Positions 1-64,000 of a stretch of DNA of 64,000 nt are shown here, one piece after another. The stretch lies in IMG/VR virus record IMGVR_UViG_3300049460_000312, positions 124,001-188,000 of that record. One strand, written 5' to 3'. Numbering within the stretch: position 1 is the first letter of the stretch; each line of letters begins with the position of its first letter. Below the pieces are notes generated by a model. It saw nothing but the letters and a program-made list of their open reading frames with translations, had not been told where the DNA came from and searched no databases. Position numbers and translations under genes: made by a program. This DNA is from a virus.

Positions 1-363
1 AACCTCTCCGAGCCGGTGCAAGTCCCGGGGGTGGCGACCGAGTCGCTCACGACCGAGTATGTGCAAGCGAACGGTCAAATCAACAACCCGACCCAGCTCT
101 TCGCCAAGATCAGCAAGGCCGTCGGGCTGGTGCCCGCTGTCGACGAGAAGCCTACCGCGATCAACACCATGCTCGACGCTGCAAGCAAAGTGGACGACAT
201 CGACTTCATCATGGTCGAACACGTGGACGACGCTAACCCGTCGGCATCCGTCGTTCCGCAAAAAAGCACGATGCAGATCATGACCCCGGGTCAGGCCGCA
301 TGCGAAAGCATCGCGATCGAGTCGGTGCAGATGGTGGTCACGTATCGCCGCCTGAAGGGATAA
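1..363 (+). CDS. 3' end of an unidentified phage protein (truncated by window edge)
   Basis: The reading frame is open from base 1, so about 120 C-terminal residues are seen and the true start lies upstream. A GTG at base 16 is in frame but nothing marks it as the start. The visible part is mildly acidic and ends in a strand-like stretch (ESVQMVVTYRRLKG). No recognisable catalytic motif is present. It is followed by a 126-base intergenic stretch with a long inverted repeat and then another rightward gene. In a block of terminase and tail genes it is probably a virion or morphogenesis protein, but that is inference from position only. Confidence 0.6.
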   Translation, partial: NLSEPVQVPGVATESLTTEYVQANGQINNPTQLFAKISKAVGLVPAVDEKPTAINTMLDAASKVDDIDFIMVEHVDDANPSASVVPQKSTMQIMTPGQAACESIAIESVQMVVTYRRLKG

Positions 364-479
364 CCTTGTAAGGCGCTCAGAGCCCCGTCAAGCGTTTCCA
401 TCTGGATGGGGCAGCATTGCCCTGTCCATATGTCGCTCAGCCGCACACAGGGCCTCTGAAGCCTTCTCACCTTACAAGG
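364..479. promoter_or_regulatory. Intergenic element bounded by a 10-bp inverted repeat
   Basis: CCTTGTAAGG at 364-373 is the exact reverse complement of CCTTACAAGG at 470-479, just before the start codon at 490. Inside, a GCTCAGAGCC-like arm can pair imperfectly with a GGCCTCTGAAGCC arm, and a small hairpin (GGGCA-gcat-TGCCC) sits in the middle. The region could fold as one long structured RNA in the leader of the 434-aa gene, or act as a terminator for the upstream gene. No run of T follows, so a plain intrinsic terminator is less likely. Confidence 0.45.
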
Positions 480-489
480 ACACCGATCC

Positions 490-1794
490 ATGTTTGAAAC
501 CAACACAACGCAAGAAGCGCTTGATCTCGAACTGACGGCCGCTATGGAGTCAGGGCACGAGAGCCTGTACCGGACGGTGCGGGACGTGTTCGATGCCGAA
601 GCCAAGGATCTGGAATTCGACAAGCGCATGGCCGAAGCGATCCATCGCTACAAGCAAAGCTTTATCAACCGCAACAAGGAACACGCGGCCTTTTTCGGTG
701 GTAACCTGCTGGGTGCCAACGTGGTGCGCTTCGTGGACTCGGACAAGGACGCCTGGTTCGACAACATCATCCAGGCCGACGAAGAGCTGTTGCGCGAACA
801 CCTGCATAACCTGCCCGGGATCAATCCTGAGTGGCACGTATCGTCCAACGTGATGAACCTCTCGTGTGCTTACCTGGTGCACAAGTTCTTTCACTCGGCG
901 CTGCCGGCTGCCCAGAAGATGCAAGCGATGGTGGATGTCTTGCTGGTGCTCCAGTTCAAGTATATCTCTTCGATCCTCTACCGCTTCTTTCCGTATCCGG
1001 CGCCGCGTGAAGTCGCGGAAGCGACCTACGCCGCGCTGAACATGAAATTCATCCTGAAGGAGAAAGGCTCGTGGCTCGGATTGCTGCAACACCGCTGCGA
1101 CGAAATTCTCTCGCGCAACTCACCGCACTACAACGCTATCTCGCGCATGGATTCCGACAAGGAAGTCGTCGACATGCTCAACGCAATTCACGGGGCCCTG
1201 AAGGGTTACGTGAAGAACATGCGGGAAGTGATGGAGCGCATCCGTCTCACGGGCGGCAAGGTGAGCTCAGTGTCCTCAGTAGCTGGTGTGGATGGTGAGG
1301 AGATCCTGAAGGACAAGACGCGTGGTCCGATGGTCTACACCAACTACCTGAAGTCGATCCTCTCGGATAAGAATTCCTTTATCCGGGAAGAGCTGCTGCT
1401 GGTGGTGACCAAGATCATGCCGTCGGCCAACTACCGGCATCTGCGTGCAGCGCTTGAACACGTGTCGGGCAACTACTTCAAGTCCGATCACCAGAAGATC
1501 GAGAAGATTGTCAATTTGGCGATGGTGCACGCGTTTGCCTATCTGTCGGATAACCGTATCAGTCTGCGCTCGAACGTGGACCTCTCGGCGATGTTGATCC
1601 GGCTGAAGGGGGCCTACACTTCGTCGCGCTCTACTGATCCCGATCTGCTGGAGCTGAGGGACCTGGTCGAAGAAGTGATTCGGCCTTCCGTGGACTCCCG
1701 TACCCCGGCGGTGGTCGCTTCGGTGCGCACGGGAGTGCTGTTGTATCTGGTGTCGCGCGCATACACCATGTCGTACTACTCAGGCGGCCGTTAA
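490..1794 (+). CDS. Hypothetical protein, 434 aa, helical
   Basis: An ATG at 490 follows the purine-rich stretch AAGGACACCGATCC, a usable ribosome site. The protein is rich in Leu, Glu, Arg and Lys and looks mostly alpha-helical, with no signal peptide, no convincing membrane segment and no nucleotide-binding motif. It is convergent with the terminase gene and the two share one hairpin terminator. Its place next to terminase and tail genes in a phiKZ-like layout suggests a late, virion-associated or morphogenesis role, but I do not recognise the family. Confidence 0.8.
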   Translation: MFETNTTQEALDLELTAAMESGHESLYRTVRDVFDAEAKDLEFDKRMAEAIHRYKQSFINRNKEHAAFFGGNLLGANVVRFVDSDKDAWFDNIIQADEELLREHLHNLPGINPEWHVSSNVMNLSCAYLVHKFFHSALPAAQKMQAMVDVLLVLQFKYISSILYRFFPYPAPREVAEATYAALNMKFILKEKGSWLGLLQHRCDEILSRNSPHYNAISRMDSDKEVVDMLNAIHGALKGYVKNMREVMERIRLTGGKVSSVSSVAGVDGEEILKDKTRGPMVYTNYLKSILSDKNSFIREELLLVVTKIMPSANYRHLRAALEHVSGNYFKSDHQKIEKIVNLAMVHAFAYLSDNRISLRSNVDLSAMLIRLKGAYTSSRSTDPDLLELRDLVEEVIRPSVDSRTPAVVASVRTGVLLYLVSRAYTMSYYSGGR

Positions 1795-1800
1795 TTACCA

Positions 1801-1843
1801 GCATAAGCGCCGGAGGGGTCACCCCCTCCGGCCTTTATGTCGC
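1801..1843. terminator. Bidirectional terminator with constant GCATAA/TTTATG flanks
   Basis: A GC-rich stem (GCCGGAGGGGT / ACCCCCTCCGGC) lies between two convergent genes. It is flanked by GCATAA on the left and TTTATGTCGC on the right, so each strand reads stem-loop followed by TTATG. This is the first of the recurring hairpin family in this window. Confidence 0.85.
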
Positions 1844-1851
1844 TCTGAAAC

Positions 1852-4098
1852 TTACGAGCCCCAGCGACGCTGGGTTGAACCATACCCGTTCCAGCTGCCT
1901 GCAGCATTGCGGCTGTTCCAGTTATGGCCAGTGTTGCTACCGCCACTGACCCGGTCGGTGCGCTTCTTCTCCTTCGCTTCCTTGATCAGGTTATCCACGT
2001 TGAACATCTCCGACTCTTCGATGATGACGCGATTCGACAAGGCACGGATTTCCTGCTCGATCCGCGCAATGACAAAAACGTCCTTCGAAGCCGTGATCTT
2101 CTCTGCCAGATCCTTGATCCGTTCCCGAATCGCCCGCTGCTCCCGCTTCTCTTCAGCCTGTTGCGGGTCCATGTCGCTGCCTGAGTCTGACAACAGGCTA
2201 CCGACGAGTTGCGGGTCGATGCCATAGTAGCGCAGGTTCTTCGCCTTGGTGATCATCCAGTGCGCGAGCAGCCACGAGATACACATGTCGTCATGCTCAC
2301 CCGCCGGGTGATCGACCCGACCGTTCTTGGTAATCAAACCGTTAATCTGGTCAGCCAAGGTCTTGTCGTAGATCCGGTCACAGGAGCGCTTACCGGCGAG
2401 CAACAACGATTCACCGTAGAGCGCTGAGCGCGACGTCGTACCACCCCCTGAAGTCGTGAAGCCAAAGCACTTCTTGAAGCGCGCATACTGCTCGTGGTTG
2501 TTGCGCTGAACCATGCGCTGCATTTCCTCGAACTGCACTTCATTGACCTGCTTGTCTTGCACCACCGTGTTGAAGATGCGCTTGAACGGATTAATCCCCG
2601 CGGCAGCCAACTCGATCATCAGGTAGTCAATGATACTCTGACCCGATGAACGATTCTCAGGAATAAACGTCACCGTCGGCCACTTGATCAGGAATGCCGC
2701 AATCCACTTGGACAAGTGAATCAGGTTGGTTTCATTGATCGTGGCCGCAGCCACGGTTTCCAGCGTTTGCGTATCGAGCAGGTAGAAGCCGCAATCATCG
2801 CCACCCGACGCATTCGAGGAGTCCATCCCGAGCACGTAGGTCGAATCGAACATGCGCTTGTCGATATCGGCTTCCGGCAGATACCAGCGCATTGTGTACG
2901 AACCAATCCGGCTGATGTCGGTGTGGTCCGCGCCCCGCACTGAATTGCGAATCGCATCCAGAATGGTGGTCGGCAACGGATTGGTCTGGCTACCCGAGGT
3001 CCACATGTTAAAGTAGTCGCGGTTCGCGTCATCGCCGGTCTGCACCGACTCTTCCAGCTTCTCCATCAACCACTCATCGGTCTTGCCCAGCTGGCGGTGG
3101 TTGAGGGTAATGTTCACCCGCAGCTTACCACCGGACTTACCGTTCTTGAGGATCTTGGCGCCTCCCGGGCTGGCCTTGCGGATGATGTCGTAAAGATGGG
3201 CCTCGTCCACCGCGTCAAAGAACTTCTCATTCCAGATGGCCGACTCGCTGACCATTTTGTAAATGAAGGCGCCGTCCTTGTCGTCCTTCTTGCCGGCAGT
3301 GGTCGTCAGGATTGTACCATAGTAAGCACCGGCTTTCTTCGCGCGGTCCACGGCCGCACCCGTTGCAGCCAAGGCGGCCGGAAGTGCAATGGCGATGTTC
3401 GGCTGGAAAGGACCTTCGTCGATGTGGAAGATACCGGAGGTCAAACCCCGGCCCAGGTTCAGTGCACGCTTCGGGGATGCCTGCGGTACGTGCGTCTTGT
3501 AGCGGTTCTTCAACCGCACCCGGGTGATTTCTTCCGTGTTATTGGCGTCATCGCGCGACTGCTGGTTCAGGTACGACGGCAGCTCAGAAGCGATGTCCTT
3601 CAGGCGGTTAATGTTCCCCCGGCGCAGCGTGTCGTCCTTCGTGAGCAAGTTGATTTCCGTATCCCGGCAACCAATGTTCATCAGGTAGGTCATCAACGAG
3701 TCGGTCGAGTACGACTTACCCGTCTGACGGATCTGGATCAGGAAGGTCATCACGTGGTTGAAGAACAACCAGTACAGCGCAATGTTACCGCGGTTGGCTT
3801 CCTGCATCACGGCGTCACCACCCCCGATAGCGGGCGCCTTGGCCACTTCCCGGAAATAATACCAAGGATTAACCGCACATTCCAGCGCAATCAAGGCCTT
3901 CTGGTTTTCGGTGAGGAATTTCGAGTGGGGGTCAACCCCCTTCAGAGCCGGGTTGACCAGTGCCAGAATAAAGGCATGGTTCTTCACTCCCAGCGAACGG
4001 TACAGCAAAGCGAGTCGGACAAAGCTACGATTTTTCGTATCAATGTCAACAATCGCGCTTGGATATTTCTTCCAATCGGCGTGAAATAGAATCGGCAT
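1852..4098 (-). CDS. terL: Terminase large subunit (packaging ATPase/nuclease), phiKZ gp25-like
   Basis: TerL drives DNA into the prohead with an N-terminal ATPase and cuts concatemers with a C-terminal RNase H-fold nuclease. In this 748-aa protein the Walker A-like motif RQTGKS is near residue 122, preceded by a hydrophobic stretch, and an acidic Walker B-type segment (GIFHIDEGP) follows near 230. The nuclease region has GMDSSNASGGDD near 423 and GEHDDMCISW near 602, supplying the expected acidic metal ligands. The frame is open to a GTG at 4131, but ATG 4098 (MPILFHADWK) has an AGGA sequence about 8 bases upstream and is preferred. The start is preceded by an 8-bp hairpin at 4137-4159. Confidence 0.9.
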   Translation of the reverse strand: MPILFHADWKKYPSAIVDIDTKNRSFVRLALLYRSLGVKNHAFILALVNPALKGVDPHSKFLTENQKALIALECAVNPWYYFREVAKAPAIGGGDAVMQEANRGNIALYWLFFNHVMTFLIQIRQTGKSYSTDSLMTYLMNIGCRDTEINLLTKDDTLRRGNINRLKDIASELPSYLNQQSRDDANNTEEITRVRLKNRYKTHVPQASPKRALNLGRGLTSGIFHIDEGPFQPNIAIALPAALAATGAAVDRAKKAGAYYGTILTTTAGKKDDKDGAFIYKMVSESAIWNEKFFDAVDEAHLYDIIRKASPGGAKILKNGKSGGKLRVNITLNHRQLGKTDEWLMEKLEESVQTGDDANRDYFNMWTSGSQTNPLPTTILDAIRNSVRGADHTDISRIGSYTMRWYLPEADIDKRMFDSTYVLGMDSSNASGGDDCGFYLLDTQTLETVAAATINETNLIHLSKWIAAFLIKWPTVTFIPENRSSGQSIIDYLMIELAAAGINPFKRIFNTVVQDKQVNEVQFEEMQRMVQRNNHEQYARFKKCFGFTTSGGGTTSRSALYGESLLLAGKRSCDRIYDKTLADQINGLITKNGRVDHPAGEHDDMCISWLLAHWMITKAKNLRYYGIDPQLVGSLLSDSGSDMDPQQAEEKREQRAIRERIKDLAEKITASKDVFVIARIEQEIRALSNRVIIEESEMFNVDNLIKEAKEKKRTDRVSGGSNTGHNWNSRNAAGSWNGYGSTQRRWGS

Positions 4099-4136
4099 AT
4101 TCGGTCCTGCGTGTGTCCTTAGGCTCTCCACTGCGA

Positions 4137-4159
4137 CTTACACTCACGAGTAGTGTAAG
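4137..4159 (-). promoter_or_regulatory. Perfect 8-bp inverted repeat in the terminase leader
   Basis: CTTACACT (4137-4144) and AGTGTAAG (4152-4159) are exact reverse complements separated by 7 bases, about 40 bases upstream of the terminase start. There is no T-run, so it is more likely an operator or leader hairpin than a terminator. The GTG alternative start lies only a few bases below it, which is another reason to prefer the later ATG. Confidence 0.5.
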
Positions 4160-4360
4160 GGTCGCCATGAGCAAGAGAGGCGGTCCACATTAATTAAGGC
4201 ATGAATACTGACCCAATACGACTACTTCTCCGTTATTCCATAAGAAGCAGAAGTAGGGAGCCCTTGCATTCCACGACAATCGCGAACAATCGATCAACAA
4301 TTCGCCCAGTGAAGACGACGCTGCACCAGTACGCTGCATATACACACTTACGCACGCAGT
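4160..4360. other. Non-coding stretch upstream of terminase
   Basis: About 200 bases between the terminase leader and the terminator of the next gene. A 68-codon open frame on the plus strand has no ribosome site and an unconvincing composition. An inverted repeat, CTACTTCT (4222-4229) with AGAAGTAG (4249-4256), surrounds a small TTAT-TCC-ATAA hairpin. The minus strand carries CTTATGGAATAA there, an AT-rich, TATG-containing stretch. The terminase promoter is probably in this interval. Confidence 0.4.
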
Positions 4361-4362
4361 GG

Positions 4363-4405
4363 CGGCATAAAAAGCGAGGGGATTGCTCCCCTCGCTTCTA
4401 TGACT
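4363..4405 (-). terminator. Terminator hairpin of the 569-aa gene
   Basis: Stem GCGAGGGGA (4374-4382) pairs with TCCCCTCGC (4387-4395). On the minus strand the stem is followed by TTTTTATGCCGCC, a T-run merged with the recurring TTTATGCC sequence. It terminates the leftward gene ending at 4431. Confidence 0.85.
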
Positions 4406-4430
4406 GACGGGTAACAGAACCGATTCAGAC

Positions 4431-6140
4431 TTAACTGAGGGCGGTGCCATCCCAGAGGATCATGCCCGACGTACCGAGTTCCAGATCGTTCTCCGGCGTC
4501 TTGCGAATCCACTCGATATACACCGAGCCATTCACCACGAGACCGTTGAGGATCGAGAACACCTGGTTGAAGGTATTGATATCCTGTTCCAACACCTGGC
4601 TGGTGCCCACCCGAATCCGGTAGTGCGTCGGCAACGGCGCCGCCACTTCCTTCAGCTCGTCGTAGATCGGCTTCATCGGCAGGTACAGCTTCGCAAGCCA
4701 GTCGTCGACCGTCGCGCAGCCCGCATCGATCTTCAGCTTGTAGAAGTTGTAGTTGATGAATTCCAACAGACCGTGCGTACCGTTCACACCGTACGCCGGA
4801 TCTTGACCCTGCTCGAACACCATCTGCCAGTTGGTATCGGTGCGTTCCGTAGCATCGCGCCAGAGCACGACCTGCACCGTCTGAGCATGACGGAAGTCTT
4901 CGTACAGCGGGTTCACATCCTTCAGGTTGACCGAGACGTTGAGCAACTGGTTCACACCGTACAGCTTCGGCTGGAAAGCCGGGCTGTTGACCGCGAACTG
5001 CACGAACTGGGTGACGTCGTAACGCGCATTGCGCTCCGAGGTGTAGAGGAACCAGCGCAGCGTGTAACCGTTGAGCGGGCCCACCCATTCCGGATAGGCG
5101 TAGAGACGCACGTTGTACGCACCCTTGGCTTCCATTGTCTTGATGGTGTACGCTTGCGTGACGAAGATCTGCTCGCCGCGCGTGGCGCCATACACCACTT
5201 CGTCCGAGGTCGGCGTGTAGCGCAACACCACCGGGATCTTCTGGTTGACCATGGTCGCCAGATAGCTTTCCATCCCGAGCATCGTGAAGCGCGTGCCGTC
5301 GACCGGCAGCTCCTTGAACGAGCCATCGCTGTAGTTCACGCGACCCTTCAGGTACAGACCTTGCAGCGGCACGTTCACCGGCAGTTGCACCAGCGTCGGA
5401 TCGGTTTCGCTCATGAACGGCGAGACGAGCGAGATGCCCGTCACGTAGCGCACGGCGTTGTTCATGTGGCGGATGAACGACGTGTTCTGCACCACCAGCT
5501 GCGTGATCGACGCCGGGTGACCTTCGTCGCTGAAGGCGATACAGCTCACCACTTCACCGTCAGGCAGGTCTTCCATGGTGTAACACACCGGCACCGCGTA
5601 CTCGCTCTTGTTCGTTTGCGCATTCACGCCCACGAGCTCCAGTGCGATTTCGTTGGTGATGAGGTTACCCAGGTTGTCGTAGTAGCCCGAGATGGCCTTC
5701 AGATCGGTGGGGCCGGTGTTTTGCTTGAAGATCTTGGCCTTGCGGCACGTCGTGCCCTTGTACGACAGGCGGTTCTCGACAGCGAGCACATACGGCGTGA
5801 CCGACTTGTCGAGATAAGCACGGTAGGTGCTGTTGTTGGTGGTGCGACCCGGACCGGTCAGAACGTCGTCGGTGTTAATCACCGAAGTCGGGACACCGCC
5901 CCAAGGTTGCAGCGTCGGCACCAGGTCGACATCCAGCGCAGTAACAATCCACCAGGCAGAGACGGTTTTGTTTTCCGTGTCCGCGGCGAGATCGCCCACG
6001 TTAGGGACAAAGCGTCCCGTGCCGACCGTATTGTCCCACAGCTCTTTGAGCGCGTAGGTGGCCATGCGGCCTTCGGGGTTGCGGATGGGCTCGATGCCGT
6101 CCGTCCCGACTGTTGCGGTCTGATTCAAAATGGTTGTCAT
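4431..6140 (-). CDS. Probable virion structural protein, 569 aa (tail/baseplate block)
   Basis: The start is ATG 6140, preceded by AAGGATTTCATCC, rather than the first possible start at 6182. The sequence is rich in aromatic and beta-prone stretches typical of phage structural proteins and has no enzyme motif. It follows the 865-aa gene by a short gap in the same direction and lies in the terminase-to-sheath interval. In phiKZ that interval holds gp26-gp28, so by gene order this is a counterpart of one of them. Function beyond virion component is not supported. Confidence 0.75.
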   Translation of the reverse strand: MTTILNQTATVGTDGIEPIRNPEGRMATYALKELWDNTVGTGRFVPNVGDLAADTENKTVSAWWIVTALDVDLVPTLQPWGGVPTSVINTDDVLTGPGRTTNNSTYRAYLDKSVTPYVLAVENRLSYKGTTCRKAKIFKQNTGPTDLKAISGYYDNLGNLITNEIALELVGVNAQTNKSEYAVPVCYTMEDLPDGEVVSCIAFSDEGHPASITQLVVQNTSFIRHMNNAVRYVTGISLVSPFMSETDPTLVQLPVNVPLQGLYLKGRVNYSDGSFKELPVDGTRFTMLGMESYLATMVNQKIPVVLRYTPTSDEVVYGATRGEQIFVTQAYTIKTMEAKGAYNVRLYAYPEWVGPLNGYTLRWFLYTSERNARYDVTQFVQFAVNSPAFQPKLYGVNQLLNVSVNLKDVNPLYEDFRHAQTVQVVLWRDATERTDTNWQMVFEQGQDPAYGVNGTHGLLEFINYNFYKLKIDAGCATVDDWLAKLYLPMKPIYDELKEVAAPLPTHYRIRVGTSQVLEQDINTFNQVFSILNGLVVNGSVYIEWIRKTPENDLELGTSGMILWDGTALS

Positions 6141-6185
6141 GGATGAAATCCTTAGAAGAGCCGGTGTCACCACCGGCCCCAAGCC

Positions 6186-8783
6186 TTAGAACTGAAGCAC
6201 GCTGATCATCGACGAAAGATCCAGACCCGGCGCGTAGATCCCCACCGCACGCAACATCACGCGATACCGATACATGTCAAGCGACACGTAGGTGCTGTAG
6301 GGATGTGGGTGCACCACCACGTAGCGGCTATCGGGAATGTTGCCACCACCGATCGGATCGAACGCCAGATACTTCTCATAGGAAGCCAGTCGGCCACGTA
6401 GCCAGTCGTCACCAAACTGCTCGTAGAACTTGTCGTCCCACAGCACGCCCGTTTTCAGGTCGTCCAGAATGCGCGACAGGAACGGACTGTAGAGCTGGTA
6501 GCGTCCCGCAATCACGTTCGGTTGATCAGCCGGCTGCTGCGGAGCGAAGCGCGTGAGGTAATTGCTCACCTCGTCGTCAATCGCCAGCGACGTATCCCGG
6601 AAAGCGTAGGTCTTGTCGGCTACCCCATCACCATCGATGAGATAGTTGTTCATAGGAACGACGATATCCCGGATCGCATACGGCGCACCGTTCAAGGCGT
6701 TTTCCAAGCCGACGCCAATGCCGTTCTCCGCGAAGGTGAGATCTTCCCGCAGCCGTACCTTGCCGTAACAGACGATGCGCAACACCTTGTCATCACGGAT
6801 GTCAAAGCGGTTATTCGCCGAGAGCGCACCATGATAGACAAAGCCCGCGTCCGGTGCCGGGGTCCGTGTCATGTCCTTGTTGCAGAAGCCGGTGTAGCGG
6901 ATCGTGAACTGCTGCTTGGCCAACGTGTCGTCCATGTAGGCCTTGGTGGTCACTACCACCCGCGAACCACTCACCCGGAAGTCGAGCTTCTCCATGAGCG
7001 AGTTACCGTTCATGAAGATGTCCAGCTCACCCAGCGGTAGATCCAGCTTCTGGTAGGTGCCGTCCTTGAACCACGTGATGTCGAATTCAAACACCCCGGC
7101 AATCGGCGCCATCTCAAACGAGTAGGCCAGATGCTTCTTGTTGGAGAGCACCCGGTTATACGCCGCGGCTGAACGCACCCAGGTGTACTTGGTGCCTTGC
7201 ACCAGATACACCGGGTCACCCGTGCAGTCTGCCCAGTCACCTGTCTTCAGTCCACCGGTAGACGGCGCCACGTAGAAGCGGTAGTTTGCCGTCGGATCGA
7301 TGGTCCCGGTGTCGGTGTTATCGATCACGTCCAGCGAGACATCACCAATGCCGTGAATGATTTCCACGAACGCCGCATCCGCTGCCTGACAGGTGTAGGT
7401 GTTATCCACCGTGTTAGACGTGTAGAAGAGCAGCTTGCCTTCGGCGCTGTACTCGTAAATCGTGCAGCTACCGCGCAGGCCTTCCGGAATCGTCACGAGC
7501 TTCTGGCCATTGGTCAACTCCACCTTGGTCGGTGTGTCGCCCAGCAGTTTCGACATGGCGTTGTAGCCATAGGCCGACTGCACCATCGAACGGGTGATCG
7601 TCGCCTGCGGCGCGCGCATGATCGCGGCGTACGCATTGGCTTCAAGATTCGCGGCTTGCCAGACCGACACCGTCGCATCCTGACCGACCATCGCTCCTGC
7701 AATCCGCTCTTCCGGCAACTTGTAGAGTTCAAAGAGTCGCGCGTTCTCAAACACGAGGGGACGCTGCCAGCCTGAGTTCCGTACCGTCAGTCGCAGCTCC
7801 AGCTCCTGGCCGGCCAGGAACGTATTGGCGGCTTGCGCGCCATCAACCCGGATCGTCGGCACTGAATAGTCCCGGTGGGTGACCATGCGCAACGTACGGC
7901 TGTCGTTCTTGTGCAGGTAGACGCCCTTCCAGCGGCTGGTGTTCCACGTGTAGCCCAGATACACATCGACGTCGTCCTGATAGTCGATCGTGTCGCTCGG
8001 CCCCGCGTAGTGCAGCAGATATTTGTGCAGGCTGTCGAGGGTGGATTCGAACGGTGCCAGATCCCGCACCCGAAACACCACTTCACGCTTGATCGAGGCA
8101 TCGTAGACGTACTCGATGTAGTCGCCCGCTTTGGCGGACACCAGGTCAATCTTATCGACCCGCACACCGTTTACGTAGAAGAACACCCCGCCCCAGCTCG
8201 GCAGTTGCGCAATCTCCGTCTGAAAGGCGTTGATCGCGGCGATGTCGTCGGCCTTGATCGAATTGATCTTGATACAGGGCTGCGAGTAGGTGTCACGATA
8301 GCTACTGAAATACGCGTTGGAGTAGAGCCGCAAAAAGATCGGTTCATTCTCCAGTTCGCCATCAATCAGCTTGACAGGCAGGTCTTTCGGCTTGAGCACT
8401 GCGACCAGCAGGTTGTTGTCGCCAGTGACGATATACCAGACGAGGCAACGGGGAATCATCACCCCCTTACCGACATAGACGTCCAGCAGGCAGTCTTCTT
8501 CCTGCATCACGTCCAGCGCCGAGACCCACACCCCAGGCTTATCGAGCAAGCCCAGCAGCGCCGGGTGCACCTGACCGATCTGGTAGATATGAAAGCGGTT
8601 CGCCGGACCGGTCACAGGCATCTGGATCTTGCGCCACTGATACGAGAAGGAGGTCCAGACTCCGTTCTCCGGCGTAATACGGGCAGGCTGGATAATCGCC
8701 TGCTTATCCTGCTCGGGAGTACACCAGACTTTGGTGTACGCGTCATTAAGCAGGAAGTCATCTGAAACGAGGTAGCCGCTCAT
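6186..8783 (-). CDS. Probable virion structural protein, 865 aa
   Basis: ATG 8783 has a strong ribosome site (AAGGAAGG) 5 bases upstream. The long protein is Tyr-, Asp- and Val-rich, with many beta-type segments and no visible catalytic motif, signal peptide or membrane segment. It sits between the 306-aa and 569-aa genes, all leftward and closely spaced, and is probably cotranscribed with the 569-aa gene. By order it corresponds to the phiKZ gp26-gp28 region next to the tail sheath, so a tail or baseplate part is the likely role. This is inference from synteny; I do not recognise a domain. Confidence 0.75.
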   Translation of the reverse strand: MSGYLVSDDFLLNDAYTKVWCTPEQDKQAIIQPARITPENGVWTSFSYQWRKIQMPVTGPANRFHIYQIGQVHPALLGLLDKPGVWVSALDVMQEEDCLLDVYVGKGVMIPRCLVWYIVTGDNNLLVAVLKPKDLPVKLIDGELENEPIFLRLYSNAYFSSYRDTYSQPCIKINSIKADDIAAINAFQTEIAQLPSWGGVFFYVNGVRVDKIDLVSAKAGDYIEYVYDASIKREVVFRVRDLAPFESTLDSLHKYLLHYAGPSDTIDYQDDVDVYLGYTWNTSRWKGVYLHKNDSRTLRMVTHRDYSVPTIRVDGAQAANTFLAGQELELRLTVRNSGWQRPLVFENARLFELYKLPEERIAGAMVGQDATVSVWQAANLEANAYAAIMRAPQATITRSMVQSAYGYNAMSKLLGDTPTKVELTNGQKLVTIPEGLRGSCTIYEYSAEGKLLFYTSNTVDNTYTCQAADAAFVEIIHGIGDVSLDVIDNTDTGTIDPTANYRFYVAPSTGGLKTGDWADCTGDPVYLVQGTKYTWVRSAAAYNRVLSNKKHLAYSFEMAPIAGVFEFDITWFKDGTYQKLDLPLGELDIFMNGNSLMEKLDFRVSGSRVVVTTKAYMDDTLAKQQFTIRYTGFCNKDMTRTPAPDAGFVYHGALSANNRFDIRDDKVLRIVCYGKVRLREDLTFAENGIGVGLENALNGAPYAIRDIVVPMNNYLIDGDGVADKTYAFRDTSLAIDDEVSNYLTRFAPQQPADQPNVIAGRYQLYSPFLSRILDDLKTGVLWDDKFYEQFGDDWLRGRLASYEKYLAFDPIGGGNIPDSRYVVVHPHPYSTYVSLDMYRYRVMLRAVGIYAPGLDLSSMISVLQF

Positions 8784-8807
8784 TGCGCCCTTCCTTGCAT
8801 GTGTGAA

Positions 8808-8843
8808 TAAAAAGCGCTACCCACCGAAGTGAGTAGCGCTTTT
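8808..8843 (-). terminator. Terminator hairpin after the 306-aa gene
   Basis: AAAAGCGCTAC (8810-8820) pairs with GTAGCGCTTTT (8833-8843) around a loop of 12 bases. On the minus strand the stem is followed by TTTTTATTC. It separates the 306-aa gene from the 865-aa gene, so these two are at least partly separate transcription units. Confidence 0.8.
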
Positions 8844-8863
8844 ACGATCCGAGGTCGGCGCGC

Positions 8864-9784
8864 TTACCAGCTACGGGTGTTTTCGTCGGGCTGGCCCAGG
8901 AAGGCCATGCTGCGCACGAAGTTCTCGTGGTACTTGCGGTAGGAGCTGCGCTCGATGATCTGGGTCAAACCGGCCTTCTTGAAGCCACGGTTGGTCACGG
9001 CCTGAAACAGCAGGGTCAACCACACCGGCGGGTATTCCAGCGCCACGGTGATCAGTTCCTTGCCAGCGTTGCCAAACCACGAACCCCCCACGGTGCCAAA
9101 CAGCGTCGCCGGGTTGAAGTCTTCCAGCCGCACCGACTGCGTGAACGACTTGATCGCATCGCACAACTCTTCGACGTCACGGATGATCGGGTGGGTTTCC
9201 ACCACGTCCACCACGTCCGAGTGCCGGTAGCCACAGCCACGGGTAATCGCCGAGAGCAGGTACGCAGTGTCTTCGCTCGAAGCTTCGGTCTTGTCCCAGA
9301 AACAGTTCAGATAGAAGATCGCCGCGAACACCGAGACCTGCAGTTGCTGACGGGCGTCGATCGCAAAGCGTCGCGCAATCGTCTCACCCATCCAGTGGGC
9401 AAAGAGCATCAGGGGCAGCGGGGAGAGGTCGCGCACCCGGGCCTGATAGCCATGGTGCCAGTCGAGTGCGAGCTGGGCTTGCACCGTGCGGGCTTGCAGC
9501 TCGATCTCGTCGCGCACCCGCATGCCGCCTTGCGAATCCGTCCCCACAAAGCTGCGGGCATCGAAGAACACCACGTCCTCGTCCTTCATCTTGACGACGA
9601 ACGGGAAGTTAAAAGCGGGCACGCCAGCGACGCCACCGTTCAGGCCTTCACGCACCATGTGCACGTTTTCGCGCACTTGTTGTGTAGCGCCATGGTAGTA
9701 AGCTTCGGTCAGCGCCTGTTCCAATTTGGTGGTGGCGTAGCCATTGGTTGCGGTCGTTGCGTAGGCCGAGTTGAAAATGGTCAT
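8864..9784 (-). CDS. Hypothetical virion-type protein, 306 aa
   Basis: ATG 9784 has a weak CGGAAG site upstream. The protein begins with a Thr/Tyr/Ala-rich segment and contains the phrase VVKMKDEDVVFFDARSF near residue 65; no known motif stands out. It is transcribed away from the tail sheath gene across a 450-base control region and ends at its own terminator. By order it is the counterpart of phiKZ gp28, which is adjacent to the sheath gene. A virion or tail assembly role is likely but unproven. Confidence 0.72.
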   Translation of the reverse strand: MTIFNSAYATTATNGYATTKLEQALTEAYYHGATQQVRENVHMVREGLNGGVAGVPAFNFPFVVKMKDEDVVFFDARSFVGTDSQGGMRVRDEIELQARTVQAQLALDWHHGYQARVRDLSPLPLMLFAHWMGETIARRFAIDARQQLQVSVFAAIFYLNCFWDKTEASSEDTAYLLSAITRGCGYRHSDVVDVVETHPIIRDVEELCDAIKSFTQSVRLEDFNPATLFGTVGGSWFGNAGKELITVALEYPPVWLTLLFQAVTNRGFKKAGLTQIIERSSYRKYHENFVRSMAFLGQPDENTRSW

Positions 9785-9884
9785 GTTGGTGCTTCCGTCG
9801 AGTAGGAAAAATACCTGTTGATCTATGGCTGCGCAAGCATCATTTATTATGAGCGCGAGCCATTCCGTTATTGGCTTGCTTTTT

Positions 9885-9956
9885 ATTTCATCGAGGTGTG
9901 GTAAGTAATTACTTGCCGTACCTATCCTGTTTCTCAGAAACGCGATGAAATGAAAC
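9885..9956. promoter_or_regulatory. Palindrome cluster in the divergent region before the tail sheath
   Basis: Several symmetrical elements are packed here. A near-perfect 18-bp palindrome with AAGTAATTACTT at its core lies at 9900-9917. GTTTCT-C-AGAAAC lies at 9929-9941. Both are enclosed by ATTTCATCG (9885-9893) and CGATGAAAT (9943-9951). The last arm extends to CGATGAAATGAAAC (9943-9956), which is nearly the reverse complement of GTTTCATTTCAATCG at 10209-10223, just before the sheath start. The symmetry suggests protein binding sites controlling the two divergent genes. Confidence 0.5.
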
Positions 9957-10208
9957 CTGAAGAATCATCCAGGATGTCATAAAACTACTGTGCTCTCACG
10001 GCTGTGCTCGCGCAGCGTCACATATGAAAATGGAGCAAAGTCCTCACCAAGGCTTTGGCGTGTGATTGAGAAGCATGTGCAACACTACATGTCCACCGTC
10101 TGGCCCGCGCGTCAGACAATGATCGACGGGTCATTCGGGCATGCAGGAAACTATTCAAGGGACTGACAGTTCGTAGCGAATCCATAAGCCACAATCTCGA
10201 TGTTCATC
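9957..10208. other. Remainder of the long leader/spacer before the sheath gene
   Basis: The roughly 450-base gap between 9784 and 10234 has no open frame with a ribosome site; the longest plausible one, at about 10025, is 13 codons. TATG tetramers occur near 9847 (TTATGAGC) and 10023 (CATATGAAAATGG). The late non-virion polymerase of phiKZ is reported to use a TATG-type promoter, so these are candidate late start points, but a tetramer alone is weak evidence. Confidence 0.3.
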
Positions 10209-10233
10209 GTTTCATTTCAATCGGAATCTCATC

Positions 10234-12324
10234 ATGGTGACTATCGTTTCGGGTACACCGCGCATGTATGCCAACGGCATCAAGGACAAGAGCCGCAAGA
10301 CTGTCCAGGCTGAGCGCGAGCAGATCCCCACTTTCTTGGCCAAGACCTTCGGGTATGCCAAGTCTGGCCCGACCGACCCGCAACTGGTCGTGGGCAATTC
10401 CCGTACGTTGCTGTACGGTGCTGAATCCTTCGACGAGCGCGGCAAGTACGCCACGCACGCCACGGTGCTGTCGAACGTGCTGAACGCCAAGGGCGCCACG
10501 CAGATGTTCCAACGCGTGATCCCCGACGACGCAGGTCCGAAGGCTACCATCCGCTTGGCACTCGACGTGCTCGACACCCAGGTGCCGCAGTACGAACGCA
10601 ATGCCGACGGCTCGATCGTCAAGACCCCGGATGGTCTGAACAAGCCGGTGACAGGCAACACCACCGTCGCCGGTATCAAGGCGCGCTGGACGGTCACGCA
10701 AGTGGCAGCAGACTCGTTTAGCACGGCGCAGCAAGCGCCGGGCGCGATGTCCGATGGCACCGGTCAGTCGACGCTTTACCCGATCGGCGACTTCGAAGTC
10801 CCGTATTTCGGTGAAGACGGCAACAACGCGGGCTTGCGTCTGTGGGCACAAACCGCACTCGGCCTGCAACCGCTCGATGAGCGTCTGCTGACCGAAGGCA
10901 AGATCTACCCGTTCCGCATGGCCTGCCTGAAGCGCGATGACGTGCTCTCGACCGGTCAGATCGTGCGCACGCAGCTCGACGACACGTCGGTGCAAGTCAC
11001 CTTCAAGCCGGGCGCTGTGGATCGCAACACCGAGTCGCTGCTCGGCATCTCGGATGTGTTCATCCAGGCTTACCAGAACGTCGACGATCTGAACCTGCCC
11101 CCGATCGAAGGCCCGTTCGGCCGCGTGTTCATGTACGACGAGAACATCTCGGCGGTGCTGAAGAAGGTCTACGCGAAAGAAGCGCCGCTGGTCGACGAGT
11201 TCTCGGACATCACCGGCACGGACCCCGACGGCGAGCAGTACCTGATCAACCTGATCGGTGGCTTCAGCTCGAAGAACGTGCCTTACCAGTCGTTCATTCT
11301 CGACACCACGGGCCCGAACACGGTGCGTCTGTCGGAAAACAGCGTGTTCTACGCAATCGGTGGCTCGGACGGCACGATGGACGAGGCGAAGTTCGCCAAG
11401 CTCGTCGAGACGAAGATGGCCGATTACGCGGACCCGTCCAGCGAAATCATGGACACCATCGTGAACTGCGAGTCGATCGTGATCGACTCCGGCTTCCCGC
11501 TGGAAACGAAGTACGCGCTCATCAACGCCATCTCGATCCGTAAGGACATGGCCGTGCTGCTCTCGACGCACGACGTGCTGGGCGAAACCCTCACGGCGGG
11601 CGAAGAAAGCTCGATCGCGATCGCCCTGCGTACGCGTTTGCAACTGTTCCCGGAATCGGACATCAATGGCACCTCGGTGTGCCGCGGTATGGTGGTCGGT
11701 CACTCGGGTGAGTTCCTCGACAGCACGTACACCAAGCGTCTGCCGTTGACGCTGGAAATCGCCAAGAAGGCTGCCGACTACATGGGCGCAGCTGATGGTC
11801 GTTGGAAGGCGGGTCTGTCGTTCGACAGCGCGCCGTTGTCCGAAGTCACCAGCTTCAAGAACGTGAACGCCACGTTCAAGCCGGATACGGTCCGCAACAC
11901 GGACTGGAAGAATTGCCTCGTGTGGGTGCAGTCGTTCAAGCGCCGCTCGGTGTTCTTCCCGGCCCTGAAGACGGTGTACGACGACGACACGTCGGTGCTG
12001 AACAGCTTCTTCACGATGATGGCTTGCGTGGAGCTGGAGAAGGTCGGCTTCCGTGCGTGGCAGAACTTCACCGGTTCGGATCGTCGGACCAACCCCGTGC
12101 TGAAGAAGGACGTGGAGAAGTTCATCAACGACGACGTGAAGGATCGTTTCGACGGTCGCTTCGTGATCATCCCCGAAGTGTACTTCACCCAGGCAGACAC
12201 GGCTCGCGGTTACTCGTGGTCGACGCGCATCAAGTTGGGCGCAGCGAACATGAAGACCGTCAACACGTTCGACCTGGAAGCGTACCGCATGGACGACCTC
12301 GTCGCAGCCCAGTCGGGCCAATAA
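10234..12324 (+). CDS. Contractile tail sheath protein, phiKZ gp29-like
   Basis: The 696-aa length, the N-terminal phrase VTIVSGTPRMYANGIKDKSRK, and a downstream tail tube gene match the sheath/tube pair of phiKZ, whose gp29 sheath is about the same length. The sheath polymerises around the tube and contracts to drive it through the envelope. The body contains alternating acidic and beta-rich segments and ends with a helical C-terminal region, as sheath proteins do. The start ATG 10234 has a GGAATC stretch 8-12 bases upstream. The gene is probably strongly expressed late; a UUCG-capped hairpin between it and the tube gene may set the expression ratio of the two. Confidence 0.9.
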   Translation: MVTIVSGTPRMYANGIKDKSRKTVQAEREQIPTFLAKTFGYAKSGPTDPQLVVGNSRTLLYGAESFDERGKYATHATVLSNVLNAKGATQMFQRVIPDDAGPKATIRLALDVLDTQVPQYERNADGSIVKTPDGLNKPVTGNTTVAGIKARWTVTQVAADSFSTAQQAPGAMSDGTGQSTLYPIGDFEVPYFGEDGNNAGLRLWAQTALGLQPLDERLLTEGKIYPFRMACLKRDDVLSTGQIVRTQLDDTSVQVTFKPGAVDRNTESLLGISDVFIQAYQNVDDLNLPPIEGPFGRVFMYDENISAVLKKVYAKEAPLVDEFSDITGTDPDGEQYLINLIGGFSSKNVPYQSFILDTTGPNTVRLSENSVFYAIGGSDGTMDEAKFAKLVETKMADYADPSSEIMDTIVNCESIVIDSGFPLETKYALINAISIRKDMAVLLSTHDVLGETLTAGEESSIAIALRTRLQLFPESDINGTSVCRGMVVGHSGEFLDSTYTKRLPLTLEIAKKAADYMGAADGRWKAGLSFDSAPLSEVTSFKNVNATFKPDTVRNTDWKNCLVWVQSFKRRSVFFPALKTVYDDDTSVLNSFFTMMACVELEKVGFRAWQNFTGSDRRTNPVLKKDVEKFINDDVKDRFDGRFVIIPEVYFTQADTARGYSWSTRIKLGAANMKTVNTFDLEAYRMDDLVAAQSGQ

Positions 12325-12341
12325 ACCGGCTACGGGAGAGT

Positions 12342-12363
12342 CGCGTCGGGTTCGCCCGGCGCG
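12342..12363 (+). other. UUCG-loop hairpin between sheath and tube genes
   Basis: CGCGTCGGG-TTCG-CCCGGCGCG forms a very stable stem with a TTCG tetraloop, but no T-run follows directly (CCTCTTACAATC). It is more like an intercistronic stabiliser or partial attenuator than a full terminator, allowing readthrough from sheath into tube. Confidence 0.55.
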
Positions 12364-12396
12364 CCTCTTACAATCGTCATCTGAAAGAGAACCACT

Positions 12397-13317
12397 ATGA
12401 CACAACGCCTTACCGATGCGATCCTGGGCAAAGACATCGCTTACGCTCAGGGTCGCCAGAACGCGATGCTGGATCTGCGCTATGGCGGCCAGATGGGCTA
12501 CGCGCCGCAGCTCAACCAGATCATCTCCAACCAGCCGTATATCAGCCGGCCGCTGATCGCGCTGCTCATCGAAGCGCCGCTTGGCTTCAATGACCTGCCG
12601 AATCCGGACTTCTGGCTCGAATCGCTGCGCTCGCTCGTCGAGTTGCGCGCGCTGAAGATCACCGGTCTCGAATCGACGATGGAAGTCGCCGTCGAAGACA
12701 CGTCGCCGGTGGGCGGCGCGGGTGAAATGCATCAGGACTTCACGAACGTGACCCGTGCACGTTCCAACCCGCAGTTCACCTGGCAGGAAGTGTATGGCCT
12801 GCCGGTCAAGTCGTTCCTCGAAGGCTGGGTCACCAACCTGATGATGGACCCGAACTCGAAGGTTGCGAACGTGGCGACACTGGTCGACGCTGGTGCCCGT
12901 CCGAATGCAATGCTCGCCGACTACTACGGTATGTCGGTGGCGTTCATCGAACCGGACCCGACGCACACCAAGGTGGTGCGTTCGTTCCTGTGCACGAACA
13001 TGTTCCCGACGGGACGGATCGCGCAATCCGAAGGCTCGCGTGACCTCACGCAAGCCGGTCAACAGCTGCAGTATGACGTCACGTTCTCCGCCATCACGCA
13101 AGTGGGCATGGGCGTCGACTACTACTGCCAGCAGTTGCTGAGCAACATCAACATCCTGGGTGCCAACCCGCTCGCACGGCAGGCATTCACGCAGTACGAC
13201 ACGAACAACGGTGGCCTGGGCAACGGCACGCTGGTCGAGCCGCGTCTGCAGGACGTTGGTTTCGGTTACAAGGATCTCACCGAGAACCTGCCGAACAGCA
13301 ACATCCAGCTGGGCTAA
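12397..13317 (+). CDS. Tail tube protein, phiKZ gp30-like
   Basis: A 306-aa gene directly after the sheath on the same strand, as in phiKZ (gp29-gp30) and most contractile phages. The protein has the mixed beta composition of tube subunits (for example LKITGLESTMEVAVEDTSPV near residue 90) and no enzyme motif. A GAAAGAG sequence precedes ATG 12397. The tube subunit stacks in rings inside the sheath and forms the DNA channel. A strong hairpin with a T-run ends the unit at 13335-13369. Assignment rests mainly on position and size. Confidence 0.82.
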   Translation: MTQRLTDAILGKDIAYAQGRQNAMLDLRYGGQMGYAPQLNQIISNQPYISRPLIALLIEAPLGFNDLPNPDFWLESLRSLVELRALKITGLESTMEVAVEDTSPVGGAGEMHQDFTNVTRARSNPQFTWQEVYGLPVKSFLEGWVTNLMMDPNSKVANVATLVDAGARPNAMLADYYGMSVAFIEPDPTHTKVVRSFLCTNMFPTGRIAQSEGSRDLTQAGQQLQYDVTFSAITQVGMGVDYYCQQLLSNINILGANPLARQAFTQYDTNNGGLGNGTLVEPRLQDVGFGYKDLTENLPNSNIQLG

Positions 13318-13334
13318 TCCGTTACGACGGACTG

Positions 13335-13369
13335 AAAGCCGGGGCCTTCGGGCTCCGGCTTTTTTCTTT
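13335..13369 (+). terminator. Intrinsic terminator of the sheath-tube unit
   Basis: GCCGGGGCC (13338-13346), loop TTCG, GGCTCCGGC (13351-13359), then TTTTTT. A classical one-directional rho-independent terminator, unlike the symmetrical family used at convergent ends. Confidence 0.9.
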
Positions 13370-13432
13370 ATTTATTTTGGGTTTCCCATTTTCTGAAAGA
13401 AACCACAAATAACACGCTCTCACGGGGGAGAC

Positions 13433-13588
13433 ATGTATCACTTCAACAACCTGTTGGCCCATGCCGTCACTTGGATGTGGTGGGGCTGCGGCTTGCGCAT
13501 GCCGACCTATCAGGACTATTGGCAGGCGGGCTGCGAACACCTGCTGAAAGAACACGGTCATGTGTTGCCAAACATTCCCGGTTGTTGA
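13433..13588 (+). CDS. Small protein, 51 aa
   Basis: ATG 13433 is preceded by GGGGGAGAC, a good ribosome site, and the frame runs to TGA at 13586-13588. The product starts MYHFNNLLAHAVTWMWWG and has Trp-, His- and Cys-rich content with four Trp and three Cys. It lies after the tube terminator and before a symmetrical terminator, so it would have its own promoter in the AT-rich stretch 13365-13425. No family recognised. The clean ribosome site and isolated position between two terminators argue that it is real. Confidence 0.6.
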   Translation: MYHFNNLLAHAVTWMWWGCGLRMPTYQDYWQAGCEHLLKEHGHVLPNIPGC

Positions 13589-13608
13589 ACCCAAAAAAAT
13601 AAAGAAAG

Positions 13609-13650
13609 GGCATAGACAGCGTACCCCGGAGGGTACGCTGTCTTTATGCC
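13609..13650. terminator. Bidirectional terminator with constant flanks
   Basis: The stem AGACAGCGTACCC pairs with GGGTACGCTGTCT, and the symmetry continues into GGCATAG on the left and TTTATGCC on the right. It closes the 51-aa gene from the left and the 590-aa gene from the right. Confidence 0.88.
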
Positions 13651-13660
13651 GCTGAGTTAC

Positions 13661-15433
13661 TTACGGATTCTGGGCGTAACCGTATCCAAGCCGAGTCAAC
13701 GAAGCACGAATTTCAGCAGTAACTGAGTCAGTTACGGACGAATCGGTAAATTGCATCGTTGTCGTAGACCACGCCGGACGCGAATAACCAGTCATCAGAC
13801 GACTATCTTTCACTGCGACAATATATTTCCAATTCATCGCAGCAATGTCCTTGATAGTGGAAAGTGGGAGGTTGACGTTGTTCAGTTCCTTGGGGAGATC
13901 GATGACCATCACCTGACTGTTGCGAGGATGAATCGACCAGCTTGCGGTAATCGGCCAGGTAACGGGTGAGTTGGTGTAGTTGCAGGAACTTCCACCGGAT
14001 TTGTCCACAGTAGCAACATTGTTCGGCAAAATGTTCAACAAATAGCAACCGCCGCCGACGTCAAAACTCATTCCGACAGCATCCAGTACCGAAGAATGCG
14101 CAACTCCGATCGGTCCAAGCACGGTCACGTATCGTCCGTTGATGTATTCTGACTGATAGGACGAAGCTCCGTTAATCCATGAATTGCCAATCCCTTGATT
14201 AGTGAGCATCAGTAAATCATTCGCATGACTGACGGTGGCGAGATAGGCCATCGTTCCCTGAGGAAAAGATCCCGTCATTTTGTTCAGAATGTTGGTAACT
14301 CCGATCTGAACCGCAGTAGATAGAGCTTGCCCGGTTGCGTCAAATGTGCGATACTTGATGCTGACATCATCTCCAGTTACCGAATCCTTGCCGACGAGTG
14401 CTGAACCACTCGACATCAGTCCGGTGAACGTAGGTTTCATCTGATCGTAAGTCAAATAACCAGACCACGTGTTGTCAGCAATCATCACGTAACCGCCATT
14501 CCACGAAATGTTTCGCCAGAAATCACGCGTGGAGGGACCGTATGTGCCTGCCGGCGGAGTCGGAACAATCCATGAACCATTACTCTGATTCTCTTCAGTG
14601 ATTGTCAGCGTACCCGCATTCAGCGTATAGTGTTCTCGAACCGGCGAATACTTCATGGTTGGAAAACCCGCTGCATCGCTCTGAACTAATGCACCAAGTA
14701 TCGAATACGAAGGATTTGCCAGTACGGTAGCAGCATTTGTTTCGATACTGAACGCAGGGTCGGCGAACTGAGTATTGACTTCCCAAGCCGTGACAGCACC
14801 CACATTTTCCGTTGCAGCAGCGGCATTCAGGATAGCAATCACTTGAAGCCAGCTAACGTTTTGTTCTCCCATCCAGATCAGTCGCTGAACAAGATCGTGC
14901 GAGACGGCTACAGATTTGGTATCACCGTTAGCATTATAATCGGCAGCTGGATCGAGATTTGAATTACCCGTTAATACTTTCAGCCGCTGTAGCGATTCGA
15001 CTGAATCACGATGAATTTTCGCTTGTGAAACCATCATGGTAGTTAGCGGACTGATATTTTGCGTCGCGCTGGAAACCGTTGCGGCCAACGTGAAGTTGTT
15101 AGCGAACGAGCCATACTCAGAAGAGCTGGTGCTAATCAGCGCATTGATTTGTTTTCCACCAACATCGCCTGTCAAGGTAAGCGTGTATTTACCTTGATAG
15201 TCGGACATAGTTGATGGCAGGGTCGAATCACAACCACCTTCTCCGTTATCGAAACAGATTTTGGCCCCGCCCACATAACCAGTGCCATTACCGTTCCCAC
15301 CGATACTGGCGAGCACACGTCCCGAGATGGTTTTATCAACCACCACCGGCCCACAAGTCGAATCAGCAAATGCCGGTATCGCCAAGACTAGTGTTGCAGC
15401 CACTAGCCATTTCTTCAAAGATTTCAACAGCAT
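13661..15433 (-). CDS. Secreted protein with signal peptide, 590 aa, probable accessory (moron) gene
   Basis: The N-terminus is a textbook Sec signal: basic start (MLLKSLKKW), hydrophobic core and a cleavage site after AIPAFA. The next ~80 residues resemble the regulatory/Ig-like folds of bacterial surface proteins (ISGRVLASIGG ... VGGAKICFDNGEGGCDS ... DYQGKYTLTLTG). The rest is Ser/Thr/Asn-rich, beta-type, with several Cys. ATG 15433 has a strong AAGGAG site 5 bases upstream. Codon and base use are AT-richer than the neighbours by eye, pointing to recent acquisition. The protein would be exported by the host Sec system to the periplasm or beyond, unusual for a virulent phage structural cluster. 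Function unknown; changing the host envelope or excluding other phages are possibilities only. Confidence 0.85.
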   Translation of the reverse strand: MLLKSLKKWLVAATLVLAIPAFADSTCGPVVVDKTISGRVLASIGGNGNGTGYVGGAKICFDNGEGGCDSTLPSTMSDYQGKYTLTLTGDVGGKQINALISTSSSEYGSFANNFTLAATVSSATQNISPLTTMMVSQAKIHRDSVESLQRLKVLTGNSNLDPAADYNANGDTKSVAVSHDLVQRLIWMGEQNVSWLQVIAILNAAAATENVGAVTAWEVNTQFADPAFSIETNAATVLANPSYSILGALVQSDAAGFPTMKYSPVREHYTLNAGTLTITEENQSNGSWIVPTPPAGTYGPSTRDFWRNISWNGGYVMIADNTWSGYLTYDQMKPTFTGLMSSGSALVGKDSVTGDDVSIKYRTFDATGQALSTAVQIGVTNILNKMTGSFPQGTMAYLATVSHANDLLMLTNQGIGNSWINGASSYQSEYINGRYVTVLGPIGVAHSSVLDAVGMSFDVGGGCYLLNILPNNVATVDKSGGSSCNYTNSPVTWPITASWSIHPRNSQVMVIDLPKELNNVNLPLSTIKDIAAMNWKYIVAVKDSRLMTGYSRPAWSTTTMQFTDSSVTDSVTAEIRASLTRLGYGYAQNP

Positions 15434-15539
15434 TACAACTCCTTCTTATTTTTAAGGTACGATGCTGGTGCTACAAAAGGAGACCATCCCCTTTCATAAA
15501 ATCGGTGGGCTAGTGAAAAAAATAAAAGGCTAAGACATA

Positions 15540-15570
15540 CGTCACGCACCTTCGGGTGCGTGACGCTATG
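15540..15570. terminator. Symmetrical hairpin between two exported-protein genes
   Basis: GTCACGCACC-TTCG-GGTGCGTGAC flanked by GACATAC on the left and GCTATGCC on the right, a variant of the recurring family. It lies just downstream of a second hairpin at 15577-15608 for the same leftward unit. Between it and the 590-aa start is an AT-rich stretch (15480-15535) that probably holds the promoter of that gene. Confidence 0.7.
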
Positions 15571-15576
15571 CCGGAA

Positions 15577-15608
15577 TAAAAAAGGAGCGGGACCCCGCGG
15601 CCCACTCC
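15577..15608 (-). terminator. Intrinsic terminator of the 219-aa gene
   Basis: On the minus strand an interrupted stem (GGAGTGGG ... CCCGCTCC) is followed by TTTTTTATTCC. A strong leftward terminator. Confidence 0.8.
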
Positions 15609-15656
15609 AACCTCCGTGACGACCAGGAAACGGAGGATCTCCTCGCGGGAGAAAGC

Positions 15657-16316
15657 TTAATACGTACGGCTGTAATAGGTGTCGCCCCGCTGCGGTTGGA
15701 CCGGGACATAACCCCGATAGCCATTGGCGAGCGGATAATCGCGATAACGATCGTTGTAGTTAAAGCGCGGCGGCAACACCACCCGCGGGGCGACATAACG
15801 CGGCTCAGGCTGCACGTAATACACCGGTCGCGGCGGCTCTTGCACAACCGAGCGCGAATAGCCGTGACAGGAGTTGTAGTAGCAGGTCTCCTGCGGCCGC
15901 ATCGGGTCATTCAAGCCACGGGTGGGCGGATACTGGTTACTGCGCGCAATGCCAGGCACCCGGGGATCGATATACACCTCAGCGACTTCCTCACGGGGGT
16001 ACGGCTGATATTGCGGCTGCGGCTGATACTGTTGTGGCTGGTATTGCGGCAGTTGCTGGGCCTGAGCGTACCGGGCTTCATCCTCAGCTTGCTGCATACG
16101 ACGACCGCCGATGATGCCGTTGCGGTAAGCGCGTGCCGTGGTCGACATCGGCGCCTGCGGATCTTCCATCCGGCCATCAGCATTGACGAGACCATCTTCC
16201 TCGTCTTCGCTGTACTGGTAGGGGTTCTGACCATAAGCGCTCACCGGACCATCGGCATGCGCAACAGATGCGACGGTGGCAAGAAGAAACGTGACGAGAA
16301 GAATGATCTTGTTCAT
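15657..16316 (-). CDS. Secreted Pro/Gln/Tyr-rich protein with signal peptide, 219 aa
   Basis: The N-terminus MNKIILLVTFLLATVASVAHA is a clear Sec signal with an AHA cleavage site. The mature part is low-complexity: a Q/P/Y-rich tract near residues 90-110 with repeated QYQPQ units, then Pro/Arg/Tyr-rich sequence and one close Cys pair (CYYNSC). No lipobox and no later membrane segment, so a soluble periplasmic or surface-attached protein is expected. A GGAG site precedes ATG 16316. It is next to the other exported protein, suggesting a two-gene exported module, although each has its own terminator. Family unknown. Confidence 0.8.
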   Translation of the reverse strand: MNKIILLVTFLLATVASVAHADGPVSAYGQNPYQYSEDEEDGLVNADGRMEDPQAPMSTTARAYRNGIIGGRRMQQAEDEARYAQAQQLPQYQPQQYQPQPQYQPYPREEVAEVYIDPRVPGIARSNQYPPTRGLNDPMRPQETCYYNSCHGYSRSVVQEPPRPVYYVQPEPRYVAPRVVLPPRFNYNDRYRDYPLANGYRGYVPVQPQRGDTYYSRTY

Positions 16317-16340
16317 GGAAATCTCCTAACAAAAAAAGAA

Positions 16341-16378
16341 GACGGCATAAAAGCAGGAACCCGAAGGTCCCTGCTTTC
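16341..16378 (-). terminator. Terminator of the 164-aa gene
   Basis: On the minus strand AAAGCAGGGAC pairs with GTTCCTGCTTT and runs directly into TTTATGCCGTC. Only the downstream side carries the constant sequence, consistent with a one-directional use. Confidence 0.82.
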
Positions 16379-16406
16379 AACCTCGTAGCGACAACCTGGC
16401 CCGTTA

Positions 16407-16901
16407 TTACAGACCGGCGGCTTCGGCGAGCGCCTTCATGTTGTTCTTGATCGCGGACCACTCGGCTTGCGTGCGCGAGCTGGTGACGTTGATGCGGCCG
16501 ACGCCGATCGAGCCGACGTAGTTCGACACTTCGCCGGTGCGCACGTTGCGCGACTGGCCTTGACGCTTGAAGACGCCTTCGTACGAATCCTTTTTGTGGA
16601 TCGGCGCATGGAACGTGACCTGCTGCAGTTCCTTGTTTTCCTTGAACAGCTCGACCGCTTCTTCCGAGCCGAGCTTCGTGAGCGCGTTCGAGGTCAGGTC
16701 GATGAAACGCTTGTGCGCTTCGTACGAAGCTTCCGTGATGCCTTCCGGAGCGTTTTCGAAGACCACACCAGCGGGCAGCGTGAGCGTGCCGGTGCCGGCG
16801 TCGCGCACGACGTGCGGACGGAACTTGTTTTCGGCTTCGAGCAGGTCGTCACGGAACTTGATCTCGACTGCGGCTTCGGCGTTGTGGTTAGCTTCGGACA
16901 T
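16407..16901 (-). CDS. Hypothetical protein, 164 aa
   Basis: ATG 16901 has an AGGAAAC site just upstream. The product is charged (Glu/Lys-rich first half: MSEANHNAEAAVEIKFRDD) and has a positively charged middle (HKKDSYEGVFKRQGQSRNVRTG) followed by a Gly/Val strand region and a helical end. No signal peptide, membrane segment or catalytic motif. It begins the leftward run that leads away from the protease/polymerase block and ends at its own terminator. I do not recognise the family; a DNA- or RNA-binding or internal virion role would fit the charge pattern but is not shown. Confidence 0.72.
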   Translation of the reverse strand: MSEANHNAEAAVEIKFRDDLLEAENKFRPHVVRDAGTGTLTLPAGVVFENAPEGITEASYEAHKRFIDLTSNALTKLGSEEAVELFKENKELQQVTFHAPIHKKDSYEGVFKRQGQSRNVRTGEVSNYVGSIGVGRINVTSSRTQAEWSAIKNNMKALAEAAGL

Positions 16902-17006
16902 GATGTTTCCTTTACGGATTGGGTTAGTGATGAAAGATACTGCAAACGGGTACTGCGGATGTGTGGCTCAGTTAGAGTCCCAAGCGAAGACTGTCAGAAA
17001 AACGGT

Positions 17007-17138
17007 TTAACGGTTCAGATGCGACAACAGGGCATCGGCCTGCTCTTTCGTCTCGACGTTGGCGATATGCACGCCGTCGGGGTCGATGATCGAATGCAGC
17101 ACCTTCACGCCATCGGTGTCTTTCAGATACGTGTACAT
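17007..17138 (-). CDS. Small protein, 43 aa
   Basis: ATG 17138 is preceded by AAAGGAAAGCC, a good ribosome site, and the frame ends at TAA 17007-17009. The product starts MYTYLKDTDGVKVLHSIIDP and continues with a helical end. The beta-beta-helix-like pattern and balanced composition suggest a real small folded protein. It lies between the 164-aa and 221-aa genes on the same strand. The 221-aa gene ends 50 bases upstream, with only a weak GCACG/CGTGC hairpin between them, so cotranscription is likely. Confidence 0.62.
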   Translation of the reverse strand: MYTYLKDTDGVKVLHSIIDPDGVHIANVETKEQADALLSHLNR

Positions 17139-17188
17139 GGCTTTCCTTTGCATCGAATAGTCTGCACGTGGTAAATTCGTGCCGTGTT

Positions 17189-17854
17189 TTACGAGGCCTG
17201 GGTGGCATAACCCTCGATTTCGACGAGGTAAATGAACCCTTCGACGGTCTGGTAGTACCGTGCATGCTTGGCGCGCTCGTTGAAACCTTCGTACAGGTAA
17301 CGCGGCTCACCACGCATCTGGGTGATCACACCCGGAATCACCTTGTCGGGGTTGAAGTGATCGTCAAGCGACTCGGGCTCAACGACATCCTTCAGGCCCG
17401 CTTCGGCGAGGTCGTTCTGCTTCATCAGGCGGGCAAAGTCCTTGCCGACACCGATGGTGAAGCCCACGAGGATGTAGCCCTTATGACCTTCCGGGATGCC
17501 CTGGGAAAAGAGCACTGCGTTGTAGTGCGGCTCGGTCGGGATGCGCACCCGTACCTTGCAGAGGAATTCATCGGCCTCGCACGAAGCCGGAATCACGTCC
17601 ACCATCTCGTAGTGGAAGTGATCGATAATCTCCAGCAGCCGCTCGAAGCTGCCGTGCTGGGAACTCATCGCCACATACTGGCTGCGCTGCTTGCGCGAGC
17701 CCTGGGTACGCAACAGCTTGTACAACTGGTCGCTATACAGTCGAGTGAACGTATCGACTTCCGACTGGCGGCGTTCGATCGCCGTCTTCGCTTTGACGCC
17801 CAGATGCGTCAGCTTGGTTGAGGTGTGATTACCAACGTAGCGAAACTGCTCCAT
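17189..17854 (-). CDS. Hypothetical protein, 221 aa, possibly early
   Basis: ATG 17854 follows TTAGGAGGACAC, a near-ideal ribosome site. An alternative ATG at 17953 with AAAGGTGAGAACA upstream would add 33 basic residues; both are possible, and the second lies just 13 bases after a promoter-like CATATTAC motif. The protein has a basic helical N-terminal half (for example KAKTAIERRQSEVDTF) and a more hydrophobic middle (GYILVGFTIGVGKDFARLM). No known motif. If the promoter reading is correct it is expressed early by the injected virion polymerase. Confidence 0.72.
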   Translation of the reverse strand: MEQFRYVGNHTSTKLTHLGVKAKTAIERRQSEVDTFTRLYSDQLYKLLRTQGSRKQRSQYVAMSSQHGSFERLLEIIDHFHYEMVDVIPASCEADEFLCKVRVRIPTEPHYNAVLFSQGIPEGHKGYILVGFTIGVGKDFARLMKQNDLAEAGLKDVVEPESLDDHFNPDKVIPGVITQMRGEPRYLYEGFNERAKHARYYQTVEGFIYLVEIEGYATQAS

Positions 17855-17966
17855 GTGTCCTCCTAATCGGGATGCCTGTCGAGAGCCTCCGCGGGGAGAT
17901 CTTCTCATGGAAAATGTACGATCCAAGTTAAATCGTGCTAGCAAACGATGCATTGTTCTCACCTTT

Positions 17967-17974
17967 GTAATATG
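17967..17974 (-). promoter_or_regulatory. Candidate early promoter motif (CATATTAC)
   Basis: The minus strand reads CATATTAC in an AT-rich context ~110 bases upstream of the 221-aa start. Early phiKZ promoters used by the virion polymerase are described as AT-rich with a TATATTAC-type element, which differs by one base. A second copy at 41604-41611 also points into a leftward gene. Confidence 0.4.
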
Positions 17975-18009
17975 TAATTGAGATTTCTTTGGATTCAATC
18001 CGCCACACA

Positions 18010-18063
18010 GCGGCATAAGAGGCCACTGGAAGCCCGTAGAGGCTCGCCAGTGGCTTTATGACG
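18010..18063. terminator. Terminator hairpin with constant flanks after the prohead protease
   Basis: GGCCACTGG pairs with CCAGTGGCT around a loop of about 20 bases. The flanks are CGGCATAAG on the left and TTTATGACGG on the right. It ends the leftward polymerase-to-protease transcript. Confidence 0.82.
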
Positions 18064-18082
18064 GTAAGGTGATGCCTACCCC

Positions 18083-18853
18083 TTACCAGCTGAAACCAGC
18101 GCCTTTACGCGCTTTGGTTTCGGCGGGCAGTTGCCAGCCCAAGGACGCCATCAGTTCATGGACATTGAGCTGCACGCTCTCATTGCCCACGCCGGCGGTG
18201 TCGATCAACGTCCGCGTACCCGCTTCGACCTGACCGCGGGTGAACGACACGTCTTCCAGGCCTTCGAGGGCGGGGCTGTTGTACTTCTCAGCCACGGCCA
18301 TACCCGGCTCGTTCACGTAGTCAAACGTGACAATGGTCTTGATGAAACGGTTGATCACCCCATTGACCATCCGGTCGTCCGTAAACGAACGAATCGAGAA
18401 GCAGACGTTTTCCGCCGGGTTCTGCAGCTGCTTTTCCAGCACATAGCCCAACGGGCCATTCGGCGCCACTTCGGCAATGATCGCTACGATCGGGCGACCC
18501 TGGTCGTCCTTGTAGTTATCGAAGTCAAGCGACACCGATGCAAAGTGGCAGCACACCTTGTCTTCATGAATCTGCAGCAGTCGAGCGTAGTAAGCCTGCA
18601 TCGACATGTTGGGGTCACGGCGCGGATGACCGTATTCCCCACGAAGTGCGCCGCGCTTGACGCGGCGCATGAACGAGCTGGATTCTTCGAAGAATTCCCG
18701 CGCAGCGTCCGCACGGTAATACATCCCGGCGCTGTTGAACATGTTCAACGCACCGATGACCATCACGTAGTAGCCGCGCTCGTTCTTCTTCAGTTCACCC
18801 ACCTTGTTCGTCCCGTTGAGCCGGGTACAGGTGAAGGAGACGTTGTTGAGCAT
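18083..18853 (-). CDS. Prohead maturation protease, T4 gp21/phiKZ gp175-like
   Basis: The 256-aa protein contains RGEYGHPRRD at residues 71-80, matching the GExxHP histidine motif of the gp21 prohead protease family, and a candidate catalytic Ser in CFSIRSF (S153 or S156) after a conserved-looking strand. These serine proteases cut scaffold and internal virion proteins before DNA packaging. In phiKZ gp175 has this role and lies a few genes from the virion polymerase and tail hydrolase, as here. The ATG at 18853 has an AAGGAGA sequence upstream within the end of the neighbouring gene. A terminator follows. Confidence 0.85.
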   Translation of the reverse strand: MLNNVSFTCTRLNGTNKVGELKKNERGYYVMVIGALNMFNSAGMYYRADAAREFFEESSSFMRRVKRGALRGEYGHPRRDPNMSMQAYYARLLQIHEDKVCCHFASVSLDFDNYKDDQGRPIVAIIAEVAPNGPLGYVLEKQLQNPAENVCFSIRSFTDDRMVNGVINRFIKTIVTFDYVNEPGMAVAEKYNSPALEGLEDVSFTRGQVEAGTRTLIDTAGVGNESVQLNVHELMASLGWQLPAETKARKGAGFSW

Positions 18854-18858
18854 GATTT

Positions 18859-19581
18859 CTAGCTGAAGAGAATCTCTTCCAAGCGCTCGGTGCGCTCAGA
18901 CGGAGAATTGATTGCCGAGACCGTCCCGTTACGGAAATACCCACCGCCGAGTTTATTCACGGCGTTGGTCGCGGACAGGGTCACGTCCTTCAGGGACGCG
19001 TAATACGGCGGATTCGTCGCGATGTCGTTTTCCGACTCGATCACCTGGCGATAATACTGCACGCGGTTCTTCGGGTTGCGTGCTGAGATCGAGATCAGCA
19101 ACTCCGTCACTTCCTTATTGCCGCCGATGTTAGCGCCAGCATGCAGACGTGCGGTGTCGAAGATCTTTGCCAGATCGAAGTAGTTCAGATACCAGGGCAC
19201 GCGGGCCTTGGCAATGATCTCGTCGTAGATTTTGTACGTGAGCGTGTCGGTCTTGACCAGCTTCAGGTTGGCAATCACGACACTGCCGGGATAGAAGACG
19301 AATTCGAGATACTCATCCTCCCCCACCTGCACCCGGTTGATCTCAGCCGGGTCCAGTCGCATCATGGCGTTGACCATCATGATGCCGTACTGATCCCCCA
19401 CCACGATCGCGCAGATCCCGATGATGTACGTTTCCGCCCCCAGAGAGGCCAGACCTCGCTCTGCAAAACGCGAAGGAACATACACCTTGCAACCGGTTGA
19501 GGTTACCAAGGTGTCATCCTCCATTTCGTGCAGCGTAGCGAGGACACTCTTTGGGTTGCGAACCAACTTTGAAGTGTCCAT
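18859..19581 (-). CDS. Hypothetical virion-type protein, 240 aa (phiKZ gp176 position)
   Basis: The start at 19581 lies 11 bases from the end of the 492-aa gene, with TAAAGGAGTAGCGC just before the ATG as a strong ribosome site. The product has a hydrophobic stretch around residues 50-70 (AETYIIGICAIVVGDQYGIMMV), too interrupted to be a clear membrane segment, and a charged C-terminus. Tight packing with the protease on one side and the 492-aa gene on the other indicates one operon. By position it matches phiKZ gp176; I see no motif to assign a function. Confidence 0.75.
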   Translation of the reverse strand: MDTSKLVRNPKSVLATLHEMEDDTLVTSTGCKVYVPSRFAERGLASLGAETYIIGICAIVVGDQYGIMMVNAMMRLDPAEINRVQVGEDEYLEFVFYPGSVVIANLKLVKTDTLTYKIYDEIIAKARVPWYLNYFDLAKIFDTARLHAGANIGGNKEVTELLISISARNPKNRVQYYRQVIESENDIATNPPYYASLKDVTLSATNAVNKLGGGYFRNGTVSAINSPSERTERLEEILFS

Positions 19582-19592
19582 GCGCTACTCCT

Positions 19593-21071
19593 TTAAGCGA
19601 GCTGGGTGTCTTTGGCCGAGAAGACCTGAACCTGATTGGCCGAGACCGGGTCCAGCTGTGCGCCAATCCAGCGGCAGACGTATTCCGTCACCGAGATATT
19701 GGCGGCTTCCTGCGCCGAGAGGCCCGGATTGTTTTCCCGGGCACGTGCCATGCCACCGAGAATCTGTTCCGCATCAGTGCGGAAGAAACGCGAACGGCAA
19801 GCGAGACACAGTGCGAGGCTGCCGAGGTCGTCGAAGTCCTTCGGCGTGAGCGTATTGCTCGCGCGCAGGATCAGCGCCCGCGACGTCGCCCGGTCTTCGA
19901 GCGGGAAGTCTTCCGGCGTGTACTCCTTGGCCAGATACTCCCACTCGCACACGACGGCTTCGCGCATCTGCAGCAACCGCTTCTGGTCGTAGAACGCCTT
20001 GTTGGCGGCGTACTGCCGGTTCCAGGTTGCTTCGAGCAGTTCCTTTTTCGCCAGCAGGTTGTCCAGCCGGGTTTCCTTCTGCGGCTGCAAGAGGTTGCCG
20101 AGCAGCACTTCGTTGGAACCTCCCTGCTTCAGGAAGTCGCGATACACCGAGGCGTTGACCGTGACCTTGATCTGACCACCGGGGACCGTTTCCGTCCCGA
20201 TCACGAGGATGCCGGCTTGGCTGTCGCGATCCAGACGTTCGAGTTCGTGGCACAGACGCAGACCGGCCTGGCTACGGTACGAGACCATAGCCTGCTCGTA
20301 AGCTGCGGCCGACATGTTCACGCCATCGAGCGGCGCATTCCAGATGCGACGGGCAATCAGGAACACCATCAGCGCGGTGTCGACATTGGTGCGGCCACCG
20401 ATAAAGGCGTCCAGACCATCGGCCGGCACGGCCTCAGTCGGTGCCACGCAGAAGATCGACTTCCAGCGCGCCGCGAGCCAGCCTTCCGGCTTCTTCGCGA
20501 AGTATTCGGTCACGGCGGCATCGACCGACGCCGCACCCGTGGCCATCAGTGCACGGATCTGGTTGTCGTCGAGCTCCGGGAAGCCGCCGAGCAATTGCAC
20601 GCGCGTGAAGATGTTGTCGCGGTTCAGCTGGATCGACGAGACGAGACTCGGCTCCGAGAGCGGACCCGGCTGCGTGTGCAGCACGACTTCCACGCCGTTG
20701 TCCGGATTCGAACCGACGAGTTCCATGGCCTGTTGCAGACGACCCGCGTAGGCATCGACAAAGGGAGCCACCACCGTGCGGGCATAGAACAGATGTTTCT
20801 GCAGCTTTTCCGAGAGGAAGTCCGAGATCTCGTCCATCCGTGCCGAGTGTTCGGAATAACCGGTGGCCTGGCAAGCCTGGTCGGTCATCGCGCACATCGC
20901 ATTCAGATCGTGGTAATACTCACCACCTTGCTGCGCCGGGTCGCCGTTGATGTAGGTTGCAGCAACCAGAGTGGCAAGCAGACTGCCAGGTTTTGCAACC
21001 AGCGCGATGTTCTTTTCATCGAGGTTTTTGGTGGTAATGAAACTGCTTTCGGCCGCTTGAAGAGACAGCAT
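19593..21071 (-). CDS. Probable virion protein, 492 aa (phiKZ gp177 position)
   Basis: ATG 21071 lies 3 bases after the end of the small upstream gene, suggesting translational coupling. The product is Leu/Ala-rich and mostly helical, with a cluster CLACR near the C-terminal fifth and no enzyme motif. It is one member of the leftward operon carrying polymerase subunits and the prohead protease. In phiKZ the corresponding gene product is a virion protein, so it may be an internal head or tail part and a substrate of the nearby protease. The last step is inference. Confidence 0.76.
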   Translation of the reverse strand: MLSLQAAESSFITTKNLDEKNIALVAKPGSLLATLVAATYINGDPAQQGGEYYHDLNAMCAMTDQACQATGYSEHSARMDEISDFLSEKLQKHLFYARTVVAPFVDAYAGRLQQAMELVGSNPDNGVEVVLHTQPGPLSEPSLVSSIQLNRDNIFTRVQLLGGFPELDDNQIRALMATGAASVDAAVTEYFAKKPEGWLAARWKSIFCVAPTEAVPADGLDAFIGGRTNVDTALMVFLIARRIWNAPLDGVNMSAAAYEQAMVSYRSQAGLRLCHELERLDRDSQAGILVIGTETVPGGQIKVTVNASVYRDFLKQGGSNEVLLGNLLQPQKETRLDNLLAKKELLEATWNRQYAANKAFYDQKRLLQMREAVVCEWEYLAKEYTPEDFPLEDRATSRALILRASNTLTPKDFDDLGSLALCLACRSRFFRTDAEQILGGMARARENNPGLSAQEAANISVTEYVCRWIGAQLDPVSANQVQVFSAKDTQLA

Positions 21072-21074
21072 GAT

Positions 21075-21272
21075 TTATTGGCCTCCGAGCTTCTTGGTGA
21101 TTTCCTGCTGGAAGATCACCTGGGCGGTGTTGTAGGTCGTCTGACGCGAGAGCTCGGTGCCTTGCAACGAGCGGCTGATCGCATCCGTGTTGAGCTTTTC
21201 GATCGTCCGGGCAGCGAGCTCGGCCGCATTGGCGAGCACCGCTCCGGTCATGACTGATTGTCGGTTTTTCAT
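21075..21272 (-). CDS. Small protein, 65 aa, start uncertain
   Basis: A short frame between the polymerase beta gene and the 492-aa gene. I chose ATG 21272 (MKNRQSVMTGAVLANAAEL) because the longer frame beginning at GTG 21326 would start inside the terminator hairpin of the upstream gene. Neither start has a convincing ribosome site; ATG 21251 is a further option. The protein is a single amphipathic helix region followed by a Gln/Thr-rich end (YNTAQVIFQQEITKKLGGQ). Tight spacing with the 492-aa gene (3 bases) supports it as a real coupled gene. Confidence 0.6.
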   Translation of the reverse strand: MKNRQSVMTGAVLANAAELAARTIEKLNTDAISRSLQGTELSRQTTYNTAQVIFQQEITKKLGGQ

Positions 21273-21329
21273 GAGACTGTACGTCCGCTGATGTTGGGTA
21301 AGAAAAATCCGCGTATAGCGTGACACATG

Positions 21330-21372
21330 AAAGAGGCTACGAGGCCGAAACCTCGTAGCCTGCCTTTATGCC
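21330..21372 (-). terminator. Terminator overlapping the stop codon of the polymerase beta gene
   Basis: AGGCTACGAGG (21334-21344) pairs with CCTCGTAGCCT (21351-21361). The constant GCATAAA sequence on the minus strand contains the TAA stop codon of the beta-like gene. It separates the polymerase unit from the protease unit. Confidence 0.8.
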
Positions 21373-24300
21373 TTGCCGGTGCGGTAAGCCTTGATCACCC
21401 GTTTCGCTGCCACCATCAGCAGCGTCGTGGTAGTTCCGATGATGTACGGCGAGGTCACAATACGTGCGGCAAGCGAGTTCGCCCCGAACACGGCGTCGAT
21501 CTCGACCCCGGACTCAGTACGGATGTTATCATTAAACACCCGGCCGAACACCGTCTTCAGCTGGTTGCCAAAGACGCCCTTGTCGCCCACACCTGCTGAC
21601 ACACGCGTGCTGATATACACCCGAATACAGGCAGTGTCCATCAACAGCGGGTCCGTGCCGATGCGGAACTCATCCGAGACCTGGCCCGTGTAGGCCCGGC
21701 GTCCGATTGCCACATTGCGCGCGGCGATCCGTTTATCCGACCACTGCGACAGGCTGCGCAAGCTGCCTGACATGTCTTCCAGATCCCCGTTGTAGTAGAC
21801 CTCAATGCGCTCGATCTTACCCTTGACTTTGGCCTGAGGCGTCTGGGCCTGCAGCACGCGCAGGGTGTCCAGCGTTTCCTCATCCAGGAAGTGGTTTCGG
21901 GCCGATTGCGCATCTTCAATGATGCATAACATACTTTCGGGCTCTACCGCGTCGTGTTCCTTGACCATGCGGTGAATCTCCTGGTCAAAGTTCACGACGA
22001 TGTCCTTGATCTTCACCTGCTCGGAGATGAGTCGCTTGGTGAGGCGTTGCGAGATCGCGGAGGAGTCTTCCAGTGTGTCGGGCGACTCCATCAGCACCAC
22101 CTTGGCGAGCGTGGCGGACTTCCAGATGATCTGCTTCGGGTTGAGCATGTCGCGCTCGAAGAAGCCCGTGTTGTAGGCGATTGGCTCACCCACTTCAAAG
22201 CTCTGTCCTGCGACCATGTCGGTCTTGATGGTGTGCGGAATCGTGAGGCCCGCAGCATTGCCGTAGCGCCGCCCCAGAATCACACCCTTCTGCTCACCAT
22301 CGGCAAACTCGACCACAATCCCGTCGGGCTTGACGGACACTACCTTACCCGGCTTCTTGGCCGTGACCGCAAACATGTCACCCACCCGATGGGGAATGAC
22401 CTGCTCGTAGCCCGTGCGCACCATCGCCTGCCGGTAACCTTCACAGGCCACCACGTGACGGTTCTGAATGCCGATAAAGTTCACCCGCTTCGGATCGTCC
22501 TTGGTCGACCCCGGTGACACCAGCGCCGAGGTCGACAGCAACGAGGTCGGGCCATGCGCTTCCGCATCGTACGGACGTGCTGTGCCCCGCAACGAATTGA
22601 ACTGCGGATTCGCTGAGGTGAACACGTTAATCGCCACATCCGACGAGTCAACCGTCGACTCGGAGATCACGCCCATATCGTTACGGTGATAGATCCGCGT
22701 ATGCTTCACCATCGAGCGGGAATTCCGACCGCCCGTCCCCGAGTAGGTCACCGCTTCGTTTTCTTTCAGGTTCTGGATCGGGTTAATCTCCGAGACCTGG
22801 TCTTTAGCCGGGTCCTGCTGAATCGCAATCCACACCGCGTACGGATTACATTCCAGTCCGTAGCGATGCTTACCGGGCCGGCCAGCGTGCACGCGGGCTG
22901 ACTTCACCAGCTCGGCATACACCGCACCCGAGAAACGCTCGTAGCCCTTGATGCGCATATAACGCGTATCCTGACTGTCCGGATGCTGATCGTCAGTGAG
23001 CATCTCCGAAGCCCGCACCAGCAGCTTGGTGAAGACCGTCGGCTCCTTCATCTCAATCAGCAGGTCCCGCGTGATCGGGTCAACAAACATCGCCTCCAGC
23101 AGATCGAGCTCGCGCAGGTACTTCACGCCGAGCTTCTTCTCCTCGAAGAGATTAAAGTAGACATCCTTCTTGTTGAACTCTTCCGCGGGGAAACGCGTGG
23201 TGGTGTCGTAGAACTCACGCCAGCCGCCCAGCACCATCGTGGCCAGTTTGTCCTTGCGGGAGAACACGTAGGTCTTGTCATCGAAACTGATCGACCATTC
23301 GTCATCCACCAGGTTGGTACGCTTGCCCACGGGCAGCACCCGCATCGAGGTCGGTTGCACCAGCGTGAGCACGGCATCCCAGCCCAGCAGATACCCGAGC
23401 ACCACCCCCACCGGAATCATCTTGCCAAACACCTTCAGCTCCGCAAACTCCAGCGGCGCTTTGCGGCTGTCCAGTCCAAGGATCGTTTCGATGCTCGGGG
23501 CTTGCCGCTGCCCGTTTTCATCGAAGATGTAGAGATTCTCATCCCAGCCCACTACCAGCTGACCCTGGCCCTCGGCCGTATGGCCGACGACCACAAAGCC
23601 CGGGCTCATCTTGATGGTTGCCATCTTCGACATATCGAAGCTGCACTTGTAGGGTGTACCTTCGACCATCAGGGTGAATTCACGGAAGCCGGTAGCGATC
23701 GCGGTGTACAGGCGCGGCGCCTTGTGCTCTTTCATGAAACCCGAACCCGGCACCATCGAGGTGACGGTCGTATCCGAGACATTCAGGCCGCGCGCCATGA
23801 TCGCCTGGCGAATCCACTTACCCCAGTCATTGACCCGACGCTGGCTACGTTCAGCAAAGATCTTGCCGTAGTAGCTGGTGAGGGCCACCTGGTCCGGGGC
23901 GATCTTGCGGATGGGCATGTCGCCACGTTGCATCCGCATGCGGTAGTTCACCCCGTTGATCTTGAAGTTGCCCTCATCGTCAACCTTGGGGATCTTCATC
24001 TTGATCGTGGACGCCGCGCCCTCAATCGGCTTGACCTGGATCGTGTACTCGTGGTGCGTACCCGTGATGTCTTCGACTTCTTCCACATCGAAGTTGTTGA
24101 TCATCACCCCAGCCGCCTGCAATGAGGAGACCATCGAGGAGATGTCGCGCTGCATCACGTTACGCGAGTAGCGTTCGTTCCAGTCCAGCAACGTCGACTG
24201 CAACATCGACTTATCCAGAATCGTCGGCTGATCCGGAATCGACGGAGGCGTATCGATCTTCAGATGCTCCGGCGCGATCTTGACAAAGTCCTTCATCGTC

Positions 24301-25763
24301 CCTTCATGACCCAGCGGCGCGGGCAGGCTGTTGAACCGCTCGCTCGCCTCCAGCAGACGCCGGTACTCGGGCGCCGAGATGGAACCCGAATCTGCGGCTT
24401 TAGCCAGCTGATGCTGGAAGGCTTCGCTGTGATCGGTCGGGAAGAACTTGGGCTGACGGTTACCCGCTGGCACCCCGCCTGCATCCGGCACGCCATCGGC
24501 GGACACGGCCAGCTCCGGGGTATCCGGATGCGCTTCTTCCGATTCGTCATCACTGACGTCCGGCGGCAAAGCATTCTCGTCACCCTGACCCGTCAGCTCC
24601 AGGGCTTCGAGATCCTTGTCGATTTCAGCCAGGAAGTTGGCATGATCAGTTTCGGCGTCATAACCGGCATAGGCCTGCTCTTCGGTGAGTTCATCATCGA
24701 TCGTGGCCGACTTGGTCAACGGCGAACCACTTGCCGCATCCATGCCTTCATTCTCGACCGGGTCTGTCGTGTCTGCAGCTTCGGCCTGACCCTTATCCGG
24801 ACCGACTACGCCATCGTCGGTGAGCTGCCTGGCTTCCTCGTCACCGAGGTTCTCCGGCATATCGACGTTACGCACTTCGGTGACCGCCATCAGCATGCGC
24901 AGGAACATTTTCTGCAACACGGCCGGGTCCCACGTGCCTTTCTTCAGCGGCGCGAGTTCCGGGTTGGTCTGCTTGGCTTCATCGTGCGCTCGGATAGTCG
25001 CTTGGTCGGGCTTGCGCCACTCTTCCAGCAGCGCCATATCGACGATACTGAAACGCTCACCTTCACGCAGGATGATCTTGACGTTTGAGACGTCCGGGAT
25101 GTACTTGTGGATCAACGACTTTTCAGCCCGATGCTCGCCCAGCCACACCCACAGGTGATGCAGCAGGATCAGCTCGTAGGAGTTGAAGATCCCCATGTTC
25201 TTCGTGGTCCAGCCCGCTACCGTGCGGTCCAGCACCGAGCGCGCCGGCAGCTGTTGCGGCAGTTGCAGCTCGATGTACTGGTGGTAACCCGTCGACACAT
25301 TCTGGCCAATCGACTGGAACAGCGTCGCGAAGATGTTGTACCAGCGGTTGTGGAACGTGAAGAGGTTGCGCTGGTACTTGTAGCGCCCCAGCAGCAGACC
25401 GTAGTTGTGCGTAACGATCACGCGGTTATCGCGCTTCATCGCTTCGATATCGATCGAGGCGCGGAAACGCGGATGCGACGTACGGAACTGGCGGATCTTG
25501 GTGTTGATGTCCCCCGGGATCAGTCGGGGGTTACCCTTCATCTCCGTGAGCGTGGTGTGATGCGTGATCCGCAGCGGCTTGGTGTTCTTCTGATAGAAGA
25601 GCATGTCCTCACTCGGCCACGGATTCGTGACCGAGGGCGAGACATAGTGCACCATCGCCATGGCCGGCAGTTCAAAGCGCGTCACCAGCGGCAGTGGCGG
25701 CGCCGTGAACTGGCCGGTACGGCGCAGCACAAAGTTGCGAAAGAAAAACTGGTATTGAATCAT
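21366..25763 (-). CDS. Virion RNA polymerase beta-like subunit, phiKZ gp178-like
   Basis: This 1465-aa chain carries beta-subunit landmarks in order. Near residue 610 is GNFKINGVNYRMRM, the N-terminal strand motif of beta. Next comes a fork/rifampicin-like region (TYSGTGGRNSRSMVKH ... RNDMGVISESTVD) near 1000, then VVLMESPDTLEDSSAIS near 1215, the counterpart of the GYNFEDA segment. Last is VSAGVGDKGVFGNQLKTV near 1390, the counterpart of the GRHGNKG segment. The C-terminal clamp of cellular beta is missing. An acidic, low-complexity insertion of ~110 residues lies near 310-430. The protein should be packaged in the head and injected to transcribe early genes. ATG 25763 lies 2 bases after the beta' gene stop, so the two are coupled. 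Confidence 0.86.
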   Translation of the reverse strand: MIQYQFFFRNFVLRRTGQFTAPPLPLVTRFELPAMAMVHYVSPSVTNPWPSEDMLFYQKNTKPLRITHHTTLTEMKGNPRLIPGDINTKIRQFRTSHPRFRASIDIEAMKRDNRVIVTHNYGLLLGRYKYQRNLFTFHNRWYNIFATLFQSIGQNVSTGYHQYIELQLPQQLPARSVLDRTVAGWTTKNMGIFNSYELILLHHLWVWLGEHRAEKSLIHKYIPDVSNVKIILREGERFSIVDMALLEEWRKPDQATIRAHDEAKQTNPELAPLKKGTWDPAVLQKMFLRMLMAVTEVRNVDMPENLGDEEARQLTDDGVVGPDKGQAEAADTTDPVENEGMDAASGSPLTKSATIDDELTEEQAYAGYDAETDHANFLAEIDKDLEALELTGQGDENALPPDVSDDESEEAHPDTPELAVSADGVPDAGGVPAGNRQPKFFPTDHSEAFQHQLAKAADSGSISAPEYRRLLEASERFNSLPAPLGHEGTMKDFVKIAPEHLKIDTPPSIPDQPTILDKSMLQSTLLDWNERYSRNVMQRDISSMVSSLQAAGVMINNFDVEEVEDITGTHHEYTIQVKPIEGAASTIKMKIPKVDDEGNFKINGVNYRMRMQRGDMPIRKIAPDQVALTSYYGKIFAERSQRRVNDWGKWIRQAIMARGLNVSDTTVTSMVPGSGFMKEHKAPRLYTAIATGFREFTLMVEGTPYKCSFDMSKMATIKMSPGFVVVGHTAEGQGQLVVGWDENLYIFDENGQRQAPSIETILGLDSRKAPLEFAELKVFGKMIPVGVVLGYLLGWDAVLTLVQPTSMRVLPVGKRTNLVDDEWSISFDDKTYVFSRKDKLATMVLGGWREFYDTTTRFPAEEFNKKDVYFNLFEEKKLGVKYLRELDLLEAMFVDPITRDLLIEMKEPTVFTKLLVRASEMLTDDQHPDSQDTRYMRIKGYERFSGAVYAELVKSARVHAGRPGKHRYGLECNPYAVWIAIQQDPAKDQVSEINPIQNLKENEAVTYSGTGGRNSRSMVKHTRIYHRNDMGVISESTVDSSDVAINVFTSANPQFNSLRGTARPYDAEAHGPTSLLSTSALVSPGSTKDDPKRVNFIGIQNRHVVACEGYRQAMVRTGYEQVIPHRVGDMFAVTAKKPGKVVSVKPDGIVVEFADGEQKGVILGRRYGNAAGLTIPHTIKTDMVAGQSFEVGEPIAYNTGFFERDMLNPKQIIWKSATLAKVVLMESPDTLEDSSAISQRLTKRLISEQVKIKDIVVNFDQEIHRMVKEHDAVEPESMLCIIEDAQSARNHFLDEETLDTLRVLQAQTPQAKVKGKIERIEVYYNGDLEDMSGSLRSLSQWSDKRIAARNVAIGRRAYTGQVSDEFRIGTDPLLMDTACIRVYISTRVSAGVGDKGVFGNQLKTVFGRVFNDNIRTESGVEIDAVFGANSLAARIVTSPYIIGTTTTLLMVAAKRVIKAYRTGKA

Positions 25764-25765
25764 GG

Positions 25766-27790
25766 TTAATCCACTCGTGCGATATCGAGCATGTCGTGGT
25801 CGATGAATTTCACCAACACTTCGGTCATGCCGTTATCAAAATGTCTGCGCAGGCGATGGTTGCCATCCAGAATGTAAATCTTGCCCTTCTCACGAATCCC
25901 GATCAACGGTGTAGTCAGATCCACGCCAATAAGCCGATGGTGATCGAGCTCCTTGACATCCTTGACGTTCCACTGCACGTCCTTCATCTTGACAATCTCC
26001 GCCTCGACGTGTTCGGTCATGTCGAAGATGTCATTGATGCGGTAGTGCACGCCCCAGTGGGTGAACGTATCGCCGTCGCCTTCCGCGTAGTTCTCCACGG
26101 CGACTTCCGGCTCATTCAGCGAATCGGCCAGCGACCAGCTCTCCAGTGCCGGCTTCTTGGCCACCACCGGTTCACCCGTCAGACTCCAGAGCACCAGCTC
26201 GACCGTCGCCACTGCGCAGCTATACAGCAGCTCACCATTGGAGCCGATATAGGCCTTGCGGGTCTGGAAGAACGCCGCGGCTTCGCCAATCGCTTCATCC
26301 GAGTAGGCAATGTTGGCCGAGGAGGTGTCACCGTCAAAGTCAGCCGTCAGGCGGTCCAGGTGGCTGGAGTGCGGAATCAGCGAATTCACAAACGCCGCAT
26401 CCTGGCGCGGGAACTCATAGGCGACATACTCGTCACCGGCATCAATCCACGACTCATCGAGCATGCGTCGCTCGTCGTAAGCCACTGTCACGCGCAGGTG
26501 CGTCTTGCTGGGATAGATGGAGCCAATCCCGGTGACCGGATAACGCGTGAGAAACAAAGGATACTTCGAGAAATGGCGATACACCGACAGATAGAACAGA
26601 TCCGTGAGGGTCAACGGTCGCACGTGCTCGCGACTGCGGCTGGGCGGCAACTGGTTGATGTCGTTGAACACCTTGAACGTGCCGTCCGGTCCCAGATACA
26701 GCAGGCCCAGATAGTACCCATCGATCTTCAGCGGCGAATTGCGGATGTCTTCTTCCCGGAAGGACGAGATGATCTTCTCGATCCCTTCTTGCGTGGCCCA
26801 CTTGTCATAGTAGCGCACATGCAGGAAGACGTCACGCGGGCGCAGCGTCTTCGGGTCGACCAGTACCGCCGGCGAATTGACATCGGGGAACATCCGCGAG
26901 AGGAAGTCCCGGACTTGCGCGGCCGAAACCGGCAGGGTCGCCTGGAGATATTGGTATAGACCGATGATGGTGCTGTTAAAGTCCGGGGTGCCTTTTTTGC
27001 CCAGGACCGGCACCGCGGTATTCATCGCCGTAATCACGTTACGCGTGCCGTTGAAGATCCGGCGACTCGCGACCTTGCCGAGGAAGAGCTTCTTCTTGCC
27101 CTTGATCAAGGCCTCGATCATGTCGTAGAGCGCGACGAAGTTCAGCTGCATGTCAAAGCGCGGCTTGTCGATCACTTCCGCATTGATGGCAATTGAGGAT
27201 TCGACGATCACGTTCGACAGCGCAATAAACTTGCGGTAGAGCGTGTTGATCTCATCCTCGCTCTTGCGGTTGAGCTCATCGATCTCAATGTCACGCAAGC
27301 CCGCCGGCATCACCACCACGTAACGGGTGAGCGCCGTCTCTTTATGCGCTTCCACCAGCTTGATGTACTCACCCCGGATGTTTGAGGTGCCTTCCGAGTA
27401 GTTGATGTCCTTCCAGTGTTCGAGGAAGAACGCATACCCGGTGCGCGCACCATCCGAGGGCTTGCCCTTGACGAAGTCCTTTTGGCTGTCGTCCCAGAGC
27501 GCCCAGGCTTTGCCCGCCATGATGTCACCGTAAAAGCGCTTGAGCTTGGTGATCGCCATGAAAATCAGCGGGTGGAAAATCGGTGCCTTGATGTCGATAT
27601 AGCCGAACAAGAGGCTGCGGCGTTCGTCGCCGACCCGACCGAAGATGTCGGTGGAAAAAAGTCCGTCAGGATGGAAGTTGGTGGTCGCGCCATCAAAGAT
27701 GTCCAGCGCCTTCACCTGTTTAACGCTTTTTAGCTTTTCCGCTGTGAGATTCAGCAGCCCAATGTTAAAGGGCACAGACATTTTTTGCAT
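25766..27790 (-). CDS. Virion RNA polymerase beta'-like N-terminal subunit with a C-terminal ParB/sulfiredoxin-like motif
   Basis: The 674-aa chain begins with a beta'-type zipper/lid pattern (NFHPDGLFSTDIFGRVGDERR) and contains ADFDGD with Asp 484, 486 and 488, the magnesium-binding residues of the active site. This corresponds to the N-terminal half of beta', phiKZ gp180; the C-terminal half must be encoded outside the window. The last ~100 residues do not look like polymerase: they end with GKIYILDGNHRLRRHFDNG, where DGNHR (residues 642-646) is the signature of ParB-like/sulfiredoxin-fold domains. I chose ATG 27790 (MQKMSVPFNIG) over upstream starts because the polymerase homology begins there. 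Divergent from the tail hydrolase gene. Confidence 0.84.
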   Translation of the reverse strand: MQKMSVPFNIGLLNLTAEKLKSVKQVKALDIFDGATTNFHPDGLFSTDIFGRVGDERRSLLFGYIDIKAPIFHPLIFMAITKLKRFYGDIMAGKAWALWDDSQKDFVKGKPSDGARTGYAFFLEHWKDINYSEGTSNIRGEYIKLVEAHKETALTRYVVVMPAGLRDIEIDELNRKSEDEINTLYRKFIALSNVIVESSIAINAEVIDKPRFDMQLNFVALYDMIEALIKGKKKLFLGKVASRRIFNGTRNVITAMNTAVPVLGKKGTPDFNSTIIGLYQYLQATLPVSAAQVRDFLSRMFPDVNSPAVLVDPKTLRPRDVFLHVRYYDKWATQEGIEKIISSFREEDIRNSPLKIDGYYLGLLYLGPDGTFKVFNDINQLPPSRSREHVRPLTLTDLFYLSVYRHFSKYPLFLTRYPVTGIGSIYPSKTHLRVTVAYDERRMLDESWIDAGDEYVAYEFPRQDAAFVNSLIPHSSHLDRLTADFDGDTSSANIAYSDEAIGEAAAFFQTRKAYIGSNGELLYSCAVATVELVLWSLTGEPVVAKKPALESWSLADSLNEPEVAVENYAEGDGDTFTHWGVHYRINDIFDMTEHVEAEIVKMKDVQWNVKDVKELDHHRLIGVDLTTPLIGIREKGKIYILDGNHRLRRHFDNGMTEVLVKFIDHDMLDIARVD

Positions 27791-27907
27791 CTTGAACTCG
27801 TTTGAATGATATGCAGTGCGGCATGGACTGCTGCATAAATCACGCAGGCGCTGCATCACCAGTGAGGTGGTGCCGGCGGCTGCATGGATTATTAGGAGCT
27901 TGTTGAA
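27791..27907. promoter_or_regulatory. Divergent promoter region between polymerase beta' and tail hydrolase
   Basis: The 117-base gap between two divergent genes must hold both promoters. The minus strand has ATTTATGCAGCAG around 27829-27841 and the plus strand TGGATTATTAGGAGC near 27884-27898, where GGAG serves as ribosome site for the plus gene. No symmetrical operator is obvious. Confidence 0.4.
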
Positions 27908-30900
27908 ATGGCCAGTCTATTCAAGGCCAGCGACTCGAAGACGCACGACGATTTTGATGATTTCAATTTCGACGACTTCAATTTCGACGTCCCTGAGCCC
28001 AAAGATAATCGCCATCCGATTGTCAAAGCCTTGGCTCCGATCGCGCGGGGCAGCAAGGATTACATTACCAACCCCAGCAACATCGAGAAGTTTGTAAAGG
28101 CCGCGATGCCTAAGGGCTACGGCCAGGCTTATGACCTCTTCCAAGAGGGTAAGTCGGAGATGAAGCAGCTATATCATAGCGTTGGGGAGGAGATCAAACC
28201 AACCAAGGATGCTGCCAAGTCGCTGTTCCGTAAAACGCTGCCCGCGCTCGATGGCAAGATCCCCAAGGGTCTGCAGAAAAAGCTCGAAGAGCTGACCAAG
28301 GAAGAAAAGCAGTGGCAGTCGAGCCAGGGCGACCAGCGCGAGCAACAGATGGGCTCGCTGCTGGAGAGTATCTTCCAGCAGAAAGCCACCGACGAAGTCC
28401 GTAACCGCGAGGAGACCAACACGCGCGAAAAGATCCGCGAAGGCTTCGAGCAGATCCGGCATCGTGACTCGATGAGTCAGCTCGATGCGATTCGTGTCGC
28501 CGTGCAGCAACAGGCCGCTTACACGAACAAGATCCAGTATGCCGTCCAGAAGAAACAGCTGGAACTGCAGTACCGGATGTTCTGGGCAATGGCGGACCTG
28601 AACAAGGAGCAGAAGAAGAGCAACGCGATGTTGCTCACCAACCTGAAAGCGATCACGATCAACACCGGGATTCCGGACTTCGCCAAGATTGGGGTGCATG
28701 AAAGCTTCAAGCAGATCATGCGCAACAAGTTCCTGGAGAATGCCCGTGAGGGGATGTTCGGGGGTGCGAAGGATTACTTTAACAAATTTGCCCGCAATAT
28801 CAAGGACCAGGTCACGAGCCGGGTTCGCGACTATGTCTCGCCGCTGGAGGCCCTCGGGTCGTCGGCCGACGGCATGGCCGACACGATGCAGGGCATGGAA
28901 GGCATCCCGGGCTTTAGCGCCAAGGATGAGATGATTGCGCAGGGCATGTCCCTGCCGCTCGACTGGGTCTCGAACCGCGCCAGCCAGATGCTGGCCAAGC
29001 GCCTGGCGAAGAACCGCAAGCTGCGTCGCGGTGGCGTGAAGGCCGAGCACTTCGTCAACACCTTTGGTGATCGTGTCCATGAACAGCTCACCCGTTCGGA
29101 CAAGAGCTGGGGTGGACTGGAAGGCATCCGGGAATTCCTGGCGAGTGCTGCGCCCTCGAAGCTGCCCGACTCGAAGATGGAAGTCGACCGGCTCGACCGT
29201 ATGCATGAGCCCAAGCCGTTCTCGCGCTCTAACAGCAAGTCGATCGACGAAATCATTCCGGGCTTGCTGGCACGCATTCATCGTGAAATCAAGATCCTGC
29301 GCACGGGTGACGAAAACACTCCGCTCACGACCTACGACTACACGAAGAACAAGTTCTCCAACGAGAAGCAGCAGAAGGCGGACTTGCGCAAGCTGATCGC
29401 CGGTAACTCGACGAAGAACGCCAACACGCATGCCCAGAAGATCATCGACAAGATCGATCGGGGTGGCAAGCTCACTGCAGAGCAACGCGAGAAGCTGCGT
29501 CAGCAGTTGATCAAGCGGGCCGTCAACGGTGAGAACGTCGACATCAGTCAATCCCACATGGCCCATCAGTGGGGTGGGGGTGACGACGGGATGGCGATTG
29601 CCGGGGCATTTAACCGGTATCTGCGCGCGGACGGTGGCAAGCTCAGTAACAACGAGCAGGCCTACAAACGTCAGATCGAACTGTTGCAGGATCATCGCAG
29701 CATCGTGGGTGGCATTGGTGATCCGCGGGTGCTGTTGCAATCGTTGACCAACCAGGGTCAGTTGCAGCAACTGAAGGACATGGGGATTCTGGACGCCAGC
29801 AACACGGTCAACCGGGAACTCTATTCTGACTGGTTGATGAACCCGGATAACAGTGGCGCCGCAGGTGCTCCGGCGCCGGCCGGCGGTGGTGCGAGCTTGC
29901 GCGGTCTGCGCAGTAACCAGCCGGGCAAGTTCCGTAAGCGCGCGACTCAGCCGGGTGGTCTGTCTAGCCTGGCTGCACCGGCTGGGACCCATGCGTCGCA
30001 GGACGTCTCCGCCGATCTGAAGGCCTTGACCGATGCGCTGAATAGCCGACAGGCCGCTGGCAGTACGGTAGAGAAGAACGTGCAGAGTATCGCCGACCTG
30101 CTCGAAGGGCTGGATGCGAAGTACATGCACGCTACGGACTCCAACCATGCGGTGCTCGGCGCGATGCTGCAGCAGCTGCAGATCATTGCAACGGGTGGCG
30201 TGGGCTCAGTAGGCAGTAGCTCCCTGGGCGGTGGGACAGGTGGTTTTGTGGGTCCGATGCAACCGGCTCCGCGGGCTTACACCTCACTCTGGGATCACAT
30301 CAAGGGGGTGGGCGGTGAGCAGGCCTCGCGGGCCAAGGATGCAGGTAAGCGGGCGGCCAGCAAGGCGCACGGTATCTGGTCGAAGTATGCCCCGAAGGTC
30401 GGGCAGCGAGTGGGCGACGTCTGGGGCAAGGGCAAGAACTTGGCCGGTAACACGGCTGGGCGTCTTAAAGACTACTACGGTGACGTGGTGGTCTCGGGAG
30501 AAGTCTTCCCGCGCCTGCGTGCGCAGCTGCTCAAAGCTGGCGAATATCGTGACAAGGCCACCGGCCGGATCATTACCTCGCTCGATGAAATCACGGGTGA
30601 CGTGGTGGATTCGTCCGGCAACCTGGTGATTACGCTCGATGAGTTTTACGACTCGTATATCACGGGTAGCATCAACAAGAAAGTCCGGGATCTCTTTGGC
30701 AATCTGAAGAACAAGGTCGCGGACTCCTATCACCGCCTGGCGAACTGGATGCCGGGTAAGGTTGCGGCCCTGAAGAACCTGGTGATGGGTGGTGTAGAGC
30801 GTGTGCGCAATATGCTGCCTCCGTACGACGTGTATGTCAAGAACGACATGAAGCGTCCGCTGTTGTACGCCAACCTGATGAAGTTCAACGAATACTACTC

Positions 30901-33900
30901 GGTGAAAACGGACAAGGTGTTGACTCACCCCCGCTTTATCGATGGACCGGTTCGGGACTCCAAGGGTAACATCGTGGTCAGTGAGGATCACCTGAAAGTC
31001 GGACTGTGTGACGTTCAGGGTGACCCGGTGGGTGGCGTGCGTTGGCCAATCAAGACCTTCCGCAAGGCGCAAGCTGTGTGGGAGCAATTGAAGAATGCCA
31101 CCGCTGGAATCTTCGGGGCCATCGGTAAGGGCCTCGGCAATGCCAGCGAGTATTTCAAGAACTTCTTCACGCCCTTCGCGGACATGATCACCAACTCTAA
31201 AAAGACGGTGACCCTGCTCGAAGAAATCCGTGACCTCCTCGATGCGCGCATGCCGGGCAAGAAGGTCCGGGGTGACTCGGATGGCGATGGGGTTCGAGAT
31301 GGTTCGCTGGAAGATCAGCACCGTCACAAGGCCAAGGAGAAGGAAGAGAAAGAGCACGAAGAAGCAGCAGCCGGCGGGGGTGGTAAGAATGGCGTGATGA
31401 GCAAACTGATCGCCAGCATCGGTGGCTTGTTCGGCAAGAAAAAGAAGGACGAGGAAGAGCACGAAGACCACGAAGATCATGAGTCCCTGCTGGATGAAGT
31501 CCATGACGCGGCAGACATCTACGACGACGTACGCGGTAACGGTTCGGGTCGTGGTGACAAAGGCTCCAAGGCACGGCGTAAAGCCGCCCTGAAGCGCCTG
31601 AAACGGATGAAGGCAGCCAAGGCCAAACCTGGTTTCCTGCGCCGTCTGGCGGGTCGTGGTGGTCGTCTGGGTCGCTTCGCCCGTGCCGGCATGTTCAACA
31701 CGCGCGGGGTGCGTGCGGCGGGTGGGGTCGCTGGCGGGGTAGGTTCCGCAGCCTTGCGGGGTGCCGGTGCAGTGGGCGGCGCAGGCTTGCGCGGGGTAGG
31801 GGGGCTGGGTCGCTGGGCAACCGGTGGTTCGAAGCTCGCTAAGCTGGCACGCTGGGGTATGTTCAATACTGACATCGTCGGCGGCGCTGCCAAGGGGATT
31901 GGTTTCCTGGGTCGCAACGCAGGCATGCTGGGTCGCGGTCTGGGCCTGGCAGGTACGGCGATGTCCGCGTACAGCATGGTCAACAACCTGAGCCAGGGCA
32001 ACTACGGTGCTGCTGCCGGAGATGCAGCAATGGGCGTAGGCGGGCTGGCCGTGTCAGGCCTGGGGGTAGGCGGGACGCTGAGTGCGCTCGGCGGTGGGTT
32101 GGCGACGGTCTTGGCCTCGCCCTTCCTGTTGCCAGCCCTCGGTGCTGCTGCCGTGGTGGGTGGGGTCGGCTTGATGGGCTACGCAGCCTATAAGTACATG
32201 AAGAAGACCAAGCTCACCAATCTCTCCAAGCTGCGGCTCGCGCAGTACGGTTTCTCGTCGGATGACTCTGACTCGATGGCCAAGATCTTTCAGCTCGAAC
32301 AGACGCTGGAGCCTTTGGTCACCATCAAGGAAGATGGCAACATGTACCTGGATGAGAAGAAGCTCGATCTCAAAGGTATCGCCGAGTCGTTTGATATTCA
32401 TGCCCAGAAGGACATGGAACTGTTCAATATGTGGTATCGCCGGCGCTTCGTGCCGGTGTATCGCACGTGGATGCAGGAGATGCGTAAGCGCGCACCGGAT
32501 GGCAAGATCGCCAAGATCGAAGACGCGATCCCCGGCAAGGAGAAGCTGCAGGTAGCGACTTCGGCTGTGGAGAAGAACGTCGACGCCTATTCGCACATGG
32601 TCGGCTGGAACATGAACCAGTTGCACCTTGCCTACGACTACGACGGCGTCAAGGGTATGCTGGATTCGATGCGCATGGATCTGGAGAAGGAGCGTGAGTC
32701 GGACGGGGGTGAGAAGGCCAAGGCAGAGCAGCAGGACGGCGCACCTACCACTCGGAGTGCGGCAGGGCTGGCAGCACTGGCTCTGAAGGACTCCGGTCGC
32801 TACGAGGCCAAAGACAAAGACGGTAAATCAATCGATGTCACTGGCATGGACGTGGGCGATCTCACCGAGAAGATCAAGAAGGGCGATATCACGGTGAGCG
32901 TGGCCGTGGCTTTGCCGCCGTCGCTGGTGCATACGGAGAAGAACCGTCTGGATGCATTGGCCAGTATCCGCTACAAGGCCTACGGTCTGAAATACATGTC
33001 GGCGGATAAGGTGCGCATGCTGGGGGCGTTGGAATTGTTCATGGGGGATCACCTCACGGACGACGGTGACAATCCCAAGCTGACCATGGACACCAACCAA
33101 GTGATGAAGGCTGCCGCCGATGTATTCGGCGTGCCCAACATGACGGGTGAACATGCCCAGCGTTGGAAGGTGTGGTTCAACGGTCGTTTCCTGCCAGTGT
33201 TCCTGCTTTGGGCAGGGGCGATGCGCAAGAAGACCGGTAAGACCAAGTTGATGGAGGCGAGCGATGCGTTTAAGATCGCCGATCAGCTCACCACCGCGCG
33301 CGCGATTATCGGTGCGCAGGGCATGGACGCAAGCGGGTCCCGTACTTCGATCTGGAACATCTCGTCGAACCCGTTCTCGGACGCAGACTTCGAGATGAAC
33401 ACGGACGCAGACTCGACGGCAAGCAACCTCGAAGCGCTTCGTCTGCTGGCTGACAAAGTCCGGCTGGGAGAAGTCTCGGCCAACACCAAGGTAGATTCGA
33501 GCGGGGCTGCCAGTAAGGGGCTGCTCAAGTCACTCCAGGACGGCTACAAGTCCGATGGCTTTATCGGTGCACTCAAGGCTGGTAAGGATTCCGTCTTCGG
33601 CGGTCACAACGCGGCGACGCAGGCGAATGGCGAGACGGTGCTGGACAAAGACGCCAAGCCGATGTCGGGCATGGGCGACCCGGTGAAGATGTCCGGGGAG
33701 GGCGGCGGTAACTACGCTGCGCTGCCGAAGTCTAACGGCAAGGGGTGGGCTGCGAATAAGGATCTCATCATCGCCGCTGCAAAGATGGCGGGTATCGATC
33801 CGAAGGCGCTGATCACCACGATTGCGATCGAGTCGGGGTTTGATCCCGATGCGGGCGCGGGGACGTCCTCGGCTAAGGGGTTTGGTCAGTTTATCGACTC

Positions 33901-35443
33901 CACCTGGCTCAGTACGCTGCAAAGCTACGGCAGGAAGTTTGGCATCCCGAACGGTACAGCGCAGAATGACCCGCGTGCAAACGCGTTGATGACGGCCATG
34001 TATCTGAAGGACAACGCGTCGCAACTTCAAAAGAGTATTGGTCGCGCACCCACGATGACCGACCTGTATCTGTCGCACTTCCTGGGCCCGCAAGGTGCTA
34101 AGGATTTCTTGAAGGCTCCTGATGCTGCGATTGCTGCTGAGTTGTTCCCGAAGGCAGCGAGAGCGAACAAGAATATCTTCTACGACGGCGCTCGTGCGCT
34201 GTCGGTAAAAGAAATCTACAGCAAGCTCGCCAATATGGTCGCCAAGAAACCGGCTCAGTTTAACATCGCTGAGTCTGACATGAGAGGCAGTGACTCAGGT
34301 CAGACGACCGGTGCACCCAGCAGTACCAGTGGGAGTACGGCAGCTTCTCCGCCCGCAGCTGGGGCGGCAGAGCAGACGGCTCAAACCGGACCGGCACCGC
34401 GGGGCAGTGGGGGATTCCAACCCACCACCTCGGCAAACGGTACACCGACTGCGGGCTCGGCCAGTCTGAGCACGCCGGTGGTGATGGAAGACGGCAAGTC
34501 CGCCACCATGGGGACGGGTCCGGCAATTGTCAAGAACCCCAACGCGAAGTATGAGCTCATTCTTCAACGGGAAGCTTCCGAAGATGATGGCACGTACGGC
34601 ACGTTGCGCTTGCCTGATGGGACAACGCTGAATACGCTGGAGTTGCCGTGGATGAACAACGACCCTCAAAAGTCGTGCATTCCGCCGGGTAGCTATAAGT
34701 GTAAGAAGCGTCCGTCTGAACACTTCGGTGCCGCCTATGAAGTTCAGGGGGTACAGGGGCGCTCCGCCATTCTGATCCATGCGGGTAACGCAGCTGGTTC
34801 GGTGGACAAGGGCATGAAGGCCGACAGCAAGGGTTGTATCTTGCTGGGGATGGATCGCGGCCGACAGGGCAACCAGAAGGTGATCACGGCGTCGAAAGCC
34901 GCCATGAAACTCTTCTACGACAAGATGCAGGATCAGGACTTTACGCTGGTCATCCGTCCGGGTAAGGGCGGGCTAGGTACGGGCGACGCCAAGTCGGGTG
35001 TCAGCTTCGATCCGGTGCGAGGTTCGAACCCGTCGACCGCGGCGACGCCTGCTACTCCGCAAGCGGGGAGCGCATCGTTTACGCCGCAGGGTCCGCGTGG
35101 TAATGCGGGGGTTGCACCGGCTGCGTCTTCGGACTTGCCGCGCTACAACTCGACGGTGACAGGGATCAATCCGGGTGCACCGACTCAGGCAGACATGCAG
35201 GGTCGGGATGCCGCGATGTCGGATGCGGTGGCGCCCAAGCTGGACAACATGGTGAATACTTTGTTGAAGAGCCTGGACGTGCAAACGGGTAGTCTCTCGG
35301 TGCTCAAGCAGATTCTGGCAGTCGTGCAGGGCGGGGGTGGTAACGCTGCTCCGTCGGACGACAAGATGAAGCTGGAGAACCGTAAGGTCAAACCGGTGTC
35401 GGACGTCAATGTCCCGGTGCCGCAGCGTCGTTCCACGATGTAA
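27908..35443 (+). CDS. Giant tail-associated murein hydrolase (SLT transglycosylase + DUF5675-like), phiKZ gp181-like, 2511 aa
   Basis: An acidic Asp/Phe N-terminus is followed by a long helical, charged body. A Gly/Ala-rich stretch at about residues 1235-1430, with hydrophobic runs, might form a membrane-active segment. Near residues 1940-2110 is an SLT-type lytic transglycosylase domain: DLIIAAAKMAGIDP ... IAIESGFDP with catalytic Glu about 1975, then SSAKGFGQF. After a Gly/Ser/Pro linker, residues ~2210-2360 (YELILQREASEDDGTYG ... AILIHAGN ... SKGCILLG) resemble DUF5675, whose His and Cys recall transpeptidase-type motifs. The protein should sit in the tail and digest peptidoglycan during entry. 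phiKZ gp181 (about 2237 aa) is the counterpart by position. GGAG lies 10 bases before ATG 27908. Confidence 0.88.
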   Translation: MASLFKASDSKTHDDFDDFNFDDFNFDVPEPKDNRHPIVKALAPIARGSKDYITNPSNIEKFVKAAMPKGYGQAYDLFQEGKSEMKQLYHSVGEEIKPTKDAAKSLFRKTLPALDGKIPKGLQKKLEELTKEEKQWQSSQGDQREQQMGSLLESIFQQKATDEVRNREETNTREKIREGFEQIRHRDSMSQLDAIRVAVQQQAAYTNKIQYAVQKKQLELQYRMFWAMADLNKEQKKSNAMLLTNLKAITINTGIPDFAKIGVHESFKQIMRNKFLENAREGMFGGAKDYFNKFARNIKDQVTSRVRDYVSPLEALGSSADGMADTMQGMEGIPGFSAKDEMIAQGMSLPLDWVSNRASQMLAKRLAKNRKLRRGGVKAEHFVNTFGDRVHEQLTRSDKSWGGLEGIREFLASAAPSKLPDSKMEVDRLDRMHEPKPFSRSNSKSIDEIIPGLLARIHREIKILRTGDENTPLTTYDYTKNKFSNEKQQKADLRKLIAGNSTKNANTHAQKIIDKIDRGGKLTAEQREKLRQQLIKRAVNGENVDISQSHMAHQWGGGDDGMAIAGAFNRYLRADGGKLSNNEQAYKRQIELLQDHRSIVGGIGDPRVLLQSLTNQGQLQQLKDMGILDASNTVNRELYSDWLMNPDNSGAAGAPAPAGGGASLRGLRSNQPGKFRKRATQPGGLSSLAAPAGTHASQDVSADLKALTDALNSRQAAGSTVEKNVQSIADLLEGLDAKYMHATDSNHAVLGAMLQQLQIIATGGVGSVGSSSLGGGTGGFVGPMQPAPRAYTSLWDHIKGVGGEQASRAKDAGKRAASKAHGIWSKYAPKVGQRVGDVWGKGKNLAGNTAGRLKDYYGDVVVSGEVFPRLRAQLLKAGEYRDKATGRIITSLDEITGDVVDSSGNLVITLDEFYDSYITGSINKKVRDLFGNLKNKVADSYHRLANWMPGKVAALKNLVMGGVERVRNMLPPYDVYVKNDMKRPLLYANLMKFNEYYSVKTDKVLTHPRFIDGPVRDSKGNIVVSEDHLKVGLCDVQGDPVGGVRWPIKTFRKAQAVWEQLKNATAGIFGAIGKGLGNASEYFKNFFTPFADMITNSKKTVTLLEEIRDLLDARMPGKKVRGDSDGDGVRDGSLEDQHRHKAKEKEEKEHEEAAAGGGGKNGVMSKLIASIGGLFGKKKKDEEEHEDHEDHESLLDEVHDAADIYDDVRGNGSGRGDKGSKARRKAALKRLKRMKAAKAKPGFLRRLAGRGGRLGRFARAGMFNTRGVRAAGGVAGGVGSAALRGAGAVGGAGLRGVGGLGRWATGGSKLAKLARWGMFNTDIVGGAAKGIGFLGRNAGMLGRGLGLAGTAMSAYSMVNNLSQGNYGAAAGDAAMGVGGLAVSGLGVGGTLSALGGGLATVLASPFLLPALGAAAVVGGVGLMGYAAYKYMKKTKLTNLSKLRLAQYGFSSDDSDSMAKIFQLEQTLEPLVTIKEDGNMYLDEKKLDLKGIAESFDIHAQKDMELFNMWYRRRFVPVYRTWMQEMRKRAPDGKIAKIEDAIPGKEKLQVATSAVEKNVDAYSHMVGWNMNQLHLAYDYDGVKGMLDSMRMDLEKERESDGGEKAKAEQQDGAPTTRSAAGLAALALKDSGRYEAKDKDGKSIDVTGMDVGDLTEKIKKGDITVSVAVALPPSLVHTEKNRLDALASIRYKAYGLKYMSADKVRMLGALELFMGDHLTDDGDNPKLTMDTNQVMKAAADVFGVPNMTGEHAQRWKVWFNGRFLPVFLLWAGAMRKKTGKTKLMEASDAFKIADQLTTARAIIGAQGMDASGSRTSIWNISSNPFSDADFEMNTDADSTASNLEALRLLADKVRLGEVSANTKVDSSGAASKGLLKSLQDGYKSDGFIGALKAGKDSVFGGHNAATQANGETVLDKDAKPMSGMGDPVKMSGEGGGNYAALPKSNGKGWAANKDLIIAAAKMAGIDPKALITTIAIESGFDPDAGAGTSSAKGFGQFIDSTWLSTLQSYGRKFGIPNGTAQNDPRANALMTAMYLKDNASQLQKSIGRAPTMTDLYLSHFLGPQGAKDFLKAPDAAIAAELFPKAARANKNIFYDGARALSVKEIYSKLANMVAKKPAQFNIAESDMRGSDSGQTTGAPSSTSGSTAASPPAAGAAEQTAQTGPAPRGSGGFQPTTSANGTPTAGSASLSTPVVMEDGKSATMGTGPAIVKNPNAKYELILQREASEDDGTYGTLRLPDGTTLNTLELPWMNNDPQKSCIPPGSYKCKKRPSEHFGAAYEVQGVQGRSAILIHAGNAAGSVDKGMKADSKGCILLGMDRGRQGNQKVITASKAAMKLFYDKMQDQDFTLVIRPGKGGLGTGDAKSGVSFDPVRGSNPSTAATPATPQAGSASFTPQGPRGNAGVAPAASSDLPRYNSTVTGINPGAPTQADMQGRDAAMSDAVAPKLDNMVNTLLKSLDVQTGSLSVLKQILAVVQGGGGNAAPSDDKMKLENRKVKPVSDVNVPVPQRRSTM

Positions 35444-35459
35444 AGACTCTAAGCGCTTA

Positions 35460-35500
35460 GGGAGACGGTGGGGGTAGCCCTGCCGTCTCCTTTATTTTTT
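35460..35500 (+). terminator. Terminator of the tail hydrolase gene
   Basis: GGAGACGG ... CCGTCTCC forms the outer stem with a GGGG/CCC inner pairing, followed by TTTATTTTTT. A 12-bp perfect palindrome CTAAGCGCTTAG (35449-35460) lies immediately before it. Confidence 0.85.
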
Positions 35501-35530
35501 GAGTCTTCTTCCTTCTTTCCATTTACGACT

Positions 35531-37639
35531 ATGGCTGAAAATCTTTACAAGCGGCTGACTGACCATGATTGGCTGCGCCAGTCGTTCATGATCATGCATG
35601 GCACGCAAACCACGTCAAGTGGTGATCCGACCAGTGAGGACATGAAAGTCCGCGCCCGGTTCTTTACCACGGCTGACTTCAAGTTTTCCGACACCCGCCT
35701 GGGTGGCAACTTGGTGATCAATCCTGCCCCTCAATTTACCCGTTACGCTGATCCGCGCATTCGTGGGTTGTACCGTAACAGCAACGGCATGGGCCGTTAT
35801 TACTCAGAAGCCATCGACGATAATAAGCGCGTGATCACGATGACCTTCGGGGTGCCGCAGTTCAATTCGCTCACCACCTTCTATCGTGGCTTCTATGACC
35901 ACAACGCAGCCACCGTGGCGCGTACCGGTCGTTCACCGTCCATCTTCTATACCGCGGGTCAGGCAATCGGCTTTGTGGCGGGTTTTCTCTCGCCCTGGCT
36001 GGTGCTGTACTCGCTGGGTTCGGCGTTCATCAAGAGCGCCATGCAACAACCGTCATCCAAGTATTACTTTTTCAAGCCCTCGATGGCGACCTACTGGAAC
36101 GTCGTCACGGGCGTGGCTAATGATATCGCTGTGAAGACGCAGCTGGTCTCGCGCTCTTTCGGTGACCCGCAGCGTACCCAGGGCGACAACCGCGGCTCGC
36201 AGCTGAGTGCGGACGATACGGCCACGATCAACTCGTACCTGTACGACGTGATTGACAGTTATGACGAAAACACCGGTCAGGGCAATGGCATCAACGTGTA
36301 TGCGGTGGCGACGCGCTATACCCGGATTCAACGCGCGGCCTTCAAGACGCTCGAAGCCTATTACAAGGCCCGCAGTGTGCCGGATGATTTCTCGGCGACT
36401 GTGACGGATGAAGGTCAGGCCCTGATTCAGCAGGTGACGGATTCGATTAATCGTGATGAGCTGCGCCGTCCCAAGTCCGACTTTAAGGCTTACATGGATC
36501 GCTGGACGGGTGGGGGGTCACCGGGTGCCTTTGCAGGCACAGGCGATGGCAAGAAGGGCGACAAGCTGCAGCTCGACACCAACAGCTCTACCACACCCGC
36601 TGCCGGTGCCGCCACGACACCGGCTTCAGGAGACGCTGCCGCACCAGCGGGGACAACGGATCTGTTGACAGAAAAGTCCATCTCGGAAGCCAGTGACTCG
36701 GATCAGGATGCCTGGTATAAGTTCCTGGTGGCTGAGCTCGATGACGGCGCGCAGTACGTGTCGTTCCGGGTGGAGAATACCGGCACCGCTGACGAATCGT
36801 TTTCGAACACAGTCGGGGAATCGGAAATCTCCTCGAAGATTAACTCAATCTCCGGCTCGGCCCGTCAAACCCGCTTCTCGGCAGCCGACGGTAACATCGG
36901 TGGCGGCATTGCGGGTTCATTCGTGCAGGGTGTGTTGGGGAGCGTGCAAGACATGGCGATGGGAGCGGCTAGCTCCCTGGGCATTGACGGGATTGCTGCG
37001 CTGGGTGGCAATGCCTTTGCGGACATCCCGAAGTTCTGGAGTAATTCCAGCTCCAACATGCCGCGCATGAACTACCGGATCAAACTGGTGTCGCCGTATG
37101 GTAACCGTTATTCCCGCTTTGTGAATATCTGGCTGCCGTTCTCGATGCTGTTGGCAGGCGCACTACCGCTCTCAGCAGGCCCGCATGCGTTCACCTCGCC
37201 CTTCCTCTGTCAGCTGTATGACCGGGGTCGTGCACAGACACGTCTGGGAATGATTACCGATCTCTCCGTCACGCGTGGTGGGGGTAACCTGGCCTTTAAC
37301 AAGATCGGTGAGCCCATGCAGGTCGAAGTCTCGTTCGGTGTGACAGAGTTGAGTAACATCCTGCACATGCCCATTGCGAAGTCGTTCAATCCGATTACAT
37401 CTTTATCGGTATCCTCGATCTTCGATAACGAGTCGTTGTACCACGACTACATGGCCACCCTTACGTCGCTCTCGCTCGCTGAGCAGATCTATGTCGGTGA
37501 ACGTCTGAAGCTGGGCGTCACCAAGTACCTGAAGAATCGGGACTCCTGGTTCAGTGTCCCGCACGCGATGAATGCGTTGGGTGACATGGCACCGGTACGG
37601 TTGTTCTCGGTATTCTTCCAGGGTGTCGCAAACCGTTAA
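35531..37639 (+). CDS. Virion structural protein, 702 aa, next to the tail hydrolase
   Basis: The frame is open from 35468, but that start lies inside the preceding terminator, so ATG 35531 (MAENLYKRL) is chosen; no Shine-Dalgarno sequence is visible upstream (CTTTCCATTTACGACT). The N-terminal third contains an aromatic, hydrophobic region (AGQAIGFVAGFLSPWLVLYSLGS broken by charges outside) and the middle has a Thr/Ala/Gly/Pro linker near 360-390. The C-terminal part has strands typical of virion proteins (RGRAQTRLGMITDLSV). In phiKZ the genes after gp181 encode virion proteins, so a tail or baseplate role is likely. No catalytic motif. Confidence 0.75.
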   Translation: MAENLYKRLTDHDWLRQSFMIMHGTQTTSSGDPTSEDMKVRARFFTTADFKFSDTRLGGNLVINPAPQFTRYADPRIRGLYRNSNGMGRYYSEAIDDNKRVITMTFGVPQFNSLTTFYRGFYDHNAATVARTGRSPSIFYTAGQAIGFVAGFLSPWLVLYSLGSAFIKSAMQQPSSKYYFFKPSMATYWNVVTGVANDIAVKTQLVSRSFGDPQRTQGDNRGSQLSADDTATINSYLYDVIDSYDENTGQGNGINVYAVATRYTRIQRAAFKTLEAYYKARSVPDDFSATVTDEGQALIQQVTDSINRDELRRPKSDFKAYMDRWTGGGSPGAFAGTGDGKKGDKLQLDTNSSTTPAAGAATTPASGDAAAPAGTTDLLTEKSISEASDSDQDAWYKFLVAELDDGAQYVSFRVENTGTADESFSNTVGESEISSKINSISGSARQTRFSAADGNIGGGIAGSFVQGVLGSVQDMAMGAASSLGIDGIAALGGNAFADIPKFWSNSSSNMPRMNYRIKLVSPYGNRYSRFVNIWLPFSMLLAGALPLSAGPHAFTSPFLCQLYDRGRAQTRLGMITDLSVTRGGGNLAFNKIGEPMQVEVSFGVTELSNILHMPIAKSFNPITSLSVSSIFDNESLYHDYMATLTSLSLAEQIYVGERLKLGVTKYLKNRDSWFSVPHAMNALGDMAPVRLFSVFFQGVANR

Positions 37640-37648
37640 AGTGTTGCG

Positions 37649-37704
37649 ACGGCAAAAAAAAAAGAAGAGAGGGGCCTTGCGGCTCCTCTCCCTTTTATGC
37701 CGCC
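37649..37704. terminator. Bidirectional terminator between convergent genes
   Basis: GAGAGGGGCC-TTGC-GGCTCCTCTC (37667-37690). The right side runs into CCTTTTATGCCGCC and the left side is GACGGC followed by ten A. Both neighbouring genes end here. Confidence 0.85.
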
Positions 37705-37711
37705 TAAGTCC

Positions 37712-38941
37712 TTAGAGACCGAGGAGAGCTGCCAACGAGCCCTTGACCAGACGCGGGTCAATGGTGTTGTTATTGTTCAGCGACCGCGAGCCTGCGGTGT
37801 TGCCGTCCTGTTTGGGCAGCTGATCATTGTACTGACTCAACAGCGCCACAGCCGGGAAGTCCCGTTTGATCGCTTCCCCTACCGTCACCTCACGGTACAC
37901 TGAAGCAAGCCCGTAGACGCCCTGTACACGCACCGGAGGGGTATTGCCTTTCGACTGTTCGGTCGCCCAGTACCGCACCCCCGTCATCAACAGGTTGGAG
38001 AAGTCATTCGAGCCCCCCATCAGGGCCAGCAGGTTCACCGCCGAGTTCCCATCCCCGCCACGTTGCAGCAAGTCCCAGGTCGAATCCACATTCTCGAAAG
38101 AATGGAAGATGTCTTCGAAACTAGTGAGGGTCTGGCCCCGATCGCCCCGATACACGAAAGCCTTGGAGAAGCTTTGCGTGAAACCCGGTGAGAACACATT
38201 GATCAGCTTACCCGCGTTGGAGCTTGCCAGATCCCGCAGCATCTTGGTGTCGCTGTTGCGCAAGGCAATCGGTAAGACGGCACGGGTCACCCGTCCCAGA
38301 ATACCATTGTCGGTGATCGTATCGGCAATCGACTTGAACGCCCCCGAGATACCCAGGTCCGACGCGGTGGTAATCACCGAGCCCAGCAGGCCCGAGATGG
38401 CGCCCTTGTCCTGGCCGGAGAAGATCTTGGTGCCGGTGTACTTGTTGATGAAGTTACCGAGCGAGCGGATATCGTTAATCTTGGCCGAATTCACCAGCGA
38501 CTTGGTGTCGTTGATGGTACAGACCAGCGACGCCGCTTTCTTCTGCGCGTACGTCTTGAGCATCGCGCCTTGCTTGAGCTTGTCGTTCAGGCCATTGTAC
38601 ATGTCCCGGAATTCGCTGTTGGTGCCGAGTAAGCGGTCCGTGAGCGTCTTCGCGTCAAACTGCAGATCCTGACCAACCTTCTTCAGGAAGTCGGCGGCGT
38701 CACCGGCCGCCAGTTTTACATCCAGGAGCTTCGCATTGATTTCAAGCTCCAGGTCCTGGATAGACGTGATCACCGCGTCCTGTGCGCCGTCAATCGCACT
38801 GGTGATCTTGTACACGTCGGCCGTAGCCACATCGTCACTCGCCCCTCCCGAGAACGTGCCTTGAGCCAGTGTCGGGATTACCGGAATATTCGGCGTGGGG
38901 AGATTCGGAATACCAAACGACGGAAGCGATGGGAGATCCAT
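37712..38941 (-). CDS. Probable virion structural protein, 409 aa
   Basis: ATG 38941 has AGGTGG 3-8 bases upstream. The first 30 residues are Pro-rich with a repeated PxLP/PNxP pattern (LPSLPSFGIPNLPTPNIP), a possible binding or plug tail. The remainder is helical with Ala/Leu/Lys heptad-like runs around residues 60-130 and a Asn/Ser-rich C-terminus. No enzyme motif. It is convergent with the 702-aa gene near the tail hydrolase, and phiKZ has virion proteins at the same place, so a tail-associated or internal virion protein is likely. Confidence 0.7.
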   Translation of the reverse strand: MDLPSLPSFGIPNLPTPNIPVIPTLAQGTFSGGASDDVATADVYKITSAIDGAQDAVITSIQDLELEINAKLLDVKLAAGDAADFLKKVGQDLQFDAKTLTDRLLGTNSEFRDMYNGLNDKLKQGAMLKTYAQKKAASLVCTINDTKSLVNSAKINDIRSLGNFINKYTGTKIFSGQDKGAISGLLGSVITTASDLGISGAFKSIADTITDNGILGRVTRAVLPIALRNSDTKMLRDLASSNAGKLINVFSPGFTQSFSKAFVYRGDRGQTLTSFEDIFHSFENVDSTWDLLQRGGDGNSAVNLLALMGGSNDFSNLLMTGVRYWATEQSKGNTPPVRVQGVYGLASVYREVTVGEAIKRDFPAVALLSQYNDQLPKQDGNTAGSRSLNNNNTIDPRLVKGSLAALLGL

Positions 38942-38981
38942 AATCCACCTTGAGAAAACAAAAAAGAAATAGCGGAGTTAA

Positions 38982-39032
38982 AAGCCCTGCCCGCCTCCGC
39001 CGCCATAAAAGGCAGGGAGACAGGCAGGGCTT
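38982..39032 (-). terminator. Terminator hairpin after the NADAR-like gene
   Basis: AAGCCCTGCC (38982-38991) pairs with GGCAGGGCTT (39023-39032). The loop contains GCCATAAAAGGCAGGG, with a competing second arm. It carries part of the constant CATAAA sequence on one side only. Confidence 0.65.
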
Positions 39033-39048
39033 AAGGGGTAGCGGTGGG

Positions 39049-39630
39049 TTACTTCTTCAGGTAACGCTTCTCGGCGTCGAGCCACACGGAAGGAATAACC
39101 CCTTCCTTGAGTGCGGTCCGAATATCCTCGAATCCCTGGACGAGCCAATCGGCTTCCTTGGGAGTTACATGCACGCTGTTGGGGCCAAACGTGTAGTAGT
39201 GATCAAACGGCAGCTCGGACTCCAGGACTAACTCCAGAATCCGGTCGTGCTGAATGATCTTCTGGTAGTTGGCCGCGATGATGTCCTGCTTAAACTCCGC
39301 GTACCACTTGTACCCCAACGTCCGTCCCACTTGCTTCGCCCGAAAGCCGCTCAGATAACGCAGCCGGTCTTCGGTGAAGCCCGAGCGCGCCCAATACCAT
39401 AAACCTTCCATAGAATAGAAAGGTCCGAAGTACGGGTGCGTGAACGGAGCATGTGCAAAATGCGACAGGAGGCGGCCGAGTTCCGTTTTCCCCACCGAGT
39501 GGATGTTGATGTGATCCACCCCATCCTTATCGGAGGAGAAGCCAAGAATGCTATTCTGGCCGTGGTGATACTTGGACTGGGTTGCGACGTCTTTGCGATT
39601 CATAGCTGTGTGTCTCTGTGGATGCGTCAT
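39049..39630 (-). CDS. Probable NADAR-family (YbiA-like) protein, 193 aa
   Basis: NADAR proteins bind or hydrolyse N-glycosidic bonds in ADP-ribose-like compounds; some remove ADP-ribose from modified DNA bases. Residues ~50-150 line up with E. coli YbiA as I remember it: LGRLLSHFAHAPF with GDFSNFAAWPI, YSMEGLWYWAR with TSEHYFQAQKF including the conserved Glu (here about residue 74), AKQVGRTLGYKW with AARMGRD, then a helical run ending in a TFG strand. The Asn of SNF is replaced by His, so activity is uncertain. The start at 39630 overlaps the previous stop (ATGA); ATG 39603 is an alternative. The call is by eye and needs a profile search. Confidence 0.5.
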   Translation of the reverse strand: MTHPQRHTAMNRKDVATQSKYHHGQNSILGFSSDKDGVDHINIHSVGKTELGRLLSHFAHAPFTHPYFGPFYSMEGLWYWARSGFTEDRLRYLSGFRAKQVGRTLGYKWYAEFKQDIIAANYQKIIQHDRILELVLESELPFDHYYTFGPNSVHVTPKEADWLVQGFEDIRTALKEGVIPSVWLDAEKRYLKK

Positions 39631-40466
39631 TTGCGGTGAGCAAAGTTGACGGGCGTTTCGCACTCGCAAATCGAACCATCTTCCCGATATGCGGTGAGGT
39701 GGATAGTAAAATTGGCCACCTGCAAAAAGCGTAACGCTTTGCAGAAGACCTTCCACGTCATCTTGGAGAGGCGAAACTCCTTGTTCAGATTACCGCGCAC
39801 ACTTTGCCGCTTCTCCGCCGTCAACTGACCTTCAGTCACATCGATGAAGGTGGTCAACATCTGGTTCCACTGGATCTGTGAGAACCCTTTCCCATCCGTG
39901 ATATTCAGACAGATGAGATTGAACAGGCGCGCCAGGACCCCGCTGGCACCGCTGCTGTACGTGCGCTGCGACGCACGCCTGCCCTTGCTATCGTTGCGAT
40001 GCACCGCCGCACCCATCGGCAACTCTTTGGGGAACAGATGCTCGAACTTGCTGTTGGGCACAAAGCTCACGCTGGTATGCGCATGAAACTCCCGACCATC
40101 CAGCAACTCGCCATACACGCTCACCGTGAAGGCTTCGAACTTCAGGAACTTCAGACCCTTTTGCACCAGGACATTCCACGTCATGGAGGGTCGACGCAGT
40201 TCCTTGTTCACGTTCCCACGAATGCTGGAGCGATCCATCGTGGTGTTACTCTCGACCACCTTGCGGATATAGTCGATCATCAGCTTGTTCCACTGGATCG
40301 GCGAGATCCCTCGACCACCAGTCACGTCCAGACAGATGGTATTAAAGAGGCGTGTAAGAACACCCTCGATGCCGCCAGAGATGCGAAATCCCTGTGTTAT
40401 TTGCTTGTCGCTCAGCGGCATGCCCGGGATAATCCGGACGGCGCTTGAGCGTTGCTTCGTTTCCAT
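39627..40466 (-). CDS. Hypothetical protein made of two copies of one ~105-aa domain, 279 aa
   Basis: ATG 40466 follows AAAAGGAATCGAGCT. The two halves are clear duplicates: GVLTRLFNTICLDVTGG with GVLARLFNLICLNITDG, ISPIQWNKLM with FSQIQWNQML, RGNVNKELRRPSMTW with RGNLNKEFRLSKMTW, and a closing FTVSVYG/FTIHLTA strand region. The conserved Arg/Lys and Trp residues and the helical pattern suggest a nucleic-acid or protein interaction fold. No known family is recognised. The stop overlaps the start of the NADAR-like gene (ATGA), so the two are translationally coupled. A hairpin repeat lies in the leader at 40505-40526. Confidence 0.75.
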   Translation of the reverse strand: METKQRSSAVRIIPGMPLSDKQITQGFRISGGIEGVLTRLFNTICLDVTGGRGISPIQWNKLMIDYIRKVVESNTTMDRSSIRGNVNKELRRPSMTWNVLVQKGLKFLKFEAFTVSVYGELLDGREFHAHTSVSFVPNSKFEHLFPKELPMGAAVHRNDSKGRRASQRTYSSGASGVLARLFNLICLNITDGKGFSQIQWNQMLTTFIDVTEGQLTAEKRQSVRGNLNKEFRLSKMTWKVFCKALRFLQVANFTIHLTAYREDGSICECETPVNFAHRK

Positions 40467-40504
40467 AGCTCGATTCCTTTTCGGGAAAAGCATGTGATTA
40501 TTTG

Positions 40505-40526
40505 GATACGGTCTACTCCCCGTATC
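40505..40526. promoter_or_regulatory. Inverted repeat GATACGG...CCGTATC upstream of the duplicated-domain gene
   Basis: GATACGG (40505-40511) and CCGTATC (40520-40526) are exact reverse complements. No T-run follows on either strand, so operator or leader hairpin is more likely than terminator. The minus-strand sequence AGATACGGG within it also occurs just upstream of the gene starting at 43739 (43747-43755). Confidence 0.4.
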
Positions 40527-40536
40527 TAGTTAAGAG

Positions 40537-41040
40537 TCAATGACTCGCCGTCTCCACCGCCTTGCAGACGTTCTGGATGCTGGTGAAACACTTCCCCATC
40601 AGACGGATCGAATACTCGATGCCCTGAATGCCGCGTTCCTGACCACGTTCCATGGCCGAGAACAAGCGCCGACAGCCGGTGACGAAATTGTCAAACTCTT
40701 CCAGCGGAATGTACATGCCCTCGCTATCGGTAAAGAACCGGTCGAGAGTCACTTCCTTCACTTCCGCATAGCAGTCCTTGGGTGTGAGGCCATCACCCAG
40801 TTCCAGCCGGTTGGCATACTCGTTGATGCGTTCGGTAAAACCGAGTACGTCTGTATTCACGCACTGCAGGTACACACCTGAAGCGCGCACCGGATTAAAC
40901 GGCATCCGATTGTCAATCTTGATCGCGACTTGCTCGACCAGCACGCGTGCTTGCTCGTGCTTGGAGAGATTCTCGATCTTGGCCTGTTCGTCATCGCGAC
41001 TTTTGTTTTGCATCAAGCCGCGCAAAAGAGTCTTAAGCAT
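40537..41040 (-). CDS. Hypothetical protein, 167 aa
   Basis: ATG 41040 (MLKTLLRGLMQNKSRDDEQ) has no visible Shine-Dalgarno; ATG 41013 is a possible alternative. The first helix is basic and amphipathic, the rest mixed and charged, with a Cys-containing helix near the end (TGCRRLFSAMERGQERG). No motif recognised. Its upstream region holds a perfect CATATCA-G-TGATATG palindrome, suggesting specific control. It is part of a leftward set of small genes with weak ribosome sites that may be early or middle genes. Confidence 0.68.
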   Translation of the reverse strand: MLKTLLRGLMQNKSRDDEQAKIENLSKHEQARVLVEQVAIKIDNRMPFNPVRASGVYLQCVNTDVLGFTERINEYANRLELGDGLTPKDCYAEVKEVTLDRFFTDSEGMYIPLEEFDNFVTGCRRLFSAMERGQERGIQGIEYSIRLMGKCFTSIQNVCKAVETASH

Positions 41041-41085
41041 TTTGGGTTAGCCCGAGAGAGGAGAGAGGATGAGAGAGATCATCTA

Positions 41086-41100
41086 CATATCAGTGATATG
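41086..41100. promoter_or_regulatory. Operator-like palindrome CATATCA-G-TGATATG
   Basis: Seven-base perfect arms around one central base in the 93-base AT-rich gap between two leftward genes. The symmetry and spacing are typical for a dimeric DNA-binding protein, and the position ~50 bases upstream of the 167-aa start fits promoter control. Confidence 0.45.
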
Positions 41101-41133
41101 CAAACGATAATCTTCAGCGGTATTTTCTAGCTT

Positions 41134-41538
41134 TCAGTGCAGATGCTCCGAGGGAGTAGGCGGCATGCTCGCCGGATTAAACACGATATACCCGTCGCAC
41201 GTCCCGACCATCGCAGAATTGTCCAGCACTTGCAGATACTCGCTGGAGCTGAGTTTCTGATCGTCGTCAGCTTCGACCAGCACCCCTTCCGCATTCAGCC
41301 GGGCAAACGCCTTATTCACGCTGTGATTGACGAGCGACCGCATGTATTCCGGTCGGGTGTCATCAAAACGCTTATTGGCTTCGGCCACGGTCTGCTTGAT
41401 CACGCTCTGCAGAGCTTCCTGCGGCACGCGAAAACAGAGCATCGGGTAGATGATCACGTTCAGCACTTTCTCCCCGTCATCATGGGGAAAAGCTCTGACA
41501 TACTCTTTGGCGATAGGAAACTGGGTATTGACAGTCAT
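41134..41538 (-). CDS. Hypothetical protein, 134 aa
   Basis: ATG 41538 has no clear ribosome site. The acidic protein (EADDDQKLSS) is predicted mixed alpha/beta, with a hydrophobic strand early (VLNVIIYPMLCFRV) and a Pro/His-rich C-terminus. No motif recognised. A CATATTAC motif lies ~65 bases upstream on the same strand, so early transcription by the virion polymerase is plausible. Divergent from the 175-aa acidic gene. Confidence 0.68.
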   Translation of the reverse strand: MTVNTQFPIAKEYVRAFPHDDGEKVLNVIIYPMLCFRVPQEALQSVIKQTVAEANKRFDDTRPEYMRSLVNHSVNKAFARLNAEGVLVEADDDQKLSSSEYLQVLDNSAMVGTCDGYIVFNPASMPPTPSEHLH

Positions 41539-41573
41539 GGCGCATTGAAAGCTATTATTTGAAAAGATTACAC

Positions 41574-41596
41574 AGGACGACAGGTGGACCTGTCCT
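41574..41596. promoter_or_regulatory. Operator-like palindrome ACAGGT-GG-ACCTGT
   Basis: The perfect core ACAGGTGGACCTGT (41580-41593) extends imperfectly to AGGAC...GTCCT. It lies between divergent genes starting at 41538 and 41643, the usual place for a shared operator. Confidence 0.45.
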
Positions 41597-41603
41597 CATC
41601 TTG

Positions 41604-41611
41604 GTAATATG
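41604..41611 (-). promoter_or_regulatory. Candidate early promoter motif (CATATTAC), second copy
   Basis: The minus strand reads GACACATATTACCAAG, ~65 bases upstream of the leftward 134-aa gene and next to an operator-like palindrome. Same octamer as at 17967-17974 and same relation to a downstream gene. Confidence 0.4.
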
Positions 41612-41642
41612 TGTCTAGCAAATTATTCAGTTCGAGGCGAAC

Positions 41643-42170
41643 ATGAGTGAACCACAATCTCAACCCACTGCGGCACAAGAGGGGCAATTGCCCCCAATGA
41701 ATGACGACGATGTCCTGGCTTATACCCGGGGGATTCGGGTGAAGGTGATCCAGAAGATCACCAGCAACACCGAAACCCAAGGCATGCCTGTCGATAACGG
41801 ACAGGCCAATCTCCTGACCAATATGTTAAACGGTCTGGATAGCCAGGCCATGGGCAACAAGCGACTTGCCCAGGAACAACGTAACAATGATAACACCGCC
41901 GCTGTGGTGGCCGAGCTCTTGCGCAGTATCGACAAGAACAAGGCCTTCCAGCTCGCCCCGGGCGACGACCCTGACACCGTAGACGTCGAGGCACGCGTGG
42001 TGCCCCGTGAAATCACGGATGCGCAGGCCATGCCGGGAGAGATGGATGTTGCCCCGCCCCAGCTTGACTATGCGTCCTTTGTCAGGTCACAGGGCAGAGA
42101 CATCGACACGATCGGTAAAGATGTCAAGCACGCGGAAGCCGACGAAGACGAAGACGACGGCACGCCTTAA
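41643..42170 (+). CDS. Acidic hypothetical protein, 175 aa
   Basis: ATG 41643 follows CGAGGCGAAC, a usable ribosome site. The product is Gln/Asp/Glu-rich, with a very acidic C-terminus (HAEADEDEDDGTP), no hydrophobic core of note, and probable disorder at both ends around a helical centre. Such acidic small proteins can be scaffolding, inhibitor or DNA-mimic proteins, but nothing decides between these. Its stop overlaps the stop of the convergent 310-aa gene by 4 bases with no terminator between them, so the two transcripts overlap. Confidence 0.7.
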   Translation: MSEPQSQPTAAQEGQLPPMNDDDVLAYTRGIRVKVIQKITSNTETQGMPVDNGQANLLTNMLNGLDSQAMGNKRLAQEQRNNDNTAAVVAELLRSIDKNKAFQLAPGDDPDTVDVEARVVPREITDAQAMPGEMDVAPPQLDYASFVRSQGRDIDTIGKDVKHAEADEDEDDGTP

Positions 42171-43099
42171 AGCAGTTCGTACGCTTCATTCAAATCCACA
42201 TCCGGCAACGGGTTTTCTCGCACAAGTTCCGCCTTCGGGTGGTGCTTGTCGAGAAACTCCTTTATGTCCGTCTCGGTCACTTCGACCCGCCGCACCATCT
42301 CCGCGGCTGAATCCTGGGTGATCGCTTCGTGAATCGAGAAGAGCGAGATCGGCATGTGCTTCAAGCGGAACAACGACGCACACGCCTGCTCGGTCATCTT
42401 GAACGGACTTTGCTTCAGGAGCCCGAGCTGGTCGATTTCATCCTGAGTCGGCACCTTGACGAAGATCTCGGGCACCACCACCGCAACCGTCGGAATACCC
42501 CGTTGCTCGAAGAACGCCTTGTGGGCATCGACCCACTCGATCCAGTTGTAGCGGATCATGATCTGGTAGTTCTTCACGCAGTATTCAGGAGTGAGCTCTT
42601 CCGGCGGAATCGAAACGATCTGCACCGACGACGTCGAGTAGGTGTGAAAACGGATACAGGCGATCAGCATATCCACCAGCCCGTCATCCGAGAAGTCGTA
42701 CGGCCACACGTTAATCGTGAAGCACATCTTCTCCACCTTCTGCTGGATCACGGCCTCCATCAGGCTGTCCTTGATCAGACGGCGCATAAAGAAGACCATA
42801 TTCGTGAGCACCGAGCGCTTGAGCGTATCCAGATTGCGCTGCTCGTACGCGGCCTTGAACACGTCCTTGTTGACACCGTCGAATTCATCGACCATGCGCT
42901 TGTGGTAGCGACCCGACTGCAAGGCCTGCACCGCCAGATCATCACTCATCCCAGCGAGGGTGCCCATCCGGGTATCGAGGATCGTGTCCAGATCCAGATA
43001 GATGTTATCCGCATCGGCCTGCTTGTCGTTGGTTTCGCCGATGATATTAGCGTCGGGCGGCGGCTTGAACGCGACTGTTGATGGCGCGGAGTTCGTCAT
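42167..43099 (-). CDS. Hypothetical protein, 310 aa
   Basis: ATG 43099 is preceded by GGTAGGATTTACACCT and lies inside the 3' end of the 230-aa gene (53-base overlap in another frame), implying translational coupling. The protein is helical and acidic at both ends, with a longer hydrophobic middle (VEKMCFTINVWPYDFSDDG) and a run of polar helices. No enzyme motif or signal. In this phage group many such proteins are in the virion; function not assigned. Confidence 0.74.
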   Translation of the reverse strand: MTNSAPSTVAFKPPPDANIIGETNDKQADADNIYLDLDTILDTRMGTLAGMSDDLAVQALQSGRYHKRMVDEFDGVNKDVFKAAYEQRNLDTLKRSVLTNMVFFMRRLIKDSLMEAVIQQKVEKMCFTINVWPYDFSDDGLVDMLIACIRFHTYSTSSVQIVSIPPEELTPEYCVKNYQIMIRYNWIEWVDAHKAFFEQRGIPTVAVVVPEIFVKVPTQDEIDQLGLLKQSPFKMTEQACASLFRLKHMPISLFSIHEAITQDSAAEMVRRVEVTETDIKEFLDKHHPKAELVRENPLPDVDLNEAYELL

Positions 43100-43739
43100 A
43101 GGTGTAAATCCTACCCCAGAGAGAAACGAAAATAAACATGATGAGCCAGTTGTTGGAAAGCAACCAGTCGGTCATCTCTTCGGCACTGAAGCGACGCATC
43201 GTCAGCACGTCCGGCGTGAGGTCTTTGTTTTCCTCCGGCGCGGCGTCCACCAGACTCGGTGCCAGGTTCTTGCTCCCGTCAATCGTAGGCATGAGCGGTG
43301 CGCCCGACAGTGAGGTCGCCAGATTGGTGATCATCGCTGTCCACTGCTCATTGAACTCACTGAACTGGGAGAAGAACTGCATCTGGATCGTGAAGAGAAA
43401 CTCGCGCATCGCTTCGTTCTTGAACACGATATCGGAGACCTGCGCAAGTCCCACGGTAGTAGCCATGGATTCAAGCGCCGTATTGCGGATCTGGTCCACC
43501 ATGATCTCCACCGCCTGGTAGTGATCACGATACTGCCACACCGTGCGATTCAAGGCATGCACGAACATCTGTTCGGCCGCCATCGCATAGTTCTGACGCA
43601 TCGACAGCGCGATGGTCATGTTCTCCGGCGCCTGTGGCCGAAGGGCCGAGGTGAGGCTCGGATGCAGCAGCGTGTTTTTACGCTCTTCCGGCTGTAAAGG
43701 CGCGTTCACAGTGAAACTTTCTTGCGCAGGTGTTGACAT
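43047..43739 (-). CDS. Hypothetical protein, 230 aa, with C-terminal hydrophobic segment
   Basis: ATG 43739 lies only 8 bases after an AGATACGGG motif shared with the 40.5-kb region. The protein has a helical, Met/Gln-rich middle (MRQNYAMAAEQMFVHAL) and a hydrophobic stretch near residue 200 (WLLSNNWLIMFIFVSLWG) followed by a short charged tail, compatible with a tail-anchored membrane protein or a buried helix. It overlaps the downstream 310-aa gene by 53 bases. No family recognised. Confidence 0.72.
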   Translation of the reverse strand: MSTPAQESFTVNAPLQPEERKNTLLHPSLTSALRPQAPENMTIALSMRQNYAMAAEQMFVHALNRTVWQYRDHYQAVEIMVDQIRNTALESMATTVGLAQVSDIVFKNEAMREFLFTIQMQFFSQFSEFNEQWTAMITNLATSLSGAPLMPTIDGSKNLAPSLVDAAPEENKDLTPDVLTMRRFSAEEMTDWLLSNNWLIMFIFVSLWGRIYTYDELRAINSRVQAAARR

Positions 43740-43790
43740 TTAAATGCCCGTATCTAAGTATTGCCAGGTTATTGATGAAATGCAACCTCG

Positions 43791-44465
43791 TCAGATTCCA
43801 GAATTCGAAATGTGCATCGAGGTCAGTAGCGTCGAGAGCGACTGGACTGCCTTGACCTTGGTGCCCAGCTGATCGATCGCGTGTAGCGAGACCCCGCCGG
43901 TGTTGGAGATCATGTTGTTCATGGCGTTAAACCCTTGCAGGTCACCGCCACGGAATTTGAAGAACTCCTGGATCGTGTTGTCAAAGCCGCCGAGCGCGGC
44001 CAGGATCTGCAGTTCCGGCCAGGAGATCTTCGAGCCCTTGGATTTACCCGTCGGCTGACCCGTAAAGGTATCGATCGAGCGGTTGTCCTCCGGAATCGAG
44101 ATCTTCTTGATCAGGAACTGAGCCTGACGCTTGAGCGGCAGATCAACGACCAGGTATTCATCGTTGGAGAGGTAGGCAGGTGAGCCGTTCTGCGGGTCCA
44201 TCCAGACGCGTTCCAGGAACTTGTGACCCCATTGGTCAGCCACATTCAGATTCCGTTCCACGTCCAGCGTCACCGCGCCCAGCTCGGGCACGATCACGGC
44301 GAGGTAGCGCTCGCCGCTTTCCAGTTCTTCAATCCAGCGCTCGAACTCACTGTCCTGCATGACCTTGAAGATGTCCTGGTAAATCTTGGTATTCTCGCTG
44401 CCGGGAAGAATCGCCTCGATGCACTCGATCAATTCCTTCTCAGCTGCCTTGCGGTTTCCACTCAT
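43791..44465 (-). CDS. Hypothetical protein, 224 aa
   Basis: ATG 44465 (MSGNRKAAEKELIECIE) with AAGG about 9 bases upstream is preferred over an upstream start at 44519; it overlaps the end of the SLOG gene by 26 bases. The product begins with a charged helix, contains a beta-rich centre (GERYLAVIVPELGAVTLDVERNL within residues 50-75) and ends in a helical, Ser/Thr-rich region. No motif identified. Coupled expression with the SLOG-like gene is likely because of the overlap. Confidence 0.7.
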   Translation of the reverse strand: MSGNRKAAEKELIECIEAILPGSENTKIYQDIFKVMQDSEFERWIEELESGERYLAVIVPELGAVTLDVERNLNVADQWGHKFLERVWMDPQNGSPAYLSNDEYLVVDLPLKRQAQFLIKKISIPEDNRSIDTFTGQPTGKSKGSKISWPELQILAALGGFDNTIQEFFKFRGGDLQGFNAMNNMISNTGGVSLHAIDQLGTKVKAVQSLSTLLTSMHISNSGI

Positions 44466-44922
44466 GATGTCTAGCCTTGAATCGGTTAGCGGAGAACTGG
44501 GCCTTGCGGCGTGCTTCACGCTCTAGCCACCACTGATCCGGCTTGACCAGAACCAGCGAGACATGAACGCCCAGTTTGCGTGTGTTTTCGATCATCTCCT
44601 TGGTGCCGCATGACTCGCCGTCCCAGAACACCAGCAGGTGGGTGAGGACTTTGCGCATCTCGGCATTACGGATATGTCCTGCAGCCTTACCTAATCCATC
44701 CCAATCAGCAGGGAAAGTAAAGCATGACACACTATGTTCTTCCGCCCATTCAATCGCTAAACGATCAGGGCCTCTCCAGGCGTCGCCGGAAATTAACGCA
44801 TACTTCTGTCCGGCACCCGCCCAAGAGAGAAACGCTCTCAGGCAGATGTCGAACAGGTATGCGTTATGCCAAGACCTACTTCCGGCTACACAGATTCGCA
44901 CTGGGTAGTCGAGGAGGTCCAT
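44440..44922 (-). CDS. SLOG/DUF2493-like (YspA-type) nucleotide-binding protein, 160 aa
   Basis: SLOG domains are Rossmann-like folds that bind nucleotides or their derivatives. This protein has the family layout: an N-terminal strand and Gly loop (RICVAGSRSW), the central SGDAWRGPDRLAIEWAEE with the GADxLAxxWA-type motif at about residues 45-60, then PADWDGLGKAAGHIRNAEM, which matches the FPADWxxxGxxAGxxRNxxM signature of DUF2493, and a LLVFWDGESCGTKEMI strand-loop. The match is strong by eye. No effector domain is fused. It sits between the 181-aa and 224-aa genes. The ligand and role in infection are unknown; nucleotide signalling or salvage are possibilities. Confidence 0.78.
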   Translation of the reverse strand: MDLLDYPVRICVAGSRSWHNAYLFDICLRAFLSWAGAGQKYALISGDAWRGPDRLAIEWAEEHSVSCFTFPADWDGLGKAAGHIRNAEMRKVLTHLLVFWDGESCGTKEMIENTRKLGVHVSLVLVKPDQWWLEREARRKAQFSANRFKARHHEWKPQGS

Positions 44923-44928
44923 GTACGA

Positions 44929-45474
44929 TCAGGCCTCGCTGCTGCTCGGACGCGCGTCGTCCGCACCGTCACCGGTGTCGTCGGCGGGCGTGTGCACCGC
45001 TGCCGCTTCGTCGGTCGATTCGACCAGCTGACCATTGATCGCAGTCTGGTCCGCCGTACCCGCCGCGGCTGCGTCGAGACCGACGACCTCTTCCTTCTTA
45101 CGCTTGCCGGTCTTTTCGTCGAATTGATTCATGAGCCACGGCACCACACCCTGCGTCATCAGGGCCGCCCACTTGACCCCGTCGATGCCGTCGGCAAGCA
45201 GCATACGCGGCGAGATGTTTTCCCGGCCTTCGATTTCAGCGAGGTACAGACGCAGCGCGCGGTTGGCGAAGAAGATGCGTTGCTTTTCGTCTTCATGCGT
45301 TTCGACGAGCGGATCGATGTCCTTCATCCACGCGGTCGGTTCCGGGTAGCCGGCTTCGATCAGTGCCTTGGTGAGAAACACCGCCGGCTGGAACGGTTCC
45401 GGTGCAGCGGGCGCGACAGCCTTCGGCGTTTCAGTGAATTCGACGTCGGTGACTTGTTGGTTGGCTTCTTGCAT
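44929..45474 (-). CDS. Hypothetical acidic protein, 181 aa
   Basis: ATG 45474 lies after a Lys/Asp-type leader (CATCAAAAACCATC on the coding strand) with no strong ribosome site. The first 35 residues are Glu/Pro/Ala-rich and the last 45 are acidic and disordered (DDTGDGADDARPSSSEA), around a helical core (RALRLYLAEIEGRENISPRM). No known motif. It directly precedes the SLOG gene (6-base gap) and follows the RecA-like gene on the same strand, so these form one leftward unit. Confidence 0.7.
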   Translation of the reverse strand: MQEANQQVTDVEFTETPKAVAPAAPEPFQPAVFLTKALIEAGYPEPTAWMKDIDPLVETHEDEKQRIFFANRALRLYLAEIEGRENISPRMLLADGIDGVKWAALMTQGVVPWLMNQFDEKTGKRKKEEVVGLDAAAAGTADQTAINGQLVESTDEAAAVHTPADDTGDGADDARPSSSEA

Positions 45475-45531
45475 GATGGTTTTTGATGGATGAAAAAGTA
45501 CGGGAGAGTGATGGACTCCCCCGCACGTGGT

Positions 45532-47004
45532 TTAAAATTTGCTTTGCGGCTTCGGTTGCGCCTTCGACAGATCGATCTTGGTCTTCTGATCGGCGGTGAA
45601 CCAGTAAGGGATGTACTCGCCGGTACGCATGCGCAGGAAGTCCATCGTCGAGAGGAACTTGATCTCGTCGTGCACGCCTTCCGGCGCCCACCAGCTACGC
45701 GTATCGAGCAGGACCTTCCAGTCATAGCCCATCTTGATCAGATCGTCGTAGAGTTCCTTCGGTGTGCAGAGGTACTCGGGCGAAATGTCGTGCCACAGAT
45801 ACGTGATCTGCAACATTTCCGAAGCGAGGTTCAGTGCGCGGCGCAGTTCCGGATGCGCATCGATCTTGCGACGCACGGCGGTCCGGGACAGTGCGATATC
45901 CGGGCAGAATTCCAGGAAGTAGTTCTGCACGTTGCCACCCAGGCCCCAGCGCTTTTCTTCCTTGATGAAGTGGAATTCGGTCAAGGCCGGCAGCACGCCT
46001 TCCTGTTGCGAGACAATCAGCTTGACGGCCATGCCAGACGGACCCGACTTCGAACGCAACTGACGCACGGTCACTTCGTTCAGGTCGGTGTCGCCCGTGA
46101 GGTCATCGTCGGAGTCACGCGGATATTCCGGTGCCTTGGTCGACTGGTTCACGAGCGGGGCTGCGTTGTAGCAGTGCCAGCAGTTGTTCATCACAAAGGT
46201 GAACTTCTCGGGAACGCCCTTCAGCTTCACCCCACCCTTCAAGTGTTGCAGCTTCTTGGGCGGCGGATTGCGCGGGTCCATCGAGAATTCGCTACCGATG
46301 TGCGCGGTCATCATCACGTAGGTGTACGAGCCACCCGACAACGCCGGCACTTCCATCAGGAAGCGGTTCTTCTGCAGACCCTGACGCATCGAGACGGTGT
46401 TCGCACCCGATTCACCGAGCGAGTTCTCGTCCTGCATCTTGATCACGTCCTGCGTGACGAATTCCGACATCGAATCGACTTCGAGTCCGGTGGGCTGCAA
46501 GATCTTGAGCGGCTTGCCGTCGCGATCGAGGAAAGGCGTCGTGATGGAGTACTTGACCTTTTCCTTGATCTTCAGGTTCATGAACTCCTTGACGTTGTCG
46601 TACCACTGGTCACCGTGATAGACGGTCTTGTCCGTGATCTGCCAGCGGCCCGACTCGATGATGTTCTCGCCGCCGAAGAGTTCGTTGCGCAACACCATGC
46701 GCTCCAGATGCCACTCGTGGATGTTGATTTCGGTGTCGTAGGTGGAAAGGCCCGTGCCCTGACCCATGCGCGCCACCATCGTGACGCCCATGTAGTGCAT
46801 CACGGTGGATTTGAAGTTGTTACCAATACCGACGACGCCCGTGAGAAAGCCCAGACCGCCATTCAGAATCGACTCCCCATGTTTGCCGAGCAAATACTTG
46901 CCGGTGGGAATGTCCAGCAAAGCGCCGATATTAACCATGACTTTCACGTTCGGCGCTTGAGTCAGGCCCGGCATCAAAGGTGCCGAGAAATTTGCAGTTG
47001 TCAT
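45532..47004 (-). CDS. RecA/UvsX-like recombination ATPase, 490 aa
   Basis: RecA-fold proteins coat single-stranded DNA and drive strand exchange. The N-terminal part has GVVGIGNNFKSTVMHY at residues 56-71; this aligns with the Walker A P-loop, but the Gly before Lys65 is Phe (GNNFKST instead of GxxGKST). An acidic segment follows (TYDTEINIHEW), like the UvsX/RecA second motif, and the central domain has the usual strand-rich body. PhiKZ-like genomes carry a RecA-like protein at a comparable place, as I remember it. ATG 47004 lacks a Shine-Dalgarno; the frame continues upstream, but the family-like part starts here. Leftward from a palindrome at 47035-47049. Confidence 0.7.
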   Translation of the reverse strand: MTTANFSAPLMPGLTQAPNVKVMVNIGALLDIPTGKYLLGKHGESILNGGLGFLTGVVGIGNNFKSTVMHYMGVTMVARMGQGTGLSTYDTEINIHEWHLERMVLRNELFGGENIIESGRWQITDKTVYHGDQWYDNVKEFMNLKIKEKVKYSITTPFLDRDGKPLKILQPTGLEVDSMSEFVTQDVIKMQDENSLGESGANTVSMRQGLQKNRFLMEVPALSGGSYTYVMMTAHIGSEFSMDPRNPPPKKLQHLKGGVKLKGVPEKFTFVMNNCWHCYNAAPLVNQSTKAPEYPRDSDDDLTGDTDLNEVTVRQLRSKSGPSGMAVKLIVSQQEGVLPALTEFHFIKEEKRWGLGGNVQNYFLEFCPDIALSRTAVRRKIDAHPELRRALNLASEMLQITYLWHDISPEYLCTPKELYDDLIKMGYDWKVLLDTRSWWAPEGVHDEIKFLSTMDFLRMRTGEYIPYWFTADQKTKIDLSKAQPKPQSKF

Positions 47005-47034
47005 TGTAGATGGGAGACGATGGAGAATTCGGAA

Positions 47035-47049
47035 GGGAAAGGCTTTCCC
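47035..47049. promoter_or_regulatory. Operator-like palindrome GGGAAAG-G-CTTTCCC
   Basis: Seven-base perfect arms around one central base, in the 171-base gap between the divergent RecA-like gene (starts 47004) and the 281-aa gene (starts 47176). Position ~30 bases upstream of the RecA-like start fits a regulatory site; it could also form a leader hairpin. Confidence 0.45.
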
Positions 47050-47175
47050 GGTCATTAGATTTAGTCGACAGTATTTTGTGACAGAATCACGCCCCTGGGC
47101 ATAATGATTTGACACCGAATACCCGTGTCTTGTGCTGCCGCGCAAGCGCCTCCTTTTCAATCCAAGGGATCACTC

Positions 47176-48021
47176 ATGAAGAATCTTCACATCGAAGAAC
47201 CCACAGGGCTGCTGGCGCTGGAAGCGCTGAACACCACTGTTGCTCTGGAAGCCTTTTCGCTGCGCGCTGTTGCTAACCGCGCCGCTGACATCATTCCCAA
47301 TCTGGCTCACGCCTTTGGCGAAGTGCTGTCGACATATAAGGGCGACAAGTATGATTTGCGTCCAATGTCGATCAACCTCACCGTGCTCAACAAGGCACTG
47401 AAGGATGCGAACTATCTGGAAGTGGGTCGTCTGAGCGTTTTTGTGCCGCAAGGCTTCGCTGGCAACTTCAAGGAATACTTGGGCGTGCTGGGCATGGCGC
47501 TCAATTTCACCAACAGCATCCAGCAACGCATGACGCGTTTCAACCAGCTGGTCTCGGCGCTGATTACCGACAAGAACAGCCGCAATTCGACGCAGGATCT
47601 GTCGACCGCGACCTCGGGCATGGAACGTGAGCGCGAAGGCATCCGTCAGGCGCTGGAGAAGTTCACCAAGGCGGGTTCGCGTACGGACCGGGCGAATCTC
47701 AAGGACGTCTACGCCTCGCTGGGTGAAGTGACCGAGTGTGCCTTCGCCGGCGCTGAGCTGATCAGTCAGGCCAACGAAGTCTCGCTGATCGAAGTCGAAG
47801 CGATGACGCGCGATGCCGCGGAGCTCCTGAAAGCCCTCGGTGAGCAGGCCATGCTGGGTAAGGCGGATCTCTCGCCCGAAGCCTACAAGAGCCTCAGTTC
47901 CGCGACGCTCACGATGGCGCGTGACGTCGAACTGCATGCGCTGCTGATGTACTCGGTGTTCCAGGTGAAGAAGGCCGTGGAGCACACCAGTGACGTGCTG
48001 ATTCAGGCGCTGCGCTACTAA
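47176..48021 (+). CDS. Hypothetical helical protein, 281 aa (possible virion protein)
   Basis: ATG 47176 (MKNLHIEEPTG) with AAGGGATCACTC upstream is preferred over a start at 47125. The protein is almost entirely helical, Ala/Leu/Glu-rich, with long amphipathic runs (EREREGIRQALEKFTKAG), a pattern common in phiKZ-group internal head proteins, many of which are cut by the prohead protease. An Ala-Leu-Glu motif early on (LLALEALN, VALEAFS) could be a cleavage region, but I cannot confirm it. A symmetrical terminator follows. Assignment as a virion protein is inference. Confidence 0.75.
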   Translation: MKNLHIEEPTGLLALEALNTTVALEAFSLRAVANRAADIIPNLAHAFGEVLSTYKGDKYDLRPMSINLTVLNKALKDANYLEVGRLSVFVPQGFAGNFKEYLGVLGMALNFTNSIQQRMTRFNQLVSALITDKNSRNSTQDLSTATSGMEREREGIRQALEKFTKAGSRTDRANLKDVYASLGEVTECAFAGAELISQANEVSLIEVEAMTRDAAELLKALGEQAMLGKADLSPEAYKSLSSATLTMARDVELHALLMYSVFQVKKAVEHTSDVLIQALRY

Positions 48022-48030
48022 ACCTACCGC

Positions 48031-48086
48031 GACAGCATAAAGACCCCGTACCGGCTTGTGGCTGGTACGGGGGTTTATGTTGCTGT
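48031..48086. terminator. Bidirectional terminator with constant flanks
   Basis: ACCCCGTACC ... GGTACGGGGGT with left flank AGCATAAAG and right flank TTTATGTTGC. It ends the rightward 281-aa gene and the leftward 145-aa gene. Confidence 0.87.
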
Positions 48087-48098
48087 AAGGTCTTGCCT

Positions 48099-48536
48099 TT
48101 ACGGCGCTCGAAGCCGCTGGTGCGTGGCCATGAGCTGCATGAAGTCGTTGAGCATGAAAGCATCGGATGCATAGCGCATCCACTTCGGAATGCTGCGAAG
48201 GAAATCCGCTGCTGCTTCTTCCGCTTTCTTTTCGCCGCGGATGGCCGTGCGCGCCGCTGCTGTGCATTCTTCCAGTTCAGGCCAGATGAATTTGCCAAGC
48301 TTGGCAGGCAGGTCCAGGGCATTGCGATCTTTTGCCAACTTCATGGTGCCGTTCAAGCGATCGCACTGCTCTTTCGTAAACTTCTGCGCGCCACACATCT
48401 TGCTGTAAAACGAACTCCAGAAAACCAATCGCTTGGTGTGGGCAGGCAGAAGGGTGGAGGAAATCGCTCGCAACGTTTTACCGACGCCTTGAGCAATAAT
48501 TGGTGCCATGTTAGTTTGCTCCGTGTGAGGCGCCAT
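48099..48536 (-). CDS. Hypothetical protein, 145 aa
   Basis: ATG 48536 with GAAGAAGGCG about 9 bases upstream is chosen; ATG 48509 with CGGAG is an alternative and a TTG start at 48566 is less likely. The product is basic and helical (GVGKTLRAISSTLLPAHTKRL), with a Met/Phe-rich C-terminal helix (DAFMLNDFMQLMATHQ). No motif recognised. It follows the RNase H gene by 60 bases in the same direction and is probably cotranscribed with it, which hints at a replication-related or early role, not more. Confidence 0.68.
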   Translation of the reverse strand: MAPHTEQTNMAPIIAQGVGKTLRAISSTLLPAHTKRLVFWSSFYSKMCGAQKFTKEQCDRLNGTMKLAKDRNALDLPAKLGKFIWPELEECTAAARTAIRGEKKAEEAAADFLRSIPKWMRYASDAFMLNDFMQLMATHQRLRAP

Positions 48537-48596
48537 AGACTGCACGCCTTCTTCTCGGTTAAACAAGAAAGGAGATAACTCAGGGCCGAGCGAGAA

Positions 48597-50198
48597 TCAT
48601 TCCGTCGCTTTCGCCTTAGATGGCTTGGCTGTGACGCGAATGCTGGAATTGACTCCAGACCAAATCCCCACATCATCTCCGGCTTCGATGATGACGGCGT
48701 ACATGAAAGAGCCTTCACCCAAAGTGTGAGTGAGCAGCCACATCTTCGGATGCCTGTCTTCCAGTTTACGCAACGCATTGCGATCCGGCAAATCAATACC
48801 GAGGCGCAGCGTAACATCACACGATTTAACCTCGCCGCCAGATTCCTTCCACTGGGCAGTCGTCTTGTGCTTGGCATAACCGACGATGATTTCCGGGCGC
48901 AGGGCACACACCGTCTTGGTGCGCGGCTCTTCACCTTTCTTCACTTTCTCGGCTTCTTCCCGGATATCAAAGAAGCACGCCGTGATGTCAGTTACCATCA
49001 ACGTGGGTTCGTCCGGCTTCTTGTAGGCATCCAAGAGATCGGCCAGAATATCCACGCTATCGAACACGCGATCAACCAGGAAGGGTGGCATGCATTCCAC
49101 CGTTACCACCACCTTGCCAAACGTCTGCAAGTGGCGCTTGTGGTCGACCACCCGATGCAAGAAGTCGGTCCCGTACATGTCCAGGTAGCGCGAAGCGGCT
49201 CCGTAGATGTTATCGAGATCGAGCTTGAACTTGTAGTCGACGTCCCGCGGCAGGCTAACCTGCTTGGCAACAATGTTTTCGATATGACGCTGCGGGGCAA
49301 TCCGCACCACCGAGTAGCCGTCGTCCGCCGTGCGCTTGCCGTCGAGTTCCGACTGCTTGCCTTGAGTGGACAACAGGTATTCGTTGCGCGGCTTGTCAGC
49401 CAGGTCGATATCGAGATAGACATAACGCTGGCTCAGAAACGGATGACGCGCATCCGCACGTGACGCCCAGTAGTCCGTCACTTCCGAAAGCCGGAACGTC
49501 GTGTCGAGTGCAGCCACAGCCTTGGCATCGCGCGACGTGATCCGGGCAGCGGTGGCCAGCTCATCCGCTGAGTTGTTACCGATACACGTGCCATGACCCT
49601 CGACCCATTCGAAGTGAATCTTCACACCCTTCGAGCGAATCAGTTCCGAGATCGCGTGAGCACGCTCCCAGATGGCCTGGTTCTTCACCATCGTACCATC
49701 ACGACGGGTAAAGTTGTTCTTCAGCCACTGCGACAGATACGTGTTGTGACCATCGACCACGTAACGGCTGTCCTGACGCACCACGATGACCATACACTGA
49801 TCAAAGTCCGGCTCCGCAGCAATGCGCTCCAGACAGTGAATCGCGGCGTTCAGCTCCGCGGTGTTGTTGGTGCCGCCAAACTCCAGCGGAATGAAGCTGT
49901 CGTAGTAGCGTTCGATCGGCACACGGTGTTCGAAGTTCGGACCACTCGGACCCGTTGCATAGAGCCAGTCGAGAAAGGCTTCACGGTCCTTCTCGTTGAC
50001 TTCTGCTTTTGCTTCCTTGTTGGGAAACTCAAATGAGTCGCCCTTGCTGATATAGCCACGAAACGTGGCCGAATGGGTGTTGTGCCCAATGCCCTTGGCC
50101 GTCAGACCCAGATTCCAGCGGTAGCCGTGAATCCCGGCGCCGTTGTATTCGTTCTGCGGATGGCACCCACCGTCGGGGTAAAAGACGTAGCCGAACAT
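48597..50198 (-). CDS. RNase H-domain protein, 533 aa
   Basis: RNase H type 1 removes RNA from RNA-DNA hybrids, for example replication primers or R-loops. Residues 1-220 carry the complete set of catalytic features: Asp9 in FYPDGG, Glu115 in NNTAELNAAI, Asp143 in RQDSRYV, His202 in EGHGTCIGN and Asp212 in SADELA. An extra ~80 residues (20-105) are inserted before the second motif. The C-terminal 300 residues are an uncharacterised, mixed alpha/beta region far beyond the usual 150-aa enzyme. phiKZ also has an RNase H-like protein. ATG 50198 has no Shine-Dalgarno (ACAAAAACATTATTT). A 10-bp inverted repeat lies in its leader at 50234-50277. Confidence 0.85.
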   Translation of the reverse strand: MFGYVFYPDGGCHPQNEYNGAGIHGYRWNLGLTAKGIGHNTHSATFRGYISKGDSFEFPNKEAKAEVNEKDREAFLDWLYATGPSGPNFEHRVPIERYYDSFIPLEFGGTNNTAELNAAIHCLERIAAEPDFDQCMVIVVRQDSRYVVDGHNTYLSQWLKNNFTRRDGTMVKNQAIWERAHAISELIRSKGVKIHFEWVEGHGTCIGNNSADELATAARITSRDAKAVAALDTTFRLSEVTDYWASRADARHPFLSQRYVYLDIDLADKPRNEYLLSTQGKQSELDGKRTADDGYSVVRIAPQRHIENIVAKQVSLPRDVDYKFKLDLDNIYGAASRYLDMYGTDFLHRVVDHKRHLQTFGKVVVTVECMPPFLVDRVFDSVDILADLLDAYKKPDEPTLMVTDITACFFDIREEAEKVKKGEEPRTKTVCALRPEIIVGYAKHKTTAQWKESGGEVKSCDVTLRLGIDLPDRNALRKLEDRHPKMWLLTHTLGEGSFMYAVIIEAGDDVGIWSGVNSSIRVTAKPSKAKATE

Positions 50199-50233
50199 AA
50201 ATAATGTTTTTGTGCGTTGGTGTTAAAGGGAGG

Positions 50234-50277
50234 AGACGACGATTGCGGAGAATTTCTTCTACACACTATCGTCGTCT
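50234..50277. promoter_or_regulatory. 10-bp inverted repeat AGACGACGAT...ATCGTCGTCT in the RNase H leader
   Basis: Perfect ten-base arms (50234-50243 and 50268-50277) separated by 24 bases, lying between the lipoprotein gene end and the RNase H start on the minus strand. No T-run follows, so a stable leader hairpin or paired operator is more likely than a terminator. Confidence 0.5.
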
Positions 50278-50293
50278 AGAGTAATTAAACCCC

Positions 50294-50737
50294 TCACCGA
50301 ATCACACAACGTTTGACGTACTCGTCGTAACTCTTTTTCTGCTGGCCCTGAATCGCCATGATCTGCTGATGCAAAGCCTTGACGTTGGCCAGCGCGACTT
50401 CATTGATTTCCTGGGCGCTGCTCGCCTTCTCCAGATCGGCAAAATCAATCTTGATCGGGTCGGGCACTGCCGGGGGCTCGTACGGCTTGCAGGAAGGCCG
50501 GAGGTGACTGTTACCTGTCACCACCAGCGGACGCACCACCGTCGGCTCTGAGGCCGGGTTGGGCATCGGTTGCTTGACTTCGCTCTTCTCTTCCGTGGCA
50601 ATCGAGCCCAGTAATACATTCTGGGTGACTGTGGTCTCCGTGCGGAACTTGGGATCGTAGTGTGTTGTGCGGTAGGTATTGATCGTGCACCCCGTAAGGA
50701 GGATACCTACTGCGAGTTTTAGTGACATGCGAATCAT
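50294..50737 (-). CDS. Lipoprotein, 147 aa, candidate outer-membrane spanin
   Basis: The N-terminus MIRMSLKLAVGILLTGC is a short lipoprotein signal with lipobox LLTGC, so Cys17 would be lipid-modified and the mature protein anchored in the outer membrane. The mature part is Pro/Glu/Thr-rich and disordered, followed by a helical end (EINEVALANVKALHQQIMAIQGQQK). ATG 50737 lies 2 bases after the upstream membrane-protein gene, so the two are coupled. A membrane protein plus a lipoprotein in tandem fits a separated spanin pair used at lysis, but no endolysin or holin gene is nearby. Confidence 0.65.
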   Translation of the reverse strand: MIRMSLKLAVGILLTGCTINTYRTTHYDPKFRTETTVTQNVLLGSIATEEKSEVKQPMPNPASEPTVVRPLVVTGNSHLRPSCKPYEPPAVPDPIKIDFADLEKASSAQEINEVALANVKALHQQIMAIQGQQKKSYDEYVKRCVIR

Positions 50738-50739
50738 TG

Positions 50740-51153
50740 TTAGCGGCTCCCGTAAAGGACTTTGAGTTCCCTCACGGTCTGCTCGTACAACGCGTCGCGT
50801 TCCGACGGCGGCCGAGGGATAGTGGGGCGTTCCTGCTTCTCCACCGTCGGTGCCGTGTGCGGTTCCACTTGCTCATCCTGACGCGGTGTCAACACCGCCA
50901 ACTTCGAGACAACCTTGTAATTGATAAACAAGGAGAGGATCAGGACCATCAACACGATGGTGAGGAACCGCCGGGACGACTGCATCTGGTTTACGCACCA
51001 GCGTGCGGCGGAAGAAGCAAATTGCATTTTCTTGCGGTCTTGCGTTTTACCCGTAGCGCGCTCTTTGGAAGCGTCTGTATCTTTGATTTTCTCGCCGACA
51101 AACATTTCTTTCAAAAAGGGCCATAGGCTAACAAGTAGCTGAATGAAAGCCAT
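50740..51153 (-). CDS. Membrane protein, 137 aa, candidate inner-membrane spanin partner
   Basis: ATG 51153 has AAGGAGC upstream. There are two hydrophobic segments: an amphipathic N-terminus (MAFIQLLVSLWPFLKEMFVG) and a clear membrane helix near residues 65-85 (FLTIVLMVLILSLFINYKVV) with basic residues before it, placing the N-terminal half in the cytoplasm and the Pro/Glu-rich C-terminus in the periplasm. The C-terminal domain is short (~50 residues) for a typical inner spanin, so another envelope role is possible. Immediately upstream of the lipoprotein gene, same direction. Confidence 0.62.
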   Translation of the reverse strand: MAFIQLLVSLWPFLKEMFVGEKIKDTDASKERATGKTQDRKKMQFASSAARWCVNQMQSSRRFLTIVLMVLILSLFINYKVVSKLAVLTPRQDEQVEPHTAPTVEKQERPTIPRPPSERDALYEQTVRELKVLYGSR

Positions 51154-51236
51154 GAAAGCTCCTTAATTCTGTGTGTTCGACCAGCTAATCCCCTGGTCTC
51201 GAAATACTCCCCGTTAAGCGAATTGGAGATCTAACA

Positions 51237-52565
51237 ATGTACTCAACCAAGAGCTTTTGCAACGTGTTTGCATTTGCCTCGAATGAGCCGGGAGTCGTGA
51301 CCCCGATCGGCGAATTGACGACGTATGCCGAAACGTTCACGAAGGAATTGGGTGTCTATCACCACTCCAGCCTCGATGGTTATGATCTGCTGAACTTTAG
51401 CAGCGCAACCGATGGGGTTAAAAAGGCAGTGTCCCAGACAATTGTTGACCAAGCCGTCGGCCTGGTCGATCTCGTCGTTCGCGCCACGCTGGGTACGTCA
51501 GGCGAACTCTACTACGACGAAATGCTGTTGCAGGTCAAGACGAAGGCAGAAACGCTTAATGCCAACGCCGTCGATATGGGTCCCATGGTCAATGCCGGGG
51601 CCTGGTGGGTGCCGGAATGGATCTCGTGGTCAGATGCGACTGCGGGTGCAGCCGACAACACGAACAAGGTGTGGCTCGGTCTGGAAGCCTTCAAGAACCA
51701 GTACACCGACTACGAAATCGTCGTGGTGCCGCCGCTCGATAACCTGGATCAGTTCTTCAATCCGGGCTCAATCGTCGAGTCCCTGATTAGCGCCATCACG
51801 CCCACTCAAATGATGGATCGTGCCGAGACCGCTAAAAACGGTTTCCCGGCCACGGTCACCCGTACCGATCCGTACCAGTATCTCGATCCAGTCAACACCG
51901 CGCGCAAGCTCGATGTCTACTGGACCGTGGTGATCTACGGCCCGGCCGGCAATGACCCCGACATCATCCGGGATGCGCTGGTGAATTACATCCTGGCGAA
52001 TTCGACGCATAGCCGCGCCGAGTGGGCGACGATCTTCCCGGACATCTTCAAGCGCACGGAGTTTATCTTCGCGCCGTTCTGGGACAGCTACGCCGCTGAG
52101 CAGCGCGTGTTCGACTACGGCATCTACAGCCCGATCGCCGATAACGCCAAGTGCGTCGACTGGCTCACGACCTATGCTGATGGCTACACCGCGGACCAGA
52201 TCAAATCGGTGTCGCAGGTGATGGGCTTTCCGTACCGGTCGCTGCTGATGGGTGTGGTGGGCAATATCGAGAACCGCGATGGCAAGATGCGGATCACCGA
52301 TTACTACCCGGACTTCATCAACGTGGGTTCCGACTCCACCGACTTCGGTCGTATGTCGATCCCGACTCAGCAATGGGCACAGGTGATGATGTCGCTGATC
52401 ACCACCGCAGAAGGCTTGACCCCGGCGACCGATATGCCGAAGGGCATGTACCGCGTCACGCGCGGCGCTCTCACCTACGTGGGGCTCACTTACAACCGGG
52501 TGCTGCTGCTGATCCTCGCCAAGTCCAACGTGCCAGCTACGGTCACCACGCCGCAAGGCCAGTAA
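51237..52565 (+). CDS. Probable virion structural protein, 442 aa
   Basis: ATG 51237 follows TTGGAGATCTAACA. The composition is Thr/Asp/Ala/Tyr-rich, with many strand-like segments (VRATLGTSGELYYDEMLLQV near residue 80), no signal peptide or enzyme motif. It is followed 12 bases later by the 205-aa gene, and the pair ends at a symmetrical terminator that also ends the spike gene from the other side. The neighbourhood (spike, fibres) suggests a tail or baseplate part. I do not recognise the family. Confidence 0.72.
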   Translation: MYSTKSFCNVFAFASNEPGVVTPIGELTTYAETFTKELGVYHHSSLDGYDLLNFSSATDGVKKAVSQTIVDQAVGLVDLVVRATLGTSGELYYDEMLLQVKTKAETLNANAVDMGPMVNAGAWWVPEWISWSDATAGAADNTNKVWLGLEAFKNQYTDYEIVVVPPLDNLDQFFNPGSIVESLISAITPTQMMDRAETAKNGFPATVTRTDPYQYLDPVNTARKLDVYWTVVIYGPAGNDPDIIRDALVNYILANSTHSRAEWATIFPDIFKRTEFIFAPFWDSYAAEQRVFDYGIYSPIADNAKCVDWLTTYADGYTADQIKSVSQVMGFPYRSLLMGVVGNIENRDGKMRITDYYPDFINVGSDSTDFGRMSIPTQQWAQVMMSLITTAEGLTPATDMPKGMYRVTRGALTYVGLTYNRVLLLILAKSNVPATVTTPQGQ

Positions 52566-52577
52566 TAGGAGGCCGAC

Positions 52578-53195
52578 ATGGCTTTGATCCCACCGATTGG
52601 CACCTCGGGCATTTACAAGCTCAAGGCGCCGTTTGACGCATTGCTGCAGTCGAACACCTCGTACCGGGCGGATGCCGCGCGCCGGATCTCGGACTATCTG
52701 GAACTCGGCGTCGATCCGTTCGAAGAGTTCTACGACAAGAACGGGCTGGCCAAAGAGATCTACGATGCGGACGTGACCAATCAGGTCGTGATCGTCTCCC
52801 TGGTCTCGGCTGCGGGTCACTGGGTGTACGTGCCCTCCACGTATATCCTTTCCTATCCGGATCTGAATGGTGTCGCCTACACGGTGATGGTGCTCGGGCT
52901 GGAACTGGGAGCGATTCCGCAGTACATGGATCTCTCGGGCCTGAAGAACGCGCTCTCGAACCTGTGTCGCGATACCGTAGGCGTGGTGCCGACCGTCAAG
53001 GAAGTGGCGATCTCTGCGGTGTCCAAGCTCTCCCAGGCCGATCACGACGCCCTGGAAGCGGGCCGGCAGGCATTGATTACCAATACCACGACCGACCGTG
53101 CCAAGTACTTGGCGCTGCAGGCGCAGTTCGCCGCGTTGCAGCAACAGTACGCTGCCTTGCAGGACTACATCAAGACGAAGCTCCCCCCGTCGTAA
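52578..53195 (+). CDS. Hypothetical virion-type protein with C-terminal coiled coil, 205 aa
   Basis: ATG 52578 follows AATAGGAGGCCGAC, a strong ribosome site. The first 140 residues are mixed, with aromatic strands (HWVYVPSTYILSYPDLNG), and the last ~50 residues form an Ala/Leu/Gln coiled coil (YLALQAQFAALQQQYAALQDY) consistent with trimer or dimer formation. Pairing with the 442-aa gene in one unit and closeness to spike and fibre genes suggest a baseplate or fibre attachment part, by inference. Confidence 0.72.
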   Translation: MALIPPIGTSGIYKLKAPFDALLQSNTSYRADAARRISDYLELGVDPFEEFYDKNGLAKEIYDADVTNQVVIVSLVSAAGHWVYVPSTYILSYPDLNGVAYTVMVLGLELGAIPQYMDLSGLKNALSNLCRDTVGVVPTVKEVAISAVSKLSQADHDALEAGRQALITNTTTDRAKYLALQAQFAALQQQYAALQDYIKTKLPPS

Positions 53196-53243
53196 CGACA
53201 GCATAAAGGCCAGGTGGGAAACCACCTGGCCTGATATGCCGTC
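53196..53243. terminator. Bidirectional terminator with constant flanks
   Basis: A perfect 10-bp stem GGCCAGGTGG-GAAA-CCACCTGGCC with left flank ACAGCATAAA and right flank TGATATGCCGTC. It closes the 205-aa gene and the convergent spike gene. Confidence 0.9.
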
Positions 53244-53251
53244 TAAACGGT

Positions 53252-54223
53252 TTAGTGCTGAACGTTCGTGAGGCCAGAGCCATCACCCACGAACTTCGGC
53301 GCGTTCACCGTGCCGTTGAAGGATGCCCCCTGCGTCGCCTGAATCTCGCCATTCAGTTGAATTGTACCCGAACCTGCACCCAACGTGACACCCGACTTCA
53401 TACCGCCGCCGAGCGTGAGGTTCGTGCCCACGATCGCCTCGGTCCCGCTCTGCAGGATTTCCGTGGCAATCGTCTTGGGCGTGATAAATTGAACTTCGGT
53501 AGGCGTCTTGATATACGCCCCACCCTGGGCCAGTACGTTGAACGTTCCCTGTACCTTGACGTTCATGTTACCCGGTACATTGATGTTCAGGTCCTCGTCG
53601 TTCATATCGAACGAACAGTCGGACGCGGTTTTCAACACCAGCCGCTTGGCGGCCGAATCCATGAACATGACGTTCTGGATCGTGTCGAGGAACTGAAAGA
53701 TCCCGTCCTTGGTGTTGAGCATAAGGTCGTAGCCATACGGCTCGTCGTTGCTCTGCGAGGTATGGAAATGCACGAGTCCTTTATGCGTGGAGATTTCCAG
53801 GAAGTACGTGGTGTCTTCCGTGGCGTCGTCTCCTTCCGCTTTCGTTGCACTGAAGGCCCAGATGACCGTTTCAAGCTTACGCAGTTGCGGGTCATATTCT
53901 AGCTCACTCCAGTAATATTTATCGGCATCCGCAAACTTCCAGATACAGACCTTTTCCCCCCGCCGCACGTCCGGCGAGGTCTTACGGTTTGAGCCAAACG
54001 GCAACCAGCGTGCCGTCAGGGTATTGGCACTGCGCACCGTGGATTCGAAGGAGGCGCCATCGGCATCCTCGCCCTTCACGTTGTTGGAGCTGAGGTTATC
54101 GGTCAGCTCACCGTTATTCATGGGCACCTGTTCCATCGGGGTGACCTGAATCTCGTTGGACTTAAGTGACTTGTTCGCCGCCACTACGCCGTACGAGTAC
54201 ATCTGTAACTTACTGGCTTCCAT
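53252..54223 (-). CDS. Baseplate central spike-like protein (gpV/gp5 C-terminal type), 323 aa
   Basis: The N-terminal 180 residues are mixed strand/loop, with an OB-like look, and the C-terminal half is a repetitive beta structure: LNINVPGNMNVKVQG, TFNVLAQGGAYIKTP, LTLGGGMKSGVTLG, TIQLNGEIQA, FNGTVNAPKFVGDG. Such octad-like V/G repeats build the trimeric beta-helix needle that punctures the outer membrane in contractile phages. It ends with DGSGLTNVQH, a common end in spike and fibre proteins. The gene is convergent with virion genes and divergent from the SbcC-like gene. ATG 54223 has no clear ribosome site (GACGAGTAGCCC upstream). PAAR-like tip not seen. Confidence 0.72.
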   Translation of the reverse strand: MEASKLQMYSYGVVAANKSLKSNEIQVTPMEQVPMNNGELTDNLSSNNVKGEDADGASFESTVRSANTLTARWLPFGSNRKTSPDVRRGEKVCIWKFADADKYYWSELEYDPQLRKLETVIWAFSATKAEGDDATEDTTYFLEISTHKGLVHFHTSQSNDEPYGYDLMLNTKDGIFQFLDTIQNVMFMDSAAKRLVLKTASDCSFDMNDEDLNINVPGNMNVKVQGTFNVLAQGGAYIKTPTEVQFITPKTIATEILQSGTEAIVGTNLTLGGGMKSGVTLGAGSGTIQLNGEIQATQGASFNGTVNAPKFVGDGSGLTNVQH

Positions 54224-54243
54224 GGGCTACTCGTCTGATGAAA

Positions 54244-54255
54244 GTCAAAATTGAC
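54244..54255. promoter_or_regulatory. GTCAA-AA-TTGAC palindrome between divergent genes
   Basis: Five-base perfect arms with two central A, in the 88-base gap between the spike gene and the SbcC-like gene. Small, but well placed for an operator controlling two divergent promoters. Confidence 0.35.
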
Positions 54256-54311
54256 ACTTCCGGGGAATCTGATGTTGGCAGTCTGCACCAAAATCTCAAA
54301 GAATTAACCCA

Positions 54312-56798
54312 ATGAAAATCCTGGAACTTGAACTCGACCTGTATAAGCGTCTGCCGAGCTACGTGCGGCACTTCAAATTGACGCTTAAAGAAATCGTCCA
54401 GTTGATTCTGGGCACCAACGGTTCGGGCAAAAGCTCGATCCTCTTCGAACTCACGCCACTCCCGGCGAATAAGAACTTTTACCATAAGGGCGGCAGAAAG
54501 CGGGTGCTGATTGCGCACCTCGGTAAGACGTATGAACTGATCTCAGACTTTAGCGACGGTCAGGACCACTACTTCATCGTGGATGGGGAAAACCTGAATA
54601 TCGGGCGCACCGTCACGATCCAGAAGGAACTGGTCAAGGAGCACTTTGGCGTCACCACTGAAACGCATGAAATCATGCTGGGTGAGGAGAAGTTCACTTC
54701 GATGGCAGCGTCCCGGCGTCGGGAAGTCTACACGATGCTCTGCGTGGTGGATTACACCTACGCGATCAAGCTGTACCAGAAGATCCAGACCGCCATGCGC
54801 GATGATCACGGTACGGTCAAGAATCTGAAGAAGCGCCTGGCTACCGAAACAGCCAATGCGCTGAAAGAGGAAGAGATCGCGTCGATGCGCAATCGTCTCG
54901 CTGAGCTGAACAAAGAATCGCAGTCAATGTACATGCTGCGTAACGCCAATGCCCCGACGGTACTGGGCGCGCGTTCAGTGGCGGAAGCCGCGAAGGCCAC
55001 CATCGACGAGCTGCTGAACCGCTTCCGCAGTGTCCGGCAGATCCTGCGGGACAAGTGCTATATCACCCCGGAAGAGTATCAGGAAGACATTGATACGCTG
55101 CGGGCGGAGTTGCACGGTATCGAAGGCGTCTATGCCCGCGCCTCGGAAGAGTTCATCAAAGCCGCTTCCGAAGTCGATTCGGTCTCCGATTTGGAGAACG
55201 AAGACGTCGCCAAGCTGCAGGATGACATCATCGCTGCGAATAAGAAGGCGCAAGCCCTCCTAGAAACGCGTAAGAAGCCGCTGGAGGGCTTCAAGCCCCT
55301 CGCCGCAAGCCAATCCATGGAGCTGGTGTACGAATCGCTCTACGAGGTTCTCACCAACCTTCCTGCCGATCCGGATGGTTTGATGACTTCGCAGGCTTTG
55401 GGTGAAGTCACAGACAAATTGCGCGATCTGGAACTCTCCCTGAGCGTGAACAAGGACAAGCTCGCAGGCTTCGAACACCGCGAAAAGCATCTGGTGGAGC
55501 TGGCGGGCGCCGAAGCGGTGAGTTGTCCGAAGTGTGAACATTCGTTCCGGATGGGCTATTCGGAAAACGAACACACGAGCCTCAAGGAACGCATCACCTT
55601 GGGTCAGGGTTTTCTCAGCACGCTCACCAAGCAGATTGCTCTGCACAAGGAGCAGTACGAGAAGCTCAGCCACTACGCGAATCTGTACAAGGAGTATGTC
55701 CGGATCACGCGTAACACCCCGGAGCTGCAACCGTTGTGGGATCTGATTACCGGTGAAGATCAGTTGCGGCGTTCCCCGCAGCACTGCATCACCTTGATCG
55801 AACTGGTGCGCAGTGACCTGCGCATTGAAATGCAGGTCATGGCGATTCGGGAAAAGATTGCCACCGACATGCAACGTCTGAAGCTGGCGCAGTATGCCCA
55901 GTCCGAAGCGATCAAGGGCAAGAAGACACGACTGCATCAGCTGGAAGAGGAAATTGGTCGGCTCTCGCGCCAGAAGGTCTCGGTGCAGGAGCGTTTGAAT
56001 GGCTTGGTCACCACGCAGCGCCAGATCAAGCACATGTACGAGATTGGTGACCGGATGCACCAGGCCCAGAAGGACTTTGGTCAGGCGAGCATTGGCATCA
56101 TCGATGCGGTAAAGAACGAGATCATCGACGAAGCACTGGCCGATACGCACCGGGAGATTGCGACGCTCTCCACCCGAGTGAATTCGATCAACCAGCACGA
56201 GGCGCTGATCCATGACCTGAAGCAGCAGATCGCTAACCATGAGAAATCCGAAAAGGCCCACAAGGCTTTGTCGGCCGCTTTGTCTCCGGTGGATGGTCTG
56301 ATCGCAGAAGGCATGCTCGGCTTTATCCGTAACTACGTGGCGCGCATGAACGCGCTGATCGCCAAGGTCTGGACGTACCGGATGGAAGTGCATGATTGCT
56401 CGACGGAAGAAGAGTCGGCGGAGCTGAACTACAAGTTCCCGTTGACCGTGGAGCACAACCCCGATCCGGTGGATGACGTCGCTAAGGGTTCGTCGGGCCA
56501 GAAAGAGATGATCGATCTGGCGTTCCGGATTGTGGCGGCGCAGTGTCTGGGGCTGGACAAGGGACCGCTCTCGCTTGATGAATTTGGCAAGACCTTTGAC
56601 GAGTCACACCGCGCTGCCGCCACCATGGTAGTGCAGCAGTTGATTGACCAGCTGAGCTTTTCGCAGCTGTTTATGATTTCCCACTACGAGTCGAGCTACG
56701 GGGCGTTCTACAACGCACAGATTTCCGTGATCGATAAACGCAACATCACTGTCCCAGTCAACCGCAAGTTTAACGAACACACGGTACTGGCCGCTTGA
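54312..56798 (+). CDS. SbcC/Rad50-like (T4 gp46-type) ATPase, 828 aa
   Basis: SbcC/Rad50 ATPases form a two-ended clamp on DNA with a nuclease partner and process breaks and replication ends. The protein has Walker A GTNGSGKSS with Lys40 and two long coiled-coil regions (for example residues 160-330 and 560-680). Between them CPKC at ~404 fits the zinc hook at the coil apex. The ABC signature (SSGQKEM) is near 727, Walker B (PLSLDEFG) near 754 and the H-loop (MISHYES) near 790. The order is complete, so the ATPase should be active. ATG 54312 is preceded by AAAGAATTAACCCA. The expected SbcD/gp47 nuclease partner is not in the window. Confidence 0.85.
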   Translation: MKILELELDLYKRLPSYVRHFKLTLKEIVQLILGTNGSGKSSILFELTPLPANKNFYHKGGRKRVLIAHLGKTYELISDFSDGQDHYFIVDGENLNIGRTVTIQKELVKEHFGVTTETHEIMLGEEKFTSMAASRRREVYTMLCVVDYTYAIKLYQKIQTAMRDDHGTVKNLKKRLATETANALKEEEIASMRNRLAELNKESQSMYMLRNANAPTVLGARSVAEAAKATIDELLNRFRSVRQILRDKCYITPEEYQEDIDTLRAELHGIEGVYARASEEFIKAASEVDSVSDLENEDVAKLQDDIIAANKKAQALLETRKKPLEGFKPLAASQSMELVYESLYEVLTNLPADPDGLMTSQALGEVTDKLRDLELSLSVNKDKLAGFEHREKHLVELAGAEAVSCPKCEHSFRMGYSENEHTSLKERITLGQGFLSTLTKQIALHKEQYEKLSHYANLYKEYVRITRNTPELQPLWDLITGEDQLRRSPQHCITLIELVRSDLRIEMQVMAIREKIATDMQRLKLAQYAQSEAIKGKKTRLHQLEEEIGRLSRQKVSVQERLNGLVTTQRQIKHMYEIGDRMHQAQKDFGQASIGIIDAVKNEIIDEALADTHREIATLSTRVNSINQHEALIHDLKQQIANHEKSEKAHKALSAALSPVDGLIAEGMLGFIRNYVARMNALIAKVWTYRMEVHDCSTEEESAELNYKFPLTVEHNPDPVDDVAKGSSGQKEMIDLAFRIVAAQCLGLDKGPLSLDEFGKTFDESHRAAATMVVQQLIDQLSFSQLFMISHYESSYGAFYNAQISVIDKRNITVPVNRKFNEHTVLAA

Positions 56799-56805
56799 GG
56801 CTAAC

Positions 56806-57657
56806 ATGAAGTCAAAACTCACGAACCGGAGCATGGGGACGCTCCGGCATCGTAAGGCTTACGTCGCTCAGCAGAACCGGGAACGCCGTCAGTATCACGA
56901 TGAAAACAAGAGAACCCACAAACGGGCCATGACGTGCCTGCTGATGATTATTGATCAGATCGATCAGTCGGTGCCGGAGTCGGCGTGGCTCGAACTCGGT
57001 AGGGACTACTATGCCGAGGAAGTCGAACGACTCGGCTCATTCGTCGTGCCGGACGAGTATCGTTGGGGTCTGTTTCCGGGCAGCACCTACGAATATGTGA
57101 AAAGCCATGACGAGGTGTTTCAGAACCTGTACTTGTGGTGTCGGGAAGGCTATGCAATCGACAGGTTCTGGGATGAACGAAACGCCTACCTGCTGGCAGA
57201 TCGGCAATACATGCCCGGTTACCGATCGATGAACTGGTGTTACCTGGACCAGGGACTGTTGATCGATTATCAGAACCTGGGTGATACTCAAGCCCTCCGG
57301 ATTGCGCTGGCCGAATATAAAGCGCAAGGCCGTGGGCTTGAACACGACGGTAAAGGCAATCTGTGGGCGTTCTATCACAGTGTGGTCCAGTTTCAAAACC
57401 GTCCCGTGTATCGGGCCGGAATGGGTTACTGCTACTGGCTGGATACCGGGCTGGAGCTGAATGTTAATGAGCACCATCAGTTTCTGTCGTTCTTGGGCGA
57501 CCACAAGCACGCCGTCGCGCGGCCCCGCTCTTCACGGATTTATTGGTGGGCAGGCGCTATCGTATTGGGAGCGACCTGCGCTGCACTCTTCGCCACCTGT
57601 TCGAGCCATCCTCGCCCGGTTGACCGGACCACTAGCACTTACCATCCACAAGGTTAG
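56806..57657 (+). CDS. Hypothetical protein with C-terminal membrane segment, 283 aa
   Basis: ATG 56806 lies 7 bases after the SbcC-like stop (GAGGCTAAC as ribosome site). The first 45 residues are very basic (RSMGTLRHRKAYVAQQNRER), the middle is Trp/Tyr-rich with repeated acidic-aromatic phrases, and one hydrophobic helix (IYWWAGAIVLGATCAALFATC) lies near residues 245-265 followed by a short polar tail. This suggests a protein anchored in the inner membrane by its C-terminus with a large cytoplasmic part. Cotranscribed with the SbcC-like gene. Function unknown. Confidence 0.7.
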   Translation: MKSKLTNRSMGTLRHRKAYVAQQNRERRQYHDENKRTHKRAMTCLLMIIDQIDQSVPESAWLELGRDYYAEEVERLGSFVVPDEYRWGLFPGSTYEYVKSHDEVFQNLYLWCREGYAIDRFWDERNAYLLADRQYMPGYRSMNWCYLDQGLLIDYQNLGDTQALRIALAEYKAQGRGLEHDGKGNLWAFYHSVVQFQNRPVYRAGMGYCYWLDTGLELNVNEHHQFLSFLGDHKHAVARPRSSRIYWWAGAIVLGATCAALFATCSSHPRPVDRTTSTYHPQG

Positions 57658-57672
57658 GGAATTTAGACAGTC

Positions 57673-57807
57673 ATGAAGACGCACGCCATACAACAAAAAA
57701 CCGGACAAGGCAACGAACTCGTTATCCGGCTGCCCGCCATTATGTTTCTGATCTATATGCTTGTCGCCCTCCTCGCCTACTGCAAGGGCTGGTGGCCGTT
57801 TAACTAA
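57673..57807 (+). CDS. Small membrane protein, 44 aa
   Basis: ATG 57673 to TAA 57805-57807. The product begins with a polar, basic part (MKTHAIQQKTGQGNE), then a single hydrophobic helix (LPAIMFLIYMLVALLAYCKG) and a short end (WWPFN), so it is a one-pass membrane peptide. The ribosome site is weak (AGGGAATTTAGACAGTC). It lies 15 bases after the 283-aa membrane protein and 16 before the next small gene, forming a cluster of small envelope-directed genes. Holin-like or regulatory peptide are possible; neither is shown. Confidence 0.58.
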   Translation: MKTHAIQQKTGQGNELVIRLPAIMFLIYMLVALLAYCKGWWPFN

Positions 57808-57823
57808 CTGCCAGGACACCACT

Positions 57824-58033
57824 ATGACTCCACGCACCCGACCCAAGAAAGAACGACTCCGGCTGCGCAAGAGACGAATCATTGAGGTGGACCTACTGCG
57901 AGTATTTACTTGCAGATACGTGACGCCTCGAACCGAGACAACTTTCGAAGCATTGTGGTTACTGGGCGAGCTCTTTACCGCCATGGTGACCATCTGCTGT
58001 GTACGGAGTCTTCACTCCTGGGTGCCGCGGTAG
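57824..58033 (+). CDS. Small basic protein, 69 aa
   Basis: ATG 57824 with CAGGACACCACT upstream is preferred over the frame's first start at 57761. The first 25 residues are strongly basic (TPRTRPKKERLRLRKRRI), followed by a moderately hydrophobic segment (ALWLLGELFTAMVTICCV) that may be a membrane helix or a buried helix. No known family. Last gene of the rightward unit that starts with the SbcC-like gene, ended by a symmetrical terminator. Confidence 0.55.
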   Translation: MTPRTRPKKERLRLRKRRIIEVDLLRVFTCRYVTPRTETTFEALWLLGELFTAMVTICCVRSLHSWVPR

Positions 58034-58047
58034 TTAGGCGTCGTAGC

Positions 58048-58086
58048 GTCATAAGGGCCGGGGTTACCCCCGGCCTTTTATGCCGT
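58048..58086. terminator. Bidirectional terminator with constant flanks
   Basis: GGGCCGGGG-TTA-CCCCCGGCC flanked by CGTCATAA on the left and TTTTATGCCGTCG on the right. It ends the rightward small-gene unit and the leftward 182-aa gene. Confidence 0.88.
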
Positions 58087-58094
58087 CGTTTTGA

Positions 58095-58643
58095 TTACGC
58101 AGCCACGTATTCGTTAAACCCATTGAGATCCTGATTCTGGATCATCGGCCCACCATCGAGCAGCGCAGTGTTGGGTCGGAAGGTTTTGCTGTGCACCCAC
58201 AGCAGCGACTCAGGATGCGCTTCCAACGTGATCCCGGCGTACACTTCTTCAATTGTGGTGTACTCGTGATCGACGATATCGGACACCGCGATCGGATACG
58301 GCATCACCGCATTGATCTGGTCGAGCAGCTCCGAGATCTTGAAAGGCAGGTGAACGGGAGTCACGCTCCCAAGGTCGCTATCCTGCGTGTGGTTGATGAT
58401 GCAGCGACGCCGGTACAGAAAGCCCGAGCCTTGGACCCAGAAGCGCTTGTCGTAGTGGACATCGATCTGAGCCGGGATAAACGTATTCGGATCGAGATCC
58501 AGATCCTTGCGGGGATCGACTTCCGAAGGTTTGCCGAACTTGACCTTTTCGAGCGGGATGGATTCCCCTGTTGCCTCGTAGATCAGATACAGCAGAACCT
58601 GTTCACGACTTTTTCCTACGTCGTGTTCGTCAATAACAACCAT
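58095..58643 (-). CDS. Hypothetical virion-type protein, 182 aa
   Basis: ATG 58643 has GGAGAAATC upstream. The product is acidic, strand-rich and aromatic (FWVQGSGFLYRRRCIINHTQ), with no signal, membrane segment or catalytic motif. It lies 16 bases after the 419-aa gene in the same direction and before a terminator, so the two are cotranscribed. Position directly upstream of the tail fibre genes suggests a fibre-connector or baseplate part, by inference only. Confidence 0.7.
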   Translation of the reverse strand: MVVIDEHDVGKSREQVLLYLIYEATGESIPLEKVKFGKPSEVDPRKDLDLDPNTFIPAQIDVHYDKRFWVQGSGFLYRRRCIINHTQDSDLGSVTPVHLPFKISELLDQINAVMPYPIAVSDIVDHEYTTIEEVYAGITLEAHPESLLWVHSKTFRPNTALLDGGPMIQNQDLNGFNEYVAA

Positions 58644-58659
58644 GATTTCTCCAGGTGCG

Positions 58660-59919
58660 CTAGTAGGTGTTAGGGGTGATCACAATCTTCTCCGACTCGA
58701 TGTTCAGGAAGTGTGCGTAACTGTACGATTCCCGACCATAAGGTCGACGGTTATCAGCCGGCATCGGCGCAGCCTCAGGCGGCGTCGTGTGAAACAGCCG
58801 GTGATGGAAGATGTTGTCGCCCACCGCAATACTCCACACCCCATCGTCTTCTTGCGGCCAGTACGGCCAGAGCAGACCAAAGCCGCCAAGCAGCGGCAGT
58901 GTGGGCTCTTCATAGGTGAGGTACTGTTTGGCCAGCTGGGTGGGTGGGAGCTGGCTGCGCTCCACCACGATGTTGGGGCTGTCGATAAAGACCAGGAAGC
59001 TTTGCGAGAGCGTCATCCATTTGGTCAGCACTTCATCGCTGAAAAGCTGAGCCCGGGAGATCTGCATGTCGTGCGCGCCGTTGTACTCCAGACCCAGTGA
59101 GGAGAGATCGATCAGACTACGGGATTCGTAGAAACGATCGAGTAGCGCCACCGTCTGGGTATCCAGACAGAAAATGTCGTCCGCGGTGCGGAAGAAGGAC
59201 GTGTTGTCCATCAGGAACAGATAGCCACCCATCACCAGTGCCGCGGTCTTGCCTGCTGCCGCGACCGGGCTCTTGATATAGATCTGGTTGGCAAAGGGCT
59301 GATCCGGATGCGCCTTGAAAAGCATGTCGGCGGTGATCGGCACAAAGGTCAGTTCCCCGACATCGCGGAAGTTGAGAATCCCCACTTCATTGCGACGGCT
59401 GCGGTAATTGCTCTTGGCCGCATCGATCACGTAGACGTATTTGCTGTCGGCATCAGTGCGGTGAATCAGGCCGTTGATGGAGACCAGGCAATTCTTATAG
59501 AAAACGCGGGCGTCCACCCCAGGCTTACTCATGATCAGGACATCCGCGTCATCCGGATCGGGAATCGTCGTCGGGCTGGTGCTGTACTTGCCCCGATCGA
59601 GCTGATACCCGGCCCAGACAGCATCGGCGTATTTGATCTGTCCAGTGGCGATACTGGCCAACCCGTCGGTCGAGGGCAGAGTGGCATTGCCCTGCGCTGC
59701 GAAAAACCCGGCGAGTGTTTGAGTCCGGTCGGCAAAGCCTTTGGTAATGTCACCAAAGCGCATGGTTTGGTCTTTGGTCCAGAAAGGACTAGAGACCCGC
59801 AGGTAGGCATCAGAATATCCAGCGTCGATTTGCGCGAGCGTCTGGGTACTCAGATCTACCGCAGCCCAAGCCGTGCCGGCCGCCTTGAGTTGCGCAATCG
59901 CAGAGACCAGTTGGTACAT
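58660..59919 (-). CDS. Probable virion structural protein, 419 aa
   Basis: ATG 59919 follows TACGGAGTTTTTC (GGAG, 6 bases). The protein has an Ala/Asp-rich helical N-terminus and then long strand-rich sequence with many aromatic residues and the phrase GGYLFLMDNTSFFRTADD near residue 230. No enzyme motif. It is divergent from the first tail fibre gene and cotranscribed with the 182-aa gene, suggesting a tail or baseplate component. Family not recognised. Confidence 0.72.
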   Translation of the reverse strand: MYQLVSAIAQLKAAGTAWAAVDLSTQTLAQIDAGYSDAYLRVSSPFWTKDQTMRFGDITKGFADRTQTLAGFFAAQGNATLPSTDGLASIATGQIKYADAVWAGYQLDRGKYSTSPTTIPDPDDADVLIMSKPGVDARVFYKNCLVSINGLIHRTDADSKYVYVIDAAKSNYRSRRNEVGILNFRDVGELTFVPITADMLFKAHPDQPFANQIYIKSPVAAAGKTAALVMGGYLFLMDNTSFFRTADDIFCLDTQTVALLDRFYESRSLIDLSSLGLEYNGAHDMQISRAQLFSDEVLTKWMTLSQSFLVFIDSPNIVVERSQLPPTQLAKQYLTYEEPTLPLLGGFGLLWPYWPQEDDGVWSIAVGDNIFHHRLFHTTPPEAAPMPADNRRPYGRESYSYAHFLNIESEKIVITPNTY

Positions 59920-60110
59920 GAAAAACTCCGTAAGAGTGCGATTTTCCGCTTTTTATGCGGCTTAAAATGGCTCAAATAATGTGATCTACTATTAGGCTAA
60001 GTAGTAATTTCTCCAGCGGCCCGAGCCCTCTCTCCTCCGGGAAAGGGGCGGGGTCCGTGTTCGTCTTGGCCGATAAGTAGCCCGAGATTCCATGACAGGA
60101 CTTTAGTTCA
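59920..60110. promoter_or_regulatory. Divergent control region before the tail fibre genes
   Basis: The 191-base gap holds no open frame. Near 59945-59960 a short CCGC-TTTTTAT-GCGG hairpin lies in the leader of the leftward gene. An AT-rich part with GTGATCTACTATTAGG follows (59981-59997), then a GC-rich interrupted repeat (CCGAGCCC ... GGGGCGGGG). An AGGACTTTAG sequence acts as ribosome site for the fibre gene at 60111. Confidence 0.4.
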
Positions 60111-62228
60111 ATGCCTACCGCTTACCAGTTTCCCTTTGATCCCAGCGGCACCTCGGCCGCGAACAGGATCACCAACGAGCAGCACGTCATCACGGCGGTG
60201 AATTTCCGGGATTACCATTACGTCATCCCGAACTTCGCCCCGTTCTTCGAGGAAAGCCTCACCATCAAACTGCAGTTCCCGGATAGTTCCCAGCGCAACC
60301 TCGTGCAGGGCGTCGACTACTATCTGTCGAACCAGTTTCTGGACGCCTCACGCGCCTGTGCCAAGCCGATTTACGGCTCGATCTCGTTCCTCGACACGGA
60401 CACCCAAGGTATCCTGTCGATCAGCTACAACACCGTCGGTGGTGAGTGGAACCTGAGCACGGCTGAGATCACGCGTATTCTCGCTGAAGAGATGCGCAAC
60501 CCCCGTACGACGACGTGGGAACAAATCACGTATTTACCTGAACGATTCCCCGTGGTGGACCACGAGTGGGATCTGGTGGACATGGTCGGGATGTCGAAGG
60601 TTGTCAACTCGATCGACGACGTACGGGATGCGATTCTCTCGGGTAATGGTGGCGGGCTCTCAGCTCACATCAACAACTACTCGAACCCGCACAACGTCAC
60701 CAAAGCTCAGGTCGGCCTCAGCAACGTTCAGAACTATACGACGGCCACGCAGGCGGCAGCCCAGGCGGGCACCAGCGACGGCTTCTACATGACGCCGTTG
60801 TCGGTGAGCTACGCGATCTCGGCGCTCGGTGGCGCTCTGGTCAACGCGCACGCGAACCGCACGGACAATCCGCACAGTACGACCAAGGCCCAGGTAGGCT
60901 TGGGCAATGTGGCTAACTACGCGGTATCGACCACCGCGGAAGCACAGGCTGGTGCAGTGGACACGTCGTTCATGACACCGCTGAAGACCGCGCAAGCGAT
61001 CGCGCAGCTGGTGGGTACGGCATTCACGTCGCACATCAATAACCAGCTCAATCCGCACAATGTGACCGCAGCGCAGGTGGGCCTGTTCAACGTGCAGAAC
61101 TTTGGCATCGCGTCGCAACAAGACGCGCTGACAGGCACCTCGAACACGGTGTACATGACGCCGTTGCGTACGCAGCAGCAGATCGTCCAATACGTGTCGA
61201 CGCAACTCGATGGTCACGCCTCACGCACCGACAACCCCCACCAAACGACCGCTGCTCAAGTGGGTCTGGGGTTGGTGAACAACTGGGGCATCGCCACGCA
61301 GGCAGATGCCCAAGCCGGTGTGTCGAATACGCTTTACATGACGCCTGGTCGTACTGCGGATGCAATCAATGCGCTGGCAGTACCGGCATCGCACTTGACC
61401 GATTACAACAATCCGCACCAAGTAACTGCGGATCAACTTGGTGCTTATACCAAGGTTGAAATCGACACGCGTCTGGGTGCCAAGGTGAACATCAGCGACA
61501 CCAACTGGGTTGCTGGGATGACCAAGGCGGCTTTCGTCGCTGAAGTGTTGACCGGCAAGGCTGCGACTGCGGGTGAGGCAGATGATGCCTTTACGCTGAA
61601 TGGCAAGACGTTCAACGACATCGTGACGGATGTGGGTACGGCAATTGGCCACAAGTTTGCCTACACCACCACGCTCTACTCGAAGGACAAGATTCTCACC
61701 GCTGATCCGGTAGCGAATCCGAATCGCTGGGTGAAGGTAGGTGATGTCAAGCCGTTGACGATCGCAGATACGGGACTGGGTTCAGGGATTGCGACGACTT
61801 ATCCGGACGCCTACTGGTTTGCCACGGGTGGTGAACAGCAAGCAGCCGATGACGCGACCCAGCGTACGGTCTCTTCCGCGGCTTACCTGATCCATGCGAA
61901 GAACGGTCTGACGGGCAATCTCGTGTTTGACGTGACGCGCCTGAACGGCATCGCCGATACCGACATGAAGTTCGGCTATACGTTCGATGCAGCGGGCAGT
62001 GTCATGCATGTCTGGGCCAAAGTGGCGGCAGGCTACACCGATTTGACGCTCACCCAGCTCTCGTCAGCAGGCAATACGATCAACATGGCCGATGACTCGA
62101 CAATTGTTGAGCCAGCAGGCATCGTTTACGCCACCCCGGTTGCTTACGCGACAGCCTCGCAATACAGTGCGCTGGCTCAGCGAGTCACCGACATCGAAAC
62201 AGCGCTCAACAGCATCACCGTTGTGTAA
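60111..62228 (+). CDS. Tail fibre protein with five-fold NPH-type repeat, 705 aa
   Basis: The N-terminal 180 residues are homologous to those of the next gene (FPFDPSGTSAANRITNEQH with YPLDGTGTSPDNLVVGEEH), so they form a shared attachment domain. Residues ~185-455 hold about five copies of a ~60-residue repeat with core NPHxxTxAQVGLxNVxN and end xxYMTPxxT, common in phage fibre shafts. The C-terminal part (from about residue 455) is strand-rich with a Ser/Thr/Gly composition, a probable receptor-binding tip, and ends with a short helix. No S74 chaperone is present, unlike the next gene. ATG 60111 follows AGGACTTTAGTTCA. Confidence 0.85.
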   Translation: MPTAYQFPFDPSGTSAANRITNEQHVITAVNFRDYHYVIPNFAPFFEESLTIKLQFPDSSQRNLVQGVDYYLSNQFLDASRACAKPIYGSISFLDTDTQGILSISYNTVGGEWNLSTAEITRILAEEMRNPRTTTWEQITYLPERFPVVDHEWDLVDMVGMSKVVNSIDDVRDAILSGNGGGLSAHINNYSNPHNVTKAQVGLSNVQNYTTATQAAAQAGTSDGFYMTPLSVSYAISALGGALVNAHANRTDNPHSTTKAQVGLGNVANYAVSTTAEAQAGAVDTSFMTPLKTAQAIAQLVGTAFTSHINNQLNPHNVTAAQVGLFNVQNFGIASQQDALTGTSNTVYMTPLRTQQQIVQYVSTQLDGHASRTDNPHQTTAAQVGLGLVNNWGIATQADAQAGVSNTLYMTPGRTADAINALAVPASHLTDYNNPHQVTADQLGAYTKVEIDTRLGAKVNISDTNWVAGMTKAAFVAEVLTGKAATAGEADDAFTLNGKTFNDIVTDVGTAIGHKFAYTTTLYSKDKILTADPVANPNRWVKVGDVKPLTIADTGLGSGIATTYPDAYWFATGGEQQAADDATQRTVSSAAYLIHAKNGLTGNLVFDVTRLNGIADTDMKFGYTFDAAGSVMHVWAKVAAGYTDLTLTQLSSAGNTINMADDSTIVEPAGIVYATPVAYATASQYSALAQRVTDIETALNSITVV
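60664..61460 (+). repeat. Tandem protein-coding repeats in the first fibre gene
   Basis: About five degenerate units of ~180 bases encoding the NPH...AQVGL...MTP shaft repeat. Divergence between units is high at the DNA level, so this is an old protein repeat, not a recent DNA expansion. Confidence 0.8.
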
Positions 62229-62277
62229 TCATTCTTGAATGCGGGGTGGGGAACCACCTCGCGTGAGGCAACTGCTT

Positions 62278-63963
62278 ATGTCTACTCCGAGCCCTCTCTA
62301 TCGCTATCCCCTGGATGGCACCGGCACCAGTCCGGATAACCTGGTCGTCGGCGAAGAACATCAGCTGTCCAATCGTACGGTGCGCGCGATCGCTCCGACG
62401 TACGGCGGCTTCTTCGCAGAGTCCTGTGTGGTCAAGGACCTGGCGACCAGTCAGCCCCTCATCAAGGGCACTGACTACTACTTCGGTGAGCTGTTCGAGT
62501 TCCCCACGGGACGCTACGGTAAGGAAATCTTCGGGGTCATCCTGATCACGAAGCCGAACGTCGCAGGCGTGTCGATCAACTACCAGGCGCTGGGTGGGGA
62601 TTACTCGTACTCGATGGACGCAATCATCGCCATGATCGATAGCCTGAATCTGGGCGACCGTCCGGTGGCGTGGGGCGACATCATTGGTCGTCCGACCTTG
62701 TTCGATCCGGCCACGCACTGGCACGATGCCGGTGATGTGTACGGTTTCGAGTACGTGGTCTCGGCCCTGATCCAGCTGCGCAACGCCATCCTCACGGGTG
62801 ACGTCGCCTCACACGACGAGATCTACCGCTACATCGATACCTGGGCGAATCAGAACCAGCAAGCGATCGATGCGGTCTCGGCGGCTCTGGCTGCGCACGT
62901 CGCACGTACGGATAACCCGCACGGCACCACCAAGGCCCAAGTGGGGTTGGGCAATGTCGACAACTACCTGACGGCGACGCAGGCGCAGATGAATACCGGT
63001 ACGGCCACGAACCTGTTCGTGACCCCGGCGATTGTCGCGGCCTACGTGACCGCTCAGGCCGTGAATCCGCTGGCCGCACACGCTGCCCGCACGGATAATC
63101 CCCATGCCGTGACCAAGGCGCAAACGGGTCTCGGGAATGTGGACAACTTCTTGACTGCCACCCTAGCCCAGGCTCAGGCGGGCGTCGTCACGAATGCGTT
63201 CATGACGCCGTACCTCGTGGCGCAGGCAATCACCACGCAAGCGGGTGCCGCACTCGCCCTGCACGTTCAGGACCACAATAACCCTCACCAGGTGACGGTG
63301 GCGCAACTGAATACGTTTGACGGACCGACTATCACCGCCAAAATCAAGGTGACTGATGATAAGGTGGTGTACCATACTACCAACAACAACAACACTACCC
63401 GCAATCCACACGGCACCCAGGCAGGAGATGTAGGCGCAGTTTCCCAAGCGGACTTCAACAACTCGTACTGGCCCACGCTACAGAACCAGCTGGCCGGCAA
63501 ACAGCCAAACGGCAACTATGCCGTGATTGGTTCCAGTCCGTCCTTTAACGTGGTTTACGCCAACCAGTTCTGGTCGTACGGTGACATCGTTGCATTCAAC
63601 TCGGATCGACGTCTGAAAAAGAATGTACGTCCGATTCAGGGTGCGTTGGCGAAGTTGCGCAAGATCCGTGGGGTGTTGTATCGCTACAAGGTTTCTGCAA
63701 TCGAGATCCTTCAGCTTGAAGATCGCGAGTACATGGGTGTGATCGCACAGGAAATCCAGGCCGTGTGTCCGGAGATCGTGTGTCTCGCCCCGTTTGACCG
63801 CGACCCTGACACGGGCCTGTCCATCAGCGGCAAGAACTTCTTGACTGTGCAGTACGAGAAGCTCACCGCCTTGCTGATTGAAGCCCAGAAGGAAGCGGAT
63901 GCGATCCAGCAAGAAATCTGTCGCCGTCTTGGCTACACGGACTTGCTGCCTCTTGCTGCATAA
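62278..63963 (+). CDS. Tail fibre/spike protein with C-terminal S74 intramolecular chaperone, 561 aa
   Basis: ATG 62278 (MSTPSPLYRYPLDG) aligns with the start of the preceding fibre, so it is preferred over ATG 62239; GTGAGG lies upstream. After the shared N-terminal domain come two full and one partial shaft repeats (residues ~205-345). The C-terminus from about residue 441 (NSDRRLKKNVRPIQGALAKL ... YMGVIAQEIQAVCPEIV ... LTVQYEKLTALLIEA) is a peptidase S74 domain. Its Ser and Lys in SDRRLKKN form the self-cleavage site that releases the chaperone after trimer folding. The two fibre genes are 49 bases apart and cotranscribed. Confidence 0.87.
   Translation: MSTPSPLYRYPLDGTGTSPDNLVVGEEHQLSNRTVRAIAPTYGGFFAESCVVKDLATSQPLIKGTDYYFGELFEFPTGRYGKEIFGVILITKPNVAGVSINYQALGGDYSYSMDAIIAMIDSLNLGDRPVAWGDIIGRPTLFDPATHWHDAGDVYGFEYVVSALIQLRNAILTGDVASHDEIYRYIDTWANQNQQAIDAVSAALAAHVARTDNPHGTTKAQVGLGNVDNYLTATQAQMNTGTATNLFVTPAIVAAYVTAQAVNPLAAHAARTDNPHAVTKAQTGLGNVDNFLTATLAQAQAGVVTNAFMTPYLVAQAITTQAGAALALHVQDHNNPHQVTVAQLNTFDGPTITAKIKVTDDKVVYHTTNNNNTTRNPHGTQAGDVGAVSQADFNNSYWPTLQNQLAGKQPNGNYAVIGSSPSFNVVYANQFWSYGDIVAFNSDRRLKKNVRPIQGALAKLRKIRGVLYRYKVSAIEILQLEDREYMGVIAQEIQAVCPEIVCLAPFDRDPDTGLSISGKNFLTVQYEKLTALLIEAQKEADAIQQEICRRLGYTDLLPLAA
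62893..63310 (+). repeat. Shaft repeats in the second fibre gene
   Basis: Two full units and one shortened unit of the same NPH...AQ(V/T)GLGNVDN...TP repeat found in the first fibre gene. Confidence 0.75.
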
Positions 63964-63972
63964 GGAGGAAAT

Positions 63973-64000
63973 ATGACGATTCCATACGGCGGTCAGGTTA
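63973..64000 (+). CDS. Start of a further rightward gene (cut by window edge)
   Basis: ATG 63973 follows TAAGGAGGAAAT, an ideal ribosome site that overlaps the stop of the fibre gene. Nine codons are visible (MTIPYGGQV). It continues the fibre operon, so a further fibre or fibre-assembly protein is likely. Confidence 0.65.

What the first reader, a model, noticed from the sequence alone, without database searches (positions are those of the whole stretch)
39049..39630. Possible phage NADAR protein, a candidate counter-defence enzyme
The 193-aa product resembles YbiA/NADAR at several points, including the conserved Glu in SMEGLWYW. NADAR enzymes are known to remove ADP-ribose from guanine bases, and bacteria use DNA ADP-ribosylating toxins (DarT-type) against phages. 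A phage-encoded member could reverse such modification or handle NAD-derived signals. The key Asn of the SNF motif is His here, so it may have changed specificity.
Basis: inference. Interest (0 to 1): 0.6.

Follow-up and report, generated by a model that had tools for sequence, protein, structure and literature searches.

The report
Jumbo-phage NADAR with altered active site
This gene of a large bacteria-infecting virus makes a protein with the fold of NADAR enzymes, which remove ADP-ribose from DNA bases; it still has the key catalytic residues, but it belongs to a virus lineage in which this gene keeps its place and fold while many members lose those residues.

Summary
The gene is real. It lies on the minus strand at 39603-39049 (184 aa from the start codon conserved in a relative; 193 aa from an upstream ATG). 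It is a divergent NADAR-superfamily protein: Pfam's NADAR model misses it, but a 49-sequence family profile has NADAR 8bau and YbiA as its best PDB matches, profile-profile comparison gives 96% with both YbiA and T4 gp30.3 (64, 65; controls at most 3%, 96), and its confident model (pLDDT 93) retrieves only NADAR crystal structures. It keeps the catalytic Glu (E66), Arg at the Lys position (R73) and the phage-type His (H135). SNF to SHF is a clade trait. The phage encodes ChmA (107) and a SLOG protein whose homologue is fused to this NADAR in Erwinia phages. Unexpected: the gene has a conserved slot in phiKZ-like jumbo phages, and in that clade 18 of 27 members lost E66 or H135, against 0 of 55 outside, with fold and purifying selection kept. 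Best reading: an ADP-ribose N-glycosidase against host NAD/ADP-ribose-based defence (inferred), in a lineage drifting towards a non-catalytic role. Membership about 95% likely; activity and role moderate.

The parts
39049..39603 (-). NADAR-superfamily CDS, 184 aa (conserved start)
   Evidence: start; profiles; model and fold search
39604..39630 (-). upstream alternative ATG that gives the 193-aa reading; overlaps the stop of the 288-aa gene; not conserved in L001/L020
39460..39462 (-). codon of His48 (Asn of the SNF motif in other NADARs)
39406..39408 (-). codon of Glu66, aligned with catalytic E88 of C7 NADAR / E43 of P. nicotianae NADAR / E48 of YbiA
   Evidence: PMC11543638
39385..39387 (-). 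codon of Arg73, at the place of catalytic Lys K95 of C7 NADAR (E+7)
39322..39336 (-). codons of K90 to R94 (AKQVGR), aligned with the pyrophosphate loop K75-R79 of P. nicotianae NADAR
39199..39201 (-). codon of His135, at the place of the phage-type last-strand His (D171 of C7, E125 of P. nicotianae)
   Evidence: placing inferred from the shared L..H motif
44440..44922 (-). YAcAr-type SLOG protein, 160 aa; its homologue is the C-terminal half of NADAR-SLOG fusions in Erwinia jumbo phages
39627..40493 (-). 288-aa gene directly upstream, phrog_4910; syntenic neighbour
37712..38941 (-). 409-aa gene directly downstream, phrog_5028; syntenic neighbour
43791..44519 (-). phage RNA polymerase beta subunit gene (phrog_3233), syntenic neighbour; true start probably further inside

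Best explanation
The gene encodes a divergent phage-type NADAR, an ADP-ribose N-glycosidase. SHOWN: family membership by sequence profile and predicted fold; E66, R73, K90, R94 and H135 at the places of the published catalytic and pyrophosphate-binding residues; a conserved slot in phiKZ-like jumbo phages; a linked SLOG gene. INFERRED: it binds the ADP-ribose part of a substrate with the K90-R94 loop and R73, holds the distal ribose between E66 and H135, and hydrolyses the C1''-N-glycosidic bond. This would free a base in DNA or RNA, or break a small NAD-derived signal, before host ADP-ribose-based immunity stops the infection; the linked SLOG protein would handle a related nucleotide. I rate soluble ADP-ribose derivatives, or ADP-ribosylated nucleic acid outside the phage nucleus, as somewhat more likely substrates than DarT1-modified phage DNA. 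Superfamily membership about 0.95; active hydrolase about 0.6; counter-defence role, given activity, about 0.7.
For: Best PDB sequence matches of the family profile are NADAR 8bau (E 1.7e-4) and YbiA; hhalign 96% to YbiA and gp30.3 with clean controls; the model retrieves only NADAR structures from the PDB. The catalytic set E-R-H is kept; K95R in C7 NADAR still hydrolyses in vitro and His-type gp30.3 is active on guanine-ADP-ribose (PMC11543638, PMC11125620). Fusions and neighbours belong to the ADP-ribose/nucleic-acid network: YAcAr SLOG, DUF4326, UDG, PD-(D/E)XK, RNA ligase/PNKP, Sir2. Purifying selection.
Against: No activity was measured. The clade to which the protein belongs has lost E66 or H135 in 18 of 27 members, and the window protein shares its loss of Tyr35 and Asn48. 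The D..WG motif of YbiA-type NADARs is absent (against 61). No Macro, DarT or SIR2 gene was found in the own genome. The gene lies among tail-fibre, virion and transcription genes and not in a recognised anti-defence cluster.
Confidence: 0.58

Rival explanations
1. A NADAR-fold pseudoenzyme: in nucleus-forming jumbo phages the slot gene has become a binding or structural protein (an ADP-ribose or nucleotide sensor, or a transcription or virion-associated factor), and the window copy merely has not lost its catalytic residues yet.
For: 18 of 27 slot-clade members lack E66 or H135, none of 55 outside, while the fold is kept and pN stays below pS. Two phages with eroded slot copies carry a second intact copy fused to DUF4326. 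The slot lies among virion and RNA polymerase genes.
Against: The window protein itself keeps E66, R73, K90, R94 and H135, as do its nearest relatives L020, L021 and L022 except for K/R exchanges. The rows are related, so few independent losses are shown (at least 4 for E66 and 3 for H135). E88A in C7 NADAR had only a minor effect in vitro.
Confidence: 0.27
2. A dedicated anti-DarT1 enzyme that removes ADP-ribose from guanines of phage DNA.
For: Guanine de-ADP-ribosylation is the only activity shown across the superfamily, gp30.3 included. K90 aligns with K115 of C7 NADAR, which is needed for rescue from DarT1.
Against: gp30.3 and YbiA do not rescue from DarT1 in cells; Arg at the K95 position abolishes rescue in C7 NADAR. 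The phage encodes ChmA, so its DNA is probably enclosed in a protein shell.
Confidence: 0.1
3. A YbiA-like housekeeping N-glycosidase that clears reactive riboflavin intermediates.
For: Same fold; YbiA has this reported activity (cited in PMC9503650).
Against: The YbiA-specific last-strand Glu and D..WG motif are absent; no riboflavin gene was noticed in the window, though none was searched for systematically.
Confidence: 0.04

Closest known systems
T4 gp30.3 family (Pfam Phage_30_3, phage NADAR)
   Same: Phage-borne, LSNF...SMEGF...G..AK..G layout, last-strand His in place of Glu or Asp; hhalign 96.0%
   Different: Pfam Phage_30_3 does not detect the window family; extra HIN..G N-terminal motif and HYY motif; Arg instead of Lys at E+7; SHF instead of SNF; different genomic slot
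E. coli YbiA / DarT1-linked NADAR (8bat) / P. nicotianae NADAR (8bau)
   Same: Predicted fold, catalytic Glu, pyrophosphate loop
   Different: No D..WG motif, no last-strand Glu or Asp, no DarT or YarT partner; Pfam NADAR does not reach it
NADAR/SLOG/DUF4326 network of large phages (PMC9503650, PMC7824862)
   Same: Those papers predict NADARs in jumbo phages, with SLOG and DUF4326 fusions, expressed early or packaged in virions; the same combinations were seen here
   Different: In the passages read, no mention of the fixed slot in ChmA-type phages or of the active-site erosion
PHROG families 652 and 11222
   Same: The window protein matches both (E 1e-42 and 1e-22); phrog_11222 spans NADAR plus SLOG
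   Different: Both are labelled unknown function; this report assigns the fold

Membership tests
NADAR superfamily | Sequence profile match to known members | tested here: met
   Family profile: 8bau E 1.7e-4, YbiA second in the whole PDB; hhalign 96% with clean controls. The single protein does not reach Pfam NADAR.
[quoted passage not shown]
   AlphaFold2 pLDDT 92.9; only NADAR structures among credible Foldseek PDB matches. Predicted, not solved.
NADAR superfamily | Catalytic Glu (C7 E88) | tested here: met
   E66
NADAR superfamily | Lys seven residues after it (C7 K95) | tested here: inconclusive
   R73; Arg keeps in vitro activity in C7 NADAR but loses rescue
NADAR superfamily | SNF motif | tested here: not met
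   SHF; the same in most of its clade. The motif is not a published catalytic requirement in the papers read.
NADAR superfamily | Hydrolysis of guanine-ADP-ribose | not testable with these tools
   needs purified protein
Phage (gp30.3-type) NADAR | His at the last-strand catalytic position | tested here: met
   H135, invariant in 55 of 55 distinct members outside the clade; the register with gp30.3 rests on the L..H motif
Phage (gp30.3-type) NADAR | Match to Pfam Phage_30_3 | tested here: not met
   No hit for the window protein; only L094 gives a weak one (E 0.035)
DarT1-associated NADAR (BC4488 type) | Last-strand Asp and adjacent DarT gene | tested here: not met
   His at that place; no DarT in the genome record
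YbiA subfamily | Last-strand Glu and D..WG motif | tested here: not met

The most novel reading that the evidence does not exclude
In ChmA-type (nucleus-forming) jumbo phages an ADP-ribose hydrolase fixed in one genomic slot is being converted repeatedly into a non-catalytic NADAR-fold protein, with the SLOG gene kept nearby in several of them and an intact DUF4326-NADAR sometimes present elsewhere; the window gene is an early stage, with its active site remodelled but not lost. A possible cause is that the phage nucleus already shields DNA from ADP-ribosylating toxins, so selection on hydrolysis is relaxed while binding or structural use remains.
Probability: 0.3. Interest if true: 0.65.

Novelty: new variant of a known kind. 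Interest (0 to 1): 0.45.

Why it matters
A phage protein family present in more than 500 sequenced phage records and labelled 'unknown function' in PHROGs can be assigned to the NADAR fold and to a SLOG/DUF4326-linked ADP-ribose network, with named residues to test. The clade that contains the window gives a natural series, from intact to eroded active sites in one conserved locus, for asking what NADARs do in jumbo phages besides hydrolysis.

Tried and rejected
Single-sequence Pfam, NCBIfam and PADLOC scans: no NADAR hit for the window protein. Near-identity DNA search against phages: nothing. A second copy in the own genome: none. A DarT, Macro or SIR2 partner in the own genome: none. A family match in phiKZ itself: none at E up to 10, although short models from the phages Phabio and Psa21 match in the viral fold library. 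The idea that the SNF Asn-to-His change is specific to this protein: rejected. Whether losses of E66 and H135 are linked events: too few independent pairs to say. Published anti-DarT NADARs of phages (remembered as 'AdfN', LeRoux laboratory) were not found in the held library, so that lead rests on memory and is not used as evidence. No paper was found that joins NADAR with chimallin or DarTG with the phage nucleus.

Full report
WHAT IS THERE. The interval 39049-39630 holds an open frame on the minus strand only. The start conserved in the closest relative (a 279,845-base IMG/VR contig, 79% identical) is ATG 39603, giving 184 aa. Between the two phages pS is 0.71 and pN 0.13, so the frame is a selected gene. 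The window is part of a 283,373-base virus record with phiKZ-type features: several phage RNA polymerase beta subunits, a UvsX-like recombinase, an S80 peptidase and a giant tail-fibre/transglycosylase gene. The record also encodes a homologue of the phiKZ nuclear shell protein ChmA (27% identity, query 13-573, E 1.9e-24).

IS IT NADAR? The protein alone does not reach Pfam NADAR. It belongs to PHROG families 652 and 11222, both of unknown function, and tblastn finds relatives in 540 phage records. An alignment of 49 members (A3) has as its two best sequence matches in the whole PDB the P. nicotianae NADAR (8bau, E 1.7e-4) and E. coli YbiA (2b3w, E 0.34). Profile-profile comparison gives 96.2% with YbiA and 96.0% with T4 gp30.3; 80 column-shuffled controls reach at most 2.6% and reversed ones 3.0%. 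AlphaFold2 gives a confident model (pLDDT 92.9, pTM 0.87). Foldseek against the PDB returns the two NADAR crystal structures 8bau and 8bat with probability 1.00 and 0.95, and nothing else above 0.06; the E-values are moderate (0.019, 0.064) and the TM-scores 0.4-0.5. The viral library adds many NADAR-annotated proteins. I take superfamily membership as established, short of an experimental structure.

ACTIVE SITE. Published work (PMC11543638; PMC11125620) defines the residues. E88 and K95 of E. coli C7 NADAR (E43 and K50 in P. nicotianae) are catalytic, K75 and R79 of P. nicotianae shield the pyrophosphate, and a last-strand Glu (YbiA), Asp (DarT1-linked) or His (phage gp30.3 type) completes the site. 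By alignment the window protein has E66, R73 at the Lys position with the same E+7 spacing, K90 and R94 in the pyrophosphate loop, and H135 as the phage-type His. The placing of H135 rests on the shared L..H motif after the helical core; automatic alignments wander by a residue or two there. K95R in C7 NADAR still hydrolyses in vitro but no longer rescues cells from DarT1, and gp30.3 itself is active in vitro but does not rescue. This speaks against a simple anti-DarT1 role.

THE SNF ASN.

CONTEXT. The family is fused to a YAcAr-type SLOG domain in Erwinia Agricanvirus and relatives (L009, L081, L086), to DUF4326 (L141, L142), to a uracil-DNA glycosylase (L067) and to a PD-(D/E)XK nuclease (L042). 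In an Erwinia phage of the Vequintavirinae it lies between RNA ligase/PNKP genes and a Sir2-like gene. In the window the matching SLOG gene lies at 44440-44922, about 5 kb away on the same strand, between the recombinase and an RNA polymerase subunit. Its relative in Bosolaphorus (L009), 49% identical over 77 aa, is the C-terminal half of the NADAR fusion, which sits beside the same polymerase subunit and downstream of UvsX. The phrog_11222 profile covers both proteins. This agrees with the network proposed in PMC9503650, which reports NADARs in over 48% of medium and jumbo phages and argues that they mainly target small ADP-ribose derivatives.

EROSION IN A FIXED SLOT. In about 30 loci the gene occupies the same slot: RNA polymerase beta - 230 aa - 310 aa - (175 aa, opposite strand) - 134 aa - 167 aa - 288 aa - NADAR - 409 aa - (723 aa, opposite strand), with some genes undetected in some phages. 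A tree built without the active-site columns puts 27 slot members, the window included, in one clade (SH-aLRT 98). Of these, 18 have lost E66 or H135 and five have lost both; of 55 distinct members outside, none has. The losses need at least 4 changes at E66 and 3 at H135. In the clade Tyr35, the SNF Asn, the AKxxG loop, E66 and H135 have relaxed, while D27, G28, H31, N33, G43, P132 and Y136 stay invariant. Eroded pairs still show pN below pS (for example L079/L087 0.32 against 0.73), though synonymous sites are near saturation. The model of an eroded member (L064, pLDDT 84.6, Glu to Gln, His to Cys) still retrieves YbiA, 8bau and 8bat as its only credible PDB matches. Two phages with eroded slot copies (L043, L048) carry a second, intact copy fused to DUF4326; others, such as the 227-kb FLC6 record, have only the eroded one. 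Rows in the clade are related, so 18 of 27 is not 18 independent events, and residue loss need not abolish activity (E88A had a minor effect in vitro in PMC11543638).

CONCLUSION. Best reading: a phage NADAR hydrolase with a remodelled active site, used against host NAD/ADP-ribose-based defence. Membership is shown; activity and role are inferred. The strongest rival is a protein on the way to a non-catalytic role. Phage NADARs in general are known, so this is a new variant of a known kind. The erosion pattern in ChmA-type phages is the part I did not find described, within a limited literature search.

Noticed in passing
window 44440-44922 (-): YAcAr-type SLOG gene between the UvsX-like recombinase and an RNA polymerase beta subunit; its homologue is fused to the NADAR in Agricanvirus.
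   Followed up: partly
G000:C1:101358-103100 (-), outside the window: Homologue of the phiKZ nuclear shell protein ChmA, E 1.9e-24: the phage is probably nucleus-forming.
   Followed up: no
G000:C1:28504-28830 (-), outside the window: Nudix-domain protein in the same phage, another possible ADP-ribose processing enzyme.
   Followed up: no
L141:1455-2468 (+); L142:916-1647 (-): DUF4326-NADAR fusions with an intact active site in phages whose slot copy is eroded.
   Followed up: partly
L067:4004-4993 (+): NADAR fused to a uracil-DNA glycosylase domain (Pfam UDG E 6.8e-14), which hints at a DNA-base substrate in that phage.
   Followed up: no
L042:4043-5668 (+): NADAR fused to a PD-(D/E)XK nuclease domain.
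   Followed up: no
window 39627-40493 (-): The 288-aa upstream gene looks like two related halves (RISGGIEGVLTRLFN... and SSGASGVLARLFN...), with a weak Myb/SANT hit in the second half.
   Followed up: no
window 41134-41538 (-): 134-aa gene without a PHROG match, conserved in the closest relative only.
   Followed up: no
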